IMG/VR virus record: IMGVR_UViG_3300017991_005544
Span: 1-64,000 of that record
Length of the DNA stretch: 64,000 bases
Strand: one strand, 5' to 3'
Source of the DNA: a virus
The notes beneath the pieces were generated by a model. The model saw only the letters and a list, made by a program, of their open reading frames with translations, ran no database searches and was not told the origin of the DNA. Shown one piece after another: positions 1 through 64,000 of this stretch; positions within the stretch are counted from its first letter, which is position 1, and the number at the start of each line of letters is the position of its first letter. A program made the translations under genes and the position numbers.

Positions 1-882
1 ACCGACTGGATCCTTGATTGGAATCTTGAGAGTCCGGCGGATGTCACGTGGGAATTGAACTGGAAGATTCTGCAACAGTTTGAAAAAGACTGGACCATCC
101 CGTGGAAGATCCTTGTTTCCACAGATACAGGCCTTGATTGGCACCTGCTTACCCAGGCCGATCGTGACCTCATCATAAGGAACATCTTGTTCTCGGCACA
201 CGCCGAGAAAGACTGGACCTTCCCCTGGAAGCTGATCCTGAGCAAGGACACGATCATCAAGTACGGGTTCTTGACCACACAGGAACGTGACTGGATCCTG
301 AAATGGCCCTTGACGACCCGGTTCGATAAGGATTGGCTCCTCAGGTGGAAACTCCTGTTGAGCAACGATTGGGTCTTGAGGTGGCCTCTGACGAGTCCGT
401 TCAGTGAAGACTGGCTCCTAAAGTGGGGCATCCTGGTCCAGACCGACACGATCCTGCCGTTGCCCATCATGGGGTACATCGACTCTGTCAAGACCTTGCT
501 CTGGAATATTGAAAGCAAGGTATGGCAAGATTATGTACTGAGGTACGGGATGAGTGGGGTCCAGCAGGAATGGACCATCAAGTATGGCCTGCGGGACCTG
601 ATCAGTCAGATCACGGCCTTGATCAACAAGATCGATAACCAGGTCTACAACGATTGGGGCATCAGGTACAAGATCAAGCTCGAGAGTGATCATGTACTGA
701 TCATTCCGATCCGAGGTCCAGTGACACAGGATTTCATTTTGCGGCATGGGTTGTTGACACAGATTGAAGACGTGACGACCATCAAGTTCAATCTGCTCGA
801 GTACGACCCGGTAGAGGCGGATACCATCCTGAGGAACACACTGCTTGGGAAGCCTCGCTTCTACAAGATCATCTTTTCATAG
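1..882 (+). CDS. Trp-rich repeat protein, probably tail or fibre (5' end outside window)
   Basis: The frame is open from base 1, so the true start lies upstream; the TTG at 55 is internal. The protein is built of short repeats of about 12 to 14 residues with the pattern D-W-x-[IL]-x-W-x-[IL]-L (for example DWILKWPL, DWLLRWKLLL, DWVLRWPL). They are strongest in the first 150 codons and looser later (DYVLRYGM, DFILRHGLL). Alternating hydrophobic residues suggest beta strands joined by turns, as in beta-solenoid or fibre proteins. I do not recognise a named family. It is followed 10 bp later by another virion-type gene. Structural role is inferred from repeats and context. Confidence 0.6.
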   Translation, partial: TDWILDWNLESPADVTWELNWKILQQFEKDWTIPWKILVSTDTGLDWHLLTQADRDLIIRNILFSAHAEKDWTFPWKLILSKDTIIKYGFLTTQERDWILKWPLTTRFDKDWLLRWKLLLSNDWVLRWPLTSPFSEDWLLKWGILVQTDTILPLPIMGYIDSVKTLLWNIESKVWQDYVLRYGMSGVQQEWTIKYGLRDLISQITALINKIDNQVYNDWGIRYKIKLESDHVLIIPIRGPVTQDFILRHGLLTQIEDVTTIKFNLLEYDPVEADTILRNTLLGKPRFYKIIFS

Positions 883-891
883 GAGTCAGCC

Positions 892-1425
892 ATGGCTACT
901 TCAAGAGCAACAGGGAGTCTGACGGTAACGGTACAGGAATCCTGTATCACGTTGGCCGAAGACAAACAGATAAAGATCGAGCTTGACGATGTCTTGAATG
1001 GAGGGCGAACCTGCTTCGAGCCCAACGAAGACATCTATCTCAGGTTCTATCTCACGCCTCAGGGCCTCAGCTTCACCGCAGAGACCACGAACGGCACGTT
1101 GTATGCGACCGGATCAGGTGGATTGACCGAGCACACCGAAGAAGTCACGATCAGTGACGGTGAGGGCTCCACGAGTTACCCGATCGACAGCATCACGAGC
1201 AGAGAATGGCTTGGGAATGCCCCTTGTTCGATCGGGGCCGTCGAATGGGCAGTCGGCAGAAGCTATCTTAATTGCCCGAGTTGTTCCGGTAGCCCGGAGG
1301 GTGGGAGTTCCTGCGAGGTCACGTACGGTGTCATCAGGATCTCGTACAAGGCCAGATACGTGGGATACGTGTTGAACGTGCCTGAGGCAGGCAAGGTTGT
1401 GGTGTACGCTTACGAGAACATCTAA
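892..1425 (+). CDS. Virion-associated protein carrying the shared 'CFEPNED' domain
   Basis: A 177-residue protein starting at ATG 892 behind AGGAG. From about residue 28 it carries a domain with the landmarks [LM]ELDD, CFEPNED.Y.R.Y, TEEVTIS, S.PI.SI...EW.G, then a Tyr-rich GVIRISY.ARY end. The same landmarks recur in the C-terminal third of the hub-like gene at 2038 and at the N-terminus of the gene at 3177, so the three are partial paralogues. Several Cys residues cluster near residues 130-142. Function unknown; position among tail genes suggests an adhesin-like or tail-decoration module. Confidence 0.6.
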   Translation: MATSRATGSLTVTVQESCITLAEDKQIKIELDDVLNGGRTCFEPNEDIYLRFYLTPQGLSFTAETTNGTLYATGSGGLTEHTEEVTISDGEGSTSYPIDSITSREWLGNAPCSIGAVEWAVGRSYLNCPSCSGSPEGGSSCEVTYGVIRISYKARYVGYVLNVPEAGKVVVYAYENI

Positions 1426-1436
1426 GGAGTCTCGTG

Positions 1437-2036
1437 ATGATGGTATGTATTATAGATGGCTGTGATAGACAGGTTCATGCCAGAGGTCTTTGCCACAAGC
1501 ATTATCAACAAGATATGTATTGTGGTGGGGTAAAAAAGACAAAATTCGATCCTAACGAATTTATTTTTGATGGTGACATTTGTAGGATTGTTCTGCGAGA
1601 TAATCAAGGTAATAAAAAGGGTGAAGCCATCATAGATATAGAAGATCACACCAAGGTGAAGGATGTAAAATGGGGATTACTGAATAACGGATATGTACAT
1701 TCCAGATTTGGCCTTTTGCATAGGTTCGTGAACGACACTCCCAGGGAGATGGATACTGATCATATAAATCTAAACAAACTGGACAATCGTAAGTCTAATC
1801 TTAGATCCTGTACCAAAACACAGAACTCGATGAATATTGGTATTATGAGTTCAAATCAATCAGGATTTAAAGGCGTGTGTTGGGATAAAGAACAGCAAAA
1901 ATGGATCGCATACATCTCGTTGAATAAACAACAGGTGGTACTTGGTAGATTTAGAAATAAAATCGAAGCAGCTATCAAATACAATGAAACTGCTATTGAG
2001 CATTATGGTGAATTTGCAAGACTGAACGAGGTGTAG
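1437..2036 (+). CDS. HNH homing endonuclease with AP2 domain
   Basis: About 199 residues. The N-terminus has a compact zinc-binding pattern (CIIDGCDRQVHARGLCHKHYQ-like, split C.C.C.H). The middle has the HNH core (MDTDHINLNKLDNRKSNLR, D-H...N...N). The C-terminus is AP2-like (SGFKGVCWDKEQQKWIAYI, then LGRFRNKIEAA). Such proteins cut DNA and spread themselves within phage genomes. The gene is clearly more AT-rich than its neighbours and sits between two structural genes sharing a domain. GTG 1434, ATG 1437 and ATG 1440 are alternative starts behind AAGGAG; ATG 1437 has the best spacing. The next gene starts one base after its stop. Confidence 0.85.
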   Translation: MMVCIIDGCDRQVHARGLCHKHYQQDMYCGGVKKTKFDPNEFIFDGDICRIVLRDNQGNKKGEAIIDIEDHTKVKDVKWGLLNNGYVHSRFGLLHRFVNDTPREMDTDHINLNKLDNRKSNLRSCTKTQNSMNIGIMSSNQSGFKGVCWDKEQQKWIAYISLNKQQVVLGRFRNKIEAAIKYNETAIEHYGEFARLNEV

Positions 2037-2037
2037 C

Positions 2038-3177
2038 ATGTCTTACGAGAATGAAATCGAGTATACCTGTAGCATCAAGATCGACGGGGTCTCGGTGAGC
2101 GACTACATCGAGACGGTCGACATCAACATGCAGGAAGACACGTACGTCAACGAGGTCACGATCAGCTTCAATGCCGATTCTTGGAGCCTGTACCACACTC
2201 TTTGTAATCCGCAGACCAATTGGGGCACCGAAAGGATTGTCGTCACGATCAATTCGGTCGACTACGGCTTCCTGCTTGAGAAACGGACCACCTCGATCAA
2301 GAACACGGGCAAGACATTCAACGTGTGGGGCCGGTCGAAGGCGGCTCTCCTTGATCTGCCTTATGCTGCTCCCATCAGCGATACCGAGGACAGCAACAAC
2401 TTTTGGCAGGCCCCGACGGTTGCGGTTAATGCTTCCGACATCATAAATGATCTCCTGTCCGGGACCGGCATAACGGCTCAGTTCCTGATCGACGATTTCA
2501 CTGTGTACTCGAACAATTTCAGCGTTGATAACGAAACGCCCATCAGGATTATCAATCGTCTGGCAGCGGTTCCGGGTGGCCGGGTCAGGAGTGGTCGTGA
2601 TGGGAACCTCATCATCGATTACAAAGAATACAGCACTGATTTTTCTGCTGATTCTCCCTTGGTCGAGTTCACGGATGTTGACGAGATCGTCCAGCTTGAC
2701 GAAGAATACATCGAGCCCCCTGGTTATAACAAGGTCCGGGTCGTCGGGTTCGACGAAGGCATCAATACTGCAGATAAAGACATCATCCTGGAACTCGAGA
2801 ACGGCCAGTGTGTTGCGGCAGGTCAGGAATTCAGCCTTCGGGTCTACACCGAGCCCTTGAACCTGATGTACACGTTCGACACGACCATCGGGACCTTTTG
2901 GCACGTCGGTGAATACACCGAGGAAATCAGTGAGACCATCTTTTTCTCAGAGGGTCGTGGGACCGTAGAGTATCCCATCACCAATCTATTGAGTGCAGTA
3001 TGGCATGGAGATGATCTTGGGGCAATCACGTGGGAGGTTGGATACAGGAACATCATTTCGGAGGTCGAAAGCTTCGGGGTTCTTGACGTGACCTACACCA
3101 CCACCTACAATCTCTACACGTGCCTGATCCTTGAGATTGGAGGGGCCGTCTTGTTTGCCGAGGAGGACGTTGTCTGA
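2038..3177 (+). CDS. Tail hub / baseplate-like protein (gp27/late-control-D type) with added C-terminal domain
   Basis: 379 residues. The N-terminal 240 or so resemble the beta-barrel tail-hub family (T4 gp27, Mu gp44, P2 gpD): a paired barrel region ending in VWGRSKAALLDLP, then an insertion and a second barrel (AAVPGGRVRSGRDGNLIIDY). Hub proteins form the ring that caps the tail tube and holds the spike. The C-terminal 125 residues are the domain shared with genes 892-1425 and 3177-3953 (GQEFSLRVY, YTEEISETI, YPITNLLSAVWHG). It ends in TGATG, overlapping the next start. The hub assignment rests on pattern, not alignment. Confidence 0.55.
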   Translation: MSYENEIEYTCSIKIDGVSVSDYIETVDINMQEDTYVNEVTISFNADSWSLYHTLCNPQTNWGTERIVVTINSVDYGFLLEKRTTSIKNTGKTFNVWGRSKAALLDLPYAAPISDTEDSNNFWQAPTVAVNASDIINDLLSGTGITAQFLIDDFTVYSNNFSVDNETPIRIINRLAAVPGGRVRSGRDGNLIIDYKEYSTDFSADSPLVEFTDVDEIVQLDEEYIEPPGYNKVRVVGFDEGINTADKDIILELENGQCVAAGQEFSLRVYTEPLNLMYTFDTTIGTFWHVGEYTEEISETIFFSEGRGTVEYPITNLLSAVWHGDDLGAITWEVGYRNIISEVESFGVLDVTYTTTYNLYTCLILEIGGAVLFAEEDVV

Positions 3178-3953
3178 TGGCTGATCGTGAAAAAGCATCT
3201 CTCGAGGTAACGGTATCGGAATACTGCGATGCTGAATTGATGAGCATCTGCGTATTGGTGATGGAACTCGATGATGAGTACAATGCCGGAAAGTCGTGCT
3301 TTTCGATAGGTGAGGATGCTTACTACCGCATCTACGGGAATGTTGATTATACCAGCAAGTCGACTCTCGGGACCCCAAGGAGGGATTCTGCCGGTGTAGG
3401 CGAGACCATCGAGGATGAATACGTCATTTTCTCGAGTTGGATCGGGTCGGCATCGAAACCAATCAACTCAATCCTCAACTACGAATGGGTTGGCAAGTCT
3501 CTCGGGACAGTTCACAAGGTCAAGGGGACCAATTCCCTCACGGCAGACAGATCAAAACATGATGGCTACGGAGTCATCAGGCTCAACTACACGACCAGGT
3601 ATGACCGATGGAAGATAAGCAGCCCAGAGGAAGCCGATGTGGTTGTCTATGCGCTTGGAAAACCTCCATGCGAAGATACGAGCGCAAGTCTCACGATTGA
3701 GTTCCGAGAAAATTGTGCTGAGAGTGAGGATAACTACGTCACCCTTACGTTCAAGAACTATAACACAGGTGAATTGATTGTTGGTGCTTCCGTTTGGGTC
3801 GATGGAGTCTATCGAGGACTGACCAATAGTCAAGGCAAACTGTATCTTGGCCTCATGGCTGGTGGCACCCATACGGTTAGGGCAACGCATCCGAATTATT
3901 CACCGACGCAGGCTGATTTGCTTGGTAATGATTATTTTGTTGTTTCGGGGTAA
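3177..3953 (+). CDS. Shared-domain protein with C-terminal carboxypeptidase-regulatory/PEGA-like domain
   Basis: 258 residues; ATG at 3177 overlaps the previous stop. Residues about 20-165 are the third copy of the shared domain (VMELDDEYNAGKSCFSIGEDAYYRIY, SSWIGSASKPINSILNYEWVG in pieces, then YGVIRLNYTTRY). The last 80 residues look like an immunoglobulin-like carboxypeptidase-regulatory or PEGA fold: GELIVGASVWVDGVYRG followed by G..HTVRATHPNY. Such folds are common on phage tail tips and adhesins and often contact host surfaces. Function inferred. Confidence 0.55.
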   Translation: MADREKASLEVTVSEYCDAELMSICVLVMELDDEYNAGKSCFSIGEDAYYRIYGNVDYTSKSTLGTPRRDSAGVGETIEDEYVIFSSWIGSASKPINSILNYEWVGKSLGTVHKVKGTNSLTADRSKHDGYGVIRLNYTTRYDRWKISSPEEADVVVYALGKPPCEDTSASLTIEFRENCAESEDNYVTLTFKNYNTGELIVGASVWVDGVYRGLTNSQGKLYLGLMAGGTHTVRATHPNYSPTQADLLGNDYFVVSG

Positions 3954-3959
3954 TTGAAA

Positions 3960-4865
3960 ATGGCTCTATATACGGTAGGCATGTGCCCAAAACCATTGAT
4001 CGATGATTCTGTCGAATATGAATCAAGGAACAGGTCCATATCGACATCTAAGCATGACGATCAGGTGTACGTCACGGTCTTCATGTGCCAAAATGGTCAT
4101 GAATGCCATGAAGGTCTTTTTGTTGATGTGAAAATGTGCCCTCTTGCTGAGACGTGTGGTTGTGGATACGAGGCCTCAAACCTTCGGTGGTATGACAATG
4201 GTAGCTGCGGCATCACGTTTGAGTGGCGCAATCCTGATAGATGTGTGCTTTACAAGATTGCACTTAGACGAATGGGCTGGTGGGACATAAACTGGGTTCT
4301 GAAGTATGATCATTTGCGTTCCGGGACTGATCCTAACTTACCGATCTACCCTGATGGCGATCCAAGAAACAATGAGGGTTGCCGTGACTGCGGGATCGGT
4401 GGTGAGGATGAGGCCCATGAGCCAGGTTCTGAACTCATTTATGAAACCCAACTGATGGTTCCGGGTCAACTCTACCGTGTGAGTGGCTGGTTCGACGACC
4501 AGAAGTGCGGTGGGCGAGAAGTCGAAGTCCCTCTCGGGTACATCGTGTATCAGACCACGGGTTTGTCGAGTGGAAAGATCTCATCCATCATCTCCACCAA
4601 TCCCCCGAAGTATGCAGTAGACCATTACATCAGGAGCAGCGGAGAATTCGGATACGGTCTGGTAACCAAGAATTATTTCTCTGTTGACTACTATCCTTGG
4701 GAAGTCGGTGATCCCGTCATGTTGGTCAAGATCAATACTCAATTCCCGTGTACAGGGGGCGGATATGGTTGCACCATTGATGACGGTGACGTGGCCCAGG
4801 TGGATGACGGTGGAAATGATGGAGATTACTTGATTGTTCCGTATGAAGAAGTGGAGGGGAGGTAA
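3960..4865 (+). CDS. Cys-rich virion-region protein, function unknown
   Basis: 301 residues from ATG 3960 (a TTG at 3954 is less likely). Many Cys residues occur in pairs (MCPLAETCGCGYE, GCRDCGIGG, KCGGRE, FPCTGGGYGC), which suggests disulfides or metal sites in an extracellular or virion protein. Trp and Tyr are abundant (GWWDINWVLKYD resembles the repeat pattern of the first gene). It lies between two other structural-type genes in the same direction. No family recognised. Confidence 0.5.
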   Translation: MALYTVGMCPKPLIDDSVEYESRNRSISTSKHDDQVYVTVFMCQNGHECHEGLFVDVKMCPLAETCGCGYEASNLRWYDNGSCGITFEWRNPDRCVLYKIALRRMGWWDINWVLKYDHLRSGTDPNLPIYPDGDPRNNEGCRDCGIGGEDEAHEPGSELIYETQLMVPGQLYRVSGWFDDQKCGGREVEVPLGYIVYQTTGLSSGKISSIISTNPPKYAVDHYIRSSGEFGYGLVTKNYFSVDYYPWEVGDPVMLVKINTQFPCTGGGYGCTIDDGDVAQVDDGGNDGDYLIVPYEEVEGR

Positions 4866-4866
4866 A

Positions 4867-6867
4867 ATGGCAAAGTACGATCCACTACACAATCAATGCA
4901 AGGTCCTCTACGGTACTGCCAAGGTACATACGTCAAATCCATTTCCAGCAGCGGGGCAGATCAAGGTATTGTATAAGCCCGATGACGATTCTCCTGAACT
5001 TGAATATACTGTCCCGTTCAAGTATCACTGTCCTGGTGGAGATGAAGCCATCAACGGTTCTGAAGCTTTTGCTCCGAATGATGTCGTCGTGGTTGAGTGT
5101 AATGAGAACAATGTGCCACAAAGAGTTGTCGGTCACTATGATGGTGCTGAGCGTTGCAATATCGTCTATGCAGTTGCCTGGTTTGATAGCAATTACATAA
5201 ATTTCAAGTGGAACGATACAAACAGGTGGTTTAACTGTTGGGATGCTGTCAGAGATAAATATTATGAGTACGGCATCGTGAGCCATTTTAATGGCTTTGC
5301 CGGTACTGTTTCAATCCAATATGCCGATGGGTATCCATACAGGTGTGTCATTTGCCTTGAATTGATGCCAGCCTACCTGGGAGATTTGGCAGGATATTAT
5401 TTGCTTGGTCGGTATTGCTTTATTGATGTGATCATTGACCCTGATGATAACTATTCCATGACTCATGAGGTTTACTTCTACGGGTTGTATAAGCTTTACG
5501 ATGATTACCCTTATTGGGAAACCTTTCAGAATTATGGTTGTACCGGACAGTCAAAACCACTAGAGGCAGAGGACGGTTCGCTTGATGGTGATTGTGGGAT
5601 CGCCTATGCTTGTTATGGTTCTAAATCATATAACTGTGAATGCACCTGTACTCAGAAGGTTGCTGGTTTTTATACTGAAGGTCATTATTGCCCATGCGAC
5701 TGTACGGAGGCAGACTGTTGCTGGACAAAAGATGATTATTGTACCAATGCGGGTTGTGGTTGGTCTCCTTTATTTGGTTGTTATGGACCGGAAGGTTATT
5801 CTGGTTGCTGTTGTCTTCAGGAAGTCTGCGCCCAATCCCCTGGGGAAACAACATGCAGCCAAAATGTGGACTGTGAGAACTGTGAGACAGAACCCCTGCC
5901 TGTCGGGACTTATGCAACGGCCAATGAAACCGAAATGCCAAAATGTATTTTAGCTGGTGCTCGTTATTATGCCAATACAGATACCACATACGGAATTTAC
6001 GTAGGGGTTGATTGCGGAGAAGCAGTGTGCTGTCCAGACGGTTGTGGTACGCCTTCATGCATCGTCGATACACAGCATAAAGATATCCTTGCTTGCGTAT
6101 TTCAGTTGACTCGTGATTTTGGTGTTTGGGAAAAAGACATAGATGAGGTCGCAGCAGATCCAGCATGGAACGGGTTATCTGATATTGGTTCGCCTAGCAG
6201 TACAATTTCTACTGACCCTGCTGATTCATGGTATACGTACCTTTGGCCTGGTTCTGCCCCAGATGGTTGTACTCGTGGGCGGAGTTATCGGTATCAATTT
6301 ATACCCCAAAAAATGATTGGAGACGGCAAGTGGATCTATAGATACGTCAGAACAGTGGTAGAAGATTTAGAAGACCCCCCAGGGTGTGAATGCACTGACA
6401 CAGATATTGACTCTCAGGATAATGTTTTGGTTGGATTTACATACAATTTTCCTGGGATACCAGACGGAGAAGACGAAGACAGTGGTGATTGGAAGATATT
6501 GCAAAACATGCTAAAAGGGAGTCTGGAGTCATATGTAATTTCGTGGGTATATGGATCTAGCATGGATCACTTTAGAAGCACCAGCCTTTTAGGCGAAAAT
6601 CTTCCATTGGTAAGTGGTCTTGCTGCTCCGCTTGATTACCCAGATAGAACAGGCGTTTTGATATCTGACATAAACAATAGCGGCTTCACAATCAGCACTT
6701 ACGGTGGCAAGGTCAGGGCTTATTCCGGTTTTGAAACGGTCGTACAGGATGAGGTAACTAAGGTTCAGCCTGTAGGGGAACATCTTTACGAATGGACCGT
6801 TGGTTTTGCAAATCCCAATGTTCTTCAACGAAACATCTGTTTAATGGTTTATCAACCGCCAACATAA
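4867..6867 (+). CDS. Large Cys-rich virion-region protein
   Basis: 666 residues from ATG 4867 behind GGAGGGGAGG; an in-frame ATG at 4834 overlaps the previous gene and is not preferred. The central 150 residues are packed with Cys in pairs and triplets (YNCECTCTQK, CPCDCTEADCC, GCCCLQEVC, CENCETE), while the flanks are Tyr/Trp/Asp-rich like the neighbouring tail genes. The Cys pattern suggests a disulfide-stabilised knob exposed outside the cell, or metal binding. The C-terminal 120 residues are Cys-poor and end in a beta-rich segment. A tail fibre or tip role is inferred from context only. Confidence 0.5.
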   Translation: MAKYDPLHNQCKVLYGTAKVHTSNPFPAAGQIKVLYKPDDDSPELEYTVPFKYHCPGGDEAINGSEAFAPNDVVVVECNENNVPQRVVGHYDGAERCNIVYAVAWFDSNYINFKWNDTNRWFNCWDAVRDKYYEYGIVSHFNGFAGTVSIQYADGYPYRCVICLELMPAYLGDLAGYYLLGRYCFIDVIIDPDDNYSMTHEVYFYGLYKLYDDYPYWETFQNYGCTGQSKPLEAEDGSLDGDCGIAYACYGSKSYNCECTCTQKVAGFYTEGHYCPCDCTEADCCWTKDDYCTNAGCGWSPLFGCYGPEGYSGCCCLQEVCAQSPGETTCSQNVDCENCETEPLPVGTYATANETEMPKCILAGARYYANTDTTYGIYVGVDCGEAVCCPDGCGTPSCIVDTQHKDILACVFQLTRDFGVWEKDIDEVAADPAWNGLSDIGSPSSTISTDPADSWYTYLWPGSAPDGCTRGRSYRYQFIPQKMIGDGKWIYRYVRTVVEDLEDPPGCECTDTDIDSQDNVLVGFTYNFPGIPDGEDEDSGDWKILQNMLKGSLESYVISWVYGSSMDHFRSTSLLGENLPLVSGLAAPLDYPDRTGVLISDINNSGFTISTYGGKVRAYSGFETVVQDEVTKVQPVGEHLYEWTVGFANPNVLQRNICLMVYQPPT

Positions 6868-6879
6868 GGAGGTAGGACA

Positions 6880-7314
6880 ATGGAAGAACAAACGAACAAA
6901 GTAGTGGAGACCATTGAAGACAGCATGCTTGGAATCGACTTCACCATTGATGATGGCTATTTATCGAACATAGCCATAAGGCACAAATCAAAAGAAGACA
7001 TCGGAAGGCTGGATCTTTCTGATAAAGCAGCCCTTGTCAGGTGGCTAACGCAAATAAGAAGTGGATTGCTTCAACAGTTTAGCAATCAGCCAAGTGAAGT
7101 TTCCAACATCATGTTGAGTCCAGATGTGGAAGAAAGAGTAAAGGATTTAAAGTGCTCTGCTTGCCAAGGCGAGCTTGTAAAAAAGAAGGCTTGCTGTGGG
7201 CAACCTGGTGATGTGTTTCGATGTACGAAGTGCGGTCGTAACTACAAGCCCATGAAGGACCGTCCAAGAAGGATCCCGCCGCCTTCACCACTTACTCACC
7301 CAGAAGAGGGGTAA
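6880..7314 (+). CDS. Small protein with C-terminal zinc ribbon
   Basis: 144 residues, ATG 6880 behind AAGGAGG. The first 95 residues are acidic and mostly helical. The C-terminal part holds a zinc ribbon: C-S-A-C then C-C-G (KKACCGQ), then C-T-K-C (FRCTKCGRNY), followed by a Pro-rich tail. Located directly after the large Cys-rich gene and before two small structural-type genes. Could be an assembly or regulatory factor; no family recognised. Confidence 0.5.
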   Translation: MEEQTNKVVETIEDSMLGIDFTIDDGYLSNIAIRHKSKEDIGRLDLSDKAALVRWLTQIRSGLLQQFSNQPSEVSNIMLSPDVEERVKDLKCSACQGELVKKKACCGQPGDVFRCTKCGRNYKPMKDRPRRIPPPSPLTHPEEG

Positions 7315-7320
7315 CGACCA

Positions 7321-7632
7321 ATGATTGATGTATTGTGTATCAGGGGCGAGGGAGACAAAGAGGCATCAGAGATCCAGGACGATCTCATCCCGAGTGAGTA
7401 CCTTGCCAGGGTCAGGGGGACGAACTTCATCAATGACAACTGGTACAAGATCCACTCGAGGGTCCTGGCCGTCCCGTTCAAGAACAACGTGACGATCGGC
7501 AGGAAGATCTCGGTCTATGAGAGCAAGCTGAATATTGTTGGCATCCACATCGTGACAGGGCATTCCATCACGATCAGCAAGGACGGAATTTGGTCCAGGG
7601 TGACGGTCGAACAGCACCAGGAGGGTTCATGA
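7321..7632 (+). CDS. Small tail/baseplate-region protein
   Basis: 103 residues. Beta-rich composition (VLAVPFKNNVTIGRKISVYESKL, in pieces) with regular hydrophobic alternation typical of phage baseplate or tail connector proteins. Its stop overlaps the ATG of the next gene (ATGATGG), indicating coupled translation. No specific family recognised. Confidence 0.45.
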   Translation: MIDVLCIRGEGDKEASEIQDDLIPSEYLARVRGTNFINDNWYKIHSRVLAVPFKNNVTIGRKISVYESKLNIVGIHIVTGHSITISKDGIWSRVTVEQHQEGS

Positions 7633-7916
7633 TGGCGAGAAAGAATCTCATTGGCTTCATAAAGAATACCTCCAAGAGGGTTGCGATCGACAACGTGCAG
7701 GATGCCACGATCTTCTCGGTCAATGTCGACGGGACCTATGACCTTAGGCTCAGGAGCGGGGCCATCAAGAAGAACGCAATCAACTTGAGGCCCGAAGTGA
7801 ATTTTCACATCGGAGACGTTGTGAACATCAGTATGGTTTCTGGTACGAAAGAAACGGCCAAGATTCTTGGCAGGAGTACGAGAAGGCAGAAAGGACAAGT
7901 CATCGTATACGTGTAG
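7629..7916 (+). CDS. Small beta-barrel-like structural-region protein
   Basis: About 95 residues. ATG at 7629 or 7632, overlapping the previous stop; a longer in-frame start at 7590 would run far into that gene. The sequence alternates hydrophobic residues (AIDNVQDATIFSVNVDGTYDL, broken here for length) and has FHIGDVVNISMV, suggestive of an OB-like or SH3-like barrel. It is the last structural-type gene before the glycan cluster. Confidence 0.45.
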   Translation: MMARKNLIGFIKNTSKRVAIDNVQDATIFSVNVDGTYDLRLRSGAIKKNAINLRPEVNFHIGDVVNISMVSGTKETAKILGRSTRRQKGQVIVYV

Positions 7917-7927
7917 CGAGGTACGTC

Positions 7928-8893
7928 ATGAAAGTAGAACTGATCAATTTGCCATTCAGCCAGGTTTACCACCGGCGGCTCGACCCGCCTCTGTTTTTGC
8001 TTCAGCTGGCCCCCATCCTGGAGGGCCAGGGATTCAGCGTCAGGATCAACGACCTGAATGGGCTCGACAAGAGCCAGTGGTGCTTCGGATACTGTGTTGC
8101 CTACGTCCTGTACGTCGACAACGACAAGCATGGTGATTCCAAAAGGATCGCCACCACCTGCCGTGCCGTGAACGACACGGCCATCATTGTGGCCTGCGGT
8201 TCGGGCCCTTCGAAGAACGTGACCCGGTTCGTCAACGATGATCTCTTCGACGTGGTCATCCGGGGCGAACCCGAGATCGCTATCAACAACTTCCTCTACG
8301 ATTACCTCAACCCCAAGAAACAGGACCGGCCAAAGGTCTACAAGGCAGAAGTCAAGGATATCAATACCTTACCTCTCCCCTCGAGAAACTTGGTTGACAT
8401 GAATGGCTATTACCGTAAACTGGACGGTAAGAAGGCCACGATGGTCCTGGGGAGCCGGGGAAGCCCATACCGGCCCACCTGGATGTGCCAGGGGCACAAG
8501 GTCTTCACGACCACCAGGATCATGAACGAGATCAACTCGATCCACACGGCCTACGGGGTCCGTGGCTTTTTCTTTGGAGACGAGGCCTTCTGTTTCGACA
8601 AGCAACGGTCCCTCAGACTTGGGCAACTCCTCAACGAGAAAGGGTACATCTTCGGATTCAATGACAATATCGATAACGTCGATATTGAGCATTACAAGAG
8701 GCTGAGCGAACTCGGTTGCAAGGAGATCATGCTCAACCTCTTTGGCAGTAAGAGCACCTCGTTTGTCGACTCGATGCGTTCCAAGATCGAGGAAGACACG
8801 GGCATCAGGGTAATACTTCGGAAGGAATCGAAGTACAGTAAGTCCCACGGTAAGAGGGAGGTGACACATGGAAGTAAGGGTTCCGAGTCTTGA
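7928..8893 (+). CDS. B12-binding/radical SAM homologue lacking the cluster-binding cysteines
   Basis: 321 residues in the order seen in B12-dependent radical SAM proteins: an N-terminal Rossmann-like cobalamin-binding region (VELINLP, PPLFLLQLAPILEGQGF, then VIRGEPEIAI and LPLPSRNLVD), followed by a TIM-barrel start. In active members the linker leads to a S-R-G-C-P-x-x-C-x-x-C motif. Here it reads SRGSPYRPTWMC: the first three expected Cys positions are Ser, Pro and Met, with one Cys shifted by a residue. Later barrel features remain (GFFFGDEAF, LSELGCKEIML). The B12 motif D-x-H-x-x-G is also not evident. It is also short at the C-terminus. It is probably not a radical enzyme and may be a binding protein or a decaying gene. 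First gene of the glycan cluster. Confidence 0.7.
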   Translation: MKVELINLPFSQVYHRRLDPPLFLLQLAPILEGQGFSVRINDLNGLDKSQWCFGYCVAYVLYVDNDKHGDSKRIATTCRAVNDTAIIVACGSGPSKNVTRFVNDDLFDVVIRGEPEIAINNFLYDYLNPKKQDRPKVYKAEVKDINTLPLPSRNLVDMNGYYRKLDGKKATMVLGSRGSPYRPTWMCQGHKVFTTTRIMNEINSIHTAYGVRGFFFGDEAFCFDKQRSLRLGQLLNEKGYIFGFNDNIDNVDIEHYKRLSELGCKEIMLNLFGSKSTSFVDSMRSKIEEDTGIRVILRKESKYSKSHGKREVTHGSKGSES

Positions 8894-9596
8894 TTCTGGT
8901 GTAGCCGATAGGGTCAGCATCATTATCCCGACCTACAAGCAATTGGGATTCGCCAGGGCCTGCATTGAGTCAGTCCTGGCGTACACCACCTATCCTGATT
9001 TCGAAATCATCGTGACGGATGATGCCAGTGGGGTCCCGCCTCTCCTGGCCTATCTTCGAGCCATGGCTGATGCGGGAAAGATCAGGCTCTTTCTACACAA
9101 GGAAAGGGGCCAGGTCAAGAACGTGATGAAGGTCTTCCCGGAGTCAACAGGCCAGTTCATCTGCTGGATGAACGATGACATCGAAATCCCGGAGGGTCAA
9201 GGCAACTGGCTCAACATTTTGGTCCAGGCCCTCAAAGATAATCGACCGGCAGTCGCCTCCGTCACGCCCATCATGTACCATGGCAGGGATAGGAAAACGA
9301 TCTATTGGGCCGGGAAAAAGATGGAGAACTGGAAGAACAAGTATCATGACCATCTCCACGAGCCCTTTGGGAGCCCAAGGATCCCGACCAAGCCTGTCGA
9401 ATGTTGTTACAACACGTTTGGTTGCTGCTTGACGTGGCGTAAGCTTGTCGAGGTTGTGCCGCTTGGATTCAAGGCCACCCACTATGGAGTTGACTCTGAG
9501 TGGTGCTTCAGGATCAGGAGGGCCCTCGGGCTCACCCACTACATGATCCCCGATACCTACGTGTATCATGCCAACATCTACAACAGGAGAATCTGA
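8868..9596 (+). CDS. Glycosyltransferase family 2 (GT-A fold)
   Basis: 242 residues. N-terminal VSIIIPTYKQ, then CIESVLAYTTYPDFEIIVTDDAS in pieces, and the metal-binding DxD-type site as WMNDDIEI, all typical of GT2 inverting transferases that use nucleotide-diphospho-sugars. A later WCFRIRRA resembles the usual D-x-[DE]-W-C-x-R region (GVDSEWCFR). ATG 8868 lies inside the end of the previous gene behind GGGAGGTG. Likely transfers a sugar to a growing surface glycan or a virion protein; substrate unknown. Confidence 0.85.
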   Translation: MEVRVPSLDSGVADRVSIIIPTYKQLGFARACIESVLAYTTYPDFEIIVTDDASGVPPLLAYLRAMADAGKIRLFLHKERGQVKNVMKVFPESTGQFICWMNDDIEIPEGQGNWLNILVQALKDNRPAVASVTPIMYHGRDRKTIYWAGKKMENWKNKYHDHLHEPFGSPRIPTKPVECCYNTFGCCLTWRKLVEVVPLGFKATHYGVDSEWCFRIRRALGLTHYMIPDTYVYHANIYNRRI

Positions 9597-9597
9597 G

Positions 9598-10188
9598 ATG
9601 GTGATCTCTGATCGATACGGATTCATCCTGATAACGCCTCCGAAGACGGGCTCTGAATCGCTCAAGCGACATCTCGAGAGGTTTGGGTTCCGTGCCCCAC
9701 AAAACATGTATAGCGCACACATGGTCCCTGGCGAGATCGTGAAGAAACCGTATGTCGGGATTGACAGATGGGATCAGTACATGAAGGTCTGCTTCATTAG
9801 GAACCCGTGGGACCGATATGTTTCGTGCTACCTGTACCTTAACCGGCATCGGGTTAGAGCGTGGGGCCAGACGGCCTTCGGCAGTTTCGAGACTTTTCTT
9901 CACACGGGTGGTTATGAGGCGATGCATTTGTCTGAGTTTTTGTTTTGGCCCAACGACACCATGTGTGTGGATTTTGTCGGGAGGTTCGAGAGATTCGATA
10001 CTGATGTCATGCATCTGTTTGATAAGCTTGGAATCCCGAGACCCCCGAGAGTAAGGCATGACAACAGGATAAACCATCCTGACCGCAAGCCATATCAAGA
10101 GTACTACACGGAACAGTGGATGATTGATGTTGTGGCAGAGCGGGAACAGAAATTACTCAGCGTCCATAACTACAGGTTTGGTGATTGA
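9598..10188 (+). CDS. Sulfotransferase (PAPS-dependent, Sulfotransfer_2-like), copy 1
   Basis: 196 residues. Motif for the 5'-phosphosulfate loop is TPPKTGSESL near the N-terminus; motif for the 3'-phosphate is CFIRNPWDRYVS. Both are diagnostic for PAPS-dependent sulfotransferases, which move sulfate to sugars or other hydroxyls. A downstream VDFVGRFERFDTD matches the family's C-terminal block. ATG 9598 starts one base after the previous stop; the longer frame from 9568 lies inside the glycosyltransferase gene. It is followed directly by a second, diverged copy. Confidence 0.85.
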   Translation: MVISDRYGFILITPPKTGSESLKRHLERFGFRAPQNMYSAHMVPGEIVKKPYVGIDRWDQYMKVCFIRNPWDRYVSCYLYLNRHRVRAWGQTAFGSFETFLHTGGYEAMHLSEFLFWPNDTMCVDFVGRFERFDTDVMHLFDKLGIPRPPRVRHDNRINHPDRKPYQEYYTEQWMIDVVAEREQKLLSVHNYRFGD

Positions 10189-10189
10189 T

Positions 10190-10792
10190 ATGATTGTGTC
10201 TGAAAAGCATAGTTTCATTTTTCTTGCCGTCCCTCATACCGGATCTTCTACGATCCAGAGGATGTTGGAGCCGATCCATGAAGGGTGGCACAACTTTGAA
10301 GAAAATAATCACATTACCCCAGACAGGCTCAGAGGCCATTCCGATATCATGGGCCTGTGCAAGTGGAACTGGTTCAGAAAGATCTGTTTCGTCAGGAATC
10401 CGTGGGATCGATATGTTGCGCTCTTCATGTATGCCAACAAGCTGCATCGTCAAGCCGACAGGCCTATCTACGAGACCTTTGGCGACTATGTGGCGAGCGG
10501 TGGCTACGAGGGAATGCATCACCACGAGTTCCTTCTCCACCGTGAAGGCACGATGGCAGTGGATTTTATCGGCAGGTTCGAGAATATCGAGCAAGACATC
10601 AAGAGGATGTATCGTTTCATTGGGTTACCCGAACCCAAAGAGATCCCCCATTTCAATAGATCAGAATACAACAACAGGCGGCACTACACCGAGTACTACC
10701 AAAAATGGATGGTCGATGCTGTTGCCTCCAGGGAAAAGTACGTGATCGAGAAGTTCGGTTACGTATACGGTCAGGATGGAGAGTCAAGATGA
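10190..10792 (+). CDS. Sulfotransferase (PAPS-dependent), copy 2
   Basis: 200 residues, paralogous to the preceding gene along its length: AVPHTGSSTI for the 5' loop, CFVRNPWDRYVA for the 3' site, GGYEGMHHHEFLL (compare GGYEAMHLSEFLF), VDFIGRFENIEQD, and a conserved YTEYYQKWMVD end (compare YQEYYTEQWMID). The lysine of the usual P-K-T-G loop is replaced by His, which may change activity or kinetics. ATG 10190 is one base after the upstream stop. The stop overlaps the next ATG. Confidence 0.83.
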   Translation: MIVSEKHSFIFLAVPHTGSSTIQRMLEPIHEGWHNFEENNHITPDRLRGHSDIMGLCKWNWFRKICFVRNPWDRYVALFMYANKLHRQADRPIYETFGDYVASGGYEGMHHHEFLLHREGTMAVDFIGRFENIEQDIKRMYRFIGLPEPKEIPHFNRSEYNNRRHYTEYYQKWMVDAVASREKYVIEKFGYVYGQDGESR

Positions 10793-11436
10793 GGATTCAT
10801 GTTCTTTGTCCGTTCTACAGGGTCCATTTTGCCAAGACTCTGCTTCATTACTTCAGGCCAGAGAAGATCGAGTATTACCCGATTGTGGCCCCCAAGGAAG
10901 ACATACTGTTCGAAGAAGATTGGGTCCATTCCGTCAGGGTCAAGGAGTTGAAGCCGGGGGAACAGTGCTTGAGGAAATTCAACGATTTCATCGAGACCCA
11001 AGAGATCTACGAAAACGATTACTACGGGTTTGCATGCGACGAAACCGTATATGAGCCAGGATTTTTCGATATGCTGAGGAGGCAGACGGCCAAAATCGTT
11101 ATGTGTTCATCTTATCGTGGGGATTCGGTCCCGAGAGATGGATCAATGCCACATCCTGCAACTCCTCTCATCATCAAGGACCAGAGAGACATCAGAGCAG
11201 GACACATCGGGCTTGGTCAGTACTTCGTGACCGGAGAGATCCTCAGGCTCGTCAGGTTCGGAATCAATAGCTCTTGTAGCGATGGGCATTTTGCCGAGAT
11301 GTTGAGACAAAACTTTGACGGCATGATTGCCTTTCTGCCGAACTGGTTTGTGTTTGCCAACTACCTTCAGCCCGGAAGGTTCACGAGAAAGGAAAGGTTT
11401 TTGAAACCCCATTGGGAACTGCCGAGGTACGTATGA
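10789..11436 (+). CDS. Putative glycosyltransferase-like protein
   Basis: 215 residues. ATG 10789 overlaps the previous stop (ATGA). Starts MRIHVLCPFYR like GT-A transferases, with a possible acidic site in YGFACDETVYEPGFFD, and a GLGQYFVTGEI segment. I cannot assign a family. The position between sulfotransferases and a radical SAM gene, with overlapping stop and start on both sides, suggests a step in the same glycan pathway. Confidence 0.45.
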   Translation: MRIHVLCPFYRVHFAKTLLHYFRPEKIEYYPIVAPKEDILFEEDWVHSVRVKELKPGEQCLRKFNDFIETQEIYENDYYGFACDETVYEPGFFDMLRRQTAKIVMCSSYRGDSVPRDGSMPHPATPLIIKDQRDIRAGHIGLGQYFVTGEILRLVRFGINSSCSDGHFAEMLRQNFDGMIAFLPNWFVFANYLQPGRFTRKERFLKPHWELPRYV

Positions 11437-12401
11437 AACGGATAAGAGAGAAACGAGTACCGTTGGGCCCGGCCCTGCCGTTGAGCACTCCGTTCGTGAT
11501 CAATGTGGATCCGGCTTCCTCCTGTAACCTTAGCTGCCGGTATTGTTTTCATGCCGAGGAAGAGCGCATGCCAAACAAAGGGGTCATGCGGTTCGGGCTC
11601 TTCAAGAAGGTCGTGTCGGATATCAAGGAGTTCGACAAACCCATCAAGACCCTCCGTCTTTATGCGTTTGGCGAGCCCCTTCTGAACCCGTGGTTTGCCG
11701 AGATGGTCAAGCTTGCCAAGCAAGAAGGTGTAGCGGAAGACATCGATACTACCACAAACGGGACCATCCTGAACCCGAGGCTCAACCGGCAGATCATCGA
11801 AGCCGGGATTGATAGGATCAACATCTCGGTCATGGGCATGAATGCTGACCAGTACGAGAGGTTCAGTCTGTACAGGATCGATTTCGAGAAATTCGTCAAC
11901 AACATTGCCGACCTCTACCACAATCGTGGCGATTGTGTCGTGTTCATCAAGATCAACGGAGATGCCATCAGTCAGGACGACCAGAAGAGATTCATCGACA
12001 CCTTTAGCCCCATCAGCGATGGGATTGCAATTGAGCACATCATGGACTGCTGGCATGACTTCGACATGAAGGGTGTCGAGCGAAATCGTGAGGTCGGCGT
12101 GTATGGTCAGCCGCTCACCAGGGTTGAGGTCTGTCCCTACATTTTCTACTCGTTCTGTGTCAACTTCGACGGGCAGGTGAGCGCATGCTTCCTGGATTGG
12201 AACAGGAGGCTCTTGGTTGGCAACGTCGAGGAGAATAGCCTGAAGGAAATCTGGAATGGTGACGGTCTCAAGACCCTGAGGGCACTACACCTGACGAAGA
12301 AGCGTTCAATGATTCCATCATGTAGGAACTGCAATCAACTGGAGGCCGGTGAGCCGGTCAACATCGACAACCTTGCGGAAGAACTGTTGAGGAAACTATG
12401 A
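11433..12401 (+). CDS. Radical SAM enzyme with SPASM-type C-terminus
   Basis: 322 residues. The [4Fe-4S]/SAM site is CNLSCRYCF near residue 33, followed by the GEPLLNP (G-E-P) loop and TTNGTILN. The C-terminus has further cysteines: VEVCPYIFYSFCVNFDGQV, SACFLDWN, and SCRNCNQLE, the pattern of a SPASM/twitch domain holding auxiliary clusters. SPASM enzymes modify peptides or sugars by radical chemistry; with glycosyltransferases around it, sugar modification such as dehydrogenation or epimerisation is a reasonable inference. ATG 11433 overlaps the previous stop. Confidence 0.85.
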   Translation: MKRIREKRVPLGPALPLSTPFVINVDPASSCNLSCRYCFHAEEERMPNKGVMRFGLFKKVVSDIKEFDKPIKTLRLYAFGEPLLNPWFAEMVKLAKQEGVAEDIDTTTNGTILNPRLNRQIIEAGIDRINISVMGMNADQYERFSLYRIDFEKFVNNIADLYHNRGDCVVFIKINGDAISQDDQKRFIDTFSPISDGIAIEHIMDCWHDFDMKGVERNREVGVYGQPLTRVEVCPYIFYSFCVNFDGQVSACFLDWNRRLLVGNVEENSLKEIWNGDGLKTLRALHLTKKRSMIPSCRNCNQLEAGEPVNIDNLAEELLRKL

Positions 12402-13588
12402 GATGTCCTGTCTGCCTGAATGATGTCCACGAGATCCTGTTGAGGCTCAAGTGCGGTAACCTGGATGGCTCGAGTCTTTATGATCCCGCCATGGTGGTGG
12501 GGTGCGCCAGGTGTGGTCACGTTTTCAACCTGCTGGCTCCTGATCAGGTCGCTGGCCTGGCCCGGTACTACGAGGATGAGTATTCCCTCAACAATGTGTA
12601 TTCCCCCAACAAGACGGGAGATCTTCCCGGCAGCATGAACCGAAATTCTTGCACCAGGTACGAGAATCTCTTCGGATTCATCAAACAGTACCTCGGTAAG
12701 GACGACAGGATCCTGGATGTCGGGTGTGCGACCGGGGGGTTCCTTGAATTTCTCAGCCTGAATGGATTCTGGAAGCTCCACGGGATAGAGCCATGTCCTC
12801 ATTATGTCCAGATTGCAGGCAAGAATTCGTTACTGAGCATTCAGGTCGGGGTGGCCGAAGATATCAAGTACAGCGACAACGTGTTTGATTTCGTCGTGGC
12901 GGATCAGGTGTATGAGCACCTGGTGGATCCTGCTCTGGCATTTGCCGAGGCCGCTCGTGTCATCAAACCTGACGGGTATCTTTGCCTGAGTGTGCCGAAC
13001 GCTTCCCTCTATGATGACCACATCTTCGATTTCTACTGGTTTCTCATGAGGGAGCATGTCCAGCATTTTGACCTGCCACACCTGTCGGCCATGGCGATCA
13101 AACATGGGTTCAGGCTCCTGGATGCCAGGACCACGTTTTCGAACATGACGAGCGAAAGCACGACCCTCCCGGCCCTGACGGCAGTCTTCCAGAAAAAGAA
13201 TCCGTTGCTCGGGTCGGTCGAACTGCACACCGGCCTGGTCGACAGAACCAAGGCCTACGTTGGGTTCTGCTACAAAGCCCTCGATCTGAGGCGTTGGCTC
13301 ATCCGGGATCTTGCCGTACGGCAGACTCCCGTGTATGTGTACGGGATCTCGAGAGAGTTTTTCTACATGTGGGAGAACACGAGCCTGAGGGAGTGCAATG
13401 TCCTGGGCCTTGTTGACGATACTGTCAGCAAGCAGCTATACTTTACGCATGACGGCAAGAAGATCCAGAGCAGCAAGGTCCTGAGGAATTCGAAAGATTC
13501 CGTCATCATCACGGCCACGGCACACATCAGGACCATCCGAGATCGGCTGAGGTCACTGAACCACAAGGGGAAAATCATTGAAATCTAG
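12398..13588 (+). CDS. SAM methyltransferase of the NDP-sugar C-methyltransferase type
   Basis: 396 residues in three parts: an N-terminal zinc-binding region (CPVCLND, then CARCGHVFN), a Rossmann methyltransferase core (ILDVGCATGGFLEFL, GIEPCPHYV, DQVYEHLVDP), and a C-terminal Rossmann-like domain (PVYVYGISREF, GLVDDTVSKQ, SVIITATAHI). This order matches sugar C-methyltransferases such as TcaB9 and relatives. Likely methylates a nucleotide sugar or a glycan; exact product unknown. Overlaps the previous gene by 4 bp and the next by 11 bp. Confidence 0.75.
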   Translation: MRCPVCLNDVHEILLRLKCGNLDGSSLYDPAMVVGCARCGHVFNLLAPDQVAGLARYYEDEYSLNNVYSPNKTGDLPGSMNRNSCTRYENLFGFIKQYLGKDDRILDVGCATGGFLEFLSLNGFWKLHGIEPCPHYVQIAGKNSLLSIQVGVAEDIKYSDNVFDFVVADQVYEHLVDPALAFAEAARVIKPDGYLCLSVPNASLYDDHIFDFYWFLMREHVQHFDLPHLSAMAIKHGFRLLDARTTFSNMTSESTTLPALTAVFQKKNPLLGSVELHTGLVDRTKAYVGFCYKALDLRRWLIRDLAVRQTPVYVYGISREFFYMWENTSLRECNVLGLVDDTVSKQLYFTHDGKKIQSSKVLRNSKDSVIITATAHIRTIRDRLRSLNHKGKIIEI

Positions 13589-14864
13589 GCTCAAGATCAC
13601 TCACTTGACAGTACATATGGGCGGAGGCATCGGTTCTGTGCTGTTCAACTGGATCAAATCAGATCATCAGAATGATCATGAAGTCCTGTGCCTGAGCTAC
13701 AACTACTACAACCACTTCGATCCGTCCATCGTGAAAGAGAACATGAGGACCCGGTATCTTGAAGTCGCAGAGAGAGTGGTCAAGTCGGATGTCGTGGTGG
13801 TTCACTTCTGGAATCATCCCTATCTGTTCGAGTGGTTCGTCAAGGCCGATATCCCGGATTGCCGGATGTGCATCTGGTCTCATGTGTCAGGGCTCAGTGC
13901 GCCCTACGTGTTTTCCGAGAAGCTGGTCGATTTTTCTGATGCCTTCCTGTTTGCCTCCCCCATCAGTTTCAAGACCCCGGAGATCAAGGCATTGCCCAAG
14001 AGGCTGATGAACAAGACAAACTACATCTGGACCACCGGCGACATCAATGAATACATGTCGATCAAGCCGGTCCCACACGATGGGTTCAACATCGGGTTTG
14101 TCGGGACCCTTGACTACTCGAAGCTCCACCCCAACTTCATCGACATGTGCAGCCGGATCAGGATCCCGGATGTCAAGTTCATCATGATTGGCGGCGGGTG
14201 CGATGCCGAGAGAATGAAGCAAGAGGTTGAGGCCAGGGGGCTCGACTCGAAGTTCTTTTTCGTCGGGGTCATCGAGGACATCAAACCCTATCTCGCCATC
14301 ATCGATATCTTCGGTTATCCCCTGAACCCTGATCATTTCGGGACCTGTGAGCAGGTCCTGGGCGAAGCCATTGCGGCTGGTGTGATCCCGATCGTGATGA
14401 AGAACCCGGCAGAGGAGTACATCCTGTTCAGGATGCTGTCTGATTTCGTGTGCCGTGACGAAACCGAATACGTCAGGAGCATTGAACGCTTCTACCGTGA
14501 ACGGGAACAGTACTCTGACTTCATCGATTCCATGAGGCACGAAATCGCCAGGCTTTACGATTCTGACAAAATGGTTAACGATTGGTGTACGGTTTTTGAG
14601 ACAGTTATGAGACATCCCAAGAGAAAGCGAGTCTGGACCATCTCGGATGAACGGGCCAGACTAGGCGGCTACGGCATCTTCCTCGAGTCATTGGGGCCGT
14701 ACGGCAGAATCTTTGAACACGGTAGCGAGGAAGAAATCAGACGACTGCTTGATTCAAACCTTCAGTGGAAATCGCTCAGCAAGGGGAGCCCCATCCAATA
14801 CCTCGAAGCCTTCCCGTACGACCCGAGGCTCCAGAGGCTGGTCGATCTAGTGAGGAAACCATGA
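13578..14864 (+). CDS. Glycosyltransferase (GT4/GT-B type)
   Basis: 428 residues. N-terminal HLTVHMGGGIGSVLFNWI is the GGhG loop of GT-B enzymes; the second domain has FNIGFVGTLDYSKLHPNF, IMIGGG, FFVGVIEDIKPYLAIIDIFGYPL in pieces, and the nucleotide-binding FGTCEQVLGEAIAAGVIPIV region with E-x7-E spacing. Start is taken as TTG 13578 because AAGGGG precedes it at good spacing and the first beta strand (LKITHLTVH) would be lost from ATG 13617. Part of the glycan cluster, retaining mechanism expected. Confidence 0.8.
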   Translation: MKSRLKITHLTVHMGGGIGSVLFNWIKSDHQNDHEVLCLSYNYYNHFDPSIVKENMRTRYLEVAERVVKSDVVVVHFWNHPYLFEWFVKADIPDCRMCIWSHVSGLSAPYVFSEKLVDFSDAFLFASPISFKTPEIKALPKRLMNKTNYIWTTGDINEYMSIKPVPHDGFNIGFVGTLDYSKLHPNFIDMCSRIRIPDVKFIMIGGGCDAERMKQEVEARGLDSKFFFVGVIEDIKPYLAIIDIFGYPLNPDHFGTCEQVLGEAIAAGVIPIVMKNPAEEYILFRMLSDFVCRDETEYVRSIERFYREREQYSDFIDSMRHEIARLYDSDKMVNDWCTVFETVMRHPKRKRVWTISDERARLGGYGIFLESLGPYGRIFEHGSEEEIRRLLDSNLQWKSLSKGSPIQYLEAFPYDPRLQRLVDLVRKP

Positions 14865-15946
14865 AGACGGTTCTTTACATATGTGGGGCCGGTCGAGGCC
14901 GGTACGAAGACGATGTGGCGTACATGAGGCTGATGGAGTTCATCTTTGAGAACTATCGTGGCGATATCAAGGTGAAGCTCCTGAGCGTAAATGGTGACAA
15001 GAAGATCACGGAGTTTGCGAATCTGTACGACTTCTATCTGATTGGTGGCGGAACCTGCATAACCAATAGGTTCCAACCTTATGCCGACCAGATAGCCGTC
15101 TCGTTGAGTGAGTTCGATCTCCGGTACGGATTTTTCGGCGTGAGCACATACCTCGACCCATTCCCCGGCCCCCAGAGGACAAACCTCAGGAGAGAGAAGA
15201 ACGCTCTCCTACGGGCTGAATTCTTTTCCGTCCGGGATTCAGCATCCGTCAGGTTCCTGAACGCCTGGCTTGGCACCAGCGAGGGACCTGAGCTTGACAT
15301 CGGGGTTTGTCACGACCCTGGCCTGACCGTGAAGCCCAGGGATGTGCATAACATCGGTCTTGATTGTACCGACTGGCACGAACGGGTCATCGGGATCAAT
15401 CTCCAGTACGGTCAGGACGACTCATTCGGAACCATTCGGATCGACCGGAAACAGTATCTCCGCCGGTTCACCGACTTCATCCAGAAGTTCAGATCGTCCT
15501 ACACGTTTCTTCACGTCCCGTTCAACGACACCGACACCTATCACGATCGGGAACTCGAGAACCATGGGGTCATCTGCCTGCCCTACATGACCCCCGACTA
15601 TACCGCCGGGTTCGTGAGCCTCTGTGATTATTTCGTGGGGACTCGACTTCACGCAGACGTAACGGCCACTGCACTCGAGGTCCCGTTCATCCCGCTCTGC
15701 GGATCCGAAGCCAACTACCAGTTCCTCGAACACATCGGATTCAGCCACAGGGACATCGTTATGCCAGATGATGTAAGCAACGGGATCGTGTTCCTGGAGG
15801 ATGAATTCATCAAGCTCCAGAACAACCAAAATAGGTTGTCCCTGGCAGGACAACTGAAAAAGGTTGTCCAGGGGGCCCGGCAGGACTACAGGTCCGAAGC
15901 CCACAGGTTGTGCCGGTGCATCCTGGAGCAAGACCTTGACATCTAG
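14861..15946 (+). CDS. Polysaccharide pyruvyl transferase family protein
   Basis: 361 residues from ATG 14861, overlapping the previous stop. The N-terminus (LYICGAGRG) and the FYLIGGGTCITN loop, the RDSASVRFL segment and the C-terminal VGTRLHADVTATALEVPFIPL block are the marks of the CsaB/PssM family, which adds ketal-linked pyruvate from phosphoenolpyruvate to sugars. Pyruvate adds a negative charge, as sulfate does. Last gene of the cluster; 80 bp without a gene follow before the lipoprotein. Confidence 0.82.
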   Translation: MKTVLYICGAGRGRYEDDVAYMRLMEFIFENYRGDIKVKLLSVNGDKKITEFANLYDFYLIGGGTCITNRFQPYADQIAVSLSEFDLRYGFFGVSTYLDPFPGPQRTNLRREKNALLRAEFFSVRDSASVRFLNAWLGTSEGPELDIGVCHDPGLTVKPRDVHNIGLDCTDWHERVIGINLQYGQDDSFGTIRIDRKQYLRRFTDFIQKFRSSYTFLHVPFNDTDTYHDRELENHGVICLPYMTPDYTAGFVSLCDYFVGTRLHADVTATALEVPFIPLCGSEANYQFLEHIGFSHRDIVMPDDVSNGIVFLEDEFIKLQNNQNRLSLAGQLKKVVQGARQDYRSEAHRLCRCILEQDLDI

Positions 15947-16026
15947 AGGCCATCACGGGTAAAATGGGCCATCTATTTTTTTTGGGACTCCCAAACCAAC
16001 AGAAGAAGTAAAAAGGAGGAAGCGTC

Positions 16027-16497
16027 ATGACGAACAGAAAGGTGCTGGTGTTGATGATTGTCCTGTTGATGGGGGCACTCGTGACCGGGTGCTCGAGTTT
16101 CGTGAAGAACACGTACTCGACCATCGATACCGTCAGGATCTCGGTCGATACAGCCATGAAGGTGTCGGCAGATCTTTACGACCGGGGAATCATCGGAGAC
16201 GAAGAGAAGGGCAAGATCCTGGAGATCCATGCCAAGTACAAGGCGATCCACATGTCTACTTGCGAATTCCTCAAGATGTACAAGAACCTCTCGGATAAAG
16301 AACAACAGGAGGGGATCAAACTGAAGATTGAGGATGCTGTCCAGGCCCTGCTGGCCCTGTCGATCGAATTGACCGATATTGTCTCAGACTACCTGAGCCG
16401 TGATGCGACCGGATTACTGATCGAGGAGTATGGTGGCCGTCTGGCCCGTGAGTTTGCACGGAACCAGGCCTTCGCCGAACGGATGCTTTTGATGTAA
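16027..16497 (+). CDS. Lipoprotein
   Basis: 156 residues with a textbook lipoprotein signal: MTNRK, a hydrophobic stretch, then lipobox LVTGC at Cys 22. The mature part is helical, with two further Cys-free amphipathic stretches after one Cys. Strong RBS AAAGGAGG. Roles considered: superinfection exclusion, an outer spanin-like component (though length and low Pro argue against it), or envelope remodelling alongside the glycan cluster. Conserved function not recognised. Confidence 0.7.
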   Translation: MTNRKVLVLMIVLLMGALVTGCSSFVKNTYSTIDTVRISVDTAMKVSADLYDRGIIGDEEKGKILEIHAKYKAIHMSTCEFLKMYKNLSDKEQQEGIKLKIEDAVQALLALSIELTDIVSDYLSRDATGLLIEEYGGRLAREFARNQAFAERMLLM

Positions 16498-16591
16498 ATC
16501 ACCGGGGGTGGGGAACAGTCATGAAATTCAAGACACCCAACTGAAGCAAGCGCCCCGTCCCCGGATCATTTCAACCACAAGGAGAACGCCA

Positions 16592-16777
16592 ATGGATGAA
16601 AAACTCAAATTCGCATCGGTCATTCTCGAACTTCTCAACGAGTATGGACTTCCTGCGGTCCTGTCGATCATCAAGGCCTGGGAGATCGAGGATCCGACCC
16701 TCGAGGACATCGAGGCCCTTCGAGATGCCGTCCCGGATGGCGAGAGCTACTTCCCGGACAGCCCCGAGGACGACTAA
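16592..16777 (+). CDS. Small acidic protein, unknown
   Basis: 61 residues from ATG 16592 behind AAGGAGA; the longer frame from 16508 lacks a good RBS. A helical N-terminus (FASVILELLNEYGLPAVLSII, split) resembles small phage proteins of the holin-adjacent type but is not clearly transmembrane; the C-terminus is very acidic. Last + strand gene, 40 bp before the terminator. Confidence 0.5.
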   Translation: MDEKLKFASVILELLNEYGLPAVLSIIKAWEIEDPTLEDIEALRDAVPDGESYFPDSPEDD

Positions 16778-16817
16778 GAGTACATTTTTGTAACAGAATG
16801 CCCTGAAATCAAGAAAA

Positions 16818-16852
16818 GCCCCTCAGAGCCACGACAATCGATTCTGAGGGGC
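16818..16852. terminator. Bidirectional intrinsic terminator at the strand switch
   Basis: A perfect 10-bp stem, GCCCCTCAGA (16818-16827) with TCTGAGGGGC (16843-16852), and a 15-nt loop. On the - strand it is followed by TTTTCTT, a good terminator tail; on the + strand by CTTCTCTATTT, a weaker one. It separates the + late-type block from the - replication block, so it can stop transcription from both sides. Confidence 0.85.
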
Positions 16853-16935
16853 CTTCTCTATTTATGGCTACCCGACATCATGTGATGTGGACTTTTCATC
16901 AAATCGGGGCGGTCTCGTGAGCCAGCCCAGGCCGG

Positions 16936-17066
16936 TCAGTACTGATCATCCCGGAAGAAGCGGTGCCAGGTGCCACACCGGGGGCAGGCCCAGAAGAGTG
17001 ATCCATTATGGAACACTGGTCGGCAGGCTACCTTGCAGCCTGGGCAGGTCCTGGGGTCCCCTTTGA
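16936..17066 (-). CDS. Zinc ribbon segment in +1 frame relative to 17236-17006
   Basis: This part of the frame reads GDPRTCPGCKVACRPVFHNG, SLFWACPRCGTWHRFF in pieces: four Cys in two C-x-x-C pairs, a good zinc ribbon. Upstream in the same frame (to ATG 17181) the sequence looks like a shadow of the neighbouring gene (Ser/Pro/Thr-rich, no pattern). No start codon lies just upstream of the ribbon, so it is most simply the C-terminal end of the preceding gene. End coordinate is approximate. Confidence 0.4.
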
Positions 17067-17236
17067 TGGAGTTCTCGGTAGGCTTTCTTGAGGGCCTGGT
17101 ATCGGCCTCGGGCACAGTCGTAGGCCAGGAGCTTCGTCCCGGCTTTCGTGAAGTAGTAGATCCTGTCTTTTTGGTAGGCATTACTTGCCTCCCGCCGGGC
17201 GATCCGGCGGAGTCGTTTCGCCACTTTTCCCCTCAT
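17006..17236 (-). CDS. Small basic protein; may continue by frameshift into a zinc ribbon (16936)
   Basis: From ATG 17236 behind GGAGGAG. The protein-like part is VAKRLRRIARREASNAYQ, KDRIYYFTKAGT, CARGRYQALKKAYRELHQR, a pattern found in small phage proteins. After about residue 58 this frame becomes unconvincing (GPQDLPRLQGSLPTSVP), while the +1 frame at the same point gives a clean zinc ribbon (CPGCKVAC, FWACPRCGTWHRF) ending at 16936. The switch point is near CATCAAAGGGGACCCC on the - strand. Either a +1 frameshift, an indel, or overlapping genes. Confidence 0.5.
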   Translation of the reverse strand: MRGKVAKRLRRIARREASNAYQKDRIYYFTKAGTKLLAYDCARGRYQALKKAYRELHQRGPQDLPRLQGSLPTSVP

Positions 17237-17360
17237 TGGTCTTCTCCTCCATGCATTTTTTGCAGATGTCGTACCGGATGGCCTTGTCCTTGGCCCTGCA
17301 CCGGCATCCTCCCATGTGGACCCCGCAGATCCGGCACTCGATACGGTAGTGTTCACTCAT
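17181..17360 (-). CDS. 59-residue Cys-rich zinc-binding protein
   Basis: Start ATG 17360 behind GGAGGG, stop TAA at 17181-17183. Sequence in parts: MSEHYRIECRICGVHMG, GCRCRAKDKAIRYDIC, KKCMEEKTNEG. Six Cys in C-x-x-C, C-x-C and C-x-x-C pairs make a compact zinc-binding protein. It overlaps the end of the gene above by 8 bp and the start of the gene below by 56 bp. Likely a nucleic-acid or protein-binding accessory factor; function unknown. Confidence 0.6.
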   Translation of the reverse strand: MSEHYRIECRICGVHMGGCRCRAKDKAIRYDICKKCMEEKTNEGKSGETTPPDRPAGGK

Positions 17361-17682
17361 CTTTTCCCTCCATGAATTCCGTGATCGGTACGGCTCGTTT
17401 CTTTGGTTTCTTCACCTTGGCCGGTTCTTCTGGAGGCCCGTGGCTGATTTCACCTCCGTAGATGGTGTGCCACCTTCCATTGACGTTGATCCTGAATTTA
17501 CCGTCGATCTTCTGGATATCCCCCTCGTAGGTCACCGGGGGGGTTGCCACTGGAGCGGCTTTCTTCGGGACGGGGGTGTCGGTTGAGTTATCCCCGGATG
17601 CTCCGAAGAACCGTCCCATCCTTTTGGCTACCGGATACCACGGGTCATATAACCTCAAGAATCGGTCAAGCTCCTGTCCCAT
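17353..17682 (-). CDS. Small protein, unknown
   Basis: 109 residues from ATG 17682 (MGQELDRFLRLYDPWY); the longer reading frame to 17835 is a shadow of the HNH gene. A short N-terminal helix with Trp, a Pro/Ala-rich linker (PKKAAPVATPPV), then a compact beta region (YEGDIQKIDGKFRINVNGRW) and a basic C-terminus. Overlaps the HNH gene's end by 17 bp. Confidence 0.5.
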   Translation of the reverse strand: MGQELDRFLRLYDPWYPVAKRMGRFFGASGDNSTDTPVPKKAAPVATPPVTYEGDIQKIDGKFRINVNGRWHTIYGGEISHGPPEEPAKVKKPKKRAVPITEFMEGKDE

Positions 17683-18145
17683 CCTGGTTCCTCTTTGCCA
17701 GTCTTTTCCTGAGCTTGGCTGTCTCTGACTTGTGACACGGCACACACAGGGTCCTGTAGTTCTCGAGGCCGCAGTGGCCCCCGCCCTCCGATACAGGTAT
17801 GATGTGGTCGGCCTCCCACCACTCCCTCCAGACATCCGGGAATCCCCTGTCCATCATTTCGGCCAGGAATTCACCACGCTCCCGTATGGCCCGTTTCTTC
17901 AGGATCTTGGTGTCGACCCCGCAGATTGCACAGACCCCCTTGTCTCGTTGGCCTACCCGGTATGCCGCATGTGATGGATTGCACCTGATCGAGGCCTCAT
18001 CCACACATTCGTCACTGCACCAGGTGCGCCTGCCCTTCGGGACCTGCTGGCCGCAGTACCGGCAATACCGTTCCCCGTTGGGCCCCCTGGGCCTGTAGGG
18101 GTAGGCATCATACATCGAGACCGATCGTTTGTGCCGGTTACCCAC
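17666..18145 (-). CDS. HNH endonuclease
   Basis: About 159 residues. N-terminal zinc site (CRYCGQQVPKGRRTWCSDEC), second site CAICGVDTKI, then the HNH core EADHIIPVSEGGGHCGLENYR followed by CVPCHKSETAK: His-Asn-His with a structural zinc from four Cys. Base composition matches the neighbours, so this looks like a resident phage nuclease (packaging or DNA processing) more than a recent homing insertion. Start GTG 18145 overlaps the gene above by 8 bp; ATG 18115 is an alternative. Confidence 0.8.
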   Translation of the reverse strand: MGNRHKRSVSMYDAYPYRPRGPNGERYCRYCGQQVPKGRRTWCSDECVDEASIRCNPSHAAYRVGQRDKGVCAICGVDTKILKKRAIRERGEFLAEMMDRGFPDVWREWWEADHIIPVSEGGGHCGLENYRTLCVPCHKSETAKLRKRLAKRNQDGTGA

Positions 18146-18809
18146 GTTGCAACACCCCCTTGATGCCTCCTGAGGGGCATTCCGGGCACATCATGAGGCC
18201 GGACGGCACGGGTCCATCATGTTCGAATTCAGCCCCGCACTTGGGGCACCAGAGACGTGTCGTGGTCTTGACGGGAGGGACCAGCTTGCAGATCTCTTCG
18301 TAGTCGGCCCGGTCAGCACACTCACAGATCCCGACGGCATGATCACAACCTCCCGTGACCTCGAAGCACCGCTCGTAAAAATCCCTTGCCTTCTCCAGGG
18401 CCTTCTCGAGCGCAATGGCGATCTGGCCGGTCCAGTCGAGGCAGGTCTTGGTCTCTTCGAGTTCTGCTTCTGCCTTCCTCAAGGACTCGATCGTCTTGAG
18501 GAGTCGTTGTCGGATCATGTCACCTTCGTGCTCGTGGATGGTCCGGCCCTCCCCCTTCACGACCTTGACCTGTCGGTAGATCTCGTCTCCTCTCTCGAGG
18601 TCGCATCCGGCGTTGATGTCACCGAGAGTCCTCATGACCTCACCATGGATGTCGAGCATGTTCCGAAAAGTATCGAGCATCCTGATGGCCTTGTCACGAT
18701 CCACGGTGGGCCAGGCCCGGTGGGCGCAATCGAAAAGGAATTGCTCGATTTCGCTGTCGATGACATCTCGTTCGGCCTGCATCTTGGCCTGATACTCCTG
18801 GTCAGTCAT
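18138..18809 (-). CDS. Coiled-coil protein with C-terminal zinc ribbon
   Basis: 223 residues. Mostly helical, with a charged coiled-coil segment around residues 95-150 (RLLKTIESLRKAEAELEETK). Cys sites follow: CFEVTGGCDHAVGICECAD and a C-terminal ribbon WCPKCGAEF, MMCPECPSGG. Not recognised. Overlaps both neighbours by a few bases. Confidence 0.5.
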   Translation of the reverse strand: MTDQEYQAKMQAERDVIDSEIEQFLFDCAHRAWPTVDRDKAIRMLDTFRNMLDIHGEVMRTLGDINAGCDLERGDEIYRQVKVVKGEGRTIHEHEGDMIRQRLLKTIESLRKAEAELEETKTCLDWTGQIAIALEKALEKARDFYERCFEVTGGCDHAVGICECADRADYEEICKLVPPVKTTTRLWCPKCGAEFEHDGPVPSGLMMCPECPSGGIKGVLQRG

Positions 18810-19222
18810 GATTCTGCTCCCATGAAATCAATGATATTGATGGTTTTTCGTTCTCCGGCTGGATGCTTTCTGTGCGTGACTCTCTTGAGGGTACAGATGA
18901 ATTCCTGGAATTCAACCAGACTCCCGTCAAGGAGAAGCTTGTGGCATCTTTCATATTCTTCTTGTGTCGTGAGTCTTCTGCCGTCGTTGAATGCTTTCCC
19001 TGCTTCGTGCTCTTTCAAGATGTTTTCAATGCACACGTTTAGGTGTACATCGAAAACATCACGAAGGGAAACTCGCATCGACCCAAAATCGTGGTATGGG
19101 ATTTCCATCTTTTCGACACGATCGTATGCTTTGGCAAGAATATCGGAAGTTTCTTTTGTGTCCTGCTGATCAAGCATCTTGACGTAGTTCGGGATCTTCC
19201 GACCTCTCCACGTTATGCTCAT
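18806..19222 (-). CDS. Unknown helical protein
   Basis: 138 residues, ATG 19222 behind AGGAG. Charged, largely helical (TSDILAKAYDRVEKMEIPYH, VCIENILKEHEAGKAFNDG). No family recognised. A very stable GC hairpin (19235-19252) lies directly before its ribosome binding site. Confidence 0.45.
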   Translation of the reverse strand: MSITWRGRKIPNYVKMLDQQDTKETSDILAKAYDRVEKMEIPYHDFGSMRVSLRDVFDVHLNVCIENILKEHEAGKAFNDGRRLTTQEEYERCHKLLLDGSLVEFQEFICTLKRVTHRKHPAGERKTINIIDFMGAES

Positions 19223-19234
19223 CGAGCATCTCCT

Positions 19235-19252
19235 GGGGGGCTTTCGCCCCCC
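19235..19252 (-). promoter_or_regulatory. GNRA-capped GC hairpin upstream of the 19222 gene
   Basis: On the - strand GGGGGGC-GAAA-GCCCCCC: seven GC pairs with a GAAA tetraloop, ending immediately before the AGGAG of the next gene. On the + strand the same sequence is followed by CTTTCTTT and would look like a terminator, but no + strand gene is near. On the - strand no T-tract follows, so it more likely stabilises or separates mRNA segments, or controls translation. Confidence 0.55.
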
Positions 19253-19258
19253 CTTTCT

Positions 19259-19627
19259 TTACTGGTTGAACGTCATGCATCCTGTAGGCGGATCGGGCGG
19301 AGTATGATCAAATGTGGCTTCTGCCTCGTTTGAGCGGCCACTCTCGTTTCCTGCGTGATCATATGCGGTGGCTGACCAATAGAATGTTCCATCCGGGTGG
19401 TCTGGATCGAACATCCACCGATTTGTACCGGCAGGAATCGAAACGGCAAACGTGAGGCCCTCGTAGTTCCCTGGTGTGGTGGTCTCGTAGATGTAGTAGC
19501 CTGCCAGGTCAGGCTCTGTGTTGTGATCCCACGTGAGACCGTCGGGGTTGTAGATTTCACCACCCTGCCCCATCACCAACGGAGACATGAGCAGTACCGC
19601 CACCATCGCCATCATGATCTTTTTCAT
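19259..19627 (-). CDS. Secreted protein with fibronectin type III-like domain
   Basis: 122 residues from ATG 19627 (MKKIMMAMVAVLLMSPLVMGQ, a clear signal peptide); GTG/ATG 19642 would add five residues. The mature part looks like one fibronectin III domain: LTWDHNTEPDLAGYYIYET, FYWSATAYDHAGNESGRS, then a TPPDPPTG tail. Such domains occur on phage surfaces and exported proteins and mediate weak carbohydrate or protein binding. Its place among cytoplasmic-type genes is unusual. Confidence 0.65.
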   Translation of the reverse strand: MKKIMMAMVAVLLMSPLVMGQGGEIYNPDGLTWDHNTEPDLAGYYIYETTTPGNYEGLTFAVSIPAGTNRWMFDPDHPDGTFYWSATAYDHAGNESGRSNEAEATFDHTPPDPPTGCMTFNQ

Positions 19628-19658
19628 TCTGCTTTCTCCCATTGTCTTTGTGGGTTAA

Positions 19659-19865
19659 CTACAGTTTCTCGACATCGATCGTGACCGTTACTCTGACCCG
19701 GTCAAGATCTGTCTGGCCGAATTCGTGTTCGGCATCCTTCTTTTTCTTGATGATCGCTTTCTTGAGACCAGCACGAAGCTTCTTGGGATCAAGGCCGCAT
19801 TCCTCGAGAGTGGATGCCTCTTTTTCGCCTGCCGGTACATACCCGGTCTCACTGATTCTCTTCAT
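19659..19865 (-). CDS. Small basic/acidic protein, unknown
   Basis: 68 residues from ATG 19865 behind AGGAGG; longer starts overlap the gene above. Sequence features: ECGLDPKKLRAGLKKAIIKK, then a beta end DLDRVRVTVTIDVEKL. Not recognised. Confidence 0.45.
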   Translation of the reverse strand: MKRISETGYVPAGEKEASTLEECGLDPKKLRAGLKKAIIKKKKDAEHEFGQTDLDRVRVTVTIDVEKL

Positions 19866-20172
19866 TTTCTTCCTCCTGTTCATGGTTGCTGATTTTTTCG
19901 ACCACGTCGATAGCAAGTGCCGATTCTATCACTTCGGCCCATGCGTTATCAAGATCATGGTCGGTCCAGCCCTTGCAGTCAGGCAGGGTCCTGAGAAAAT
20001 TCCTGACCTTCATGCCCTCACGGAAGTGGACCGGCCACGGGAGCCTGCCGGTCTTGAAGACTGGAGATACTGTGCCGTATTTTTCCTTGTATCGCTTGAA
20101 ATGAGCAATACCGTCCGGTCCCAACCACTCGACAACCGCCTTCATGATTTCTCTTGTGATTTTCTGGCCCAT
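19849..20172 (-). CDS. Small protein, unknown
   Basis: 107 residues; helical N-terminus (ITREIMKAVVEWLGPDGIAH), a central LRTLPDCKGWTDHDLDNAW segment and an acidic tail. Overlaps the gene below. No family recognised. Confidence 0.45.
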   Translation of the reverse strand: MGQKITREIMKAVVEWLGPDGIAHFKRYKEKYGTVSPVFKTGRLPWPVHFREGMKVRNFLRTLPDCKGWTDHDLDNAWAEVIESALAIDVVEKISNHEQEEENEENQ

Positions 20173-20191
20173 GGGCTCCTCCTTTTTGGTT

Positions 20192-20518
20192 TCAGAACGG
20201 TATATCCTGTTCGTCGTCGAGATCAGGCATGTAGTCGTCCATCTTTTCCCTTATCCTCTCCGCCACTTTGAACACGACCTTCTGGAAATCCTTCGGGAAG
20301 GTCTGCTCGGGGCTCAGGACGTAGTTGTAGATGTAGTTGTAACCGGAGGGGTCCTCCAGAATATCAGAGAGTCTGTGCCCAACCCAAGATCCGAACAAGA
20401 ACAGGACATCTACAATTTTACCATCTTTCTTGATGATCTTGTATTTGCCATCGAACCTATTCTTGCTCGTCTCCTCCTTCTCCGTCTTCATCTGTTCCAA
20501 CATCTTCCGTACGTCCAT
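20192..20518 (-). CDS. Small protein, unknown
   Basis: 108 residues from ATG 20518 behind AAAGGA. Contains KYKIIKKDGKIVDVLFLFGSW and an acidic C-terminus ending DDEQDIPF, the acidic-aromatic tail seen in single-strand DNA-binding proteins; that resemblance is only in the tail. Overlaps the upstream gene by 62 bp. Confidence 0.45.
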   Translation of the reverse strand: MDVRKMLEQMKTEKEETSKNRFDGKYKIIKKDGKIVDVLFLFGSWVGHRLSDILEDPSGYNYIYNYVLSPEQTFPKDFQKVVFKVAERIREKMDDYMPDLDDEQDIPF

Positions 20519-20810
20519 GATCCTGTCCTTTCTTCATTCTGAAATTGATAAATTGCATGAGGGTCATGCCTTTCTTTTCGGCAAACAAAACATTCATCCT
20601 GAGGGTCGTGATGTTATGACCAAGGACTTCACATATCCTGCGGCACGAAAATTCACTATCAGGTTCATAGTCATCATCGAAGATCCAGGCCCTGGCAAGC
20701 TCTTTCTGCTCTTTGGCTGTTTCGGTTTTGGCTTTACTCAGATATGCCTTGATCTCGTCCTTCAAGCACCTGATGAGCAAGCTTTGGTAATTTGTGAGAA
20801 AAAGGGCCAT
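20457..20810 (-). CDS. Helix-turn-helix-like protein, unknown
   Basis: 117 residues. SCRRICEVLGHNITTLRMNVLF looks like a helix-turn-helix of the kind found in small phage DNA-binding proteins. The C-terminus is acidic. The gene lies just below the RuvC-like gene and overlaps the next gene's start by 62 bp. Confidence 0.45.
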   Translation of the reverse strand: MALFLTNYQSLLIRCLKDEIKAYLSKAKTETAKEQKELARAWIFDDDYEPDSEFSCRRICEVLGHNITTLRMNVLFAEKKGMTLMQFINFRMKKGQDHGRTEDVGTDEDGEGGDEQE

Positions 20811-20811
20811 T

Positions 20812-21540
20812 TCACCGTATCCTGTATTTTTCAGCCTCAGTGGCGAACTCGATTGCTGTCTCGCCCTTCTCGATCAAAAGGTTCACCGCAATCTTCGCTT
20901 CCTTCTGGACAAGATTGCAGTATCGATGAGGGTTTGCCTCGAATTTCTTCTGGTCATCGAACTCCGTGATGCCTGCCATCGTGTTCAGCACCTTGATGAT
21001 AGCGTCACCGATCTTGACCAGCACGACAGCGTCGGCTTCGTCTGAGGACTTGGTGTCTATCTCGTACCTTCTCAGAACCTCCTTCATGATGTGATCTTTG
21101 TCCATGGCTCCTATGAAGGACTTGATCTGGGATGGAGCCACCTTGATCAACGGGATTCCGGCCTCCCAGATCAGCATCATGATGGCTCCGTGCATTTCTC
21201 CTGCCTTCTCCCGGCCAAACTCGGATCCAAACGAGTAGTCTTCCATCATGACCAGCAAGGGCTCGGATGCGTCGAGTTCTGCTCCGACCCAAGCCTGTAC
21301 TTCCACGACCTTGGAGAATCCCTTGAGCCGGGTCACGGTCGAATGCGTTATGGTGACGGGCTTCTTGTTGTTGTCGAGGTTCATGGTCTGGAGGGCAATG
21401 CCCGGCTTGTTTCGGCCAGGATCCAGGCCCATGATCATGCCGAGGTCTCGTTTCTTGTCAAGGGCCTTCCTGAGCCTCGAGGCATTCTTGAACAGAAGCT
21501 CGGTTCTGTCTTCTTTGAGCAATCGTTTCTTAGCCATCAT
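20812..21540 (-). CDS. RuvC-like Holliday junction resolvase
   Basis: About 242 residues from ATG 21540 or 21537. RNase H-fold marks of RuvC: first Asp in MIMGLDPGRNKPGIAL, the Glu in LLVMMEDYSFG, the conserved FGSEFGREKAGEMHG region, and the closing D-E-A-D in SSDEADAVVLVKIG. Resolves four-way junctions formed during recombination-dependent replication and packaging. It follows the SbcC-like gene with overlapping stop and start, fitting a recombination operon. Confidence 0.8.
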   Translation of the reverse strand: MMAKKRLLKEDRTELLFKNASRLRKALDKKRDLGMIMGLDPGRNKPGIALQTMNLDNNKKPVTITHSTVTRLKGFSKVVEVQAWVGAELDASEPLLVMMEDYSFGSEFGREKAGEMHGAIMMLIWEAGIPLIKVAPSQIKSFIGAMDKDHIMKEVLRRYEIDTKSSDEADAVVLVKIGDAIIKVLNTMAGITEFDDQKKFEANPHRYCNLVQKEAKIAVNLLIEKGETAIEFATEAEKYRIR

Positions 21541-23374
21541 CTTCTCCCCAGGAGCACTTGACCTTTGACCTGCCGTCCTGAAGCATGACCAGGATCCGGT
21601 GATCAAAGAGCTTCTTCGACTCCCTGTCGTTGGTCACGAGGAGAATTTGTTGCCCATCGAAAATTTCTCGCATGAGTTTTACGATCTCCTCATAACCCTT
21701 CACAGACAAATCCTTGCCAATCTCGTCAAACAGCTTGAATCTCATGTCGTCCCCCGACACCATCATGAGACCAAGCCGGATGGCCTTTTCGATTCGGTTG
21801 CGCTGGCCTCCACTGTACAGGTCAAAGTCCTTGATCTCGTCGTTCTCGATGACATCGATCGTGATCTCGGTCTTGACCGTGCCCTTGGTCGTTTCCTTCT
21901 CGGGTTCAATATAGATCGAGATGGATCCATCCGTGAGCTTGTGGATGTATTGATTTGAATACGACTGGAGCTTCTTGATCAGGTCCACGATCAAGTCACC
22001 CTCGGCTCCCTTGGGACTGAACTGTTCATTCCAGAATTTCAGGACATCTCGATTCGTGACGGCTCCCTGCTTGTTGAACATGACCTGGACCAGTTCCTCC
22101 GATACCGCCTCGAGATCCTCCTGGGCCTTGTCCAGGGATTTTTGGATTTCTTCACGAAGCCGACTGAGGCTTTTCTTCTTGTGATCAAGGTGTTCGAGGT
22201 CCTGCAAGACGGCCTCGTTCTCTTTGAGTTTGTACTCGAGACTCTTGACCCTGTCCTTCAGGCCGGATCGTTCCTCAAGCTTCTCGTTGTACTTGCTCCT
22301 CAGGTCTTCCAAGGTCTTGAGGTCCTGCCGGGCCTTCTTTTCTTCCTCGATGGCACTTTCCGGCGGGAACGGTATCTTTCGCCGGACCCGGTCGATGACG
22401 GTATCATCCACGGTGGTGGCACACATGGGGCATTCACCTGACTCATCGAGCTTTCTGATGTCTCCTTCGATCTGTTCCCGGATCGTATCTGTCCTGGAGA
22501 TCTCCCGGATGGCCTTCTCGAGCCTTTTCTTGGGCTCTGTGGCTTCAGCATGGCTGATCTTCTCACCAAGTCCTTCGATCTCGGCAGACAATGCCTTGAT
22601 CTTTTCGTGAGTCTTGTCGATGCTTTCCCGGAGGGGCCCCTCGTCATGCAGCTTGCCCCTTATGGTCTCCATTTCCTTGTCGGTGGCCTCGACCTCCTGG
22701 TTCTGCTCCTGCTCGAAATTCTCGAGCCGTTCCCGGTCTGTTTCGACCCGGTGCTTGGCCGTCGTCTTGGCGTTCATGAGGGATTCGACAGATCCTTCGA
22801 TCCTGGAGAGGCTGTTCTCGGCATCCTTGAGGTCAGGACCGATAAGCTTCCTGGCTTCCCGCAGATGGAGGATCCCGGCGATCTGGGCCAGGATTTCCTT
22901 CCGCTTGCTGTCGGCCACATAGACAAAATTGGTCTCCCTGGAATCCCCGTACAGGATGCAGTTCTGGAACGTGAGCCACTCGACCCCGATGATCTGATCG
23001 ATCTTGGGCTGCATGTTGCGAGGCCTGCCACTGAAGGTCTTGTCTCCAACATTGACCGTTACGGTCTCGGCTGACCCGGTACGTTTGCGGGAAATGGTGA
23101 ACTCACCACCAAGCCGGGGAGAATAGAACATGACCTCAAGCAGCGTGTTCTTGCCGAACGGGCCAATGATGTTTGCTGCCTTTTTGCGAAGCACCTCCCC
23201 ATACAGGGCATACGAAACCATGTCGAGGATCAGGGTCTTGCCGACGGCATTGGTATCAAGAACCGGCTTGTCCAGATTCCGGCCTTCGATCCCGATTATC
23301 CCCCTGGTCGGCAGTGTCAACGACAGGTTCTCGTACGTGACGAAGTTCTTTGCCTTGATCTTCCTTACGATCAT
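21530..23374 (-). CDS. SbcC/Rad50/gp46-like recombination ATPase subunit
   Basis: 615 residues from ATG 23374 (MIVRKIKAKNF); ATG 23398 is an alternative. N-terminal ABC-type ATPase half with P-loop ending TNAVGKTLIL, preceded by an extra segment (NLDKPVLD); long coiled coil; zinc hook CPMC in the middle; second coiled coil; ABC signature YSGGQRNRIEKA; Walker B FKLFDEIGKDL. With its partner at 24060-25193 it resects DNA ends, as T4 gp46/gp47. Length is typical for the phage form. Confidence 0.88.
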   Translation of the reverse strand: MIVRKIKAKNFVTYENLSLTLPTRGIIGIEGRNLDKPVLDTNAVGKTLILDMVSYALYGEVLRKKAANIIGPFGKNTLLEVMFYSPRLGGEFTISRKRTGSAETVTVNVGDKTFSGRPRNMQPKIDQIIGVEWLTFQNCILYGDSRETNFVYVADSKRKEILAQIAGILHLREARKLIGPDLKDAENSLSRIEGSVESLMNAKTTAKHRVETDRERLENFEQEQNQEVEATDKEMETIRGKLHDEGPLRESIDKTHEKIKALSAEIEGLGEKISHAEATEPKKRLEKAIREISRTDTIREQIEGDIRKLDESGECPMCATTVDDTVIDRVRRKIPFPPESAIEEEKKARQDLKTLEDLRSKYNEKLEERSGLKDRVKSLEYKLKENEAVLQDLEHLDHKKKSLSRLREEIQKSLDKAQEDLEAVSEELVQVMFNKQGAVTNRDVLKFWNEQFSPKGAEGDLIVDLIKKLQSYSNQYIHKLTDGSISIYIEPEKETTKGTVKTEITIDVIENDEIKDFDLYSGGQRNRIEKAIRLGLMMVSGDDMRFKLFDEIGKDLSVKGYEEIVKLMREIFDGQQILLVTNDRESKKLFDHRILVMLQDGRSKVKCSWGEDDG

Positions 23375-23600
23375 CTTGTTCCTTTCCTTTCTTGCCATCC
23401 GGTTTCGGCGGAGGCGGAGGGGCTTTAACCTTGGGCCCATGAACTGATCCTGACTTCATCGTCAGGCTGAGGTAGAGTTCCGCTACCTCCTTGGCGCACC
23501 CCTCATGGACCAGCTGCTTCCGCTTGGTCCTGACGAACCTCGAATCCGTAGGGACTGGTTGCTCGCACAGGGGGCACTGGTTATAGAGTATCTCTGACAT
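23256..23600 (-). CDS. Small zinc-binding protein overlapping the gp46-like start
   Basis: 114 residues from ATG 23600 (MSEILYNQCPLCEQPVPTD). A C-P-L-C pair, a basic segment with a later Cys (VHEGCAKEVAELYL), then a Pro/Lys-rich linker (APPPPPKPDGKKGK). The last 40 residues lie in a different frame over the first 119 bases of the gp46-like gene, an unusually long overlap for this genome. The N-terminal part is the more convincing. Confidence 0.5.
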   Translation of the reverse strand: MSEILYNQCPLCEQPVPTDSRFVRTKRKQLVHEGCAKEVAELYLSLTMKSGSVHGPKVKAPPPPPKPDGKKGKEQDDRKEDQGKELRHVREPVVDTADQGDNRDRRPESGQAGS

Positions 23601-23757
23601 TCTTCTCTCCTCGTTTCTTGCGTTCGACCTCGATGCGTAGCTGGCAAAGGCCGCAGTGCATGTTTCTCGAGATACAGAACTCAATAAAACTCGAGCCACA
23701 GATCTTACATTCACGTGTCTCGCATTCGTACTTATTTTTTTTCTGTTCTTCCTCCAT
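23581..23757 (-). CDS. 58-residue Cys-rich protein
   Basis: ATG 23757, stop TAA 23581-23583, overlapping the next start. In parts: MEEEQKKNKYECETRECKIC, GSSFIEFCISRNMHCGLCQL, RIEVERKKRG. Cys pairs C-x-x-C and C-G-L-C suggest one zinc site. Translation was checked base by base. Between the gp47-like and gp46-like genes. Confidence 0.6.
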   Translation of the reverse strand: MEEEQKKNKYECETRECKICGSSFIEFCISRNMHCGLCQLRIEVERKKRGEKNVRDTL

Positions 23758-23766
23758 GGTGCTCTC

Positions 23767-24063
23767 CTATTGGCACGGGATAGAAGGAACAAGAATCGTT
23801 TGCCATTCGAGTACCTCTTTCGTCAATATGAGGTACTTGTCGAAACAATAGTCAACGCCTTCTTCACAGCGGTAGGAAAGCCCAAGGGCCTTACAGATGT
23901 TTCGGTCATTGCACTCGTTGTCGCACATGATTGTAAGGTCCCCCTCGGGCATATCGAGGCCGAGGAATTCGCAGATTTCGGCCCTGCTTGCAGGGTATGG
24001 ACCCTTCGAACATGCCGTCAATACCATTGTCGTGATGACGAATACCATGATGATTGTTCTCAT
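23767..24063 (-). CDS. Small Cys-rich lipoprotein
   Basis: 98 residues: signal MRTIIMVFVITTMV with lipobox LTAC at Cys 18. The mature part has seven more Cys (EICEFLG, IMCDNECNDRNICKALG, YRCEEGVDYCFD), consistent with disulfides in the periplasm. It sits between the two subunits of the recombination nuclease, a surprising place for an envelope protein. Function unknown; exclusion or envelope role possible. Confidence 0.65.
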   Translation of the reverse strand: MRTIIMVFVITTMVLTACSKGPYPASRAEICEFLGLDMPEGDLTIMCDNECNDRNICKALGLSYRCEEGVDYCFDKYLILTKEVLEWQTILVPSIPCQ

Positions 24064-25193
24064 TTCTTGTCCTCCCTTGCTCTTCGTAGGTACTTGACTC
24101 CAGCCTCATACAACATCTTCTCCGGTAGTTCGGTTTCCTTTTTCTTGATGATCCTCTCGACAAGCTCTTCGTCGCTCATCAATCTGGTAACGAACATGTC
24201 CTCGACCTTAGGGATGGAGCACGTGATCGTAGGGTTTGCCAACATGAGCTTGATGGGTGAATATTCGTCGATGATCTTTTCCTTTAATTCATCAAGGTTG
24301 AATCCCTCGACAAATTCTTTTGTGCCGATCATCGAGATCCTGATGTACCCACCCTTCGTGAGAGCATCGTAGTCGGGGCCACCGGCACGGCCCTCGACGA
24401 TTCGGATCACGTGGAACCTGGGACATTTGATCGGCTTCGACGTGATCGTCTTCTTGACCGTGTCGACGATGTGGTACGAGGGGGTACTGCCCTCGTCCTT
24501 GAAGCTGTTCTGGATCAGGCTTCCGGTGTAGATGCCGCCATCAGGCAGGTATTGGGTTCGGTGGAAATCACCCATGATGCTGATGTTGAAGTTCTTCCCG
24601 ATGATCCCGGCACTGTCGAACCAGACGGCAGGCACACCATACGTGCAGGCAATCGAGTTGCTCATCAGCATGGTCTCGACCGGCTGGTGGCCTACAAAGA
24701 TCCTGGTGTCTGTTTCGGAAGCTTTCAGGGCCTTCCTGATGTCGTCGAACAGTTCCTGTTGCAAATGATGATAGTCGAACAGGCAAAGCTCGAAGTCATG
24801 GCCCACCGACACGTTCATCCACTTGTGACCACAAGGGGGCGTGATGAGGGTTGGCGTTGCTGCATGTTTGAATCCCATCAGTTCGGCCAACCCTTTGATC
24901 ACAGCGTTTCCTTCCTCATCGACCTCGTGATTTCCAGATATCATGAACAACTGGACATCGTGGTCCTGGGCCATCCTGACGAATTTCTTGAAGGCTTCCA
25001 TTTCCCTCGGAGAAATATCGATCCTGTCAAAAATGTCGCCTGCAACGACAACATGATTGATGTCTTCTTCCTTGCAGACAACCATGACCTGATTCATGGC
25101 CCCCATCAGTTCATTCTGGAGCCGGTCGTTCGTCTGGCTCGAGTACGGGATGTTGTCAGATATGTGGATATCTCCGATCGCAATGAGTCTCAT
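24060..25193 (-). CDS. SbcD/Mre11/gp47-like nuclease subunit
   Basis: 377 residues from ATG 25193 (MRLIAIGDIHISD). Metallophosphatase motifs in order: GDIHISD, VVVAGDIFDRID, ISGNHEVD, FVGHQPVE and MGDFHRTQ, binding two Mn ions. The C-terminal part is the capping and ATPase-contact region. Works with the gp46-like ATPase to process DNA ends in recombination-dependent replication. Confidence 0.9.
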   Translation of the reverse strand: MRLIAIGDIHISDNIPYSSQTNDRLQNELMGAMNQVMVVCKEEDINHVVVAGDIFDRIDISPREMEAFKKFVRMAQDHDVQLFMISGNHEVDEEGNAVIKGLAELMGFKHAATPTLITPPCGHKWMNVSVGHDFELCLFDYHHLQQELFDDIRKALKASETDTRIFVGHQPVETMLMSNSIACTYGVPAVWFDSAGIIGKNFNISIMGDFHRTQYLPDGGIYTGSLIQNSFKDEGSTPSYHIVDTVKKTITSKPIKCPRFHVIRIVEGRAGGPDYDALTKGGYIRISMIGTKEFVEGFNLDELKEKIIDEYSPIKLMLANPTITCSIPKVEDMFVTRLMSDEELVERIIKKKETELPEKMLYEAGVKYLRRAREDKK

Positions 25194-26254
25194 ACAATTA
25201 TCTTCCTCTGTGAGGGTGATGCCAGGATCTTGGCAACCTTCTTGCTGAAATCCTTGTCTTTCTCGTACAGGTTCTTGATCCCCTCCTTGCCCTGCCACTT
25301 GCCAAGATCATCATGGCTGTACCAGGAGCCCTTGACGGTTGCTCCATAATGTTCCAGGAGAGTGTCGGTGAGGCTCGTGTAGTAGTTGAACCCAACCCCG
25401 TACTTCACCTCGACTTCAGCTGCCTGGAGCGGAGCCATGCACGAGTTTTTGGTCGTGACAAACTTGTCGACATCAGCATACTTGATGTCATCCTTGTCCT
25501 TGAGGGTCGAGATCCTAACAGATCTCAATCCGACAGAACAATGGTAGCGGAGGGCATCTTCGGCCAGGAAGGTCTCGTTGCTCCCCCTGGTCCCGTATCC
25601 CATGTTAATCTTGGATTTGATCTGGCAGACGAACAACACGCATACACATGTCTTCCCCAGGACCGGCGTGATCTTCCTCATGGCCTGGGAAATGAGCCTT
25701 GCGTGTTCGCCCTTGCCGCCCTTACCATACTCTTCCGATTCCATCTCGGCCTTGGTGGCGATACTGGTACTGTCGACCACCACGATGATCGGGATCCTGC
25801 TGATTTCTTTCTTGAGCGTGGCCTCTTCCCTCAGACCCTTCACGATGTTGATTGTGTGCTCGGTTGTCTCAAGCACATCCTCGAGTGACTCGGGGGCGGA
25901 GTAGAAGAGTTCATCGATGTTCACGCCGATCCTTTGAGCGTAGAGGCGATCGATCCTGTACTCACCGTCAATATAGCAGGCAACGCCACCTGCTTGCTGA
26001 ACCTGGGCGCAAAGATGAAGACAGAGGGTTGTCTTTGCAGAACCTGGCTTCCCGCTCACAAAGCAGACCCTGCCACACGGGAAGCCCCAATTGCCATCAA
26101 TGTCCTTGGCGATTATTCGATCAAGCGATGGCGCACCTGTCGAGATGCATTTCAGCACAAGGCCGTAAGAGGCATGTTTGCCAAGGAAGGTGATGTCTTT
26201 CTTCTTGGACAGGCCGGTCTCAAGCCTGTCTCTCATTTCCTTCGAATTCATCAT
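25190..26254 (-). CDS. RecA/UvsX-like recombinase
   Basis: 354 residues. RecA core: Walker A SGKPGSAKTTLCLH, E in YIDGEYRID, Walker B IIVVVDSTSIA, a loop region with IKSKINMGYGTRGSNE replacing RecA L2, and C-terminal strand-exchange extension. Such proteins form the presynaptic filament. Neighbours (gp46/gp47-like, single-strand-binding-like, UvsY-like) form a complete recombination module. ATG 26254 or 26251. Confidence 0.85.
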   Translation of the reverse strand: MMNSKEMRDRLETGLSKKKDITFLGKHASYGLVLKCISTGAPSLDRIIAKDIDGNWGFPCGRVCFVSGKPGSAKTTLCLHLCAQVQQAGGVACYIDGEYRIDRLYAQRIGVNIDELFYSAPESLEDVLETTEHTINIVKGLREEATLKKEISRIPIIVVVDSTSIATKAEMESEEYGKGGKGEHARLISQAMRKITPVLGKTCVCVLFVCQIKSKINMGYGTRGSNETFLAEDALRYHCSVGLRSVRISTLKDKDDIKYADVDKFVTTKNSCMAPLQAAEVEVKYGVGFNYYTSLTDTLLEHYGATVKGSWYSHDDLGKWQGKEGIKNLYEKDKDFSKKVAKILASPSQRKIIV

Positions 26255-27465
26255 TCGTCCTCGTCTTCGTCCTTGGGCTTGCCTTCCTTCGCCATACGCC
26301 TGAGGGTTGCCTCGAGATCATCGTTATCTTTGGAGGCTGATCTCTTGGGAGGAGGGTCATCATCGTCGTCGTCATCTTTTGCTTTTTTCTTGGGCGGAGG
26401 ATCGTCATCGTCATCCTCATCCTTCACAGCACTCCTCTTGGGAGGTTTCTCGTCTTCTTCGTCATCCTCCTGTTTTGCTGCCGAGCTCTTGGGCGGGGCT
26501 TCATCTTCATCGTCTGATGATCCCTTCCCTTCTGTCTCGACCTCGCAGACATCCGAATAGTCGCACTTCAGGCATTTCTCTTCATCGTCATCGTACTTGC
26601 CGAAGCACTTGGGCTTGTCTTCGTCCCCGTTCTCTCCCTCGGCATCCTCGGTCGGGACACCCGTCATGAGCTTCTTGACTTCATCCACGCTCTTCGGGAT
26701 GCTCAATTGACTCAGATCGATCAGTCCTTCGCTGATCCTGGCCGCTACCTCATCAGGGAACTTGACCTTCTCACCGAATTTGACTCCAGTGTAGTCGGTG
26801 TTCAGGACTTCCTCGCCCTTCCGCTTGAATTGGAGGGGGTAGAACCCTTTCGGGTTGGTCACGTCGATGCCCTTATTGAGGAATTTCTCGAGATTGTCCT
26901 CATCGAAGAGTTGTTCCTTGATCTTGGGGCCGAACGAGAAAACAATGATCCCTTCCTCGCAGGAATCGATGTAATCACACCGCTTGCATCCTCTGGCCTT
27001 GCGGGTCTTCGTGTCTTCCTCGTCAGGATAGTCGAGGAAGCAATCCGGGATCGTGACCTTCTCGTCGTCGCCAAGCTCCAGCAGGGGCTTCATGTTGATA
27101 ACGTTCCAGTAGAACCGCTGACCTCGGCGCATCCTCGAAGCCTTCTTCTTGTCACGCTCTTTGCCGGTCCCATACAATTCCTTGATCTCGACGCACTGAG
27201 GGCAGTCATTGATCGGTTCCTTGCCGGTGGACCGGCGGCACATGAAGTCAGTCTTGCCTTCAGGACCGCAGTTCCGGTGCTTGCCCCTCTTGACGTACGG
27301 GATCCCTTCCATGTTCTCATGGGCCGGACACAAGTAGAGGCAGTTCCTGCCGACCTCGGGCCTGTAGAACCCGATGTCGCCTCGCTCCTGGCGTTTCTTC
27401 CTTTCTTCGTCGTCTTTCTTCTCTTCCTCAATCATGCCTTTGAGTTTTTCAACATCTGTGCTCAT
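26251..27465 (-). CDS. Single-stranded DNA-binding protein, gp32-like
   Basis: 404 residues. Basic, Cys-containing core: YRPEVGRNCLYLCPAHEN, CRRSTGKEPINDCPQCVEI, RGCKRCDYIDSCEEG and CLKCDYSDVC; the acidic C-terminal 100 residues are low-complexity DDDDDDPPPKK-type repeats. This fits T4 gp32 in plan (zinc-containing OB core, acidic tail for partner binding) but is longer. The repeated blocks of PPKRSA/PPPKK + acid run are near-copies, so the tail may vary in length by slippage. Confidence 0.65.
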   Translation of the reverse strand: MSTDVEKLKGMIEEEKKDDEERKKRQERGDIGFYRPEVGRNCLYLCPAHENMEGIPYVKRGKHRNCGPEGKTDFMCRRSTGKEPINDCPQCVEIKELYGTGKERDKKKASRMRRGQRFYWNVINMKPLLELGDDEKVTIPDCFLDYPDEEDTKTRKARGCKRCDYIDSCEEGIIVFSFGPKIKEQLFDEDNLEKFLNKGIDVTNPKGFYPLQFKRKGEEVLNTDYTGVKFGEKVKFPDEVAARISEGLIDLSQLSIPKSVDEVKKLMTGVPTEDAEGENGDEDKPKCFGKYDDDEEKCLKCDYSDVCEVETEGKGSSDDEDEAPPKSSAAKQEDDEEDEKPPKRSAVKDEDDDDDPPPKKKAKDDDDDDDPPPKRSASKDNDDLEATLRRMAKEGKPKDEDEDE

Positions 27466-27971
27466 GTTTCGTCCTCCTCAAGAACGGGTGTACGGTTGGA
27501 CTTCCTTTTGATTGGGAAACTCTTTTTTGCCATGTACTCCGTGTCTTCTCCCAATTCTGGATATTTCCTGATATCATTCCTCTTGACCTCAAGAAGATAG
27601 GAGGCTCGTTTGAGAGCCCCGAGATGGCCCCTGGCGATTGCTAAGTCTCTTTTCTTCATGTTGATGATCTTGGCCTTTTTCCGCCATCCTGGGAGCCGCT
27701 GGATGGCCTTCGTGATCTTTTCTTCTCCCTTGCCGATGATCTTCCTGATTTCTTCATCCTGTTCTGCCACAAAGACTTCAAGGTCCGATTGGGCCTCATC
27801 GAGTTCAAACTCGAGTGAAGCCGCCACCTGTTCCAGGAGGTCGATCTTGGAGGCCATCGTGTTCAGAGCGTTGTACGTGTCGGTCAGATCCATCGCCTCG
27901 TCCATGTCGATCACGTAGGTCTCGCCGCCACGCTCGAATTCAAACGTCAGGAAGTCCCGCAGAGAGTTCAT
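27462..27971 (-). CDS. Helical protein, possible UvsY-like recombination mediator
   Basis: 169 residues. Mid region is coiled coil (LEQVAASLEFELDEAQSD), followed by INMKKRDLAIARGHLGALKR then YLLEVKRNDIRKYPE, similar in pattern to the end of UvsY-type mediators where a helix carries W-K/R..L..A..HLGALKAL..KRD.L. UvsY loads UvsX onto gp32-coated DNA; position between the gp32-like gene and others supports this. Resemblance is by eye. Confidence 0.4.
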   Translation of the reverse strand: MNSLRDFLTFEFERGGETYVIDMDEAMDLTDTYNALNTMASKIDLLEQVAASLEFELDEAQSDLEVFVAEQDEEIRKIIGKGEEKITKAIQRLPGWRKKAKIINMKKRDLAIARGHLGALKRASYLLEVKRNDIRKYPELGEDTEYMAKKSFPIKRKSNRTPVLEEDET

Positions 27972-28306
27972 CCTCTCCTCCCGGTATCTTCATCGTGCTC
28001 TTTGTTGAGGTGGAATCCCATCTTGAGCCACGTGATGTAACAGTAGGTGGCAATCTTGAGCAGATCCTTTTCACGCTGGAAGTTCTTGAACCGGCCAAGA
28101 TACTTCTGCATGGTCCCGAGGATCCAGTCGACCCCGGTGGATCCAGGCACGAATTCGCAGATGACATCTGTCTGTTCCTTGGTCCCGTCGCCTTCTTGTT
28201 TGTACTTGTCTCCGCCATGCTCGAATTGATTGCTGATGAGTTTGGCGAACGTCTCGAAATGCTTCCTTTTTATCTCGACGTTGGTGTTGTGAATCTTTCT
28301 TTCCAT
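27968..28306 (-). CDS. Small phage protein, DUF3310-like pattern
   Basis: 112 residues. TMQKYLGRFKNFQREKDLLK and IATYCYITWLKMGFHL resemble the KYL.R...K.....DL.KA..Y core of DUF3310/SaV-type phage proteins. Also similar in outline to MazG-like all-alpha proteins. Overlaps upstream gene spacing closely. Low certainty. Confidence 0.4.
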   Translation of the reverse strand: MERKIHNTNVEIKRKHFETFAKLISNQFEHGGDKYKQEGDGTKEQTDVICEFVPGSTGVDWILGTMQKYLGRFKNFQREKDLLKIATYCYITWLKMGFHLNKEHDEDTGRRG

Positions 28307-28307
28307 C

Positions 28308-29063
28308 CTAGCTCCTCCTTAGTTTTTCTCTGATGTCTTCAAGTGATGTGATGGTGATTGCCTTCTTTCTCTTCTTCTCGATTATCTCGACCTTCGGACC
28401 AGTCCTTACTCGAATTCCTTCTACGTTGCTGTCTGGTGCAAACATGGCATCGCCCCCGCCACCAAACTGGATCATGACGAATCCGCCCTTCGGAACCGTT
28501 TCGGTGGCGATCCCGACATACCTTGCTGTTTCATCACCAGGCTCTGCCGGTCTTACGGATCCGCATTCATCAAGCACGACAAGCTGGCCCCCTTTGATCG
28601 CCTCTGAAGTCACGAATGATTTGAGTGCCGCACCATATATGGGAAGAGATTGGTTCTTGGCAACATCGAAGATTCGTTTGAGAGTATGGTCATGTTCCAT
28701 GGCAACCGTGAAGAAATTGTAGTCGGTCTTCTTGCTCGTGGTAAATCCTATGTACGGGACTTTTTCAATTCTGGAAGCTATTCCATGAAACATCTCGAAA
28801 AGGAAATCTTCTGACCTGTATGGTCGTTTCTGAACCATCTCGAGACGTGTGATGGATCTGTTGCCAAGCACGATCTTGGCTCCAGTATGATCAGTGAAGT
28901 ATACCCTAACTTTTGCTTCGCTTTTGTCAAAGGCTGTCTCTGAACTCATCCTGACACTTCCGGCATTGGTCCTGAGCAACTTCCACACGTAGACAAGGTG
29001 ATTGAACATTTCACCAGGAGCATGTTCATGATTCAGATTCGTCAAGAGCTTGTACGTCGGCAC
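28308..29063 (-). CDS. Unknown protein with DUF2190-like segment
   Basis: 251 residues. First 120 residues: mixed alpha/beta with FFTVAMEHDHTLKRIFDVA. Residues about 150-210 read KGGQLVVLDECGSVRPAEPG, ETARYVGIATETVPKGGFVM, IQF: this resembles phage head-decoration proteins of the DUF2190 kind, here placed among replication genes. C-terminal basic tail. Function unknown. Confidence 0.4.
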   Translation of the reverse strand: MPTYKLLTNLNHEHAPGEMFNHLVYVWKLLRTNAGSVRMSSETAFDKSEAKVRVYFTDHTGAKIVLGNRSITRLEMVQKRPYRSEDFLFEMFHGIASRIEKVPYIGFTTSKKTDYNFFTVAMEHDHTLKRIFDVAKNQSLPIYGAALKSFVTSEAIKGGQLVVLDECGSVRPAEPGDETARYVGIATETVPKGGFVMIQFGGGGDAMFAPDSNVEGIRVRTGPKVEIIEKKRKKAITITSLEDIREKLRRS

Positions 29064-29408
29064 TCACGCATCCCCTTCTTCGGGGGTGAATCCATACCGT
29101 TTGCTTCGTTCACGAAGTCCCCGTTCGTACTCAGCGACACGCTTGATCCTGGCCTGCCGCTTGTTCCATTCACGTTTGTGTTCAGCCGGGATACCACGGT
29201 TAGCCACGAGCTTGCCGATCGTCAAGTCATCAGTGTCGTCGATGCCGGTCAGCTTACCGTCTCCGGCCCGGACGGCCCCAGGGGCCGAGATTATTTTCCG
29301 GGCTAACCCGCCACAAACCCGACAAACCTCCTGTTGTTTTCCGCTGACCCTGGAGTAGATCTCGTTGACCTTGCCGCAGTTTTCACACCTGAACTCGTAG
29401 ATGGGCAT
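29064..29408 (-). CDS. FmdB-type zinc ribbon protein
   Basis: 114 residues from ATG 29408. N-terminal FmdB pattern: MPIYEFRCENCGKVNEIY with C-V-C-G-G (EVCRVCGGLA) and the following KIISAPG. FmdB-family proteins are small putative regulators; the charged helical C-terminal extension (EHKREWNKRQARIKR) is frequently seen in phage members. Overlaps the HIRAN gene's stop. Confidence 0.75.
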   Translation of the reverse strand: MPIYEFRCENCGKVNEIYSRVSGKQQEVCRVCGGLARKIISAPGAVRAGDGKLTGIDDTDDLTIGKLVANRGIPAEHKREWNKRQARIKRVAEYERGLRERSKRYGFTPEEGDA

Positions 29409-30064
29409 CACTTCCTCCTCATCTGTTTTATCAGGGCTTCCCTGAATTCTTCCACGGTCTTGCCGCTCACGACCTTCTTGACCGCCGGTGCCGCCACAAC
29501 CTCTTCGGACATGTCCCTCATGAGATGCGAGGAAGTATCGTCGACCGGAAATGGAGTCAGGATCAGCGTCATGCTCGGAAAGGCTTTGTGAGCAGAAAAA
29601 CGGTCCATCTTGACTCTGTAGCCGATCCTGTAGTGAGCCACATAGCGAACGAATGCCGCAACCTCCTTGGGGAGGAACCCGATCATCTTGGGGGCCATTA
29701 TCTCGTTACCGTCATTGTCCTGGACGTATCCAAAGACTTTGATGGCGTTGGAATCGAAGGGGTTGGCTTTGTCTCGCTTGAGGCAAACCATCACGTCAGC
29801 CTTCATTTTGGTGGACTTGCCCTTGAGTTCTTGAAACACAAAGGGCCTGCCTTCCAACGTGGTCCCCGCCACCTTCGATTCAAACACGGGCAAGCACCCA
29901 CGATACTCGATGATCTCGAATCGTGGCTTCCGATTGGGATGCTCGTCATGAGGATTCTGACACGTGATGAATCGCTTGTTTTCTGGGTCGAAGGTGAATC
30001 CTGGTGGGAGTGATGGCTTCTTAGCCGGATCGACCTTCCTGTCCCGGAGGTCTTCGTACTCCAT
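29408..30064 (-). CDS. HIRAN-domain protein
   Basis: 218 residues. Central part matches HIRAN: KVAGTTLEGRPFVFQEL, VMVCLKRDKANPFDSNAIKV (split), MIGFLPKEVAAFVR. HIRAN domains bind 3' ends of single-stranded DNA and occur in fork-repair helicases; alone in a phage it may recognise stalled forks or ends. Sits directly downstream of the replicative polymerase. Confidence 0.75.
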   Translation of the reverse strand: MEYEDLRDRKVDPAKKPSLPPGFTFDPENKRFITCQNPHDEHPNRKPRFEIIEYRGCLPVFESKVAGTTLEGRPFVFQELKGKSTKMKADVMVCLKRDKANPFDSNAIKVFGYVQDNDGNEIMAPKMIGFLPKEVAAFVRYVAHYRIGYRVKMDRFSAHKAFPSMTLILTPFPVDDTSSHLMRDMSEEVVAAPAVKKVVSGKTVEEFREALIKQMRRK

Positions 30065-30076
30065 CTTCGGCTCCTA

Positions 30077-33000
30077 CTAGAGTTTCTTGATCCTGTTTAC
30101 GTGGATTGACTTGAGGTCCCGCCATTCCTTGTATGTACCGACAACCAGTATGATGTCCCCATCGTTCGGTACTCGTTTCCTTCTCTGGAGTTTCTCGTAT
30201 TCTTCGTTCCAAATGTTTACGTCGATCGAACCGTCGACATCGGAAAGTTTTCCTTTGAGGTATGGTCCCCGCTTGCTCTGTAGGGTTCTGAGGTTTGAGA
30301 TTTGCCCAACCGCAATCACTTCGCTACCTGATGCACAACATGTTATCTCACCAACACGGGTCATGTCAAGCGATGATTTGCCATATGTGTCAAAATAGCT
30401 GATTGTTTGAAAACCGAGATGGTCTGTTTTACTTCTCTGCCAGTCGGTCTCCTGGAATTCATCGTACCGGGGGTCGTAGCTGCCCTTCTTTCCTTCGGCG
30501 TTTCTTAGCTCATACATGCGTTTGATGAGATCGAGGGGCTCCCCGAACTGCCGGAGGCACCCCGACAGGATCACGGCCTCCATCCTGGATTTGTTCAGCT
30601 GCCGCTTGTCAGACCGCTTGTAGAAATCGTCGAATGAACTGTAGGGCTGGCCCTTGATCAGGTTCGTCAGGGCTGTTGGGCCCAGGCCCTTGATGCCAGA
30701 CAATGACCACACGATCTTGCCGTCGTCGATGATGAAGTTTTTCTTGGATCGGTTCACATCAGGCATGACGAATCGGACCCCGTACTCACGCTTGGCGACG
30801 AGCCTGACTTCGGAGTACTTGTCATGATCCGAGAAGTTCAACAGGTTGCAGAAGAATTCTTCCGGGAAGTTCGTCTTGAGATACATGGTGGCCCAGGCGA
30901 CAAGGCCGTATCCACTGGCATGAGCCTTTGGAAAACTGTAGGCTCCGAACTGCTCGATCTTTTCCCACATGGTTTCGGCGGCTTCCTGGACCTCTTCACC
31001 ATGAAGCTCGACGGCCTGGCTGATGAACTTCTCCTTGAACGGAGCGATGCTTTCCTTGCCTTTCTTGGCCTTCGAGACCTTCCTCAATTCTTCGGCTTCG
31101 ACCGGCGTAAATCCAGCGAAATACATCGCAATCATCATGATGTGATCGTTGAAGATCGGCATCCCGAGGGCATCTTCCATGACGGGATCGATGGTCTTGT
31201 GGAGCTTCTCGATGGGCTCATGGCCGTGTTTGCGCTTGGCATATGAGACCTGGGCCCCCATCGAGAGGGGTCCTGGCCGGTCGATCGCACAAAGGTTCAC
31301 CACGTCACTGAAACAGTCTGGCTTCACATTCCTCACGATCCTGGTGATGCCGGGAGCATTCAGCTGGAATACCCCGAGAGTCTCGCCTGCCACGAATCCC
31401 TCGATGGTTTTGGGATCGTCGAACGGTATGTCCTCGATCCCGATCTTGATGCCTCGAGTCCTCTCGATCATCCTGATGGTGTCGGCCACCACGTTCAGTG
31501 TCTTGACTCCCAGGATGTCGAGAGCCATGACCCCGTAGGTCCTCAGGTCTTCACGGCCCGTATGCGACCCTTCCCATTGCGTACAAAGGACCCGCTTGGT
31601 TTTATCCTGGGGGCTTGCTTGACTCCTGATGGGGAGCCATTCGTCCATGTGTCCCGGAAGGATGACGACCGACGCAGGGTGAATCGAGGGGCTCTTTGGA
31701 AGCCCAACAATAGGTCTGACATACTTTTCAACCCATTCTTTGTTTGCATCGTACCACTCCTTGAAGGCCGGTTGGTTCTTGATGGTTTCCTCGAGTGAGA
31801 TGTCCCCGCCCTCCTGTTGGGATGCCCGTTCCATCATGGCGGTCAACTCGTTTATTTTTTTGAAGCTGAACTGATCCAATCGCTCTTCGAGTTCTTTCCG
31901 TTCGGTCGGGTGAGTAGTTTTCTCGAGCTTGTGTTTGATCTCGAGGCCCTCGACACGCCCCATGTCCTTGATGGCGGCTTTCCACATGAGTCTACCGTAG
32001 CTGCCGACATTACAGATCAGGCTCTCACCGTACTTTTCTTTGAGGTACTGGACCGCCTTGGGCCGCATTTCACGTTCCATGTCGATATCGATGTCAACGT
32101 CAAACATACCGATCTCGACTCGGGCCGGACTGATGAACCGCTCGAAGAGAATGTGGTGCTTGACCGGATCGATGTGGCCGAACTTGAGCAGGTAGCAAAC
32201 AAGACTTCCGTTTGCGCTCCCTCTGATCATAATGAGTTTACCCTGGCCCCGGATAAACCTGACGAGATCCTCGACGATCAGGAAGTAGTCGATGGCTCCC
32301 ATCTGGATGATGTCGTTGACCTCTTTTTTCAGTCGGTCCTCGTAGAGCGGAATACTCACGCTAGGGTTGGCCCTGACGAACTCCCTGAGGGCATCGACAC
32401 AGATGTGGATGAAGAAATCTTCCTTGGTTTTGTGTCCCTTGTATTCCGGGTGAGTCGTGTAGTCGAACCTTGGGATATGAGCATCTCCGGTCTTGATATG
32501 GTGGTCGCATTTTGCGGCCACCTCGAGGGTCCGGGTCATGGCCTTCTTGAATTGGTTGTACGTTATGTCGGGGAAGTATTCTTCTCGAGCCTCATTGAGT
32601 TCATCCCAGGTCTTGAGCCAGATGTCTTTGGTCTCGAAGTGCCAGTCGACATTTCCGGTGCTCAAGTGCAGCATTTTCTCGTGCAGAATCCAGTCTTCCT
32701 CGTTGATGTAATGCACATCATTCGTGATGACCAACGGGATGTCCATACGGTCGCTGAGGGTGATGAGGCCCCGGTTGACTCGTGTTTGAAGGTTCTCACC
32801 ACCCACATCGACATTTATCAACTGGATCTCAAGATAGAAGTCATGGCCGAAAAGATCCTGGTATCTGGTGGCAGTATCGATGGCGCACCTGAAATCTTGT
32901 TGGGCTATCTTTCCGGCGACAATTCCTTTGGCACACGCACTGAGTGCCACGAGCCCCTTGTGGTGTTTCGAGATGAAATCAAAATCGATCCTGGGCCGGT

Positions 33001-33340
33001 AGTAGAAACAACGCCAGGCCTCGTTGTTGATTTTCATCAGGTTGCGGTATCCCTCTTCGTTCTTGGCAAGCAGGACGAGATGAAGTCTGTCATCCTTGCC
33101 TTCTTTCTCAATCCTGTCGGGCACCACGTACAGTTCAGATCCGTATATCACTTTCGGGCAGTTCTCGATGTTCTTGGATTCAATTTCAGCTGGAAGATGA
33201 CTCGCCATATTCCCGTGGTCCGTCAACGCTATTGCCGAGATCCCCTTGTCTCTCGCTGCCTCGAGAAGCCGCTCGGGACTGATCACACCATCAAGCAGGC
33301 TTGCCGATGTATGGCAGTGCAGATGAGCAAATGCCTTCAT
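30077..33340 (-). CDS. dnaE: DNA polymerase III alpha subunit (C family, PHP domain)
   Basis: 1087 residues, full length. PHP domain at the N-terminus with its metal ligands: HLHCHTSASLLDG, ALTDHGNM, YGSELYVV, LSACAKG, ITNDVHYINE. Polymerase core: IRGSANGSLVCYLL and the catalytic pair in FDVDIDIDMERE; a fingers region VFQLNAPGITR and DRPGPL; helix-hairpin-helix SGIKGLGPTALT; a C-terminal OB fold (ITCCASGSEVIAVGQISN). Main replicase of this phage; a C-family enzyme, not the A or B family usual in T7 or T4. PHP ligands look intact, so it may proofread or hydrolyse pyrophosphate. Confidence 0.93.
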   Translation of the reverse strand: MKAFAHLHCHTSASLLDGVISPERLLEAARDKGISAIALTDHGNMASHLPAEIESKNIENCPKVIYGSELYVVPDRIEKEGKDDRLHLVLLAKNEEGYRNLMKINNEAWRCFYYRPRIDFDFISKHHKGLVALSACAKGIVAGKIAQQDFRCAIDTATRYQDLFGHDFYLEIQLINVDVGGENLQTRVNRGLITLSDRMDIPLVITNDVHYINEEDWILHEKMLHLSTGNVDWHFETKDIWLKTWDELNEAREEYFPDITYNQFKKAMTRTLEVAAKCDHHIKTGDAHIPRFDYTTHPEYKGHKTKEDFFIHICVDALREFVRANPSVSIPLYEDRLKKEVNDIIQMGAIDYFLIVEDLVRFIRGQGKLIMIRGSANGSLVCYLLKFGHIDPVKHHILFERFISPARVEIGMFDVDIDIDMEREMRPKAVQYLKEKYGESLICNVGSYGRLMWKAAIKDMGRVEGLEIKHKLEKTTHPTERKELEERLDQFSFKKINELTAMMERASQQEGGDISLEETIKNQPAFKEWYDANKEWVEKYVRPIVGLPKSPSIHPASVVILPGHMDEWLPIRSQASPQDKTKRVLCTQWEGSHTGREDLRTYGVMALDILGVKTLNVVADTIRMIERTRGIKIGIEDIPFDDPKTIEGFVAGETLGVFQLNAPGITRIVRNVKPDCFSDVVNLCAIDRPGPLSMGAQVSYAKRKHGHEPIEKLHKTIDPVMEDALGMPIFNDHIMMIAMYFAGFTPVEAEELRKVSKAKKGKESIAPFKEKFISQAVELHGEEVQEAAETMWEKIEQFGAYSFPKAHASGYGLVAWATMYLKTNFPEEFFCNLLNFSDHDKYSEVRLVAKREYGVRFVMPDVNRSKKNFIIDDGKIVWSLSGIKGLGPTALTNLIKGQPYSSFDDFYKRSDKRQLNKSRMEAVILSGCLRQFGEPLDLIKRMYELRNAEGKKGSYDPRYDEFQETDWQRSKTDHLGFQTISYFDTYGKSSLDMTRVGEITCCASGSEVIAVGQISNLRTLQSKRGPYLKGKLSDVDGSIDVNIWNEEYEKLQRRKRVPNDGDIILVVGTYKEWRDLKSIHVNRIKKL

Positions 33341-33624
33341 TCCTTACCACACTCTCCTTTCTTACCGCACCCATTGCATACGTGATCATGATTGGGCCCT
33401 TCTGCTTCCCACGTGTCAGTTCCGTTTTCACTGTTGACGTACTCTTCGAATCGTTTCCAGAACCTGTACTTTCTGAATTCCTTGCTGCCCTTTTGTGAGA
33501 TCAGACAGGCGATAACGCCGAGGAGCATGAGGAACGCCTTGTCTGTTGCCCACAGGAGGCCTGCCACACAGATCAGGATTGCCACGATGAGCCATACGAG
33601 AGGTTTCAGTGCCTGAATGTTCAT
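33337..33624 (-). CDS. Small membrane protein with Cys-rich tail
   Basis: 95 residues with two adjacent transmembrane segments (PLVWLIVAILICVAGLLW; FLMLLGVIACLI), a basic stretch, and a C-terminal CNGCGKKGECG metal site. Overlaps the polymerase start (ATGA). Function unknown. Confidence 0.55.
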   Translation of the reverse strand: MNIQALKPLVWLIVAILICVAGLLWATDKAFLMLLGVIACLISQKGSKEFRKYRFWKRFEEYVNSENGTDTWEAEGPNHDHVCNGCGKKGECGKE

Positions 33625-34085
33625 TTCATTTCTCCCTTCTCCAACAGGTTGCTAAGGTGAGTCCAGATGTCTTCGGCAAAAGCATAGACAAACTCATACT
33701 TCGATGCCTTGTCTTCTTCTTTGTCCAGCTTCCTGTGATGAGGTTCCATCCAGTGGCCTAGTTCGTGAACCAACACGGCCTTTATTTCTTTCGGTTTTGC
33801 GTTTTTCCTGAACCACATGTGGACTTCTTTCGACTGGAACCTGTAGAAGCCCCAGACTCCTCTTTTGTTGATGCTTTTGATGGCATCTTCAAGCGGAAAT
33901 TCCCATCCCTTACCATCTGGGGTGTGACCAGAAATAACTCCTTTCTTTTTGAATTTTTCCGTTTCACTAGCGAACTCCAACAGGATGCTCCGGGCCGTCG
34001 GCCATACCACAAGCGTCATGTTGACAGGAAGATCCTTACTGCCTTCGATCTCCTGAGTAAATTCGAGTGTATAGCCTTTTCTCAT
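33621..34085 (-). CDS. Zincin-like metalloprotease fold protein
   Basis: 154 residues from ATG 34085; the frame extends to 34124 but that part overlaps the HNH gene. The site is VLVHELGHWMEPHH (H-E-x-x-H) followed by acidic helices (KLDKEEDKASKYEF), with a possible third ligand from E or H. Upstream part is beta-rich. Likely a small phage metallopeptidase or a zinc-binding remnant of one; the substrate is unknown. Confidence 0.6.
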   Translation of the reverse strand: MRKGYTLEFTQEIEGSKDLPVNMTLVVWPTARSILLEFASETEKFKKKGVISGHTPDGKGWEFPLEDAIKSINKRGVWGFYRFQSKEVHMWFRKNAKPKEIKAVLVHELGHWMEPHHRKLDKEEDKASKYEFVYAFAEDIWTHLSNLLEKGEMK

Positions 34086-34471
34086 CTGGATTTCCTTGGA
34101 TTTCTCATTCCTCGCATATCCCACTTTAATCTTTCAGCTTCTGATTTTGTTCTTTTCAATCCTAAATCTTTCATTACGTTTTCGATTTTTCTTTTATTAA
34201 CTTTTAAGATTTCTGAAATGTGTCTTATTGAGTATCCTTCTTCTAGCATTGACTTAACATCACTTCCAAAAATCTTAACATTTTTCTTTCGTGTAAGTTT
34301 TCCATGTATCCCTCTATGATATGATCCAGAACAAATAATCAAATTATTATGATCATTATTAAAAGGATTTTCGTCTATATGGTGAATCTCTTCATTGGAT
34401 TTTAAGGCCCTACCAAGTATCTTGGGGCCAATGTATCTTCGAATTTTTGTGTGGGATGATCGTCTTTTCAT
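34082..34471 (-). CDS. HNH homing endonuclease
   Basis: 129 residues. HNH core EEIHHIDENPFNNDHNNLII then SYHRGIHG; C-terminal helix-turn-helix (SIRHISEILKVNKRKIENVM) for target binding. Strongly AT-rich compared with both neighbours. It lies 12 bp downstream of the intein-containing reductase gene and overlaps the start of the metalloprotease gene: a likely free-standing homing gene aimed at this locus. Confidence 0.85.
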   Translation of the reverse strand: MKRRSSHTKIRRYIGPKILGRALKSNEEIHHIDENPFNNDHNNLIICSGSYHRGIHGKLTRKKNVKIFGSDVKSMLEEGYSIRHISEILKVNKRKIENVMKDLGLKRTKSEAERLKWDMRGMRNPRKSR

Positions 34472-34483
34472 ACGTGATTATTC

Positions 34484-37411
34484 CTAACTACAATCACTAT
34501 ATCCGCAGTTCCTACAGGTTGAGCATCCGCCCTGTTGCTCGATGGGACCTTGGCACTCTGGGCATGCCCCCCTGATAGGAGTCTGCTGTACAGGGTGTTC
34601 CTTCATGAAGACGCTTTCCAGGACTTGAGCGACTCCATCGGCACAGGATAATACCTTGTTGTTTCCCATTCCTCTTGGAAGATGACAACTGATTCCTCGA
34701 AGCTGTTTCACGATATGTGACGGGTGGACCCCGCTCCTCAGAGCGAGAGAGACCATTCTTCCCATGGCTTCGCTTTGGCTCGATGCACATCCTCCTGCTT
34801 TACCGACCCTTGTGAAAACTTCGAATGGCTTCCCATTGCCATTCCAGTTGATCGTGACGTACATGGTCCCACAGCTTGTCTCCACCTTTTGCGTCAAGCC
34901 ACTGAGGGCCTGAGGTCTGACCTGAGGTTCGTGGGTATCCTCAGTATCGGGCTTTTTGATTTCAATCCCCTTCTCCAACACTTGTTCCTCCCGGCTCTTG
35001 TCCCGATAGATTGTGATTCCCTTACATCCTGCATTGTAAGCCGTCCTGTATGCATTGATAACATCCTCTACAGTTGAGTCACGAGTCATGTTTATCGTTT
35101 TGCTTACCGAATTACACGTGTAGGCCTGGAATGCCGCCTGCATGTTGATGTGCCACTCCGGGTCAATCTCATGCGAAGTTTTGAAGATGGACCTGATTTT
35201 TCGGTATGTGTCTCCACCATCAGGTAGCATGGGCAAATAACCGGCTTCGATTATTTTCTGTTTGAGTTCCGGCCTTTCAATCCATTTGACCCGGTCAAGG
35301 TGCTCGACAAGATCTTGGTTGAAATACTCAAACTCGGCCCCGTCAAGAACATTCATCTTCCTGTACGCAAGTGCGAACAAAGGCTCGATGCCGCTCGAGC
35401 ATCCGGCAATCATACTGATGGTCCCGGTGGGCGCAATGGTCGTGAGGGTGGCATTCCTTCTCTTGTTGATCATGAGCTTGTCTGCATCATACAGTTCGAA
35501 CGCATCGTACTGGTTTGCAAGCTCTTCACTCCTGATGATTGCCCTTGTCTTGATCGTTTCCATTACGGTGCAGGCCAGCTTGACGGCCCCTTGACTCTCG
35601 TACGGTATCCCCATCTTGATCAGAGCATCGGCCCATCCCATGATACCGATGCCAATCTTCCTGGTCCTCATGGTTGTGTCTTTGATGGTTCTGGTAGGAA
35701 ACACATTCACATCGATGACGGAGTCGAGAAAATCGACAATTGTCTCGACAGTACTTTGCAGGTGACCGAAGTTGATTTTGCCATCATCCATGATGAACCG
35801 GGTGAGATTGATACTGGCAAGGTTGCAGGATTCAAACGGCAGGAGAGGCTGTTCTCCGCAGGGATTTGTTGCTTCAATTTCTCCCAGGGGAGCCAGTGCC
35901 GTGTTGTTGATCCTGTCGATGAAGATGATGCCTGGATCTCCCGTGGTCCAGGCTTCTGTGGCGATCATCTCGAAGACCGTCTTGGCATCGAGTTCGGTTT
36001 CGACTTGCTTGGTCCTGGGGTTGATGATCTTGTATGTGGTGCCCCGCTCCAGGGCTTCCATGAATTCATCCGTGATTGCAACCGACGTGTTGAAATTGTT
36101 GAAACTCTTGCCGTCGTGCTTGCATTTGATGAAATCCAGGATGTCGGGGTGATCGCAATTATGAACAAAAACCCCATTGGCTGAAAAATTATGGTATTCA
36201 GCTAATGAAATATCATAAACCTCTTTAGCGACCCCAAATTCCTCAACCTTAATGACTCTATGATTACTTATCCGACGGTTTTTGTTCCATGGTGTTTTAC
36301 CGAGTTTAGCCTTTGCCATTTTTTCTTTCCATGCTAAGGCCTTGTCAACACCATAAACTTCTTCAAGTGTTTTTCCTTTTCTCTTTGATGATTCTATTTC
36401 TCTAGCTACGTTGAGATTGTCATTGTGTTTTTTTGCATGATCTGATCTAGTCAAAACTTCTATGTTTGATGGATCATTATCAAGATAATCTTCATTTTTG
36501 TGATGAGCATTTAACTCGTAAGAGACATTGAATCCAAGGATGTCTCTAGCAATAGCTCTATGCTCAAAAATAGCCTTGCCTCCGCTGCACTTTATCAGCC
36601 TTCTATGGTGCTTGCCATGTTTTCTTATGCTCTTAAAAAAGGCCATCAGACTATCGCCAAGTATCAATGATGATGCTTCCTTGTATTTCCCATTGCTCAA
36701 CATGAATCTGTGATCGGGAGTACAATCGACAAAATCATCATTATCAAACCAAACCCTCACCATTTTCCTATTTGTATCGGACACAAAAATCCTTTTGGCC
36801 TTTGTAATGTGGATTTCTCTAGTGTTTGGATCGCACGAATAAACATAAGGCTGTTGTCCGACCAAATCTTTTATTTTGATTTTGCCATTTATTGTGTTGA
36901 TCAAGGTTTCGCCATCAAGGCAACGCAAAACAGCCATGTTGGCTCCCCGTCGTTTTCCTCCCTGTTTGATCGTTTCGGTCGTGGCGTTGAAGACCTGCAT
37001 GAAACTAAGGGGGCCCGAAGAGATTCCATGGGTCTTCTTCACGATGTCCCCGGCAGGCCGGAGCCTCGAGAATGAAAAGCCGGTTCCGCCACCGGCCTTC
37101 TGGACCAGGGCCTGGGTCTTGGCCGCATCCATGATGCCGGTGATCGAATCAGGGATCGGGATCACAAAGCAGGCACTGAGCATACCGAGGTCAGTTCCGG
37201 CATTCATCAGGGTCGGACTGTTCGGCAGGAACTCGAGGTTTCGCATTGCCTCAAGAAACCGATCCATATCTGTCCCGTTTCTGGCTACAGACTTCGCAAC
37301 CCGGAGGAACATTTGATCAGGATCTTCGACGATTTCTCCATCATCGTTTCTCAAGAGGTATCGTCGTCCAAGAACACGAAGGGCCGTGTCACTGAGGATG
37401 GTGTGTGACAT
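34484..37411 (-). CDS. nrdJ: Class II (B12-dependent) ribonucleotide reductase with intein
   Basis: 975 codons; about 720 residues after intein removal, normal for NrdJ. Marks: LPNSPTLMNAG, GMLSACFVIP (first redox Cys), catalytic NPCGEQPLLPFESCNLASIN (N-C-E triad), FPTRTIKDTT, TLTTIAPTGTISMIAGCSSGIEP, and the C-terminal redox/zinc tail CPECQG, CSTCRNCGYSDC. Makes dNDPs or dNTPs using adenosylcobalamin, with or without oxygen. The intein interrupts the sequence at MAVLR/CDHPD. The host must supply or the phage must help supply B12; note the CobT/CobS-like pair nearby. Confidence 0.93.
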   Translation of the reverse strand: MSHTILSDTALRVLGRRYLLRNDDGEIVEDPDQMFLRVAKSVARNGTDMDRFLEAMRNLEFLPNSPTLMNAGTDLGMLSACFVIPIPDSITGIMDAAKTQALVQKAGGGTGFSFSRLRPAGDIVKKTHGISSGPLSFMQVFNATTETIKQGGKRRGANMAVLRCLDGETLINTINGKIKIKDLVGQQPYVYSCDPNTREIHITKAKRIFVSDTNRKMVRVWFDNDDFVDCTPDHRFMLSNGKYKEASSLILGDSLMAFFKSIRKHGKHHRRLIKCSGGKAIFEHRAIARDILGFNVSYELNAHHKNEDYLDNDPSNIEVLTRSDHAKKHNDNLNVAREIESSKRKGKTLEEVYGVDKALAWKEKMAKAKLGKTPWNKNRRISNHRVIKVEEFGVAKEVYDISLAEYHNFSANGVFVHNCDHPDILDFIKCKHDGKSFNNFNTSVAITDEFMEALERGTTYKIINPRTKQVETELDAKTVFEMIATEAWTTGDPGIIFIDRINNTALAPLGEIEATNPCGEQPLLPFESCNLASINLTRFIMDDGKINFGHLQSTVETIVDFLDSVIDVNVFPTRTIKDTTMRTRKIGIGIMGWADALIKMGIPYESQGAVKLACTVMETIKTRAIIRSEELANQYDAFELYDADKLMINKRRNATLTTIAPTGTISMIAGCSSGIEPLFALAYRKMNVLDGAEFEYFNQDLVEHLDRVKWIERPELKQKIIEAGYLPMLPDGGDTYRKIRSIFKTSHEIDPEWHINMQAAFQAYTCNSVSKTINMTRDSTVEDVINAYRTAYNAGCKGITIYRDKSREEQVLEKGIEIKKPDTEDTHEPQVRPQALSGLTQKVETSCGTMYVTINWNGNGKPFEVFTRVGKAGGCASSQSEAMGRMVSLALRSGVHPSHIVKQLRGISCHLPRGMGNNKVLSCADGVAQVLESVFMKEHPVQQTPIRGACPECQGPIEQQGGCSTCRNCGYSDCS
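36158..36922 (-). mobile_element. Intein in ribonucleotide reductase, with HNH domain
   Basis: 255 residues, from Cys 164 to Asn 418 of the precursor. N-terminal splicing block CLDGETLINT, block B VDCTPDHRFML, C-terminal VYDISLAEYHNFSANGVFVHN in pieces, ending H-N with Cys as the next extein residue. Inside is an HNH homing nuclease: ELNAHHKNEDYLDNDPSNIE and SDHAKKHN. The DNA is AT-rich against the extein. All residues needed for protein splicing appear present. Confidence 0.92.
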
Positions 37412-37440
37412 CTTTATTCTCCCGATTCCCCGCTTATTGC

Positions 37441-37791
37441 TTAATTGATCGGTATGTCTTTTCCGGCTTTTCTGTATTGTTCCACGAGGGCCGCTTCATT
37501 GATGGCAGGGTTCTGGAAGCCGCAGACGAGCCCTTCCTTGAACATCCTGTCCTGAAGCTTCACCAAATCTACCATGTTCATCAAATTCAATGCAAGTGAT
37601 TCTCTCTGCCAGGCCAAGATCTTCAAAAACTTTCTAACGAGAACAATGACCTTCACCTTTTTCTTGAAGGCAGCGAACCCGGTGATCTTTTCTTCCTCGC
37701 AGATTTTGGTCCCGACCTTCCATGCATTGATGAGTCTTTCGAGCTTGCCCATGCCATCATGAACAATGATGCCGGTGTCAATGGTATGCAT
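37441..37791 (-). CDS. Unknown protein
   Basis: 116 residues from ATG 37791. Helical: GKLERLINAWKVGTKICEEE, VKVIVLVRKFLKILAWQRES, LALNLMNMVDLVKLQ. Not recognised. Overlaps the gene above by 14 bp. Confidence 0.45.
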   Translation of the reverse strand: MHTIDTGIIVHDGMGKLERLINAWKVGTKICEEEKITGFAAFKKKVKVIVLVRKFLKILAWQRESLALNLMNMVDLVKLQDRMFKEGLVCGFQNPAINEAALVEQYRKAGKDIPIN

Positions 37792-38107
37792 CCTTGATCT
37801 CCACGATTTCGGTTTCAAACCAAAATCTCATCTCTCGACCATCCTCGGTTTCGATCGGAATCGATCCCTCACGCATGAACGTGAGGAACTCGGCCTCAAA
37901 TTGTTCTGCATCCTGTTTGTCATTGAACGTGAGAGAAATGTAACGCCGCCTCGGCCATTCAGAATAGATGATCTCGAGGCTTCCTCCGTGTTTGCCATCG
38001 TCGAAGGCCCTGGGGTAGTGACGGAACGCAATCTCACTGGCTACATCAAGGGAAAGGATGTGGAATCTGTCTCCCGCCTCGGTCCTCAGGATCATGATTC
38101 TTCTCAT
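37778..38107 (-). CDS. Unknown small protein
   Basis: 109 residues; beta-rich first half (IMILRTEAGDRFHILSLD, RRRYISLTFNDKQDAEQF). Lies between a repressor-like gene and the gene above the reductase. Not recognised. Confidence 0.4.
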   Translation of the reverse strand: MRRIMILRTEAGDRFHILSLDVASEIAFRHYPRAFDDGKHGGSLEIIYSEWPRRRYISLTFNDKQDAEQFEAEFLTFMREGSIPIETEDGREMRFWFETEIVEIKDAYH

Positions 38108-38400
38108 CGGTCTGATTTCCTCTTGATCTTGTATTGGGCCAGCATGATCACGTCTGTCGGCATGATCTGGATAGCATATCCTTCCCGGTCAATCAGGTAG
38201 CTGCACCGCATCGAGAACTTGTCTTCAATGATCGGTCTCCACTTTCTCGGGACCTTCCGGTATCCTGATTCGACGTGGCAATAAGCAGATTTGCTGACCC
38301 CCATCATCTTGGAGGCCTTATCCACGCTCATGCCGCTTGAAAGCCTCAGGGCCTTCAATAACGTGATGCAGAGAGAAGCCTTTTTTGGTGCTCGGTCCAC
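38104..38400 (-). CDS. Helix-turn-helix regulator (XRE-like)
   Basis: 98 residues. The segment LRLSSGMSVDKASKMMGVSK then SAYCHVESGYRKVP is a Cro/CI-type helix-turn-helix. The only recognisable phage-type repressor in the window, hence a candidate ligand for the palindromic repeats at 53501-53548, although they are 15 kb away. Confidence 0.65.
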   Translation of the reverse strand: MDRAPKKASLCITLLKALRLSSGMSVDKASKMMGVSKSAYCHVESGYRKVPRKWRPIIEDKFSMRCSYLIDREGYAIQIMPTDVIMLAQYKIKRKSDR

Positions 38401-38416
38401 GGATCACCTTCCGCTA

Positions 38417-38968
38417 TCATTCATCCTTGTCGAGGTCGAGAGCGTTGGACAGCATGATGCAGCAGAGCGTCCCGAGATCCACGATTCTCTTGAGGGCCCT
38501 GACATCATCCATGTTGAGTTCGAAGCTGACACCCGGCAGCGTGATGCTCTTTTTCTCGCCAGACACACGGGGGGTGCTTTTCGGCTTGGCCTTCGGAGGC
38601 TCCGGTTCTTCTTCGGGCTCGGTCGGTTCCGGTTCTTCTTCTGGTTCGGTCGGTTCCGGTTCTTCTTCGGGCGATTCGTCGGTCGATTCTTCTTCAGGCT
38701 CTGCCTCGGGTTCTGCCTCTGGCTCCGTCTTTGCCTTAGCCTTCGGCTTCGTCTCTTCTTTTTCTTCCGGCTCCTCAGGAGGCAGATCAGCCTTCAGACT
38801 TTTGGCAAGCTCCTCGGTTTTCTTTTCGCATTCTTCGGCGGCTGCACAGATCTTGCAGTCATCATCGGTGGGCTCAAACTGGCCGAAGAGCTTGCAACTG
38901 ATTTTCTTGGCGGGTTTCTTGGTTTCTTCCTGGGGGGTCTCTTCTTCTTCACGTCTCTGTCTTGCCAT
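38417..38968 (-). CDS. Acidic repeat protein with Cys site
   Basis: 183 residues. An N-terminal Cys group (CKLFG...DDDCKICAAAEECE), a long Glu/Pro repeat (EPTEPEEEPEPTEPEEEPEP in several copies, with EAEPEAEPE before), and a folded hydrophobic C-terminus (VRALKRIVDLGTLCCIMLSN). Repeats are nearly identical at the DNA level (about 27 to 30 bp), so copy number may vary. Function unknown. Confidence 0.5.
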   Translation of the reverse strand: MARQRREEEETPQEETKKPAKKISCKLFGQFEPTDDDCKICAAAEECEKKTEELAKSLKADLPPEEPEEKEETKPKAKAKTEPEAEPEAEPEEESTDESPEEEPEPTEPEEEPEPTEPEEEPEPPKAKPKSTPRVSGEKKSITLPGVSFELNMDDVRALKRIVDLGTLCCIMLSNALDLDKDE

Positions 38969-39000
38969 AATCGTACTCCTTCTTGGTGGGATTATCTGGC

Positions 39001-39999
39001 CTATTCGGTCATGATACCTTTTAGTTTTGATCTTGTCGAGTATAAATCGGTGACGGTCCTTCTGGCCCCCATGAGCCTCAGGAACTCGTCATCCGGGATG
39101 GAATCCGGGTCTTGGTCTTCCTCCTGGATGACCGCCACCGACAATACCTTACCCTCGATGAACTTCATGTTTTTCAAATGGCGTTTGAATCCTGACTCCC
39201 CTACATCCCCGTCCAACATGAACGTGATCTCGGGGAACCGGCATTCTGACAGCAGGAGGGCTTGATTTCGGCTCAAAAACGAGCCCAACAGGGCAACCGA
39301 GGGGTAACCCCGCCCCAAGACCCTAAGGCAGTCAAAGATGCCCTCCACGACCACGAGAGGCCTATTCTCGAATTCCTCGGGCCCCTGGGTATTCATCCGG
39401 TCGTACCAGTAGATCATCCGGTCGTTCATACCGCCCGGCGGATTCAAGGTTTTGGGCTTCTGACCCGTGGCAGAATAGGCCACAAAGCTCCTGTTCCCGT
39501 CACATCGGAACGGAAAGATCAGCCTGCCGTTGTATTTGCCCCCGTTGCAGACCCGGATGCCTGCCCGGAAGGCCAGGCCGAACGGGACCTGCCGGTCCTT
39601 CAGGAAAACCGGAAATGCCGATTCCGAAATGAGCTTCGAGGTCGGAGGCGGCTGAATCAAGATCTTCATCCCGAGGGTGTTCTGGAGTTCGTAGTGGAAT
39701 CCCTCGACGCTCTTGAGATGTTCCTTGATATCCTCGATGACCGGGACATCCGGCATCTCCTCTTCCATGAGCCTCTGGGCTTCCCTGGCGGTCGTCTTCC
39801 TGACGATCGAGACCAACACGACCAGGTTTCCAGTGACACCACATCGATGGCAGATCCACAGGCCGGTCCTCGTGTTGAAGTACAGGTGATTGGTCGGATT
39901 GGGGCACTCAGGATCCACGCAATCCATGATGACTTCGTCCGAGTTGGTCGGCTTGTAATCAAGCCTCAGGCGTTTCAGAATCGGTAACAGGTTCTTCAT
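39001..39999 (-). CDS. DNA primase (DnaG-type zinc finger and TOPRIM)
   Basis: 332 residues. N-terminal zinc site: CVDPECPNPTNHLYFN, CHRCGVTG. TOPRIM features: RLIFPFRCDG, PLVVVEGIFDCLRV (Glu), ALLGSFLS, ITFMLDGDVGESGF (D-x-D). Synthesises RNA primers for the replicase. Overlaps the gene above by 41 bp, with the zinc finger coding region sharing DNA with that gene's end. Confidence 0.85.
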   Translation of the reverse strand: MKNLLPILKRLRLDYKPTNSDEVIMDCVDPECPNPTNHLYFNTRTGLWICHRCGVTGNLVVLVSIVRKTTAREAQRLMEEEMPDVPVIEDIKEHLKSVEGFHYELQNTLGMKILIQPPPTSKLISESAFPVFLKDRQVPFGLAFRAGIRVCNGGKYNGRLIFPFRCDGNRSFVAYSATGQKPKTLNPPGGMNDRMIYWYDRMNTQGPEEFENRPLVVVEGIFDCLRVLGRGYPSVALLGSFLSRNQALLLSECRFPEITFMLDGDVGESGFKRHLKNMKFIEGKVLSVAVIQEEDQDPDSIPDDEFLRLMGARRTVTDLYSTRSKLKGIMTE

Positions 40000-41674
40000 T
40001 TTGCTTCACCCACACCGTGAGTCTGCCGTATCGTGATTCAAACAAATCGATGACTTCGCCTTCCTTCAGGTCAGGTTCTGTCTCTTCCACCAGGTGATAG
40101 GTCGGGAACCCTTCGAAGACCTCCATGATGGCCGGTCGATCCAGTTCGCTTGACAAATAGCTGGCCGTGAAACTCGAACGCACTGCGTTCGCTTTTCTTC
40201 CTTTTAGGGTCGGGGCATCACCAACAAAGATGATGAGCTTTCCGCCCGGTCTCAAGTATCTGTCGGCCCGGAGCACAAAGTCTCTGAGATCGTCAGGTGT
40301 GTTCAGAGCGAAACTACAGACGATGAAATCGAGGGGGTTATCCTGTTTGAATTCATCACTGAAGAAATTCCCCACTTCATCTGGATCCATCATGGGGTCG
40401 ACATCGATCTTCTTTATGTCGATGTCTTCAGGATACCGATGATAACCACAGCCGACATCGAGACCCTTGCCCACCATGTGTTTCTTCACGACATCGTAGA
40501 CTTGATGAAAGATGCTGCCCATCATGCCTTTGATTTCCGGGATGCTGACTCCCTGGACCTTGTTCATCAGGTACTCGACGGCAAAACAAATCTTCTGTGG
40601 GTCGAGCAATGAGAAACAAGGCGATGGGTCCCCCTTGGGGCACGGATCACTATCGTGGACAAAACAAGGAGCACATACCGGGCATGCGTTCAGGCCGATG
40701 GCATGGTGGTAGTACTTCATCCTGAGGACTGCCGGGAACGGCCCGTAGAGACCAATGACCGGCACCCTCAGGCCCCCGGCGATATGGATCATGGCACTGT
40801 CCGGTGCGATAATAACGTCACAATGACTCGCAACAGCCATCGAGGTCTTCAGACTCATGGCATTGGCAGGCCCATCGATGATCCTGTTCGGTGCGTTCTC
40901 TTTGAATCCCTCGACGATCGGCCCCGTAATGTTTACCTGGGCTTCAGAACCAAACAACACGATCTTGATCTTCTCATTCCTCATCAGCATGTCCATCACG
41001 TCGATGAGTTTCTGGTATGGGTAGGTCCTGATCGGGGTACTGGTTGCGATCTGGATACCGATCAGGATGTCTTCCTTCGTGACCTTGTGTCGTTGTAGGA
41101 ATTCTTCGGCGGATTTCCTTTCAGGTTCCGTGAGGAAAACATCAGGAAGTTTCTCTCTGGCCGGGATCTTGGTGAAGTCAAATCCAAACTTGTTGAGAAA
41201 CAGGTCATAGGCATTCAGTTGTTCGGCCTTCGGATTCCCTTCGATGATTTGTTCGAACATGAGGTGATAGTCGACGCTCTCCAGGAGACTCTGGTCGAGA
41301 GGGAGTTGATGCAGGAAATCGATGTAGAAGACATCCTTGTAAAGATCCATGTATTTCCCACCAACCGCAACATGAAGCTTGCAGTCAGGATACAGTTTTC
41401 TCAGCAACCGAAGGGGTGGCATCATGAACATGAGATCTCCAATGCCGCCATGTCTCCAGACCAGCAAGGATTTCCCATTAAGATCCTGGCCTCGATACTC
41501 GTTATAGTACCTGCCGAGTCCATGGATCCTGTTGATGTGGGTCGGCATGAGCTTCGAGAGTTGCTGGACAATCATCTCGTTCACCAGGTAGAATTTGCCG
41601 GGCTTCAGGGCCTTGGCCCAGGGAGTGCCCCGCTCCATCACGATTCCTTCACGTACGACCTCTATGAATTTCAT
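39959..41674 (-). CDS. Glycosyltransferase family 9 fused to SAM methyltransferase
   Basis: 571 residues. Residues about 65-380 are a GT9 (heptosyltransferase-like) GT-B enzyme: LLVWRHGGIGDLMFMMPPLR in pieces, ILIGIQIATSTPIRTYP, IKIVLFGSEAQ, VASHCDVIIAPDSAMIHIAG, VPVIGLYGP. Residues about 400-560 are a class I methyltransferase: KGLDVGCGYHRYPEDI, IVCSFALNTPDDL, YLRPGGKLIIFV. Glycosyltransferase plus methyltransferase in one chain suggests building a methylated sugar on an acceptor. It lies in the replication block, away from the glycan cluster, so it may act on DNA bases or envelope glycans. Confidence 0.8.
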   Translation of the reverse strand: MKFIEVVREGIVMERGTPWAKALKPGKFYLVNEMIVQQLSKLMPTHINRIHGLGRYYNEYRGQDLNGKSLLVWRHGGIGDLMFMMPPLRLLRKLYPDCKLHVAVGGKYMDLYKDVFYIDFLHQLPLDQSLLESVDYHLMFEQIIEGNPKAEQLNAYDLFLNKFGFDFTKIPAREKLPDVFLTEPERKSAEEFLQRHKVTKEDILIGIQIATSTPIRTYPYQKLIDVMDMLMRNEKIKIVLFGSEAQVNITGPIVEGFKENAPNRIIDGPANAMSLKTSMAVASHCDVIIAPDSAMIHIAGGLRVPVIGLYGPFPAVLRMKYYHHAIGLNACPVCAPCFVHDSDPCPKGDPSPCFSLLDPQKICFAVEYLMNKVQGVSIPEIKGMMGSIFHQVYDVVKKHMVGKGLDVGCGYHRYPEDIDIKKIDVDPMMDPDEVGNFFSDEFKQDNPLDFIVCSFALNTPDDLRDFVLRADRYLRPGGKLIIFVGDAPTLKGRKANAVRSSFTASYLSSELDRPAIMEVFEGFPTYHLVEETEPDLKEGEVIDLFESRYGRLTVWVKQNEEPVTDSETPEA

Positions 41675-41676
41675 CG

Positions 41677-42135
41677 TTACCCCCTCAGGATGACTGGTTT
41701 CTTGAAGTTCTTGAATTCGTCAAGCGTATTGGGCCTTCTGGGGACCCCGACGTTGAACATATCGATAATCAAGTGACCCTGCATGCGGCCATTCTTGACG
41801 ACCCCGACAACTTCCTCGTAGTACCGACGGTGCTCATCGAGGAATTGCTCCTGAGTGATGAGCTTCATTTCCTTCAGGAGTGTCTGGAGAATAATCTGGT
41901 TTACCCGGAGTTCCTCGAGTTCCCCTTTGAGCTTGTGGTGTTGGTTCAGTCCCTTTAGCTCTGCGTACCGGACCCGGCGTTCGTAGTGCTCCTGAAGCGC
42001 AGCAAGCACAGGCCTCATGGCAGGCGGGACCCGAACTCCCTCGACTGGATTGAAGTCGTCCTTCTGTTTTGCCTTCTTGACCATGACGGGCCTTTTGATC
42101 TTCCCGCCCTTTCTACGATTCTTTCCTCGTGCCAT
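41677..42135 (-). CDS. Basic protein, unknown
   Basis: 152 residues: a basic N-terminus (GKNRRKGGKIKRPVMVKKAK), a coiled coil (LKGELEELRVNQIILQTLLKE), and a C-terminal segment. Between helicase and glycosyltransferase genes and overlapping the helicase start by 1 bp. No family recognised. Confidence 0.45.
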   Translation of the reverse strand: MARGKNRRKGGKIKRPVMVKKAKQKDDFNPVEGVRVPPAMRPVLAALQEHYERRVRYAELKGLNQHHKLKGELEELRVNQIILQTLLKEMKLITQEQFLDEHRRYYEEVVGVVKNGRMQGHLIIDMFNVGVPRRPNTLDEFKNFKKPVILRG

Positions 42136-43424
42136 TATGATTTCTCCAAGAACTGCATGTTGCCGAAGTTAGAGACGAGAGGGATCTCCTGGTTCTTCTC
42201 TCCATCCCGGTTCTTTGCCACCATCAAGACAAGATCTTTCGACTGAGGATCCAGTTGATTCAGGGTCAAGACAATGTTCAGGATCCTGGCCTTATCGTAG
42301 GACTCTGACAGCCCTTCTGCGTATGCCTTTCTTCTCATGTATTCTTTTGCCACCTGATCGGCTGTTAAGAGCGGGAGTCTCCGGGCCTCTGCAAATGACT
42401 TGAGATCCCAATAGACCTCGGCCTGATCCAGTCGATGCATTTCCTGCTTCTTGATCGGAATCATGATGCCAGCGTGGTCGATGATCAGGAAGTCAGGGAT
42501 GAATCCCTCAAGCTCGAGGTCTCGCAAGGCCTTCTCGATCGTCAGGACCGTCGTTCTCCGGGCCATCGTCTTCACTATCTTGAGCTTGTTCTTCATGAGC
42601 TTCCTGACTCTCTCGACCCGATTGTTCAGAATCTCGAGTTGCGTTGGAGTCATGTCATACCATTTGAGATCATCATACGGGATTTCAAGAATTGAACTGT
42701 CGTACCGTTGGAGCAGCATCTCCTCAGTGTCTTCGATGACCACATGGCAAACATTTTTGCCATCCAGAACGGCTCGTCTGCCCCAATACATCAACCCAAT
42801 GCTTTTGCCGATGTTTGTAAGGCTTGCCAGCGCACATGACTCACCTGGCCCGATCCCTCCGATCACCTTGTTGAGACTCATCCATGGCGATCTCACATAT
42901 CTGTTTGCCTCGGGGGTTTCTTTCCTTTCCTTCCTTGTTTCCTGCCGTTCTTCCCACCCGTCGATCCAGTCGGTGATCTTGTATTCCTGATCCCCGATCT
43001 TCAGGTTGATGGCGGCATGAAGCTGATTGATAGCGTCCTCAACATCGTGTTGCTCGAGCCTATCGGCACTCCGGTCCAGGATTTTTGCCATCTCTTGCCG
43101 CCGGGCGAAATTCTTCAACTCGTCGATGGCGTATTCCTGGGTGCTTTCATCCAGGACCTTCCGGTAGATCTGCCGGAGCAACCTGACCCACCGCTCCTTT
43201 TCTTCCTCATCGATGTCTTTGTTCTTGGCAAGCTCGATCTTGTAGTACGAGAAGATTGGGCTTGCCTTGTATCGTTCGTGGTACGACAGGAGCTTCCTGT
43301 AGGCCCACTTGAGATGAGGCGCACCGAAGTGCTCAGGCTTGATGATGTCCTGAACCTTCGGAATCTTCTCTTTATCTGAGATCAGTGCGACCAGCACATC
43401 TCTCTCGAGTATCTTCTTGCTCAT
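42135..43424 (-). CDS. Replicative DNA helicase, DnaB-like
   Basis: 429 residues. RecA-type core with Walker A region LASLTNIGKSIGLMYW (first Gly of the loop absent), Walker B PDFLIIDHAGIM, and arginine-finger/loop region QVAKEYMRRKA; N-terminal DnaB-like helical part (ERDVLVALISD). Unwinds the fork. The loader-like gene upstream and the DnaG-type primase downstream support the role. Confidence 0.82.
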   Translation of the reverse strand: MSKKILERDVLVALISDKEKIPKVQDIIKPEHFGAPHLKWAYRKLLSYHERYKASPIFSYYKIELAKNKDIDEEEKERWVRLLRQIYRKVLDESTQEYAIDELKNFARRQEMAKILDRSADRLEQHDVEDAINQLHAAINLKIGDQEYKITDWIDGWEERQETRKERKETPEANRYVRSPWMSLNKVIGGIGPGESCALASLTNIGKSIGLMYWGRRAVLDGKNVCHVVIEDTEEMLLQRYDSSILEIPYDDLKWYDMTPTQLEILNNRVERVRKLMKNKLKIVKTMARRTTVLTIEKALRDLELEGFIPDFLIIDHAGIMIPIKKQEMHRLDQAEVYWDLKSFAEARRLPLLTADQVAKEYMRRKAYAEGLSESYDKARILNIVLTLNQLDPQSKDLVLMVAKNRDGEKNQEIPLVSNFGNMQFLEKS

Positions 43425-44311
43425 AGGCTATCTGTGATCCTGTTGAAGTACCGTTTTTTGGTACTCTTGGGGATTGGCCTCTTGGTGAACACGATGCCCA
43501 TGTTGTGGTTGCAGGCAGTTCCGTAGAACGAGGCTCCATACAGTTCCACCAGAGCAGGTTCATTGTGCTCGGCCTCAAACACATAGATCGTGACCTTCTC
43601 CTGGGCTCCACGTGCCCTGAGCCAATAGGAGAGTTCACCACAGAATTCTCGGCGCATCCGGTGCTCATTGCCGATATCATCAATGACGAGAAAGTCGACA
43701 TTTATGATCTCGTGGAACAGAGGCGATTCATTCCCGTGATACAGCATTTCGGCCAGCATGAAGAACGGCACGTAGTGGACCGTGTACCGGCGCATCGCAA
43801 CCTGAGCCGCCAGGTATTGAGCCACAAAGGTTTTGCCTGTTTCAAACTTGCCAAAGAAATTCATGCCGATCGAATCGTGTTTCATGGATGGAAACTTGCC
43901 AAGGTAGACGTTGAGAAAATGACCGAGGTCGTATGATGCATTTCGCTCGATAAACCTCACTTCTCTTGCCAAAATGTTTTCTGGCCCGTACTCCAGGAAC
44001 TGAAGGGGTACGTCACCGATCAGGAGGGCCTTCATCACGTCGAACCGCTGGTAGCATTCACAAAGACCATAAGACACGTTGTCCTGATTCTCGTCGGTGG
44101 ATTTCATGAATTTCGTTTTCCGCCGGAGACGGATCTTGTTCTTGTATTCATCGATGTCAGCGAGGCCCACGGAGGCCGGAATACTCTTTTCGATCTCGAG
44201 AGATTCCTTCTGATCCATGCCCGAACCTTTGCAGAATTTACAGGACCGGACTACATCGTTGTAGGCCCTCTGGACCTCGCTCTTGCGGCGTTCTGATCTT
44301 TCGCCTTCCAC
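43421..44311 (-). CDS. AAA+ helicase loader, DnaC/DnaI-like
   Basis: 296 residues. N-terminal zinc finger region (CKFCKGSG, LCECYQRF), then AAA+ core: Walker A FFGKFETGKTFVAQYL, Walker B FLVIDDIGNEH, sensor region. Typical of proteins that load DnaB-type helicases. ATG 44311 overlaps the previous stop. Confidence 0.8.
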   Translation of the reverse strand: MEGERSERRKSEVQRAYNDVVRSCKFCKGSGMDQKESLEIEKSIPASVGLADIDEYKNKIRLRRKTKFMKSTDENQDNVSYGLCECYQRFDVMKALLIGDVPLQFLEYGPENILAREVRFIERNASYDLGHFLNVYLGKFPSMKHDSIGMNFFGKFETGKTFVAQYLAAQVAMRRYTVHYVPFFMLAEMLYHGNESPLFHEIINVDFLVIDDIGNEHRMRREFCGELSYWLRARGAQEKVTIYVFEAEHNEPALVELYGASFYGTACNHNMGIVFTKRPIPKSTKKRYFNRITDSL

Positions 44312-44664
44312 TAGACCTTCCCCACTCGGCTGATGTATTCCATGATCGTTTCCTCGGTCTCATAGACGATGGGCAACCCGAGGGCAATCCCGAGGTTCCG
44401 TTCGAGGTTTGAACCTTCACTGTCTTCCCATTCAGGAACCATCACGACCTTGTCGGCAGTTCTCTTCAGGATCTCGAGATCCGCTTCCATGATCCTGTCA
44501 CAGAGATCGTCATCATCGACCATCTCACAGTTCTTGTGAGGGCATATGACCCCATACCCTAGCCGCCAATACTTCATGGCGACAGCCTCGGCCCTCAGGA
44601 TGTTACGCCTGACACCGTTGTGGGTTTTGGCCCGGTAGGGGCCCGAGATATAGACAATCTCCAT
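44311..44664 (-). CDS. DUF4406-like / nucleoside deoxyribosyltransferase-like protein
   Basis: 117 residues. MEIVYISGPYRAKT, AEAVAMKYWRLGYGVICPH, VVMVPEWEDSEGSNLERNL, GIALGLPIVYE: the small Rossmann-like fold of nucleoside 2-deoxyribosyltransferases, often annotated DUF4406 in phages. May act in nucleotide metabolism; activity not proven. Confidence 0.65.
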   Translation of the reverse strand: MEIVYISGPYRAKTHNGVRRNILRAEAVAMKYWRLGYGVICPHKNCEMVDDDDLCDRIMEADLEILKRTADKVVMVPEWEDSEGSNLERNLGIALGLPIVYETEETIMEYISRVGKV

Positions 44665-44675
44665 GGCCTTCTCCT

Positions 44676-44927
44676 TCAGTCAACGTCACCGTTTTCGACG
44701 ATTTTCTTATCCTCGTAGGGAACAAGAAATCTTCGCCGGATCTCTGCCGCCGCCTCGTTCAATTCAGCAATGAAGTCCCGGTAGTTTCTATATCCGGGGA
44801 CAATCGTCTCCCTGCAAAGCTTGAACAAGACGTAGTTGAGTCTCCCGTCTGGCCTGACATCATTCATGATCATGCAGTCGACAACCTGGTCGAGTTCAGG
44901 ACGTTTGTATTGCTCTACGTAAGGCAT
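44676..44927 (-). CDS. Small unknown protein
   Basis: 83 residues from ATG 44927 (MPYVEQYKRPELDQVVD); the longer frame runs through the gene above. MIMNDVRPDGRLNYVLFKLC then YRNYRDFIAELNEAA resembles small phage proteins of unknown function (DUF6899-like in pattern). Overlaps the gene above by 13 bp. Confidence 0.55.
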   Translation of the reverse strand: MPYVEQYKRPELDQVVDCMIMNDVRPDGRLNYVLFKLCRETIVPGYRNYRDFIAELNEAAAEIRRRFLVPYEDKKIVENGDVD

Positions 44928-45463
44928 AGCTTGCCCTCCTTGATAAGGGGCTTGATCGTCTCGTACGTGATCTTCTTCTCCGGGTAAAGCTCGTTGTATT
45001 GGCTGAGCGTGTAGAGCTTCGGAACGAACCGGCTGCAATCCCGGATCATGAACTTGATCTTGACAGGGCAGAGGAAAACATCACGGTCCTGGTCGCTCAA
45101 GATCTTGTGGAACGTGAGGCCGTTGACTCTCAGGACATCGTCATCATCGGTGTCTTCGGTTGGGCTCTCCTTCTTCAGTTCGCCCTTGGTTTTCTTGAAG
45201 TCAAGGAACCTACCGATCTCCCCTTCCGAGGCAAGGATCCCGACGAAATAATCGACGCTCGATCTCTTGCCGACATCTTTGATCTTCTTGAGCTTCTTGT
45301 AGCAGAAATCAACGTAGTCGATAACGTCATCCTCTGTGAACGTGAGCTTGTTCATCTTCCTGGCAACAACCTTAATCTTCTTCATGGAAGCATCTTTCGG
45401 CTTGGCGATGTAGAAGACCCGGATCTCTGCCAGGAGCGTTTCCATAATCTCTGAGAATTTCAT
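44915..45463 (-). CDS. Unknown protein
   Basis: 182 residues. Helical N-terminal half (TEDDVIDYVDFCYKKLKKIK), acidic linker (TEDTDDDD), C-terminal segment ITYETIKPLIKEG that may be a small helical DNA-binding region. No family recognised. Overlaps the thymidylate-synthase-like gene by 4 bp. Confidence 0.4.
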   Translation of the reverse strand: MKFSEIMETLLAEIRVFYIAKPKDASMKKIKVVARKMNKLTFTEDDVIDYVDFCYKKLKKIKDVGKRSSVDYFVGILASEGEIGRFLDFKKTKGELKKESPTEDTDDDDVLRVNGLTFHKILSDQDRDVFLCPVKIKFMIRDCSRFVPKLYTLSQYNELYPEKKITYETIKPLIKEGKLCLT

Positions 45464-46215
45464 GTCGACACTCCAAACGGGATCCTGTAGATCCCTTCGT
45501 TTGCCAAGATCTCGTCCGACGCTTCCCTTAGGTACGACGAATCTCCTACATCATTTTGAGCCAGGTCGATGAAGTGATCGTAGATGTGCAGGCCCTTCGA
45601 CATTGCCACCAGGGCCCCGTCATAGATCGGTCGACCCACCAAGCTCTCGATGTATTCGCCACACAACTCCTTGAGTAGCTGAAGGCCTCCGAGGTTCTCT
45701 GGCATCCCGGCAATCAAGTCCCATGACCGGAAGTAGACAAAAAAGTGGAGTTCGTCGTTTTTCAGACGCATGTCGATCAGCCGGAGACATGGCGGATGTG
45801 TGAATCTCGAGGGGTCACCGGCTCCCTTCCCGAGGCTGATGGTGGCCTGGTTGCAGCCACCTTGACCATTGGCGAGAAGTTCGCAACAGTGGGCCCAGGC
45901 CGGTTCGATCCAGCTGGCATACTTGTACTCGTTGTATTTGCCCTCCAGATCATCCAGGCTTGAGTTCAACAGGTAGTCACGGAAGTAATCCTTGATCCTT
46001 TGACCCGAGGTCGGCGTGAGGCTCGGGGTGCTACAGGCCAGAGGTCTGGTGCTTGGGCATTGGATCTGGATCGTGACCAGATCGAATTCCCTCCTGAATT
46101 GCCCTTCATACTCGCCCTTGTCGATGATGTAGTCTTCACCGAGGGCGAGGCAGGCCCGGATGCACCGGAACCAGGCCTCCTGGATTGTCATTCCTTTGAT
46201 GATCACGTGGTTCAT
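45460..46215 (-). CDS. Thymidylate synthase family, methanogen (archaeal) type
   Basis: 251 residues. The active-site region reads HPPCLRLIDMRL with the nucleophilic Cys, then LHFFVYFRSWDLIAGMPENLG: RS-x-D and P-x-N-L match thymidylate synthase family positions that bind dUMP. The pattern is that of the short archaeal ThyA type. The Asn of the P-x-N motif is kept, which in classical enzymes favours uracil over cytosine. It could make dTMP, or hydroxymethyl-dUMP as part of base modification. Sits between helicase genes and the replication set. Confidence 0.7.
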   Translation of the reverse strand: MNHVIIKGMTIQEAWFRCIRACLALGEDYIIDKGEYEGQFRREFDLVTIQIQCPSTRPLACSTPSLTPTSGQRIKDYFRDYLLNSSLDDLEGKYNEYKYASWIEPAWAHCCELLANGQGGCNQATISLGKGAGDPSRFTHPPCLRLIDMRLKNDELHFFVYFRSWDLIAGMPENLGGLQLLKELCGEYIESLVGRPIYDGALVAMSKGLHIYDHFIDLAQNDVGDSSYLREASDEILANEGIYRIPFGVST

Positions 46216-46226
46216 GTTGCTTCCTC

Positions 46227-46787
46227 CTAGAGGCCGAGGGGGTATGGATCATCCTCGAGGGATTTCCAAAAGCCCCTCACCCTGTCCCAGGCTCGTCCCA
46301 ACAGGTTCCTTGCCTTCAGATCTCTTGCTGGCGGCAAATATACTCCGCCCACCGGAACCAGATCGAGAAGCTCGCACTCCTTTGACGTGAGCTTCGGCCT
46401 GATCTGAATCATGTTGTTGATTTCATTCTCCCGGAGGAAATCCTGGACTTCCTTGGGGAACCGCTCGTGCTTCTCGATCTTGAGATGCGTCCGGTTGTAC
46501 TCGAGGGCATGCCGGGCCCGTTCCTCTGCAATACCACGACCGGCTCGCTTGGAACGCCTGGAAGCATCCTCGTCTACCATGTTGCAGATCGAGACCCCTC
46601 TGGACCAGGCACCTACCTCCGGGATGTACTTGACACATACGGTCACGACCGGAAACAGATTCACGGTCTTGATCTGATCGTTCCCCCTGTTTTTCGACCG
46701 CCTCGTATCAGGCAAAGCCATTCTGATGTGGTAGAATTTCGTGATCACATCCTTGTTCTCGAGGCTCCTTACTCTCATGGGTTTCAT
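46227..46787 (-). CDS. Unknown protein
   Basis: 186 residues: mixed beta N-terminus with FPVVTVCVKYIPEVG, basic helix (RRSKRAGRGIAEERARHALE), and LLDLVPVGGVYLPPARDL. Placed between the UvsW-like helicase and thymidylate synthase-like genes. Not recognised. Confidence 0.4.
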   Translation of the reverse strand: MKPMRVRSLENKDVITKFYHIRMALPDTRRSKNRGNDQIKTVNLFPVVTVCVKYIPEVGAWSRGVSICNMVDEDASRRSKRAGRGIAEERARHALEYNRTHLKIEKHERFPKEVQDFLRENEINNMIQIRPKLTSKECELLDLVPVGGVYLPPARDLKARNLLGRAWDRVRGFWKSLEDDPYPLGL

Positions 46788-49369
46788 GACTTGCTCCTTT
46801 CGTCAAGGTGAACGATGAAGCCGGGCTCCATCTTACAGGTCTTGATCCGGTTCTCCGTATGCTTCAAGACATACTTGTTTTGGCGATCAATGAAGTCGTG
46901 GATGTAAACGTGGTGGGGAGTGGAGGTATCGACATCACCTTCTTCCACTGGCTTTCGCAGGACTCTTCCAATTTGCTGCACAAAGCTTCTAACGCCTTCG
47001 GATTCGTAAACGGATTCTCCCCCTCCAAGGGCATCAGCCTTGACGAGTACGTCACATGACGGTATGTCAATTCCTTCGTTGAAGATCTGGGATGCAATGA
47101 GGATTCGGATGTCGCCTCGTTCGAATTTCTTCTTTCCTTTTTCTCTAACGAGCTTGCCCTTCCCTCCATGAAGGTAACCAAGTTCACGATCATCGATGCC
47201 CCTCCTCCTCAGCATGGTCGACAGGATCTCACCATGTTTGATGCGGTTCACAATCACGAGAATCTTGTTGTCTGTTTCGTTGTATTGTTGTTCCACGACC
47301 TTGACGATGGCCTTGTTCCTTGCGGTACAGTCAACGATCGAGTTCGTGTAGAGTTCCTGGAAGCTGCCACCTGTAATCTCTTCATTACTCCCTTTGTACT
47401 CGTGAAAAAATACATGCGGAATGCTGAGGTAGCCATCACGTATAAGGTCACTGGACGTGACCTTGAACTTGATGGCCCCACAGACACACTCGAGATCGAG
47501 GTTGGCACTCCCACGATCCCAAGGGCTCCCGCTGAATCCATGATGGTACTGTTTGTTATTGCAAAGTCGGACGATTCTTTTCCAGGTTGCTGATTGACTG
47601 TGGTGGCAATTATGAGTGAGCAATCCGTTAGCTATGAATGAATTGGACCCCACTGAAGTAAAATCAGAAACCGTTTCGCCTTCTACGTTTTCGATGGTTT
47701 TGATCCTGGTCAAAATATAATCATCATTGTTGTACCTGATGGTTCCGTACGGGATTGTCCCTTTATTTCGACCAAGGTCGTTGAATGATTCACGATGGAA
47801 ATCAATTAGATCCAAAAGATCATTTGCATTTTTATTTCCAATAGAAATTCTATGTTGATTGTTGTGTTTCACGTTCTTTTTATCTACACAGATAGAAGTC
47901 GAGTGGATTCCAAACTTCTTAAGCAGAAGCTTGAATTTTTCAGAGAACACCTTTGATGTCGAATTTACATGAATCCTAATGGAATCAACTTTGTATTTTC
48001 CAATAACGCATAATTGAAGGGATACATCTCCATCACACGAAATAAAAACATTAATGAATTCCCTAATTGACTCGAGAGACGAATAAAAAACATCATCAGG
48101 GATGTCAATTTTATCCGACTTCTTCCCATTTGGTATTAAATATTTTTGATTCAACAACTCTTTCAATCTCTTTGATTGGATCCAGATGGTCGTGTCGTTT
48201 CTACCGTTTGTAGAAATTTTAACATCAGATGGATTTTCTCCAAATGCTTTAATCCCTTTCTTGAAGAGATTGATAATGAATTTTTTTGATGGCTTCGAAA
48301 AAGAAATCTTTATTCTACTACCCTTGGTATCGAGACATCCATCTGCTAAGATCAATGCCAGAAATGCTGCCTGGTCCTTTGTCAATTGTGATTTCGTAGT
48401 GTGTGGGATTTTCACTGGCACTAAGAATCTGTGAATCTTTTTATTCAAATCCTTCGATTTTATTTCGACTATTTTTGTTTTGGCCTTACATCCTGGGACA
48501 ATAGCCCCTACAAGATTCAGATGGTTAGAAGAAGTGATGATGGTGGAAAATTGAGTCTGTATTTTCAAGTTTTTGCTTGAATATCTTTCGAACTTGTCAG
48601 ATACGATTCCACCAAAAACTCTATCTTGGTTTTGGATGTCTTTCAAGTATTTTACACCACCATCTTCCAATAGAATTAACGAATCCAATGTTAAACATTC
48701 ATCGCTCACTACGTACTCGACTGACTCGAGGTATTTGGTCATATGGTACTTCGGGCTGGATGCTCTCTCGCCTTTCTTCTTGAGCTTGGCATCGATCGTC
48801 TGGACCATCCCGACACATATCTGCTTGTCGAAGTCGAGTTGACTGCCCTGGATCAGACCAACGTCAGGAAACATTCTCTTGATGGACCCGAAGTGCTGAG
48901 TCAAGATGTCTTCACGGTTGATCAAGATCAAGGTCTTGAGGCCCATGCCGCCTGCCAGGGCCCCGAACACAACCGTCTTGCCGCTTCCGGTCGCCATCGA
49001 GAACGTCATGAGCGGTTCCTGGATGCCCTTGGCGAATGCCTGGACCTGATAGGGTCGAAGCTTGTAGGGGAAGTCTTTCATCCGGTCAATGATGTCGCCA
49101 GGATCCACGAGCTTGATTTCACGCTTGTCCAGCACTTTGGCCTCATGGCCGAAATCTTCAATGATCTTCAAGAGTCTGTCGAGCAGGCCTACCGGCACCG
49201 TCTTGTTCAGTCGGTTGTATTTGGTATTGAGACGCTTTGTCAGGACACCGTACTTGTCCTTCATCTTGACATGGTAGCCCAGGAGATTCGGGAGAGACAT
49301 CTCGAGATCCTCCGGGAGATCTCCCACGATCTGAGCCTTCTTTTCACGCACCACAACATACACGATCAT
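46784..49369 (-). CDS. SF2 helicase (UvsW-like) with intein
   Basis: 861 codons from ATG 49369; about 498 residues after intein removal. Helicase motifs: YKLRPYQVQAF (Q/Ia region), MATGSGKTVVFGAL (Walker A), DE-CHH (motif II, cut by the intein), GFSGSPWD (motif III), LVIVNRIKHGE (IV), FNEGIDIPSCD (V), QQIGRVLR (VI). An N-terminal wing resembles UvsW. Likely remodels forks and recombination intermediates. The intein splits the catalytic DEC-HH motif itself. Confidence 0.88.
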   Translation of the reverse strand: MIVYVVVREKKAQIVGDLPEDLEMSLPNLLGYHVKMKDKYGVLTKRLNTKYNRLNKTVPVGLLDRLLKIIEDFGHEAKVLDKREIKLVDPGDIIDRMKDFPYKLRPYQVQAFAKGIQEPLMTFSMATGSGKTVVFGALAGGMGLKTLILINREDILTQHFGSIKRMFPDVGLIQGSQLDFDKQICVGMVQTIDAKLKKKGERASSPKYHMTKYLESVEYVVSDECLTLDSLILLEDGGVKYLKDIQNQDRVFGGIVSDKFERYSSKNLKIQTQFSTIITSSNHLNLVGAIVPGCKAKTKIVEIKSKDLNKKIHRFLVPVKIPHTTKSQLTKDQAAFLALILADGCLDTKGSRIKISFSKPSKKFIINLFKKGIKAFGENPSDVKISTNGRNDTTIWIQSKRLKELLNQKYLIPNGKKSDKIDIPDDVFYSSLESIREFINVFISCDGDVSLQLCVIGKYKVDSIRIHVNSTSKVFSEKFKLLLKKFGIHSTSICVDKKNVKHNNQHRISIGNKNANDLLDLIDFHRESFNDLGRNKGTIPYGTIRYNNDDYILTRIKTIENVEGETVSDFTSVGSNSFIANGLLTHNCHHSQSATWKRIVRLCNNKQYHHGFSGSPWDRGSANLDLECVCGAIKFKVTSSDLIRDGYLSIPHVFFHEYKGSNEEITGGSFQELYTNSIVDCTARNKAIVKVVEQQYNETDNKILVIVNRIKHGEILSTMLRRRGIDDRELGYLHGGKGKLVREKGKKKFERGDIRILIASQIFNEGIDIPSCDVLVKADALGGGESVYESEGVRSFVQQIGRVLRKPVEEGDVDTSTPHHVYIHDFIDRQNKYVLKHTENRIKTCKMEPGFIVHLDERSKS
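47609..48697 (-). mobile_element. Intein in SF2 helicase with LAGLIDADG-type domain
   Basis: 363 residues: first residue Cys (CLTLDSLILLEDG), block B-like TIITSSNHLNLV, LAGLIDADG motifs LALILADGCLD and FINVFISCDGDVS, ending SFIANGLLTHN with Cys next. Placed exactly between DE and CHH of motif II. The DNA is very AT-rich and A/T-tracted compared with the flanks. Splicing residues look complete. Confidence 0.92.
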
Positions 49370-51105
49370 CAGTATTGAGTCCTTCCGTTCATCAGCTTCC
49401 TCGAGAGGCAACCATAGATGGCCGACGCTATCCTGCCGGTGCCCTGCTTGATCATGTCCCACTCGGGATAGAATTGTTTTGGTTCATCAGTGTAGACACC
49501 GATGCCGTAGACCTCTATGCCGGTCATCTTGATTTTCTTAACGGCTTTCTTTAGCTCTTGGTTAAGGAGAGTGAAGTCGCAGTGATAACCGCAGGCAGGC
49601 ATGCCGTCACAAATCACGATCAGGATCTTCCTGTCTTCTTTTCGCCGGGCCAGCCGCTGAGCCGCCCACATGACACTCTCGGGATCGCAGTTGTTGTCGT
49701 TGGGTCCAATGTTGAGCAAACGATACTTGACACTCGAGAAGTTTTCTTCGAACGATTTGTAGACGAAATGCCTGAGGGGTTCGAATCGATTGTAGTAGCT
49801 ATTGTCTTCTTCGGTGAAATCTATATCCCGGCATCCATCATAGTCGGTTGTGTAGCCCGTGACCTCGAACGGTATGTGTAAGGCCTCGAGTGTTTCGGTG
49901 CAGGCAATGGCGGCTGACTTGGCCCCATGATACTTACCGTCATCCCGCATGGAACCCGAACAGTCGACCAGGATCTCGATGGCCGTGTTCATCCTCCTGC
50001 CGACGGACATTCTCTCAAAGACCCTCTTGTTGCCGCTCCGCAACGAATAGATAGCGGCCATGTCGATCTCGCCCTGCTCTGCATCCGGCAGGAAGTGCAT
50101 TCGCTTCCGGGCCATCAGGAGCGAGAACAGGCGGCTCCGCATCGATGCGATATCCTGGCTGACGTTCCGCTTGATCCCCTCATACATCTTCTTGGTCCCG
50201 CTCGTCGGATCAAAATAGGGGGATTCAACGATGTCCCGCTCGAGAGCGACCGGGTGAGGTATGTGTTCGTTCATGTCTTTCTTGTGGGATTCGAAAATAA
50301 GGGTCTGGATCTCTTCGTTCGTGATGTCGAGTGTATCCTTTGGGATCGATTCCTTCATTTCACCAAAGAGTTTTTTTCTGGCCTTACCCTTCAATTTGTT
50401 TTCGTTCTGGCCTTCTTCTTTCTCTTTCTCCTCTTGTGGCGGAGGCTTCTCGAGCAAGTCCTTCAGGAGCTTCTCGATCTTGATGGCGTACTTGAGACAA
50501 AGCCTTGTGCCTTTCTTCCGGTCTCTCACGATGCCGTCCTGTTTGAATTCATCCAGGATGTCGACTGCCTTGTCTGCAATGTCGGTGATGTCTTTGGGCA
50601 AGTAGTCAGTGTCGATGCCTTCGAGCATTTCGCCCATCGCCACCCCGATGCCCCACAGAATCGTACCGGGATCATTCAGGATGGCATGCTTGAACTCCTC
50701 GTCTTCCTGGAGCTTGTCCCTGATCTTGAGTCGGTTGAAGTGATACATGTTGTTCAGTTCAAGCTCGGCGTTTCGGTAGTCCTGTTTCTGAAACAGGTTG
50801 ACCCTGTAGTCATCCAGGACGTTCAGGAACGAGACTTTGATGGTTTCGCTCCGCTTGTTCAGCCTGCCGTAGACCTCGAGGTCAGTATGGGCCACGTGAC
50901 CAGCTTCATGGTAGATGCAGCCCCGGAGGAATTCTTTGTACTCCTGGTATTTGTTATCCGACATGATCGGGATCAGGATCTTGCCTGGTCTGGTCTCGAC
51001 TTTCCCGTCGGCATTGTACACGACATCGACGTTGTAATCTTGGCCGAGATATCGGGCCAACGACAACAAGCCATCACATTCACGTTGTTGAAGTTGAACC
51101 TGCAT
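49369..51105 (-). CDS. CobT-like VWA protein
   Basis: 578 residues. An N-terminal H-E-A-G-H (IYHEAGHVAHTD), a long middle with an acidic/Gln-rich linker (EEKEKEEGQNENK), and a C-terminal von Willebrand A domain with an intact MIDAS: ILVDCSGSMRDDG, then T in GYTTDYDG and D in VICDGMPA. This arrangement resembles cobaltochelatase CobT, and its neighbour is CobS-like. Such pairs are common in large phages where the real role is unknown; they may insert metal or remodel a protein complex. Confidence 0.8.
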   Translation of the reverse strand: MQVQLQQRECDGLLSLARYLGQDYNVDVVYNADGKVETRPGKILIPIMSDNKYQEYKEFLRGCIYHEAGHVAHTDLEVYGRLNKRSETIKVSFLNVLDDYRVNLFQKQDYRNAELELNNMYHFNRLKIRDKLQEDEEFKHAILNDPGTILWGIGVAMGEMLEGIDTDYLPKDITDIADKAVDILDEFKQDGIVRDRKKGTRLCLKYAIKIEKLLKDLLEKPPPQEEKEKEEGQNENKLKGKARKKLFGEMKESIPKDTLDITNEEIQTLIFESHKKDMNEHIPHPVALERDIVESPYFDPTSGTKKMYEGIKRNVSQDIASMRSRLFSLLMARKRMHFLPDAEQGEIDMAAIYSLRSGNKRVFERMSVGRRMNTAIEILVDCSGSMRDDGKYHGAKSAAIACTETLEALHIPFEVTGYTTDYDGCRDIDFTEEDNSYYNRFEPLRHFVYKSFEENFSSVKYRLLNIGPNDNNCDPESVMWAAQRLARRKEDRKILIVICDGMPACGYHCDFTLLNQELKKAVKKIKMTGIEVYGIGVYTDEPKQFYPEWDMIKQGTGRIASAIYGCLSRKLMNGRTQY

Positions 51106-51112
51106 GCTGTTC

Positions 51113-52159
51113 CTATTCCAGTGGCCTGACCCACTCGTGAGGACAGTGAACCTTCAGGATCTCCATGATCTTGTTCTTGTCTTTCGGGGCAGCAAAGCTC
51201 AGGATCGAAAGCTTGATCGCCTTGTGAACGAGCCCATGGTCCTCGTAGAAGTGATGATACTTGGCCCATGCCAGGAGCCGTCGCATACCAAACACAAATT
51301 CGATCTCCTTCTGCTTCCACAGTTCCCTGAGGGCATGAGCCGCCTTCGCCATCGTCATGCTGGTGTCTTCGTCGACTTCGCACTTCTTTTGAAGCACAAC
51401 CGACTCATCCTCTGGATCCATGTAGTCCATCTCGACAATCACACTGTAGCGGTCACGAGCCGCCACGTTCATGAACTGGACCCCATGGTACATGAAGTCG
51501 TCGTCCCCGAGGCCGATCGTGTTGGCCGTGCTGACCCACCTGAAATCCGGGTGCCGCTTCACAACCTCGAGAAAAGATCTCTTGTTGGTCGGGTGATATT
51601 GCTGAAGCGTGATCTCGCCATCACGCTCGAGTAACGGGTGGAGGGCTCCTCGAAGCTCAGGCCTCATGAAGTCGGCCTCGTCTTCCAACAGGATCTTGCC
51701 GTGGCGAAGCGCATCGGTAGCGTAACCGTCGGACCAGACCATCTTGTCTCCCTCGACGAGCCACTGGCCCACGACGGCATGCAGTCGAGTCTCTTCTGAA
51801 CACGAAAACCTGATTAGCTGCCAATCCGTGATGGCCGCAATCATCATGATGAGAGAACTCTTCCCGGATCCAGGGGGCCCGACAAGCAAGATGTTGTCTT
51901 TGCCCTCGTCGCTCAGGGCGAACGCAATGGGCTCTGCCACTTCAGTGTCGAGGCTGTAGAACGGATCGACCTTCGGGATGTAGGGCTGGATGCTCTCGTA
52001 CTGATCGCACCGATCCTTCCTGGTGCATTCCTTGCACGGGAGGCCTTTGATTTCTTTCCCTTCGTTGACGCAGACACCATGATCCACGAGCTTCCGCCTG
52101 CGGAGAGAGGCATGGTCAAACATGTACTCTGTTGGTCGTACTGCCGTACGTTCAGACAT
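51113..52159 (-). CDS. CobS/MoxR-like AAA+ ATPase
   Basis: 348 residues. N-terminal zinc-like Cys group (LPCKECTRKDRCDQY), then AAA+ core: Walker A LLVGPPGSGKSSLIMM, Walker B KILLEDEADF, sensor 1 WVSTANTIG, and an Arg-finger region AARDRYSVIVEMDY. Partner of the VWA protein downstream by 8 bp. In B12 synthesis CobS powers cobalt insertion; MoxR relatives act as chaperones. Confidence 0.83.
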   Translation of the reverse strand: MSERTAVRPTEYMFDHASLRRRKLVDHGVCVNEGKEIKGLPCKECTRKDRCDQYESIQPYIPKVDPFYSLDTEVAEPIAFALSDEGKDNILLVGPPGSGKSSLIMMIAAITDWQLIRFSCSEETRLHAVVGQWLVEGDKMVWSDGYATDALRHGKILLEDEADFMRPELRGALHPLLERDGEITLQQYHPTNKRSFLEVVKRHPDFRWVSTANTIGLGDDDFMYHGVQFMNVAARDRYSVIVEMDYMDPEDESVVLQKKCEVDEDTSMTMAKAAHALRELWKQKEIEFVFGMRRLLAWAKYHHFYEDHGLVHKAIKLSILSFAAPKDKNKIMEILKVHCPHEWVRPLE

Positions 52160-52171
52160 GGTGGCCCTTTC

Positions 52172-52906
52172 TTACTTGCGAAGGTAGAGGGTGATGGCGG
52201 TCTCGAGTTTCCCGTCCTGCTCGAGAGCTTCCCTGGCACATCTGTGGTATCGTTCCTTGTCGATATCGGACGGCTTCCATCCGAGAGACAAGATTGCCTT
52301 CTTCAGTTCACGAAGCATCTCCTCGACCTTGGGGTCGGGTTCGTCTTGCTTGATCTGGACGACCGGCTTGGCCCGGCGTTTCTTCGGTATCCTGATGGGC
52401 AGGTCCTGACCGTCGCTCATCACTCCGAATCCTTGACCGGCCCTGACGGCATCCATCATGGTCAGGTTGCTCTCGTACGGATCTCCTGGCTCGATCATGT
52501 TGGGCAACCCTTCGAAGCCCGGTTCAGCCGGTTCCCCTTTGGCGAGTTTCTCGAGGTTGTGCTCGTCGACCGTGACCGATAGGTAAGCATCGTCGTGATC
52601 CCAACAGGCTCCCACGACAAAGTCAGTTGACTTGTGATTGATGTAGAGCATCCAGTAGCCCCGGCCTGCCACGAACAAGGTGTCGCCTGCATCCGTGATG
52701 CCGTTGGGCCTCATCGCAACCCTGCCCTCAAGCTCCAGCTTCCAGTCACTGGTCCAGATGAAGTCGAGACTCACTCGATGGCAAATGGCCGTTTTGGTCA
52801 GGAGCATGTCCTCGAGCAACTCGATCACCCTGGGCTCGATCGCTTCCTTCAGGTATCGTTTGAAGTCGTCGTGGAAATCACTGTGGTTTCCGTTTGCTTC
52901 CTGCAT
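52172..52906 (-). CDS. Unknown protein
   Basis: 244 residues. Mixed alpha/beta, with YWMLYINHKSTDFVVG and a basic linker (IPKKRRAKP). The C-terminal helical part (VEEMLRELKKAILSLGWKPS) could bind DNA or a partner. No family recognised. Overlaps the Cys-rich gene above by 29 bp. Confidence 0.4.
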   Translation of the reverse strand: MQEANGNHSDFHDDFKRYLKEAIEPRVIELLEDMLLTKTAICHRVSLDFIWTSDWKLELEGRVAMRPNGITDAGDTLFVAGRGYWMLYINHKSTDFVVGACWDHDDAYLSVTVDEHNLEKLAKGEPAEPGFEGLPNMIEPGDPYESNLTMMDAVRAGQGFGVMSDGQDLPIRIPKKRRAKPVVQIKQDEPDPKVEEMLRELKKAILSLGWKPSDIDKERYHRCAREALEQDGKLETAITLYLRK

Positions 52907-53324
52907 GCTGGATTCCTTTCTTACGCCTGGCCTTGAGGAGTTCCTGTTCGATTAGCTCGTGGATTTCTTCGAATCGTTCACGCCACCCTTCCATCCACCA
53001 GCCGAGAAAACCGTGCTTGCAATTGAAGTCGGCACAGTAGACCCGCTCCATGCACTTGGAGCAACCCTGGTAGGAGCCTCGTTCCGCCACGATGGCGGGA
53101 TCCCGCTCCCACTCTTTGCACTGGTAGCCGAGACACATGAAGCAGGGAGGACGTTCATCACAGAGGGCACAGATAGGTTGGTGAAGGTCAACCCACTCTT
53201 TCACGGCTTCCATCCGGTTGGCGATACAGAACGGGCAGTCTGTCGTGGAGGAACACTCGATCTCGGCACCGCTGACCACGTGGAAACGCTGGCCGTCACG
53301 AATACGGGTTACAAACTTTGGCAT
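52878..53324 (-). CDS. Cys-rich zinc-binding protein
   Basis: 148 residues from ATG 53324 (MPKFVTRIRDGQ); the frame above that runs through non-coding repeats. Many Cys in pairs: CSSTTDCPFC, CALCDERPPCFMC, GCSKCMERVYCADFNC. Likely several zinc sites. Its start overlaps the -35-like box of the candidate + strand RNA. Confidence 0.55.
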   Translation of the reverse strand: MPKFVTRIRDGQRFHVVSGAEIECSSTTDCPFCIANRMEAVKEWVDLHQPICALCDERPPCFMCLGYQCKEWERDPAIVAERGSYQGCSKCMERVYCADFNCKHGFLGWWMEGWRERFEEIHELIEQELLKARRKKGIQHAGSKRKPQ

Positions 53325-53347
53325 CTGTTTCTCCTTGCAAGGATACT
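53318..53347 (+). promoter_or_regulatory. Candidate promoter for + strand RNA
   Basis: TTGGCA at 53318-53323 and GATACT at 53342-53347, 18 bp apart: five and four of six bases match the sigma-70 consensus. It would start transcription near 53354, just before the hairpins and terminator described next. No expression evidence. Confidence 0.35.
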
Positions 53348-53353
53348 GCCCAT

Positions 53354-53490
53354 TCTGACAGATCCTCCTGGATCCTGTCAAGGGGTTTCTGGGCAGACCC
53401 ATGTTTCCAGGTCCTGGACCGGCCCGGAGGCCGGGTCCTGAGAATCCCTTGGCAGGGGGTCCTCCCGGCTCCCGGAGCCGGGTTTTTCTT
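53354..53490 (+). ncRNA. Candidate structured non-coding RNA with intrinsic terminator
   Basis: No reading frame of quality on either strand. Hairpins: TGACAG-ATCC / GGAT-CTGTCA with one bulge (53356-53380), GGTCC-T-GGACC (53410-53420), CCGGCC-CGGA-GGCCGG (53419-53434). It ends in a textbook terminator (next entry). It is the only convincing + strand transcription unit in this half of the window. It may regulate or serve the TIGR-like locus 260 bp away. Confidence 0.4.
53464..53490 (+). terminator. Intrinsic terminator (+ strand)
   Basis: CCCGGCTC (53464-53471), loop CCG, GAGCCGGG (53475-53482), then TTTTTCTT. Eight GC-rich pairs plus a T-tract. The T-tract is only on the + strand; on the - strand the hairpin is followed by GAGG. 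Confidence 0.7.
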
Positions 53491-53500
53491 GAGATGCGTT

Positions 53501-53548
53501 TTGTCAACCATTGACGTTGTCAATTATTTACATTGTCAATTATTGACA
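53501..53548. repeat. Three tandem 16-bp palindromic repeats (operator or iteron)
   Basis: Copies start at 53501, 53517 and 53533: TTGTCAACCATTGACG, TTGTCAATTATTTACA, TTGTCAATTATTGACA. Each is itself a near palindrome (TTGTCAA-TTA-TTGACAA for the third). A lone related copy is at 53721-53736 (TTGTAAATTATTTACC). The head-to-tail 16-bp spacing puts binding sites on nearly related helix faces; typical of repressor operators or replication iterons. Confidence 0.7.
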
Positions 53549-53755
53549 AACCCCGGTTTCGGGGCCCAGGCCCCGTTCCCGGCCCGGCAATTATTTCGAT
53601 CATTTCCCCCCTACGGGGGGAAATAATCTCAATATATAACGGTACGTATAGAGCGTAGCTCTTCCCCGTAGGGGAAAGGGGGCCGGAAAATTTTTTGCCC
53701 CGAATCCTCTGTGAGTCAGTTTGTAAATTATTTACCATTTCGTTTTCCTCGGGTT
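53549..53755. other. Gene-free, hairpin-rich region
   Basis: With the two entries before it, this is the only gene-free stretch longer than 300 bases (53325-53755). It holds small inverted repeats, several with a GTA or TAC loop: ATTTCCCCCC-TAC-GGGGGGAAAT (53602-53624), GAGC-GTA-GCTC (53651-53661), TTCCCC-GTA-GGGGAA (53662-53676), plus CCCCG-GTTT-CGGGG near 53551, an AT-rich tract (53624-53640), a T6 run after CGGAAAA near 53690, and the lone palindrome at 53721. Confidence 0.5.
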
Positions 53756-53917
53756 CGGGTGTCTTGGGGACCTTGACTCGCTTTCACCAAGTGGGTTTCT
53801 TCCGCCTTTTGACTCGCTTTCACTCATTGGGTTTCTTCAGCCTGATGACTCGCTTTCACAGCTTGGGTTTCTTGCCGGTTATGACTCGCTTTCGTTCGAT
53901 GGGTTTCTTTGAGCCAG
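53756..53917 (-). repeat. TIGR-like array 1: 36-bp units with two 10-bp repeats and 8-bp spacers
   Basis: Read on the + strand: repeat E = TGACTCGCTT at 53774, 53810, 53846, 53882; repeat L = TGGGTTTCTT at 53792, 53828, 53864, 53900; all spacers exactly 8 bp. After E: TCACCAAG, TCACTCAT, TCACAGCT, TCGTTCGA. After L: CCGCCTTT, CAGCCTGA, GCCGGTTA, TGAGCCAG. A degenerate L (CGGGTGTCTT, 53756) with spacer GGGGACCT begins the array. On the - strand the repeats read AAGCGAGTCA and AAGAAACCCA, both fitting AAG-x-x-A-x-x-CA. It lies 23 bp downstream of the nuclease gene's stop and is likely transcribed with it. Confidence 0.9.
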
Positions 53918-53940
53918 TGGCCGTGGGGCCGGGCCCCGCA

Positions 53941-54885
53941 TTACGCAACCTTGACGGTTGGTTCTACCTGGGGCCAACCATAATCCTCTGGCTTGTCGAT
54001 ATCGATGTGGCCGAGGTGTTCCTGAACATACGGCTCACTCACGGGCAACCCTTTGAGCTTCCGGGCCACAATCCAGTAGTGGCAAAGGAACCGCTTCATC
54101 ATGACCCGGATGGCATCATCGTGCCGATGGCCTTTCATTGTATCCTTCCAGGCCTTTTCTACGAGTAGCCCATTATTGAGTCGGGTCTTGACTACCAGTT
54201 CGCTCTTGGAGGTCTTCTCTTTCCTCTGATCATAAATGTCCCGGTAAGGGCTCCGGCTCTTGATTATGGAAATAGCCGATCTGTACAGGGCGGTACGGAG
54301 CTTTTTATTTCCTCCTCCCGCCTTGCCTTTTTCGTATCGACTGTGAGAGGGCTTGTCGTACCCGACATACTGCCATAACGACGAAGGGTGATCTGCCTTC
54401 TCGACATTAATGTAGACCGCCAGGTAAGCTGCCGTCCCAGGCCCGAGGCTCCTGACGCACATGGTAGCATCGATGATGGGGTCGTTGTGCTTCACCTTCA
54501 TGAGTCTCTTTTCGATCTCTTTTTCAGCCTCTTTTTCTTTCTTGCTGATTTTTTTCAGTATCTTCTCCAGCACTTCAATATCTTGAGGATCGAGGTCATC
54601 GGTCTCTCGTTTGAAGGCGAGCAGCTGATTCGAAATCTTGATCCGTAGCTTCAGGTGTTGCTCCAGGATATCGATGGCCTGCTTGAGGTACTTCATCCAT
54701 TCGGGCCGCACACGCTTGATCCCGTGTATCTCCATGTGCTCGACAGGATGGAGGAGCCGGTAGTTTTCATCGTCGTAACCGCCTCCTTTAGCCTTGGGCA
54801 ATGGATCTCGGTGGGTGTCGATCAAACTTGGGTCGCCGGTGTAACCTTTCTTCCTTTTCAGATCTGTTTTTCTTCCCATCTTCAT
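53941..54885 (-). CDS. TasH-like protein: HNH nuclease + coiled coil + IS110/Nop-type domain
   Basis: 314 residues, ATG 54885 behind AAGGAG. Residues about 23-54: HNH (DTHRDPLPKAKGGGYDDEN, then LLHPVEHMEIHG; H25, N41, H50/H54). Residues 62-132: long charged helices. Residues 138-235: domain like the C-terminal half of IS110-family transposases and Nop proteins: CVRSLGPGTAAYLAVYI (helix-hairpin-helix), LWQYVGYDKPSHSRYEKG, GGGNKKLRTALYRSAIS. The N-terminal RuvC-type DEDD domain of IS110 is absent. Flanked on both sides by 36-bp arrays. This combination matches TIGR-Tas systems, where a Nop-type domain binds a 36-nt guide RNA with two short spacers and the HNH cuts target DNA. Family assignment is inference from pattern. 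Confidence 0.8.
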   Translation of the reverse strand: MKMGRKTDLKRKKGYTGDPSLIDTHRDPLPKAKGGGYDDENYRLLHPVEHMEIHGIKRVRPEWMKYLKQAIDILEQHLKLRIKISNQLLAFKRETDDLDPQDIEVLEKILKKISKKEKEAEKEIEKRLMKVKHNDPIIDATMCVRSLGPGTAAYLAVYINVEKADHPSSLWQYVGYDKPSHSRYEKGKAGGGNKKLRTALYRSAISIIKSRSPYRDIYDQRKEKTSKSELVVKTRLNNGLLVEKAWKDTMKGHRHDDAIRVMMKRFLCHYWIVARKLKGLPVSEPYVQEHLGHIDIDKPEDYGWPQVEPTVKVA

Positions 54886-54900
54886 ACTCCTTTCGTGTTG

Positions 54901-55234
54901 TGGGTTTCTTCTACTTTGTGACTCGCTTTCACCAAGTGGGTTTCTTGCGTCCCTTGACTCGCTTCGAAACCGTGGGTTTCTTCCATTCCTTGACTCGCTT
55001 ACGATCGATGGGTTTCTTTACCTCTCTGACTCGCTTGCACGCAATGGGTTTCTTCTGCTGTTTGACTCGCTTCGATGTAATGGGTTTCTTCTGCTTTTTG
55101 GCTCGCTTCTCCTTTTTGAGTTTCTTGTAACGAGTGACTCGCTTTCGAGTTGTGGGTTTCTTAGGCCTTCTGACTCACTTTTGCTTTTTGGGTTTCTTGC
55201 AACGACTGATTCGCTTTCTTGTTGTGGGTTTCTT
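54901..55234 (-). repeat. TIGR-like array 2: ten L and nine E repeats, 36-bp period
   Basis: Read on the + strand: L repeats at 54901, 54937, 54973, 55009, 55045, 55081, 55117 (TGAGTTTCTT), 55153, 55189, 55225; E repeats at 54919, 54955, 54991, 55027, 55063, 55099 (TGGCTCGCTT), 55135, 55171 (TGACTCACTT), 55207 (TGATTCGCTT). All 18 spacers are exactly 8 bp. After L: CTACTTTG, GCGTCCCT, CCATTCCT, TACCTCTC, CTGCTGTT, CTGCTTTT, GTAACGAG, AGGCCTTC, GCAACGAC. After E: TCACCAAG, CGAAACCG, ACGATCGA, GCACGCAA, CGATGTAA, CTCCTTTT, TCGAGTTG, TTGCTTTT, TCTTGTTG. Repeat decay is at the end far from the nuclease gene. The array lies upstream of that gene. Confidence 0.92.
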
Positions 55235-55337
55235 ACCTCCTTTTGTTCCACGAACTGAAGACCTCCTCCAGCACTCCCAACACCAGGATGCCAAAGATGA
55301 TCCAACCAAACACTTTCATGATCAGTATGATGGTCAT
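55233..55337 (-). CDS. 34-residue membrane peptide
   Basis: ATG 55337 (or ATG 55319) behind GGAGA; stop TAA 55233-55235. MTIILIMKVFGWIIFGILVL then GVLEEVFSSWNKRR: one transmembrane helix with a basic end. The stop overlaps the last L repeat of array 2 by 2 bp. One of two tiny membrane peptides in tandem. Confidence 0.5.
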   Translation of the reverse strand: MTIILIMKVFGWIIFGILVLGVLEEVFSSWNKRR

Positions 55338-55420
55338 GGCTTTTCTCCTCTAAATAATTCAAAGACGCTGTCTATTGCGATGATCAAGACCACGACGGCA
55401 AAAATCTTCACGATGATCAT
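55334..55420 (-). CDS. 28-residue membrane peptide
   Basis: ATG 55420 behind GGAGGG; stop TGA 55334-55336 overlaps the next ATG. MIIVKIFAVVVLIIAIDSVF then ELFRGEKP: a single transmembrane helix. Similar in plan to its neighbour. May be a small toxin-like, holin-like or regulatory peptide. Confidence 0.45.
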   Translation of the reverse strand: MIIVKIFAVVVLIIAIDSVFELFRGEKP

Positions 55421-55430
55421 TTTGCCCTCC

Positions 55431-56012
55431 TTACCATTTGGTTCCGACCAGAACGGTGTGCATGTTGATCCCGACGTTCTGTTCCGATAGACCTGAGTTC
55501 GACAGGTGAGTCAGCCGGTACTCGAGCAGGACGGATCGTTTGCTCGAGGCCTGGAACCTGGCCCCGGCCCCAACCGAGGGGGTGAAGTTCAGTGGCAGGC
55601 CCATCCCTTCCACCGACATGCTGTTCCACGAGATGCCTGCCATTAGCTTCAGGTATGGCGAGAAACCCTTGACCAGCTGATACGGAAACGTCAGGACCGG
55701 CTGAGCCACCAGCAGCAGGCCGTTGCCCTCGTTGGTCCTGTAGCCCAACATGATCTCGCCCTCCAGGACGGCCCACAGGTCTCCTGCCAGGTGTCTGCCG
55801 TACAGGTCGGTGCTCAACGTCGAGAGCCATACCTCGACCTTCTCGGTGCTGGCGAACAATCCGGCAGGCTGAATGGCGAACCCCGTCATGGTCGTGATCT
55901 CGGCTCCCTCGGCAGGATCCAGCCAGTCGGCCACGTGACCGCAGCAGGTCTGCACCGTCGTCATGACGACCACAAACATGATGACGAACAGGATGTATTC
56001 ATACCACTTCAT
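55431..56012 (-). CDS. PagL/lipid A deacylase-like outer membrane protein
   Basis: 193 residues. N-terminal membrane/signal segment (YILFVIMFVVVMTTVQTCC), then repeated amphipathic strands of a small barrel, ending FTPSVGAGARFQ, SVLLEYRLTHLSNSGL, EQNVGIN. The E-x-R-x-x-H-x-S-N-x-G pattern holds the His-Ser active site of lipid A 3-O-deacylases (PagL). Such an enzyme would remove an acyl chain from lipid A in the outer membrane, a possible way to change the host surface. Unusual for a phage. Confidence 0.65.
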   Translation of the reverse strand: MKWYEYILFVIMFVVVMTTVQTCCGHVADWLDPAEGAEITTMTGFAIQPAGLFASTEKVEVWLSTLSTDLYGRHLAGDLWAVLEGEIMLGYRTNEGNGLLLVAQPVLTFPYQLVKGFSPYLKLMAGISWNSMSVEGMGLPLNFTPSVGAGARFQASSKRSVLLEYRLTHLSNSGLSEQNVGINMHTVLVGTKW

Positions 56013-56241
56013 CGTCCTTCTCCTTCATCCTCATGATGGTTTGGTGTAGCCGGGCGGAATGCAGCATGACCTCGAGAGTGTTGTGGGCGAGCTTGACGTT
56101 CTCCTTCACCAGGTCGAGCCCTATCCAGTCTAAATCCCGTACCGCCGACTGATAGATCTCGAGCGACTGGATCGTGCCGGTCATGCGGGAGAAGTCGTTC
56201 AAGATCTCTTTGAGTTCGCCTTTCCAGTTGCGGTTGCTCAT
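55999..56241 (-). CDS. Small helical protein
   Basis: 80 residues from ATG 56241. Helical throughout (MTGTIQSLEIYQSAVRDLDW, LVKENVKLAHNTLEVMLHSA). Overlaps neighbours. Not recognised. Confidence 0.45.
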   Translation of the reverse strand: MSNRNWKGELKEILNDFSRMTGTIQSLEIYQSAVRDLDWIGLDLVKENVKLAHNTLEVMLHSARLHQTIMRMKEKDDEVV

Positions 56242-56450
56242 GGTGTCCTCCCGAACATCAGGATGGTCTTGACAAATAGGTCCAGGGCTTCCTCGATGGT
56301 ACTGGCATCTCCGCAGTTGCGACACCTGATGAATCCGTGGTCCCCTCGATGACTCCATCGGAAGCTACACGTCCTGCACGTCACGTTCAGGATCGGTATG
56401 CTGACGTGATCCTTGCCCTTGAGCTTTACAATCGAGTCAATCGAGATCAT
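56238..56450 (-). CDS. Zinc-ribbon protein
   Basis: 70 residues. VTCRTCSFRWSHRGDHGFIR, CRNCGDASTIEEA: two C-x-x-C pairs. Likely a small nucleic acid-binding ribbon. Confidence 0.55.
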   Translation of the reverse strand: MISIDSIVKLKGKDHVSIPILNVTCRTCSFRWSHRGDHGFIRCRNCGDASTIEEALDLFVKTILMFGRTP

Positions 56451-56462
56451 AAAATTCCTTTG

Positions 56463-56533
56463 TGGTAGGGGGAGGGAGGAATTGAACCTCCACGCCGGTC
56501 ATGACCCTCGCTCTACCGTTGAGCTACTCCCCC
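56463..56533 (-). tRNA. tRNA-like gene, probably CAU anticodon, defective anticodon arm
   Basis: On the - strand: acceptor GGGGGAG (56533-56527) with CTCCCCC (56474-56468), D arm TAGCTCAACGGTAGAGC (good A box), T arm GGAGG-TTCAATT-CCTCC, and TACCA at the 3' end. The middle, GAGGGTCATGACCGGCGT, is about five bases short of a normal tRNA and gives no proper 5-bp anticodon stem; CAT is the best-placed anticodon. Probably a decayed tRNA-Met or -Ile2. Its 5' end overlaps the stop codon of the radical SAM gene. Confidence 0.5.
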
Positions 56534-57417
56534 TATAACAGTATTGCTCCGCTGTATTGCCAATCGTACCGGAGGTGACCGTCCGGGAAAAAGATCAACT
56601 GCCTGAGTTCGTCATTTCTGGTCGGGTCGATCGTGAGACAATCCGAGAGACAGACGTTCTGCCCGTGGTAGTCGTACACGATGGCCCCGTGCATCAGTTC
56701 CATCAGGCGGGTGCCTTCATAATCAAGCTCGTTTTTGATTTCTTCTATCTGGGAAGGGTCGAGGGCATGATCGGCAACAAATCGGCTGATGTTGTAGTCC
56801 TTGCAAACCTCGGGTCTCTTGATGTTGCGGATCGTGAGTTGCTCGACCTTGTGGTCCTGGCACCACTGGATCATGTTCTCGACATCACCGACGTGCTCGA
56901 TGTAGCCCTTGACCAACATGCAGGTGATCCTGACTGAAAAGCCCCTGTCGTGAAGTCGATCCACAACCTTGCCGAGGGGGTAGCCCATCCCATAGATCTC
57001 TGCGTTCATGGTTGGCATCCAATGAACAACCGAGAGGCAGATGGTCGTGAGGCCGTCGTGGCTCCAGACTCCCATGAATTCATCATAGTCTTTTTCGTGG
57101 GTATGGAACCGGATCCCGTTGGTCTGGAGTTCAACGAACGGGAAGTTCCAGGCCTTGAGTCTTCCGACGGTACGGCTGATCTCGACAGGGTGCAGGGTAG
57201 GCTCGCCCTTGCCGGTCAACAAGACGGTCGAGACCCCGCAGTCCTTTGCGTAGTCGCAGGCCGATTTGAACCGGCGGAAATATTGTGGGTGAGTGCCTTC
57301 GGTATCCATGCCGTAGTCCCGGATGCCTTCGTCGTGCGTCATCTTGGAGACACAAAACGGGCACCTGGCGTTACACTTGTGGTTGCCGATCACCATCGAG
57401 AGGGTCTGGATCTTCAT
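56533..57417 (-). CDS. Radical SAM protein
   Basis: 294 residues. Cluster site KCNARCPFCVSKM (C-x3-C-x2-C), VLLTGKGEPTLHP (G-E-P), ELQTNGIRFH, CMLVKGYIEHVGDVENMI; later Cys in NVCLSDC and PEVCKD. Resembles MoaA/NifB-like small radical SAM proteins and 7-carboxy-7-deazaguanine synthase-like phage proteins, but no auxiliary domain is clear. Stop TAG overlaps the tRNA-like gene. Substrate unknown. Confidence 0.8.
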   Translation of the reverse strand: MKIQTLSMVIGNHKCNARCPFCVSKMTHDEGIRDYGMDTEGTHPQYFRRFKSACDYAKDCGVSTVLLTGKGEPTLHPVEISRTVGRLKAWNFPFVELQTNGIRFHTHEKDYDEFMGVWSHDGLTTICLSVVHWMPTMNAEIYGMGYPLGKVVDRLHDRGFSVRITCMLVKGYIEHVGDVENMIQWCQDHKVEQLTIRNIKRPEVCKDYNISRFVADHALDPSQIEEIKNELDYEGTRLMELMHGAIVYDYHGQNVCLSDCLTIDPTRNDELRQLIFFPDGHLRYDWQYSGAILL

Positions 57418-57593
57418 CGTCGAGTCCTTTCATGTTTCTTGAGTTCTTCATCGATCCTGTTCACCAGGAGCGACCCGGTGATTGCCATCAGGACGATCCC
57501 GATGATTCCGCCTTCAACGCTGCCGACCACGAGTGTTGCGATGAACAGCACCACGGCAACAGCGAAGCTGGCAAATTCGAGTGTTTTGATCAT
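57414..57593 (-). CDS. 59-residue membrane protein
   Basis: ATG 57593, stop TGA 57414-57416, overlapping the next ATG. MIKTLEFASFAVAVVLFIAT and IIGIVLMAITGSLLV give two transmembrane helices; charged tail IDEELKKHERTRR. A holin-like shape (two helices, short loop, charged tail), though there is no endolysin next to it. Confidence 0.5.
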   Translation of the reverse strand: MIKTLEFASFAVAVVLFIATLVVGSVEGGIIGIVLMAITGSLLVNRIDEELKKHERTRR

Positions 57594-58150
57594 GACCCTA
57601 GTGTCTCCCTTACCCCGGCCCGAACGCCTTCAAAAAGCCATCTCTTGAACTTCTCACGGGCTTCCTGGTTCTTAGGGTTTCTCAGGATATAGCTTGGATG
57701 GTATGTCGAGATGTAGAGCATGCCGTCCCGCCGGACCCACTTGCCCCATTCGTAATCCGGGCCGATCAACGTCTTGCTCGCAGGCCTGCCGATGCAGACC
57801 ACCACCTTGGCAGGCGAACGGGTCAGCTTGTACTGGAGCCACGGGCTGCATGCCTCGATCTCGTCCGGCCTGGGATCCCGGTTGTTAGGGGGTCGGCACT
57901 GGATGATGTTCGTGATGAACAGGTACTCGAACACCACGTCGGTGAATTCTTCCTCCAGGGTCTCCCGGAGCAGCTGCCCCGACTTGCCGACAAAGGCTTC
58001 ACCTGTTTCATCCTCATCCTTGCCGGGCCCTTCTCCGACCAGGATGGCGGCGGCGGTCCTCATGTTGCCTGATCCCCATACACAAAGGTTTCGCCCCTTG
58101 TGCAGGCGGCAGGCAGTGCATTCGACATGGGGAATACGGAATGGATCCAT
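57590..58150 (-). CDS. Uracil-DNA glycosylase, family 4
   Basis: 186 residues. Family 4 marks: C-T-A-C near residue 11, GEGPGKDEDETGEAFVGKSG then QLL, FITNIIQCRPPNNRDPRPDE with a fourth Cys in EACSPW, and the C-terminal YISTYHPSYILRN. Four Cys bind a [4Fe-4S] cluster. Removes uracil from DNA; suggests the phage does not replace thymine by uracil. Confidence 0.9.
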   Translation of the reverse strand: MDPFRIPHVECTACRLHKGRNLCVWGSGNMRTAAAILVGEGPGKDEDETGEAFVGKSGQLLRETLEEEFTDVVFEYLFITNIIQCRPPNNRDPRPDEIEACSPWLQYKLTRSPAKVVVCIGRPASKTLIGPDYEWGKWVRRDGMLYISTYHPSYILRNPKNQEAREKFKRWLFEGVRAGVRETLGS

Positions 58151-58350
58151 CACAATCTCCCGATCTCGGTTATGATTTGCTGAAATTCCTCGTATTGTTC
58201 GTCATCGAGGCGTTCGCCAAAATGTTTGATCATGTGCAGCACCCTTGCCATCTGGGGCTCCACGATCCTGACGGCCTTGCTCGGCATCGTCACGCCACAT
58301 TCCGGGCAATAGAGGCCACCATCCTCAGTCTGAAGGGGTATCGTGAGCAT
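58150..58350 (-). CDS. Small C-x-x-C protein
   Basis: 66 residues. One CPEC pair, then helices (MARVLHMIKHFGERLDDEQY). Overlaps the gene above by 26 bp and the glycosylase start by one base. Function unknown. Confidence 0.45.
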   Translation of the reverse strand: MLTIPLQTEDGGLYCPECGVTMPSKAVRIVEPQMARVLHMIKHFGERLDDEQYEEFQQIITEIGRL

Positions 58351-59296
58351 ACTTTACTCTCGCTTCCAGGATCCCGATAAAATGATTCTTTGCAAGCTCT
58401 GTAATTTCCTTCTGAAGTTTACCGAAGTCGATTGTGGGCCGCTTGAATTTCTTCAGGATGTCCCACATGTCTTCCGTGATGATGTCGTGATAGACGGTGC
58501 TGAGCAGCCTGCTCATGTCATCGATGGTGGCGGGTGATCCTTTCTGGTCGTGGATCTTTTGCAGAATCTTTTCGACTCGACTGTAGGTGCAGTAGACCGA
58601 CGCAATCTTCATCTCGACCGCTTCCCTGGGGATCGGGCCTCCGAAGACCTTGACGTTCATCTCCCGGAATTCCTTCGCCACCAGCTTGGCGTAGGGCTGA
58701 CGACCCCACTTGTTGATGAAGTCGTAGTTCTTGATCACGATGCCCTCGCCCTGGGGGTGGGCCTCGTAGTTGGTTCTGCCCACCATGGACTCGAGGGCCT
58801 CGACCTTCGGGAATGCCGTGATCACGAGGGGCCTGAGGTACGGGATCTCGTATTCCGCTATCATGGGTTCGTATTCCCAATAGGGCAGCATCCTGCCCTT
58901 GGTCCTGTCCTCAACGTCGAACACGTAGAGCTTGCCCAGGTGCTTGGATGGATAGTTGACGGCATGCTTCACGAGCCATTCACCGTAGATTCGTGCGTGA
59001 GGGTAGGACAACAGGAAGCTGACCAGGTCGTCGTTCTTCATGACGTAATCAGGGAGGCCCCGGAAGCCATCCATGATCTCGGCATCCATGGTGGCGGGGT
59101 AGAATCGGGCCACCACGTTGTTCCTGGAGGCCACGTAGATCCAGTAGCGGTCGCCCTCAAGGTTGGCCCAGGCAGAGGCGTTGGCACCATCGAGTTTCTC
59201 GAACACGTAGACCTGGCCCTCCAGGATACCGCCGACCTCATCGATCTTGTCGAGTCTTTCAACCTTCTCGTACTTTTTGAATCCGGTGTCTTCCAT
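58325..59296 (-). CDS. RNA ligase, Rnl2-like nucleotidyltransferase
   Basis: 323 residues. Motif I VFEKLDGANAS (lysine nucleophile), motif Ia/II ASRNNVVARF, motif III ARIYGEWLV, IIIa LYVFDVED, IV EGIVIKNYD, V YAKLVAKEF. The C-terminal helical extension (KIASVYCTYSRVEKI) fits the phage RNA-ligase type. Seals nicks in RNA, for example to repair tRNAs cut by host defences. Confidence 0.85.
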   Translation of the reverse strand: MEDTGFKKYEKVERLDKIDEVGGILEGQVYVFEKLDGANASAWANLEGDRYWIYVASRNNVVARFYPATMDAEIMDGFRGLPDYVMKNDDLVSFLLSYPHARIYGEWLVKHAVNYPSKHLGKLYVFDVEDRTKGRMLPYWEYEPMIAEYEIPYLRPLVITAFPKVEALESMVGRTNYEAHPQGEGIVIKNYDFINKWGRQPYAKLVAKEFREMNVKVFGGPIPREAVEMKIASVYCTYSRVEKILQKIHDQKGSPATIDDMSRLLSTVYHDIITEDMWDILKKFKRPTIDFGKLQKEITELAKNHFIGILEARVKYAHDTPSD

Positions 59297-59317
59297 ACTG
59301 TTCCTCCTCGGCGTTTC

Positions 59318-59752
59318 TTATTTCATTGCCTCCATGTAGGCTGATGCTCCCTCTTCCCTCAGGTTCTCCACGAGTTCTCGAGCATCCTGTTCGGTGAGCT
59401 TCTCCTCGATAATGTGAGGGAGGCTCTCGACAACGTCTTTGGATTCCTTGAGCCCGAGGCCGGTGGCCTGCTTCACGATCTTGATGATCTGGATCTTCTT
59501 TTCTCCATGGTCGGTCAACACGACTTTGAATAATCCCGATATGGTAGCGTCGATCAGGATGCCTGGATTCCGCTTGGCGATCTCGCCCAGGAGCCTCCGC
59601 ATCTGAGTCTCGTCTGACCGGCAGATGATGTCGATGGCCTCACGATAGACCCGTCTCTCCTGTTCCATTGCTTTCTCGAGGTACTCGTCGAAGGACCGCT
59701 TGGATCGGTTGGATCCTTCCTGGCTGAATCTCTCGAGCGGGATCGTCTTCAT
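59318..59752 (-). CDS. Protein with ribosomal protein L7/L12 C-terminal-type domain
   Basis: 144 residues. An N-terminal helical part ([20 protein letters not shown]), then residues about 72-140 match the bL12 C-terminal domain: [52 protein letters not shown]. The bacterial form reads ...[22 protein letters not shown].... In ribosomes this domain recruits translation factors; the dimerising N-terminus of L7/L12 is not seen here. A phage copy may attract or redirect translation factors. Confidence 0.8.
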   Translation of the reverse strand: [144 protein letters not shown]

Positions 59753-59760
59753 CGTGGCTC

Positions 59761-59916
59761 CTATGTATACTCACGGATCAGGTTCTTGACGGCCTGCTTG
59801 CCCTTGGTCCGGTCGTACCGGGTCCGGTCAACATGGACCTCGGTGCTCCTGGCGTAGGGGTTGCGCTGACCGTGTTTCTTCTTCTTCCTCGAGTACCAGT
59901 TCGTCTTGTTGTTCAC
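59761..59916 (-). CDS. Small basic protein
   Basis: 52 residues from GTG 59916 behind AAGGAG at six bases; frame begins VNNKTNWYSRKKKKHGQRNP. Highly basic; may bind nucleic acid. Longer frame starts have no RBS. Confidence 0.45.
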   Translation of the reverse strand: MNNKTNWYSRKKKKHGQRNPYARSTEVHVDRTRYDRTKGKQAVKNLIREYT

Positions 59917-59942
59917 GACATGCTCCTTGTGTTTGGAGTTTC

Positions 59943-60302
59943 TCAGGGTGCCGACTGCTGCGGTCCCTTCATGAGCCAGCCCTCGGCATCCTGGCAGCAC
60001 CATCTTAGATGTTCTTGATAGTTTTCCTTCTTGCTGAACTTCAACACGTATACCATCCGGCTGACCTTCAAGTCGATCCAGACAATGATGGTCATGTACT
60101 TGTCACTGTACCAGGCACCGGCCTCGATCGGCCCCGGTCTGAAGCTCTCGATCGGGAGGAATCCGAACGGCACCCCCCGATCGATTCCCTCTCGATCCCG
60201 TTGGGTAATCCAGGAGAAGGCCGAGACCTGGTGAGCCTCGACCCATACGAATTCAGTCATGTTGTCCAACAGGTATTTTTCGAGGGGGTTGTGTTTCATC
60301 AT
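59943..60302 (-). CDS. Unknown protein
   Basis: About 119 residues from ATG 60302 or 60299. Mixed alpha/beta, Trp-rich (FVWVEAHQVSAFSWI, YMTIIVWIDLKVSRMVYVLK). Not recognised. Confidence 0.4.
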   Translation of the reverse strand: MMKHNPLEKYLLDNMTEFVWVEAHQVSAFSWITQRDREGIDRGVPFGFLPIESFRPGPIEAGAWYSDKYMTIIVWIDLKVSRMVYVLKFSKKENYQEHLRWCCQDAEGWLMKGPQQSAP

Positions 60303-60841
60303 TTCTCCTTTGCTCTTTCCTTGCAAAGCCTTGCCAGCTTCTCGTGATGTTCGGCACTTTTCCTGTCCTGCTTGGCGGCTCTCAGGTGATATCCGGCATT
60401 CCAGGAAAAGCTCTTGGCCTTGTCCTTCTTGAGGTATTCTGCCTTTGTCCTTTGGTCTTCCTCTAACTCTGCTTTGAGTTCCTGCCCTTTCAGGGCGGCA
60501 GCTTCTTTGCTCTCGAAGAGCCGTTCCTCGTCGTATCCGAACGGGCCGCTCCGGTAGTGGGCCTGTATGCTGCCTCCGTTGACTCGGAGTTCTATCCCGG
60601 TGATGGCGACTGGTTCCGGGTCGACGACATACTCATATTCTTTGACGGTGCCGGTCGGGGGTTCGAATCCACGAGTACAAAAGTTGCACGGGAGAATCAT
60701 CTCGTCTCCGTTGCCGAGGGTGAGCTTCACCTCTCGGTTTCCGTAGCAGATAGGGCAGGACTTCTCGACCGGCAACCAGGAGCATCGTGCATGCCATACT
60801 GCATCACCGACCTGATATTTGCTTGGTAGTTTTTCACTCAT
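60299..60841 (-). CDS. Protein with zinc site and Lys-rich tail
   Basis: 180 residues from ATG 60841. QVGDAVWHARCSWLPVEKSC then CPICYG and CNFCTRG suggest a DnaJ-type zinc module; beta region follows and a Lys/Ala/Glu-rich C-terminus (HHEKLARLCKERAK). Function unknown. Confidence 0.45.
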   Translation of the reverse strand: MSEKLPSKYQVGDAVWHARCSWLPVEKSCPICYGNREVKLTLGNGDEMILPCNFCTRGFEPPTGTVKEYEYVVDPEPVAITGIELRVNGGSIQAHYRSGPFGYDEERLFESKEAAALKGQELKAELEEDQRTKAEYLKKDKAKSFSWNAGYHLRAAKQDRKSAEHHEKLARLCKERAKEK

Positions 60842-61079
60842 GATTCGTTCCTCCTTCATGGCCGGTCTCCTGAGCCGTGATCTCGGGCTCGAGGCCGGAA
60901 GGTTCGATCCCGACATAGAAGATATCACGACCGGCCTGCTGGTTGGCCTTCACCGTCACCTCGATCCAGTCCCTGGCCTGCTGAATTGTCTCGAACCTCG
61001 AGGACATCACGACCTTGACTCCCCCGAGGAGCAGGCCCTTGCCTGCCGTCACCGATCCTCTGAAACTCTTCGTTTTCAC
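60834..61079 (-). CDS. Small protein, unknown
   Basis: 81 residues, beginning MKTKSFRGSVTAGKGLLLG; strand-helix pattern FETIQQARDWIEVTVKANQQ. Not recognised. Confidence 0.4.
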   Translation of the reverse strand: MKTKSFRGSVTAGKGLLLGGVKVVMSSRFETIQQARDWIEVTVKANQQAGRDIFYVGIEPSGLEPEITAQETGHEGGTNHE

Positions 61080-61088
61080 TTTGGCCTC

Positions 61089-61463
61089 CTAGACTAATGG
61101 TAAGTGTTTCATGGTCCCGATGTTTGCGATGAACCACTTCGCCATCTTGACGCTGGCCTCGTTCCTGCCATCATACCTTGACGGCTCGAGTTCTGCCAGA
61201 TGCTCGAGCCACTTGACGCAAAGGCCGGTGAAGAATTGCTGAAGGGTCCGGTGCTCGCATGCCATCCCCCGGATGAACCAGGGGATCTCATCGTCATGGC
61301 CTCCGTTCAGCATCCGGGCCACCTCTTCTGCCAGCTTCTTTCCCGTTGACTGCTGGTAGAATTGATCCTCGAGTCTCCTGTCCATCTCGGACTTCAGGTC
61401 TGAGGGGAGCGTATCGTATGCTTCTCGTTCTTCCTGGGAGAGTCTCCAGTAGTGCTTAGTCAT
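61089..61463 (-). CDS. Unknown helical protein
   Basis: 124 residues from ATG 61463 behind AGGAG. Helical; WRLSQEEREAYDTLPSDLKS, IGTMKHLPLV. Not recognised. Confidence 0.4.
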   Translation of the reverse strand: MTKHYWRLSQEEREAYDTLPSDLKSEMDRRLEDQFYQQSTGKKLAEEVARMLNGGHDDEIPWFIRGMACEHRTLQQFFTGLCVKWLEHLAELEPSRYDGRNEASVKMAKWFIANIGTMKHLPLV

Positions 61464-61474
61464 GTCTGTTCTCC

Positions 61475-61903
61475 TCATTTTGCTTTGAGTTCTCGGACCA
61501 TCGAGGCCGGTACGAACACCGGCTCCTTGCACCAGGTTTCGCCATCATTGCAGATGCAGTAGAAGTATCCGCCATTGACCCTGGTCCGGTCGTATATTCC
61601 GTAGTGTCGTTCACCGTAACTGTTGTCGAAGTAGTGGGTCGGCTTCGGTTCGGCATTCTGAAAAGAGGGATGGATCGAGCCCCTGGCCGGTCGTCCCATC
61701 GGGCTCCCTGGCCCCGATCGGTGAGCAATGTCTCGGGCTATCGATTCCAGGATCAAGTCATCTTCATGGCCGACAAGCTCTCGGCCCTCAGGGATCGTCT
61801 CGACCAGGTAGAATCCCTCGAGTAGATACCGGATGATTCTGGCGGAGCCACCGTCTGGCATATTCCACCTTACCAGTACTCCTGGTTTGAATTCCGTTTT
61901 CAT
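61475..61903 (-). CDS. Unknown protein with SH3-like start
   Basis: 142 residues: VLVRWNMPDGGSARIIRYLL resembles an SH3-like or DUF-type beta barrel; Cys pair YFYCICNDGETWCKE. Located just after the structured intergenic region. Not recognised. Confidence 0.4.
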   Translation of the reverse strand: MKTEFKPGVLVRWNMPDGGSARIIRYLLEGFYLVETIPEGRELVGHEDDLILESIARDIAHRSGPGSPMGRPARGSIHPSFQNAEPKPTHYFDNSYGERHYGIYDRTRVNGGYFYCICNDGETWCKEPVFVPASMVRELKAK

Positions 61904-61935
61904 CTCGTTTCCCTTTCGTTCGGGTTGGGTTCCTT

Positions 61936-62029
61936 AGGGGCGAAGAGCCCTGCCCCTTTCATCGGCACCTCTGGCCGTCGCCACTTCGGCCAGAGCGGTG
62001 GGGTTGTGCCTCCCGGTTCAGGGCTCTTC
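61936..62029 (-). promoter_or_regulatory. Structured intergenic RNA element
   Basis: An 11-bp inverted repeat GAAGAGCCCTG (61942-61952) / CAGGGCTCTTC (62019-62029) encloses a 9-bp hairpin CTCTGGCCG (61969-61977) / CGGCCAGAG (61987-61995). A competing stem AGGGGC (61936-61941) / GCCCCT (61952-61957) uses part of the outer stem. Mutually exclusive pairs just upstream of the gene at 61903 suggest a switch-like leader or a processing site. No known riboswitch recognised. Confidence 0.4.
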
Positions 62030-62239
62030 TTCCCACTCGGAGGCAGAGCAGTGGCTGTACTCCGCCGCCTGTGGGCTCTGGGGTTGCGTGTTCCGTTTCT
62101 TCTTGGCCTTTTTGGGAGCCGGAGGATACAGCGTGAGGTCCTCCTGGTATCCGCACTTCCTGCATCTCCAGACTTCTTTGGTCCTGTTTGACTCCGTAGA
62201 GATCCTCTTCATGCTGTTGTCGCACTTGTCACAGAACAT
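62018..62239 (-). CDS. Zinc-ribbon protein, RPB9/TFIIS-like
   Basis: 73 residues: FCDKCDNSMKRISTE, VWRCRKCGYQED, with two C-x-x-C pairs as in RNA polymerase-associated ribbons; then a basic, Pro-rich tail. Could bind nucleic acid or polymerase. Its end contains the right arm of the inverted repeat described above. Confidence 0.55.
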   Translation of the reverse strand: MFCDKCDNSMKRISTESNRTKEVWRCRKCGYQEDLTLYPPAPKKAKKKRNTQPQSPQAAEYSHCSASEWEEEP

Positions 62240-62254
62240 GATGCCGTTCTCCTG

Positions 62255-62542
62255 TCAGACTACGGTTGGTTCTCCCAGGATGTTCCGCCGGACAATCCGG
62301 TCAGAAATTTGCAGATTTTCAGAGGGCCGACTGAAGGCACTGAGCACGATGCTCAAGGCCTGGCCCTCGAGGCCTCGGTCGGTGCGATCTACTACATGGT
62401 GGATGGAGTTCGACTTGAAAAAAGCTTTCATGCGGTCATGGTCTTCGGGCCGGTCGATCTCGAACCAGGCGACCGACTTGCTGTAAAGGTCGTGGATCTC
62501 GACCGTGATCAGGTTGTCCTTGACGAACACGTGAGCCGCCAT
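62255..62542 (-). CDS. Small beta-alpha protein
   Basis: 95 residues from ATG 62542, overlapping the previous stop (TAATG). MAAHVFVKDNLITVEIHDLY, WFEIDRPEDHDRMKAFFKSN. The upstream extension of this frame to 62956 is a shadow of the metallohydrolase gene. Not recognised. Confidence 0.5.
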   Translation of the reverse strand: MAAHVFVKDNLITVEIHDLYSKSVAWFEIDRPEDHDRMKAFFKSNSIHHVVDRTDRGLEGQALSIVLSAFSRPSENLQISDRIVRRNILGEPTVV

Positions 62543-63099
62543 TACGGGTTTCCCCCATTGTACCGCTGCCTGACCTCTTCTGCAAGGGCCAGTTGCCGCC
62601 GGTGCTGCCGGTGCCGCTCGAGGGCCCGGAGGGCCTGAGGGCTCGGAGGCCTCCCGGCTCTCTTTACCTTCCACCTGACCCGGTGCTCCCGGAACTTGGC
62701 CTTCATCTGGTCGTGTACTTCCCGGCCCAGGAACCGCCGGACCAGGTCCAGGTAGATCCGGCAGAACTCCCGGCCATGGGCCGCAGCGAACGGGTAGTTC
62801 TTGTCCTTGTACCCGTGAGCTAGCTCGTGCAGGATGATGCCCCGGTGCCGGGCCCAGACCGGCAGGATGAGGCTCCTGGTGCCGCCTCGGGCCCAACGGG
62901 TTCCTCGACCGGCCTTGACCTCGGGATCGATCCTGCCCCACTTCCTCACGACCCACTTGTTGCCCGTGACCTTCCTGACAAAGGCCTCGCTCGCCTGGAG
63001 GGTCGGCCCGATATAGAATTCCTGCCGGTCCAGGAGCCAGCCGTCGACCTTGTAAACTTTGCTCCGCTGGTTGTCACGTGATCTCAGGATCCTGGTCAT
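62542..63099 (-). CDS. Putative metallohydrolase with HELAHG motif
   Basis: 185 residues from ATG 63099. Central GIILHELAHGYKDKNYPFAA, with zinc-type His residues plus H in AAAHGREF as a likely third ligand; the basic, Arg-rich C-terminus is about 60 residues. Resembles small uncharacterised actinophage-type metallohydrolases. Beta-rich N-terminus (QEFYIGPTL). Function unknown. Confidence 0.6.
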   Translation of the reverse strand: MTRILRSRDNQRSKVYKVDGWLLDRQEFYIGPTLQASEAFVRKVTGNKWVVRKWGRIDPEVKAGRGTRWARGGTRSLILPVWARHRGIILHELAHGYKDKNYPFAAAHGREFCRIYLDLVRRFLGREVHDQMKAKFREHRVRWKVKRAGRPPSPQALRALERHRQHRRQLALAEEVRQRYNGGNP

Positions 63100-63103
63100 G
63101 ATC

Positions 63104-63322
63104 TCACTCCGCCTGGACGATTCGTTCGCACCGATCATCGAGCCCATACAGGATATCCAGGGCAGGCCACAGGTCCAGTCCTGAGAAGACCATCTCGAGG
63201 CCCCTGCCCTCCCCCTTGGGTTTCAGGAACAACACGATTTTGACCCCTTCACCGTCCTCATAATCGATTTTCTGGCAGAGCCCGTGCCTGGTGCGCTCGA
63301 CCGTCTCGATCAGCTTCGCCAT
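63104..63322 (-). CDS. Small protein, unknown
   Basis: 72 residues from ATG 63322. MAKLIETVERTRHGLCQKID, VFSGLDLWPALDILY. Not recognised. Confidence 0.4.
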   Translation of the reverse strand: MAKLIETVERTRHGLCQKIDYEDGEGVKIVLFLKPKGEGRGLEMVFSGLDLWPALDILYGLDDRCERIVQAE

Positions 63323-63323
63323 T

Positions 63324-63758
63324 TTACTTGCCTCCCGCATTGTAATCGTTTGCGATCAGGGGATCCCCTCCGGCCTCGAGGCAGGCACTGAAGCACTTCG
63401 TCGCCCGGCGGCAGGCCTGGTCCAGGGCATCCTCCCGGTCCTTCCCGTAGCCGTGGAAGGTAGCGGGGGTCGTGTTGATGCTGGCCTTGTAGGTGCCGTC
63501 GTCCCTGGTCTCGATGAGGGACCAGAAGCCGTGCCACTTGACGGGATGCAGGGGGTTCGGCGTGATGCCGGTATCCTTGGTGAAGTAGGGCAGGGGGGTT
63601 GTGTCGGGGTCCCAGGAAACGGTTTCGTCGCAGATCAGGCACTGCCAGACCCGGATGAAGGTCTCGGTCTGGGGACGTTCTACGTATAGGTGATGATGCT
63701 GACAATTGGGGAATTCCATCACGACCTCCTCGGATTCTTTGAATTTAGTTGCCATCAT
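63324..63758 (-). CDS. Protein with zinc site, unknown
   Basis: 144 residues. Metal site CQHHHLYVE with CLICDET; Trp-rich; C-terminal Cys/Ala region (ALDQACRRATKCFSACLEAG). Overlaps the gene above (ATGA). Not recognised. Confidence 0.45.
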   Translation of the reverse strand: MMATKFKESEEVVMEFPNCQHHHLYVERPQTETFIRVWQCLICDETVSWDPDTTPLPYFTKDTGITPNPLHPVKWHGFWSLIETRDDGTYKASINTTPATFHGYGKDREDALDQACRRATKCFSACLEAGGDPLIANDYNAGGK

Positions 63759-63961
63759 GGCCGATCCTTTTCTGGTCTCAGGGGTTGAATCGGAAGGTCG
63801 GGAAGCTGGCCCCGCAGGCAGCGACCCCGCAGACAGTTCTTTGGCTTGTCCACCCTCTCAGTATCCGGGTTGCTAACGGAACCTCTCTCTCCCTTGTCAC
63901 CATAAACGGGAAGCGGTGAGGGCGGGTTTAAGCTCGCTCTATCGTTGTGGAGCACCAGCAT
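63755..63961 (-). CDS. Doubtful small gene at the edge of the window
   Basis: 68 residues from ATG 63961 behind AGGAAGGA. The stop overlaps the next ATG, which supports it; composition (Pro/Arg-rich, NPPSPLPVYGDKG) does not. It could also be a leader region without coding function. Confidence 0.25.
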   Translation of the reverse strand: MLVLHNDRASLNPPSPLPVYGDKGERGSVSNPDTERVDKPKNCLRGRCLRGQLPDLPIQPLRPEKDRP

Positions 63962-64000
63962 CCGTTCCTTCCTGGTTTCCTGGTCCGGTCCTGGGAGCCC

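Follow-up and report, generated by a model that had tools for sequence, protein, structure and literature searches.

The window, i.e., the whole stretch of 64 kb that was analysed, belongs to a virus record of 66,698 bases and contains genes for a DNA polymerase III alpha subunit, a DnaB helicase and its loader, SbcCD-like proteins, an RNA ligase, and a tail protein. A pagL-like gene is situated on its minus strand. The features considered in the following are:

9568-15946, plus strand: genes for a sulfotransferase, a radical SAM/SPASM protein, a methyltransferase, a group 1 glycosyltransferase (GT1), and a pyruvyl transferase (Pfam)
39959-41674, minus strand: fusion of a GT9 (heptosyltransferase-like) and a methyltransferase-like part (PF01075, E 1.3e-15)
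53941-54885, minus strand: transposase-like gene (phrog_4285, E 1e-31)
55431-56012, minus strand: pagL-like gene, 193 aa (open reading frame with ATG at 56012 and stop codon ending at 55431)
55464-55523, minus strand: active-site segment E164-N183, EYRLTHLSNSGLSEQNVGIN (aligned with PagL 2erv, plasmid PagLs, and 95 sequences)
55944-56006, minus strand: codons of an N-terminal hydrophobic helix (residues 3-23), a probable export signal (predicted helix and hydrophobicity)
55999-56358, minus strand: upstream open reading frame, 119 aa, function unassigned, the end of which overlaps the pagL-like start by 14 bp
56020-56025, minus strand: Shine-Dalgarno-like AAGGAG, 7 nt 5' of the pagL-like ATG (from the sequence)

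The pagL-like gene is probably expressed, because it combines the AAGGAG site and the 14 bp start overlap with a codon usage that falls inside the spread of the other phage genes on the minus strand; the overlap suggests a single transcript with the 119 aa reading frame, for which no PHROG match was obtained at E <= 1. A second virus contig (34.7 kb) encodes an identical PagL-like protein and shows 99.99% identity over the 11.5 kb compared. Since the gene thus lies in a virus record among phage genes, recurs in a near-identical second contig, and possesses a phage-like codon usage, a Shine-Dalgarno site, and an overlapping start, it is regarded as the phage's own, in line with the initial annotation.

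That annotation had furthermore read the gene together with a glycan cluster as a sign of deep remodelling of the outer membrane. Glycan genes are present (at 9.6-15.9 kb and 40-41.7 kb), but they lie 14-46 kb off and share no operon with the pagL-like gene, so that any joint action is something we infer. The distant glycan genes are compatible with envelope modification, the link to the pagL-like gene being unproven.

Some further features were noted in the window. A tandem repeat of 36 bp units (TGACTCGCTT, a variable part, TGGGTTTCTT, and a second variable part) is found within 53774-55235, where around 4 units occupy 53774-53909 and another 9-10 occupy 54886-55235; the array adjoins the transposase-like gene, which seems to sit inside it. 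The N-terminus of this transposase-like protein appears HNH-like by eye. It had no Pfam match at E <= 1e-3 and no plasmid match, a peptide-pattern scan of viral contigs recovered only the near-identical contig, and none of 297 Acidobacteriota genomes matched in a scan run without a positive control and hence uninformative on the host. A radical SAM protein is encoded near the pagL-like gene (56533-57417; QueE-like PHROG, E 1e-4), and its relatives, with 36-41% identity, are situated on three other virus contigs, none of which contains a PF09411 match above cut-off. The large subunit of ribonucleotide reductase (34484-37411) is split by an intein that includes an HNH-like endonuclease segment.

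Family membership and predicted fold

Concerning family membership, sequence, profile, and predicted fold all agree with the PagL-family identity (PF09411, an outer-membrane barrel) proposed initially. The 193 aa protein matches Pfam PF09411 (PagL) over residues 105-191 with 55.5 bits (cut-off 23, E 8.6e-15). A phmmer search matched it to the Pseudomonas aeruginosa PagL of structure 2erv with E 0.0016, a profile from 95 relatives reached the same protein with E 1.8e-15, and PF09411 is matched by all 95 aligned members. For PF13505 (OMP_b-brl), taken as a test for the OmpX/Ail/Lom barrels, the score of 18.4 bits lies below the cut-off of 28.7, and NCBIfam yielded no match to the protein. The active-site motif had been read exactly: it runs E164-Y-R166-L-T-H169-L-S171-N172-S-G174 and is followed by L-S-E-Q-N179-V-G181-I-N183. 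The six-frame translation of the 64 kb window contains the full pattern E.R..H.SN.G a single time, and none of 40 codon-block shuffles contains it. For the short core H.SN.G, around 0.7 chance occurrences are expected in such a translation of the window, such that this core by itself is not evidence and the family evidence decides.

The fold was predicted with AlphaFold2 on the alignment of 95 sequences. The model (mean pLDDT 86, pTM 0.74) comprises a helix at residues 3-23, eight long barrel strands, and two short ones. Among PDB structures, Foldseek placed PagL 2erv first (E 1e-7, TM 0.80-0.81 normalised by PagL), as did VIA-align (Z 20.3, rmsd 1.7 A over 143 residues), followed by OprF (Z 17.6), NspA (17.1), OmpX (about 12), and Ail (about 11). 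Because small barrels are common, a Z of around 17 constitutes the background for such a shape, and PagL exceeds it. The small barrel of the initial annotation is thus predicted as an eight-stranded outer-membrane barrel of the PagL fold. The sequence motif settles the family assignment, and it is virtually certain that the protein is a PF09411 barrel.

The hydrophobic stretch at the N-terminus, initially described as a membrane signal, is real, with a maximum 19-residue Kyte-Doolittle mean of 2.2 at a segment predicted to be helical (residues 3-23). A clear SPase I or lipobox cleavage site was not found by eye, which speaks against the interpretation preferred below. A hydrophobic N-terminus with a Cys immediately preceding the presumed signal end is observed in the present protein and in the phage PagL-like proteins of loci L104, L084, L041, and L020 (examples are FASMCSKAEA, ICAFCTRSEA, and FQCVKAAEL); this recurring Cys may reflect chance or an unusual export signal.

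Active site and position 183

In the alignment with P. aeruginosa PagL, the catalytic His and Ser of that enzyme correspond to His169 and Ser171, and Asn172, Asn179, and Gly181 are likewise kept in the phage protein. The position of Glu140, the third residue of the catalytic triad in P. aeruginosa PagL, is occupied in the 2erv alignment by Asn183 instead of Glu, so that the segment reads GIN in the phage protein versus GIES in the Pseudomonas enzyme. The PagL active-site and structure papers are those of Geurtsen in 2005 and Rutten in 2006, and the latter reportedly names the Glu of GIES as third member of the triad. Of the designation as a PagL-like lipid A deacylase, the PF09411 membership and the retained His and Ser therefore stand, but the replacement of the catalytic Glu140 by Asn183 had been overlooked.

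The relatives of the protein were gathered with a DNA pattern for EYRxxHxSNx6NxG (bacterial), in which E164, Y165, R166, H169, S171, N172, N179, and G181 are fixed and position 183 is left free. Conservation of these eight positions among the 95 sequences carries no weight, since the selecting pattern itself fixes them. Column 183 of the alignment, which covers many phyla, contains Asp in 47 sequences, Asn in 41, and Glu in 7, and nothing else; Asn183, 14 residues past the His, is thus one of the three residues of the family at this place. As only these three occur although the position lies outside the selecting pattern, it must be constrained and Asn must be ordinary there. In this alignment, Asn at position 183 is a normal residue of the wider PF09411 family. 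Despite such tolerance within the family, enzymatic activity cannot be assumed with Asn in place of the catalytic Glu, and this replacement counts against the interpretation preferred below. Judged from its sequence, the protein is a PF09411 member with an intact His/Ser site, yet not a canonical His-Ser-Glu PagL.

Relatives in bacteria and in other phages

The best cellular match stems from Omnitrophota, with 38% identity over 106 residues; that this is the highest value among the cellular relatives also counts against the preferred interpretation. Pseudomonadota, Verrucomicrobiota, and Acidobacteriota follow as best cellular matches, and a peptide-pattern scan of genome contigs did not find a close cellular relative. 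In the phylogenetic tree, the protein is situated on a long branch of unsupported placement (SH-aLRT 50). The gene was likely acquired from a Gram-negative bacterium.

Among phages, the 50,697 records of INPHARED contained no match to the 193 aa protein, to a segment of 2erv, or to the prophage PagL described below, and the plasmids of PLSDB none to the 193 aa protein. IMG/VR, searched with DNA patterns of the PagL active site, yielded at least 120 stretches (three matches from one further active-site pattern scan were rejected as chance). Among the matches listed, about 100 encode PagL of the Pseudomonas type, with its canonical GIES (53 distinct proteins). In addition, ten divergent viral contigs exhibit PF09411 above cut-off and four more lie just below it. 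The surroundings of the Pseudomonas-type pagL were checked in detail at three prophage loci: at L025 it has DnaB/DnaC on one side and both terminase subunits, small and large, on the other, at L060 it is situated between an anti-repressor region and the terminase, and at L047 it lies 3' of DnaT, DnaB, and a T5orf172 protein. Homologues of the L047-type DnaB or tail-tip protein were present in the fetched DNA of 34 of 102 loci among the matches listed. The region between replication and terminase genes is a frequent site of lysogenic cargo in temperate phages, and this prophage pagL, absent from INPHARED, is a candidate lysogenic-conversion gene. Of the ten divergent copies, two (L084 and L104) adjoin a phage DNA polymerase or primase-helicase. 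Given both the Pseudomonas-type prophage copies and the divergent viral copies in IMG/VR, phage-borne PagL-like genes are recurrent.

Proposed function and comparison with known systems

PagL is an outer-membrane enzyme (PMC11401268) that cleaves lipid A at its position-3 ester by hydrolysis (PMC12571757; PMC11401268). For the phage protein, it is fairly probable that it is an active hydrolase, and we lean, with less assurance, towards lipid A as its substrate. As a whole, the observations appear best explained by a phage-carried outer-membrane deacylase of the PagL family with which LPS would be remodelled during infection, an interpretation favoured here with modest confidence. The gene, ultimately from a Gram-negative bacterium, would have been taken up by the phage and its product exported by means of the N-terminal hydrophobic signal and inserted into the host outer membrane as the predicted eight-stranded barrel. 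There, His169 and Ser171 at the end of strand 7 would release an ester-bound acyl chain from lipid A by hydrolysis, probably assisted by Asn172 and Asn179, and Asn183 would take the position of the catalytic acid; judging from the family, the chain cleaved would most likely be the 3-O-acyl. The phage might benefit from an altered outer leaflet or receptor, changing the adsorption of competing or progeny phages (superinfection exclusion), or alternatively from a looser, weaker envelope. A broader version, less likely than not, is that phages have repeatedly gained lipid A deacylation (temperate prophages of the Pseudomonas type as well as several unrelated phages from the environment) and thereby change LPS for superinfection exclusion or envelope weakening, with an Asn-type site in the present case.

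Two other interpretations are both unlikely. The protein could be a PagL-derived barrel in which catalysis is lost or nearly so, serving as a phage outer-membrane protein that, e.g., keeps other phages from adsorbing, as Lom/OmpX-like phage barrels would. The Asn at the position of the catalytic acid, the long branch of the protein in the tree, and the frequency of phage outer-membrane barrels of other families in BFVD would fit this, but His169, Ser171, Asn172, Asn179, and Gly181 are all retained, and position 183 holds one of the three residues found in the 95 sequences, whereas a dead copy should drift there. Alternatively, the protein could be an esterase of the PagL fold that is active but on another substrate (e.g., outer-membrane phospholipids or an unusual kind of lipid A made by an uncultured phylum) and weakens the envelope at lysis. 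Both the D/N-type active site and the closest cellular relatives, from Omnitrophota, Verrucomicrobiota, and Acidobacteriota, of whose PF09411 members none is characterised to our knowledge, are in favour of this. No lysis gene was recognised next to the pagL-like gene among the proteins scanned, however, and the characterised PF09411 members have lipid A as their sole documented substrate in PMC11401268 and PMC12571757. That the locus is not a phage gene but bacterial DNA taken for viral through an error of assembly or classification is highly improbable, for although the record is a metagenome contig that no isolate phage in INPHARED matches, gene and flanks recur in the second contig, the gene is surrounded by phage genes for RNA ligase, DnaB helicase, DNA polymerase III, and the tail, and the codon usage fits phage genes; contamination is ruled out by the near-identical contig and this codon usage.

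Under the preferred interpretation of a deacylase, the virus, which is one of uncultured bacteria, may alter the outer membrane of its host via a PagL-family barrel. If active, the protein would allow a direct test of whether phages remodel the LPS lipid anchor in order to exclude rivals or to ease their exit, and the Asn-type site, common to many uncultured phyla, raises the question of whether the PagL triad truly needs an acid. A phage lipid A deacylase is of interest as it is directly testable and apparently recurrent. The alteration of O-antigen sugars by phages is known. The PagL family is well known and its carriage by phages little documented; searches of open-access papers returned no title or abstract on a phage-encoded lipid A deacylase.

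Despite the general similarity to P. aeruginosa PagL 2erv, with which the phage protein shares PF09411, the eight-stranded barrel, the His and Ser in HxSN, the NxG four residues past HxSNxG, and an ungapped spacing of the site, there are clear differences: the identity amounts to about 20%, Asn183 replaces Glu140, EYR precedes the His in the phage protein, its N-terminal half is divergent, and its gene is situated in a phage. With the PF09411 proteins of Omnitrophota, Acidobacteriota, Verrucomicrobiota, and other groups it has EYRxxHxSNx6NxG[x][DNE] and up to 38% identity over 106 residues in common, whereas those are cellular and the phage protein stands on its long, unplaced branch. The small barrels Lom, OmpX, and Ail, some of them prophage-encoded, are equally eight-stranded outer-membrane barrels, but their fold scores are lower (Z about 12 for OmpX, about 11 for Ail), and we know of no HxSN site in them. 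The Pseudomonas-type prophage pagL (L025, L047, L060) is, like the present gene, a PF09411 gene carried by a phage; it differs in its canonical GIES, in a protein about 75% like the Pseudomonas plasmid PagL, and in its setting in temperate phages, where replication genes and terminase genes flank it. The present gene is a new and distinct example among the recurrent phage-borne copies.
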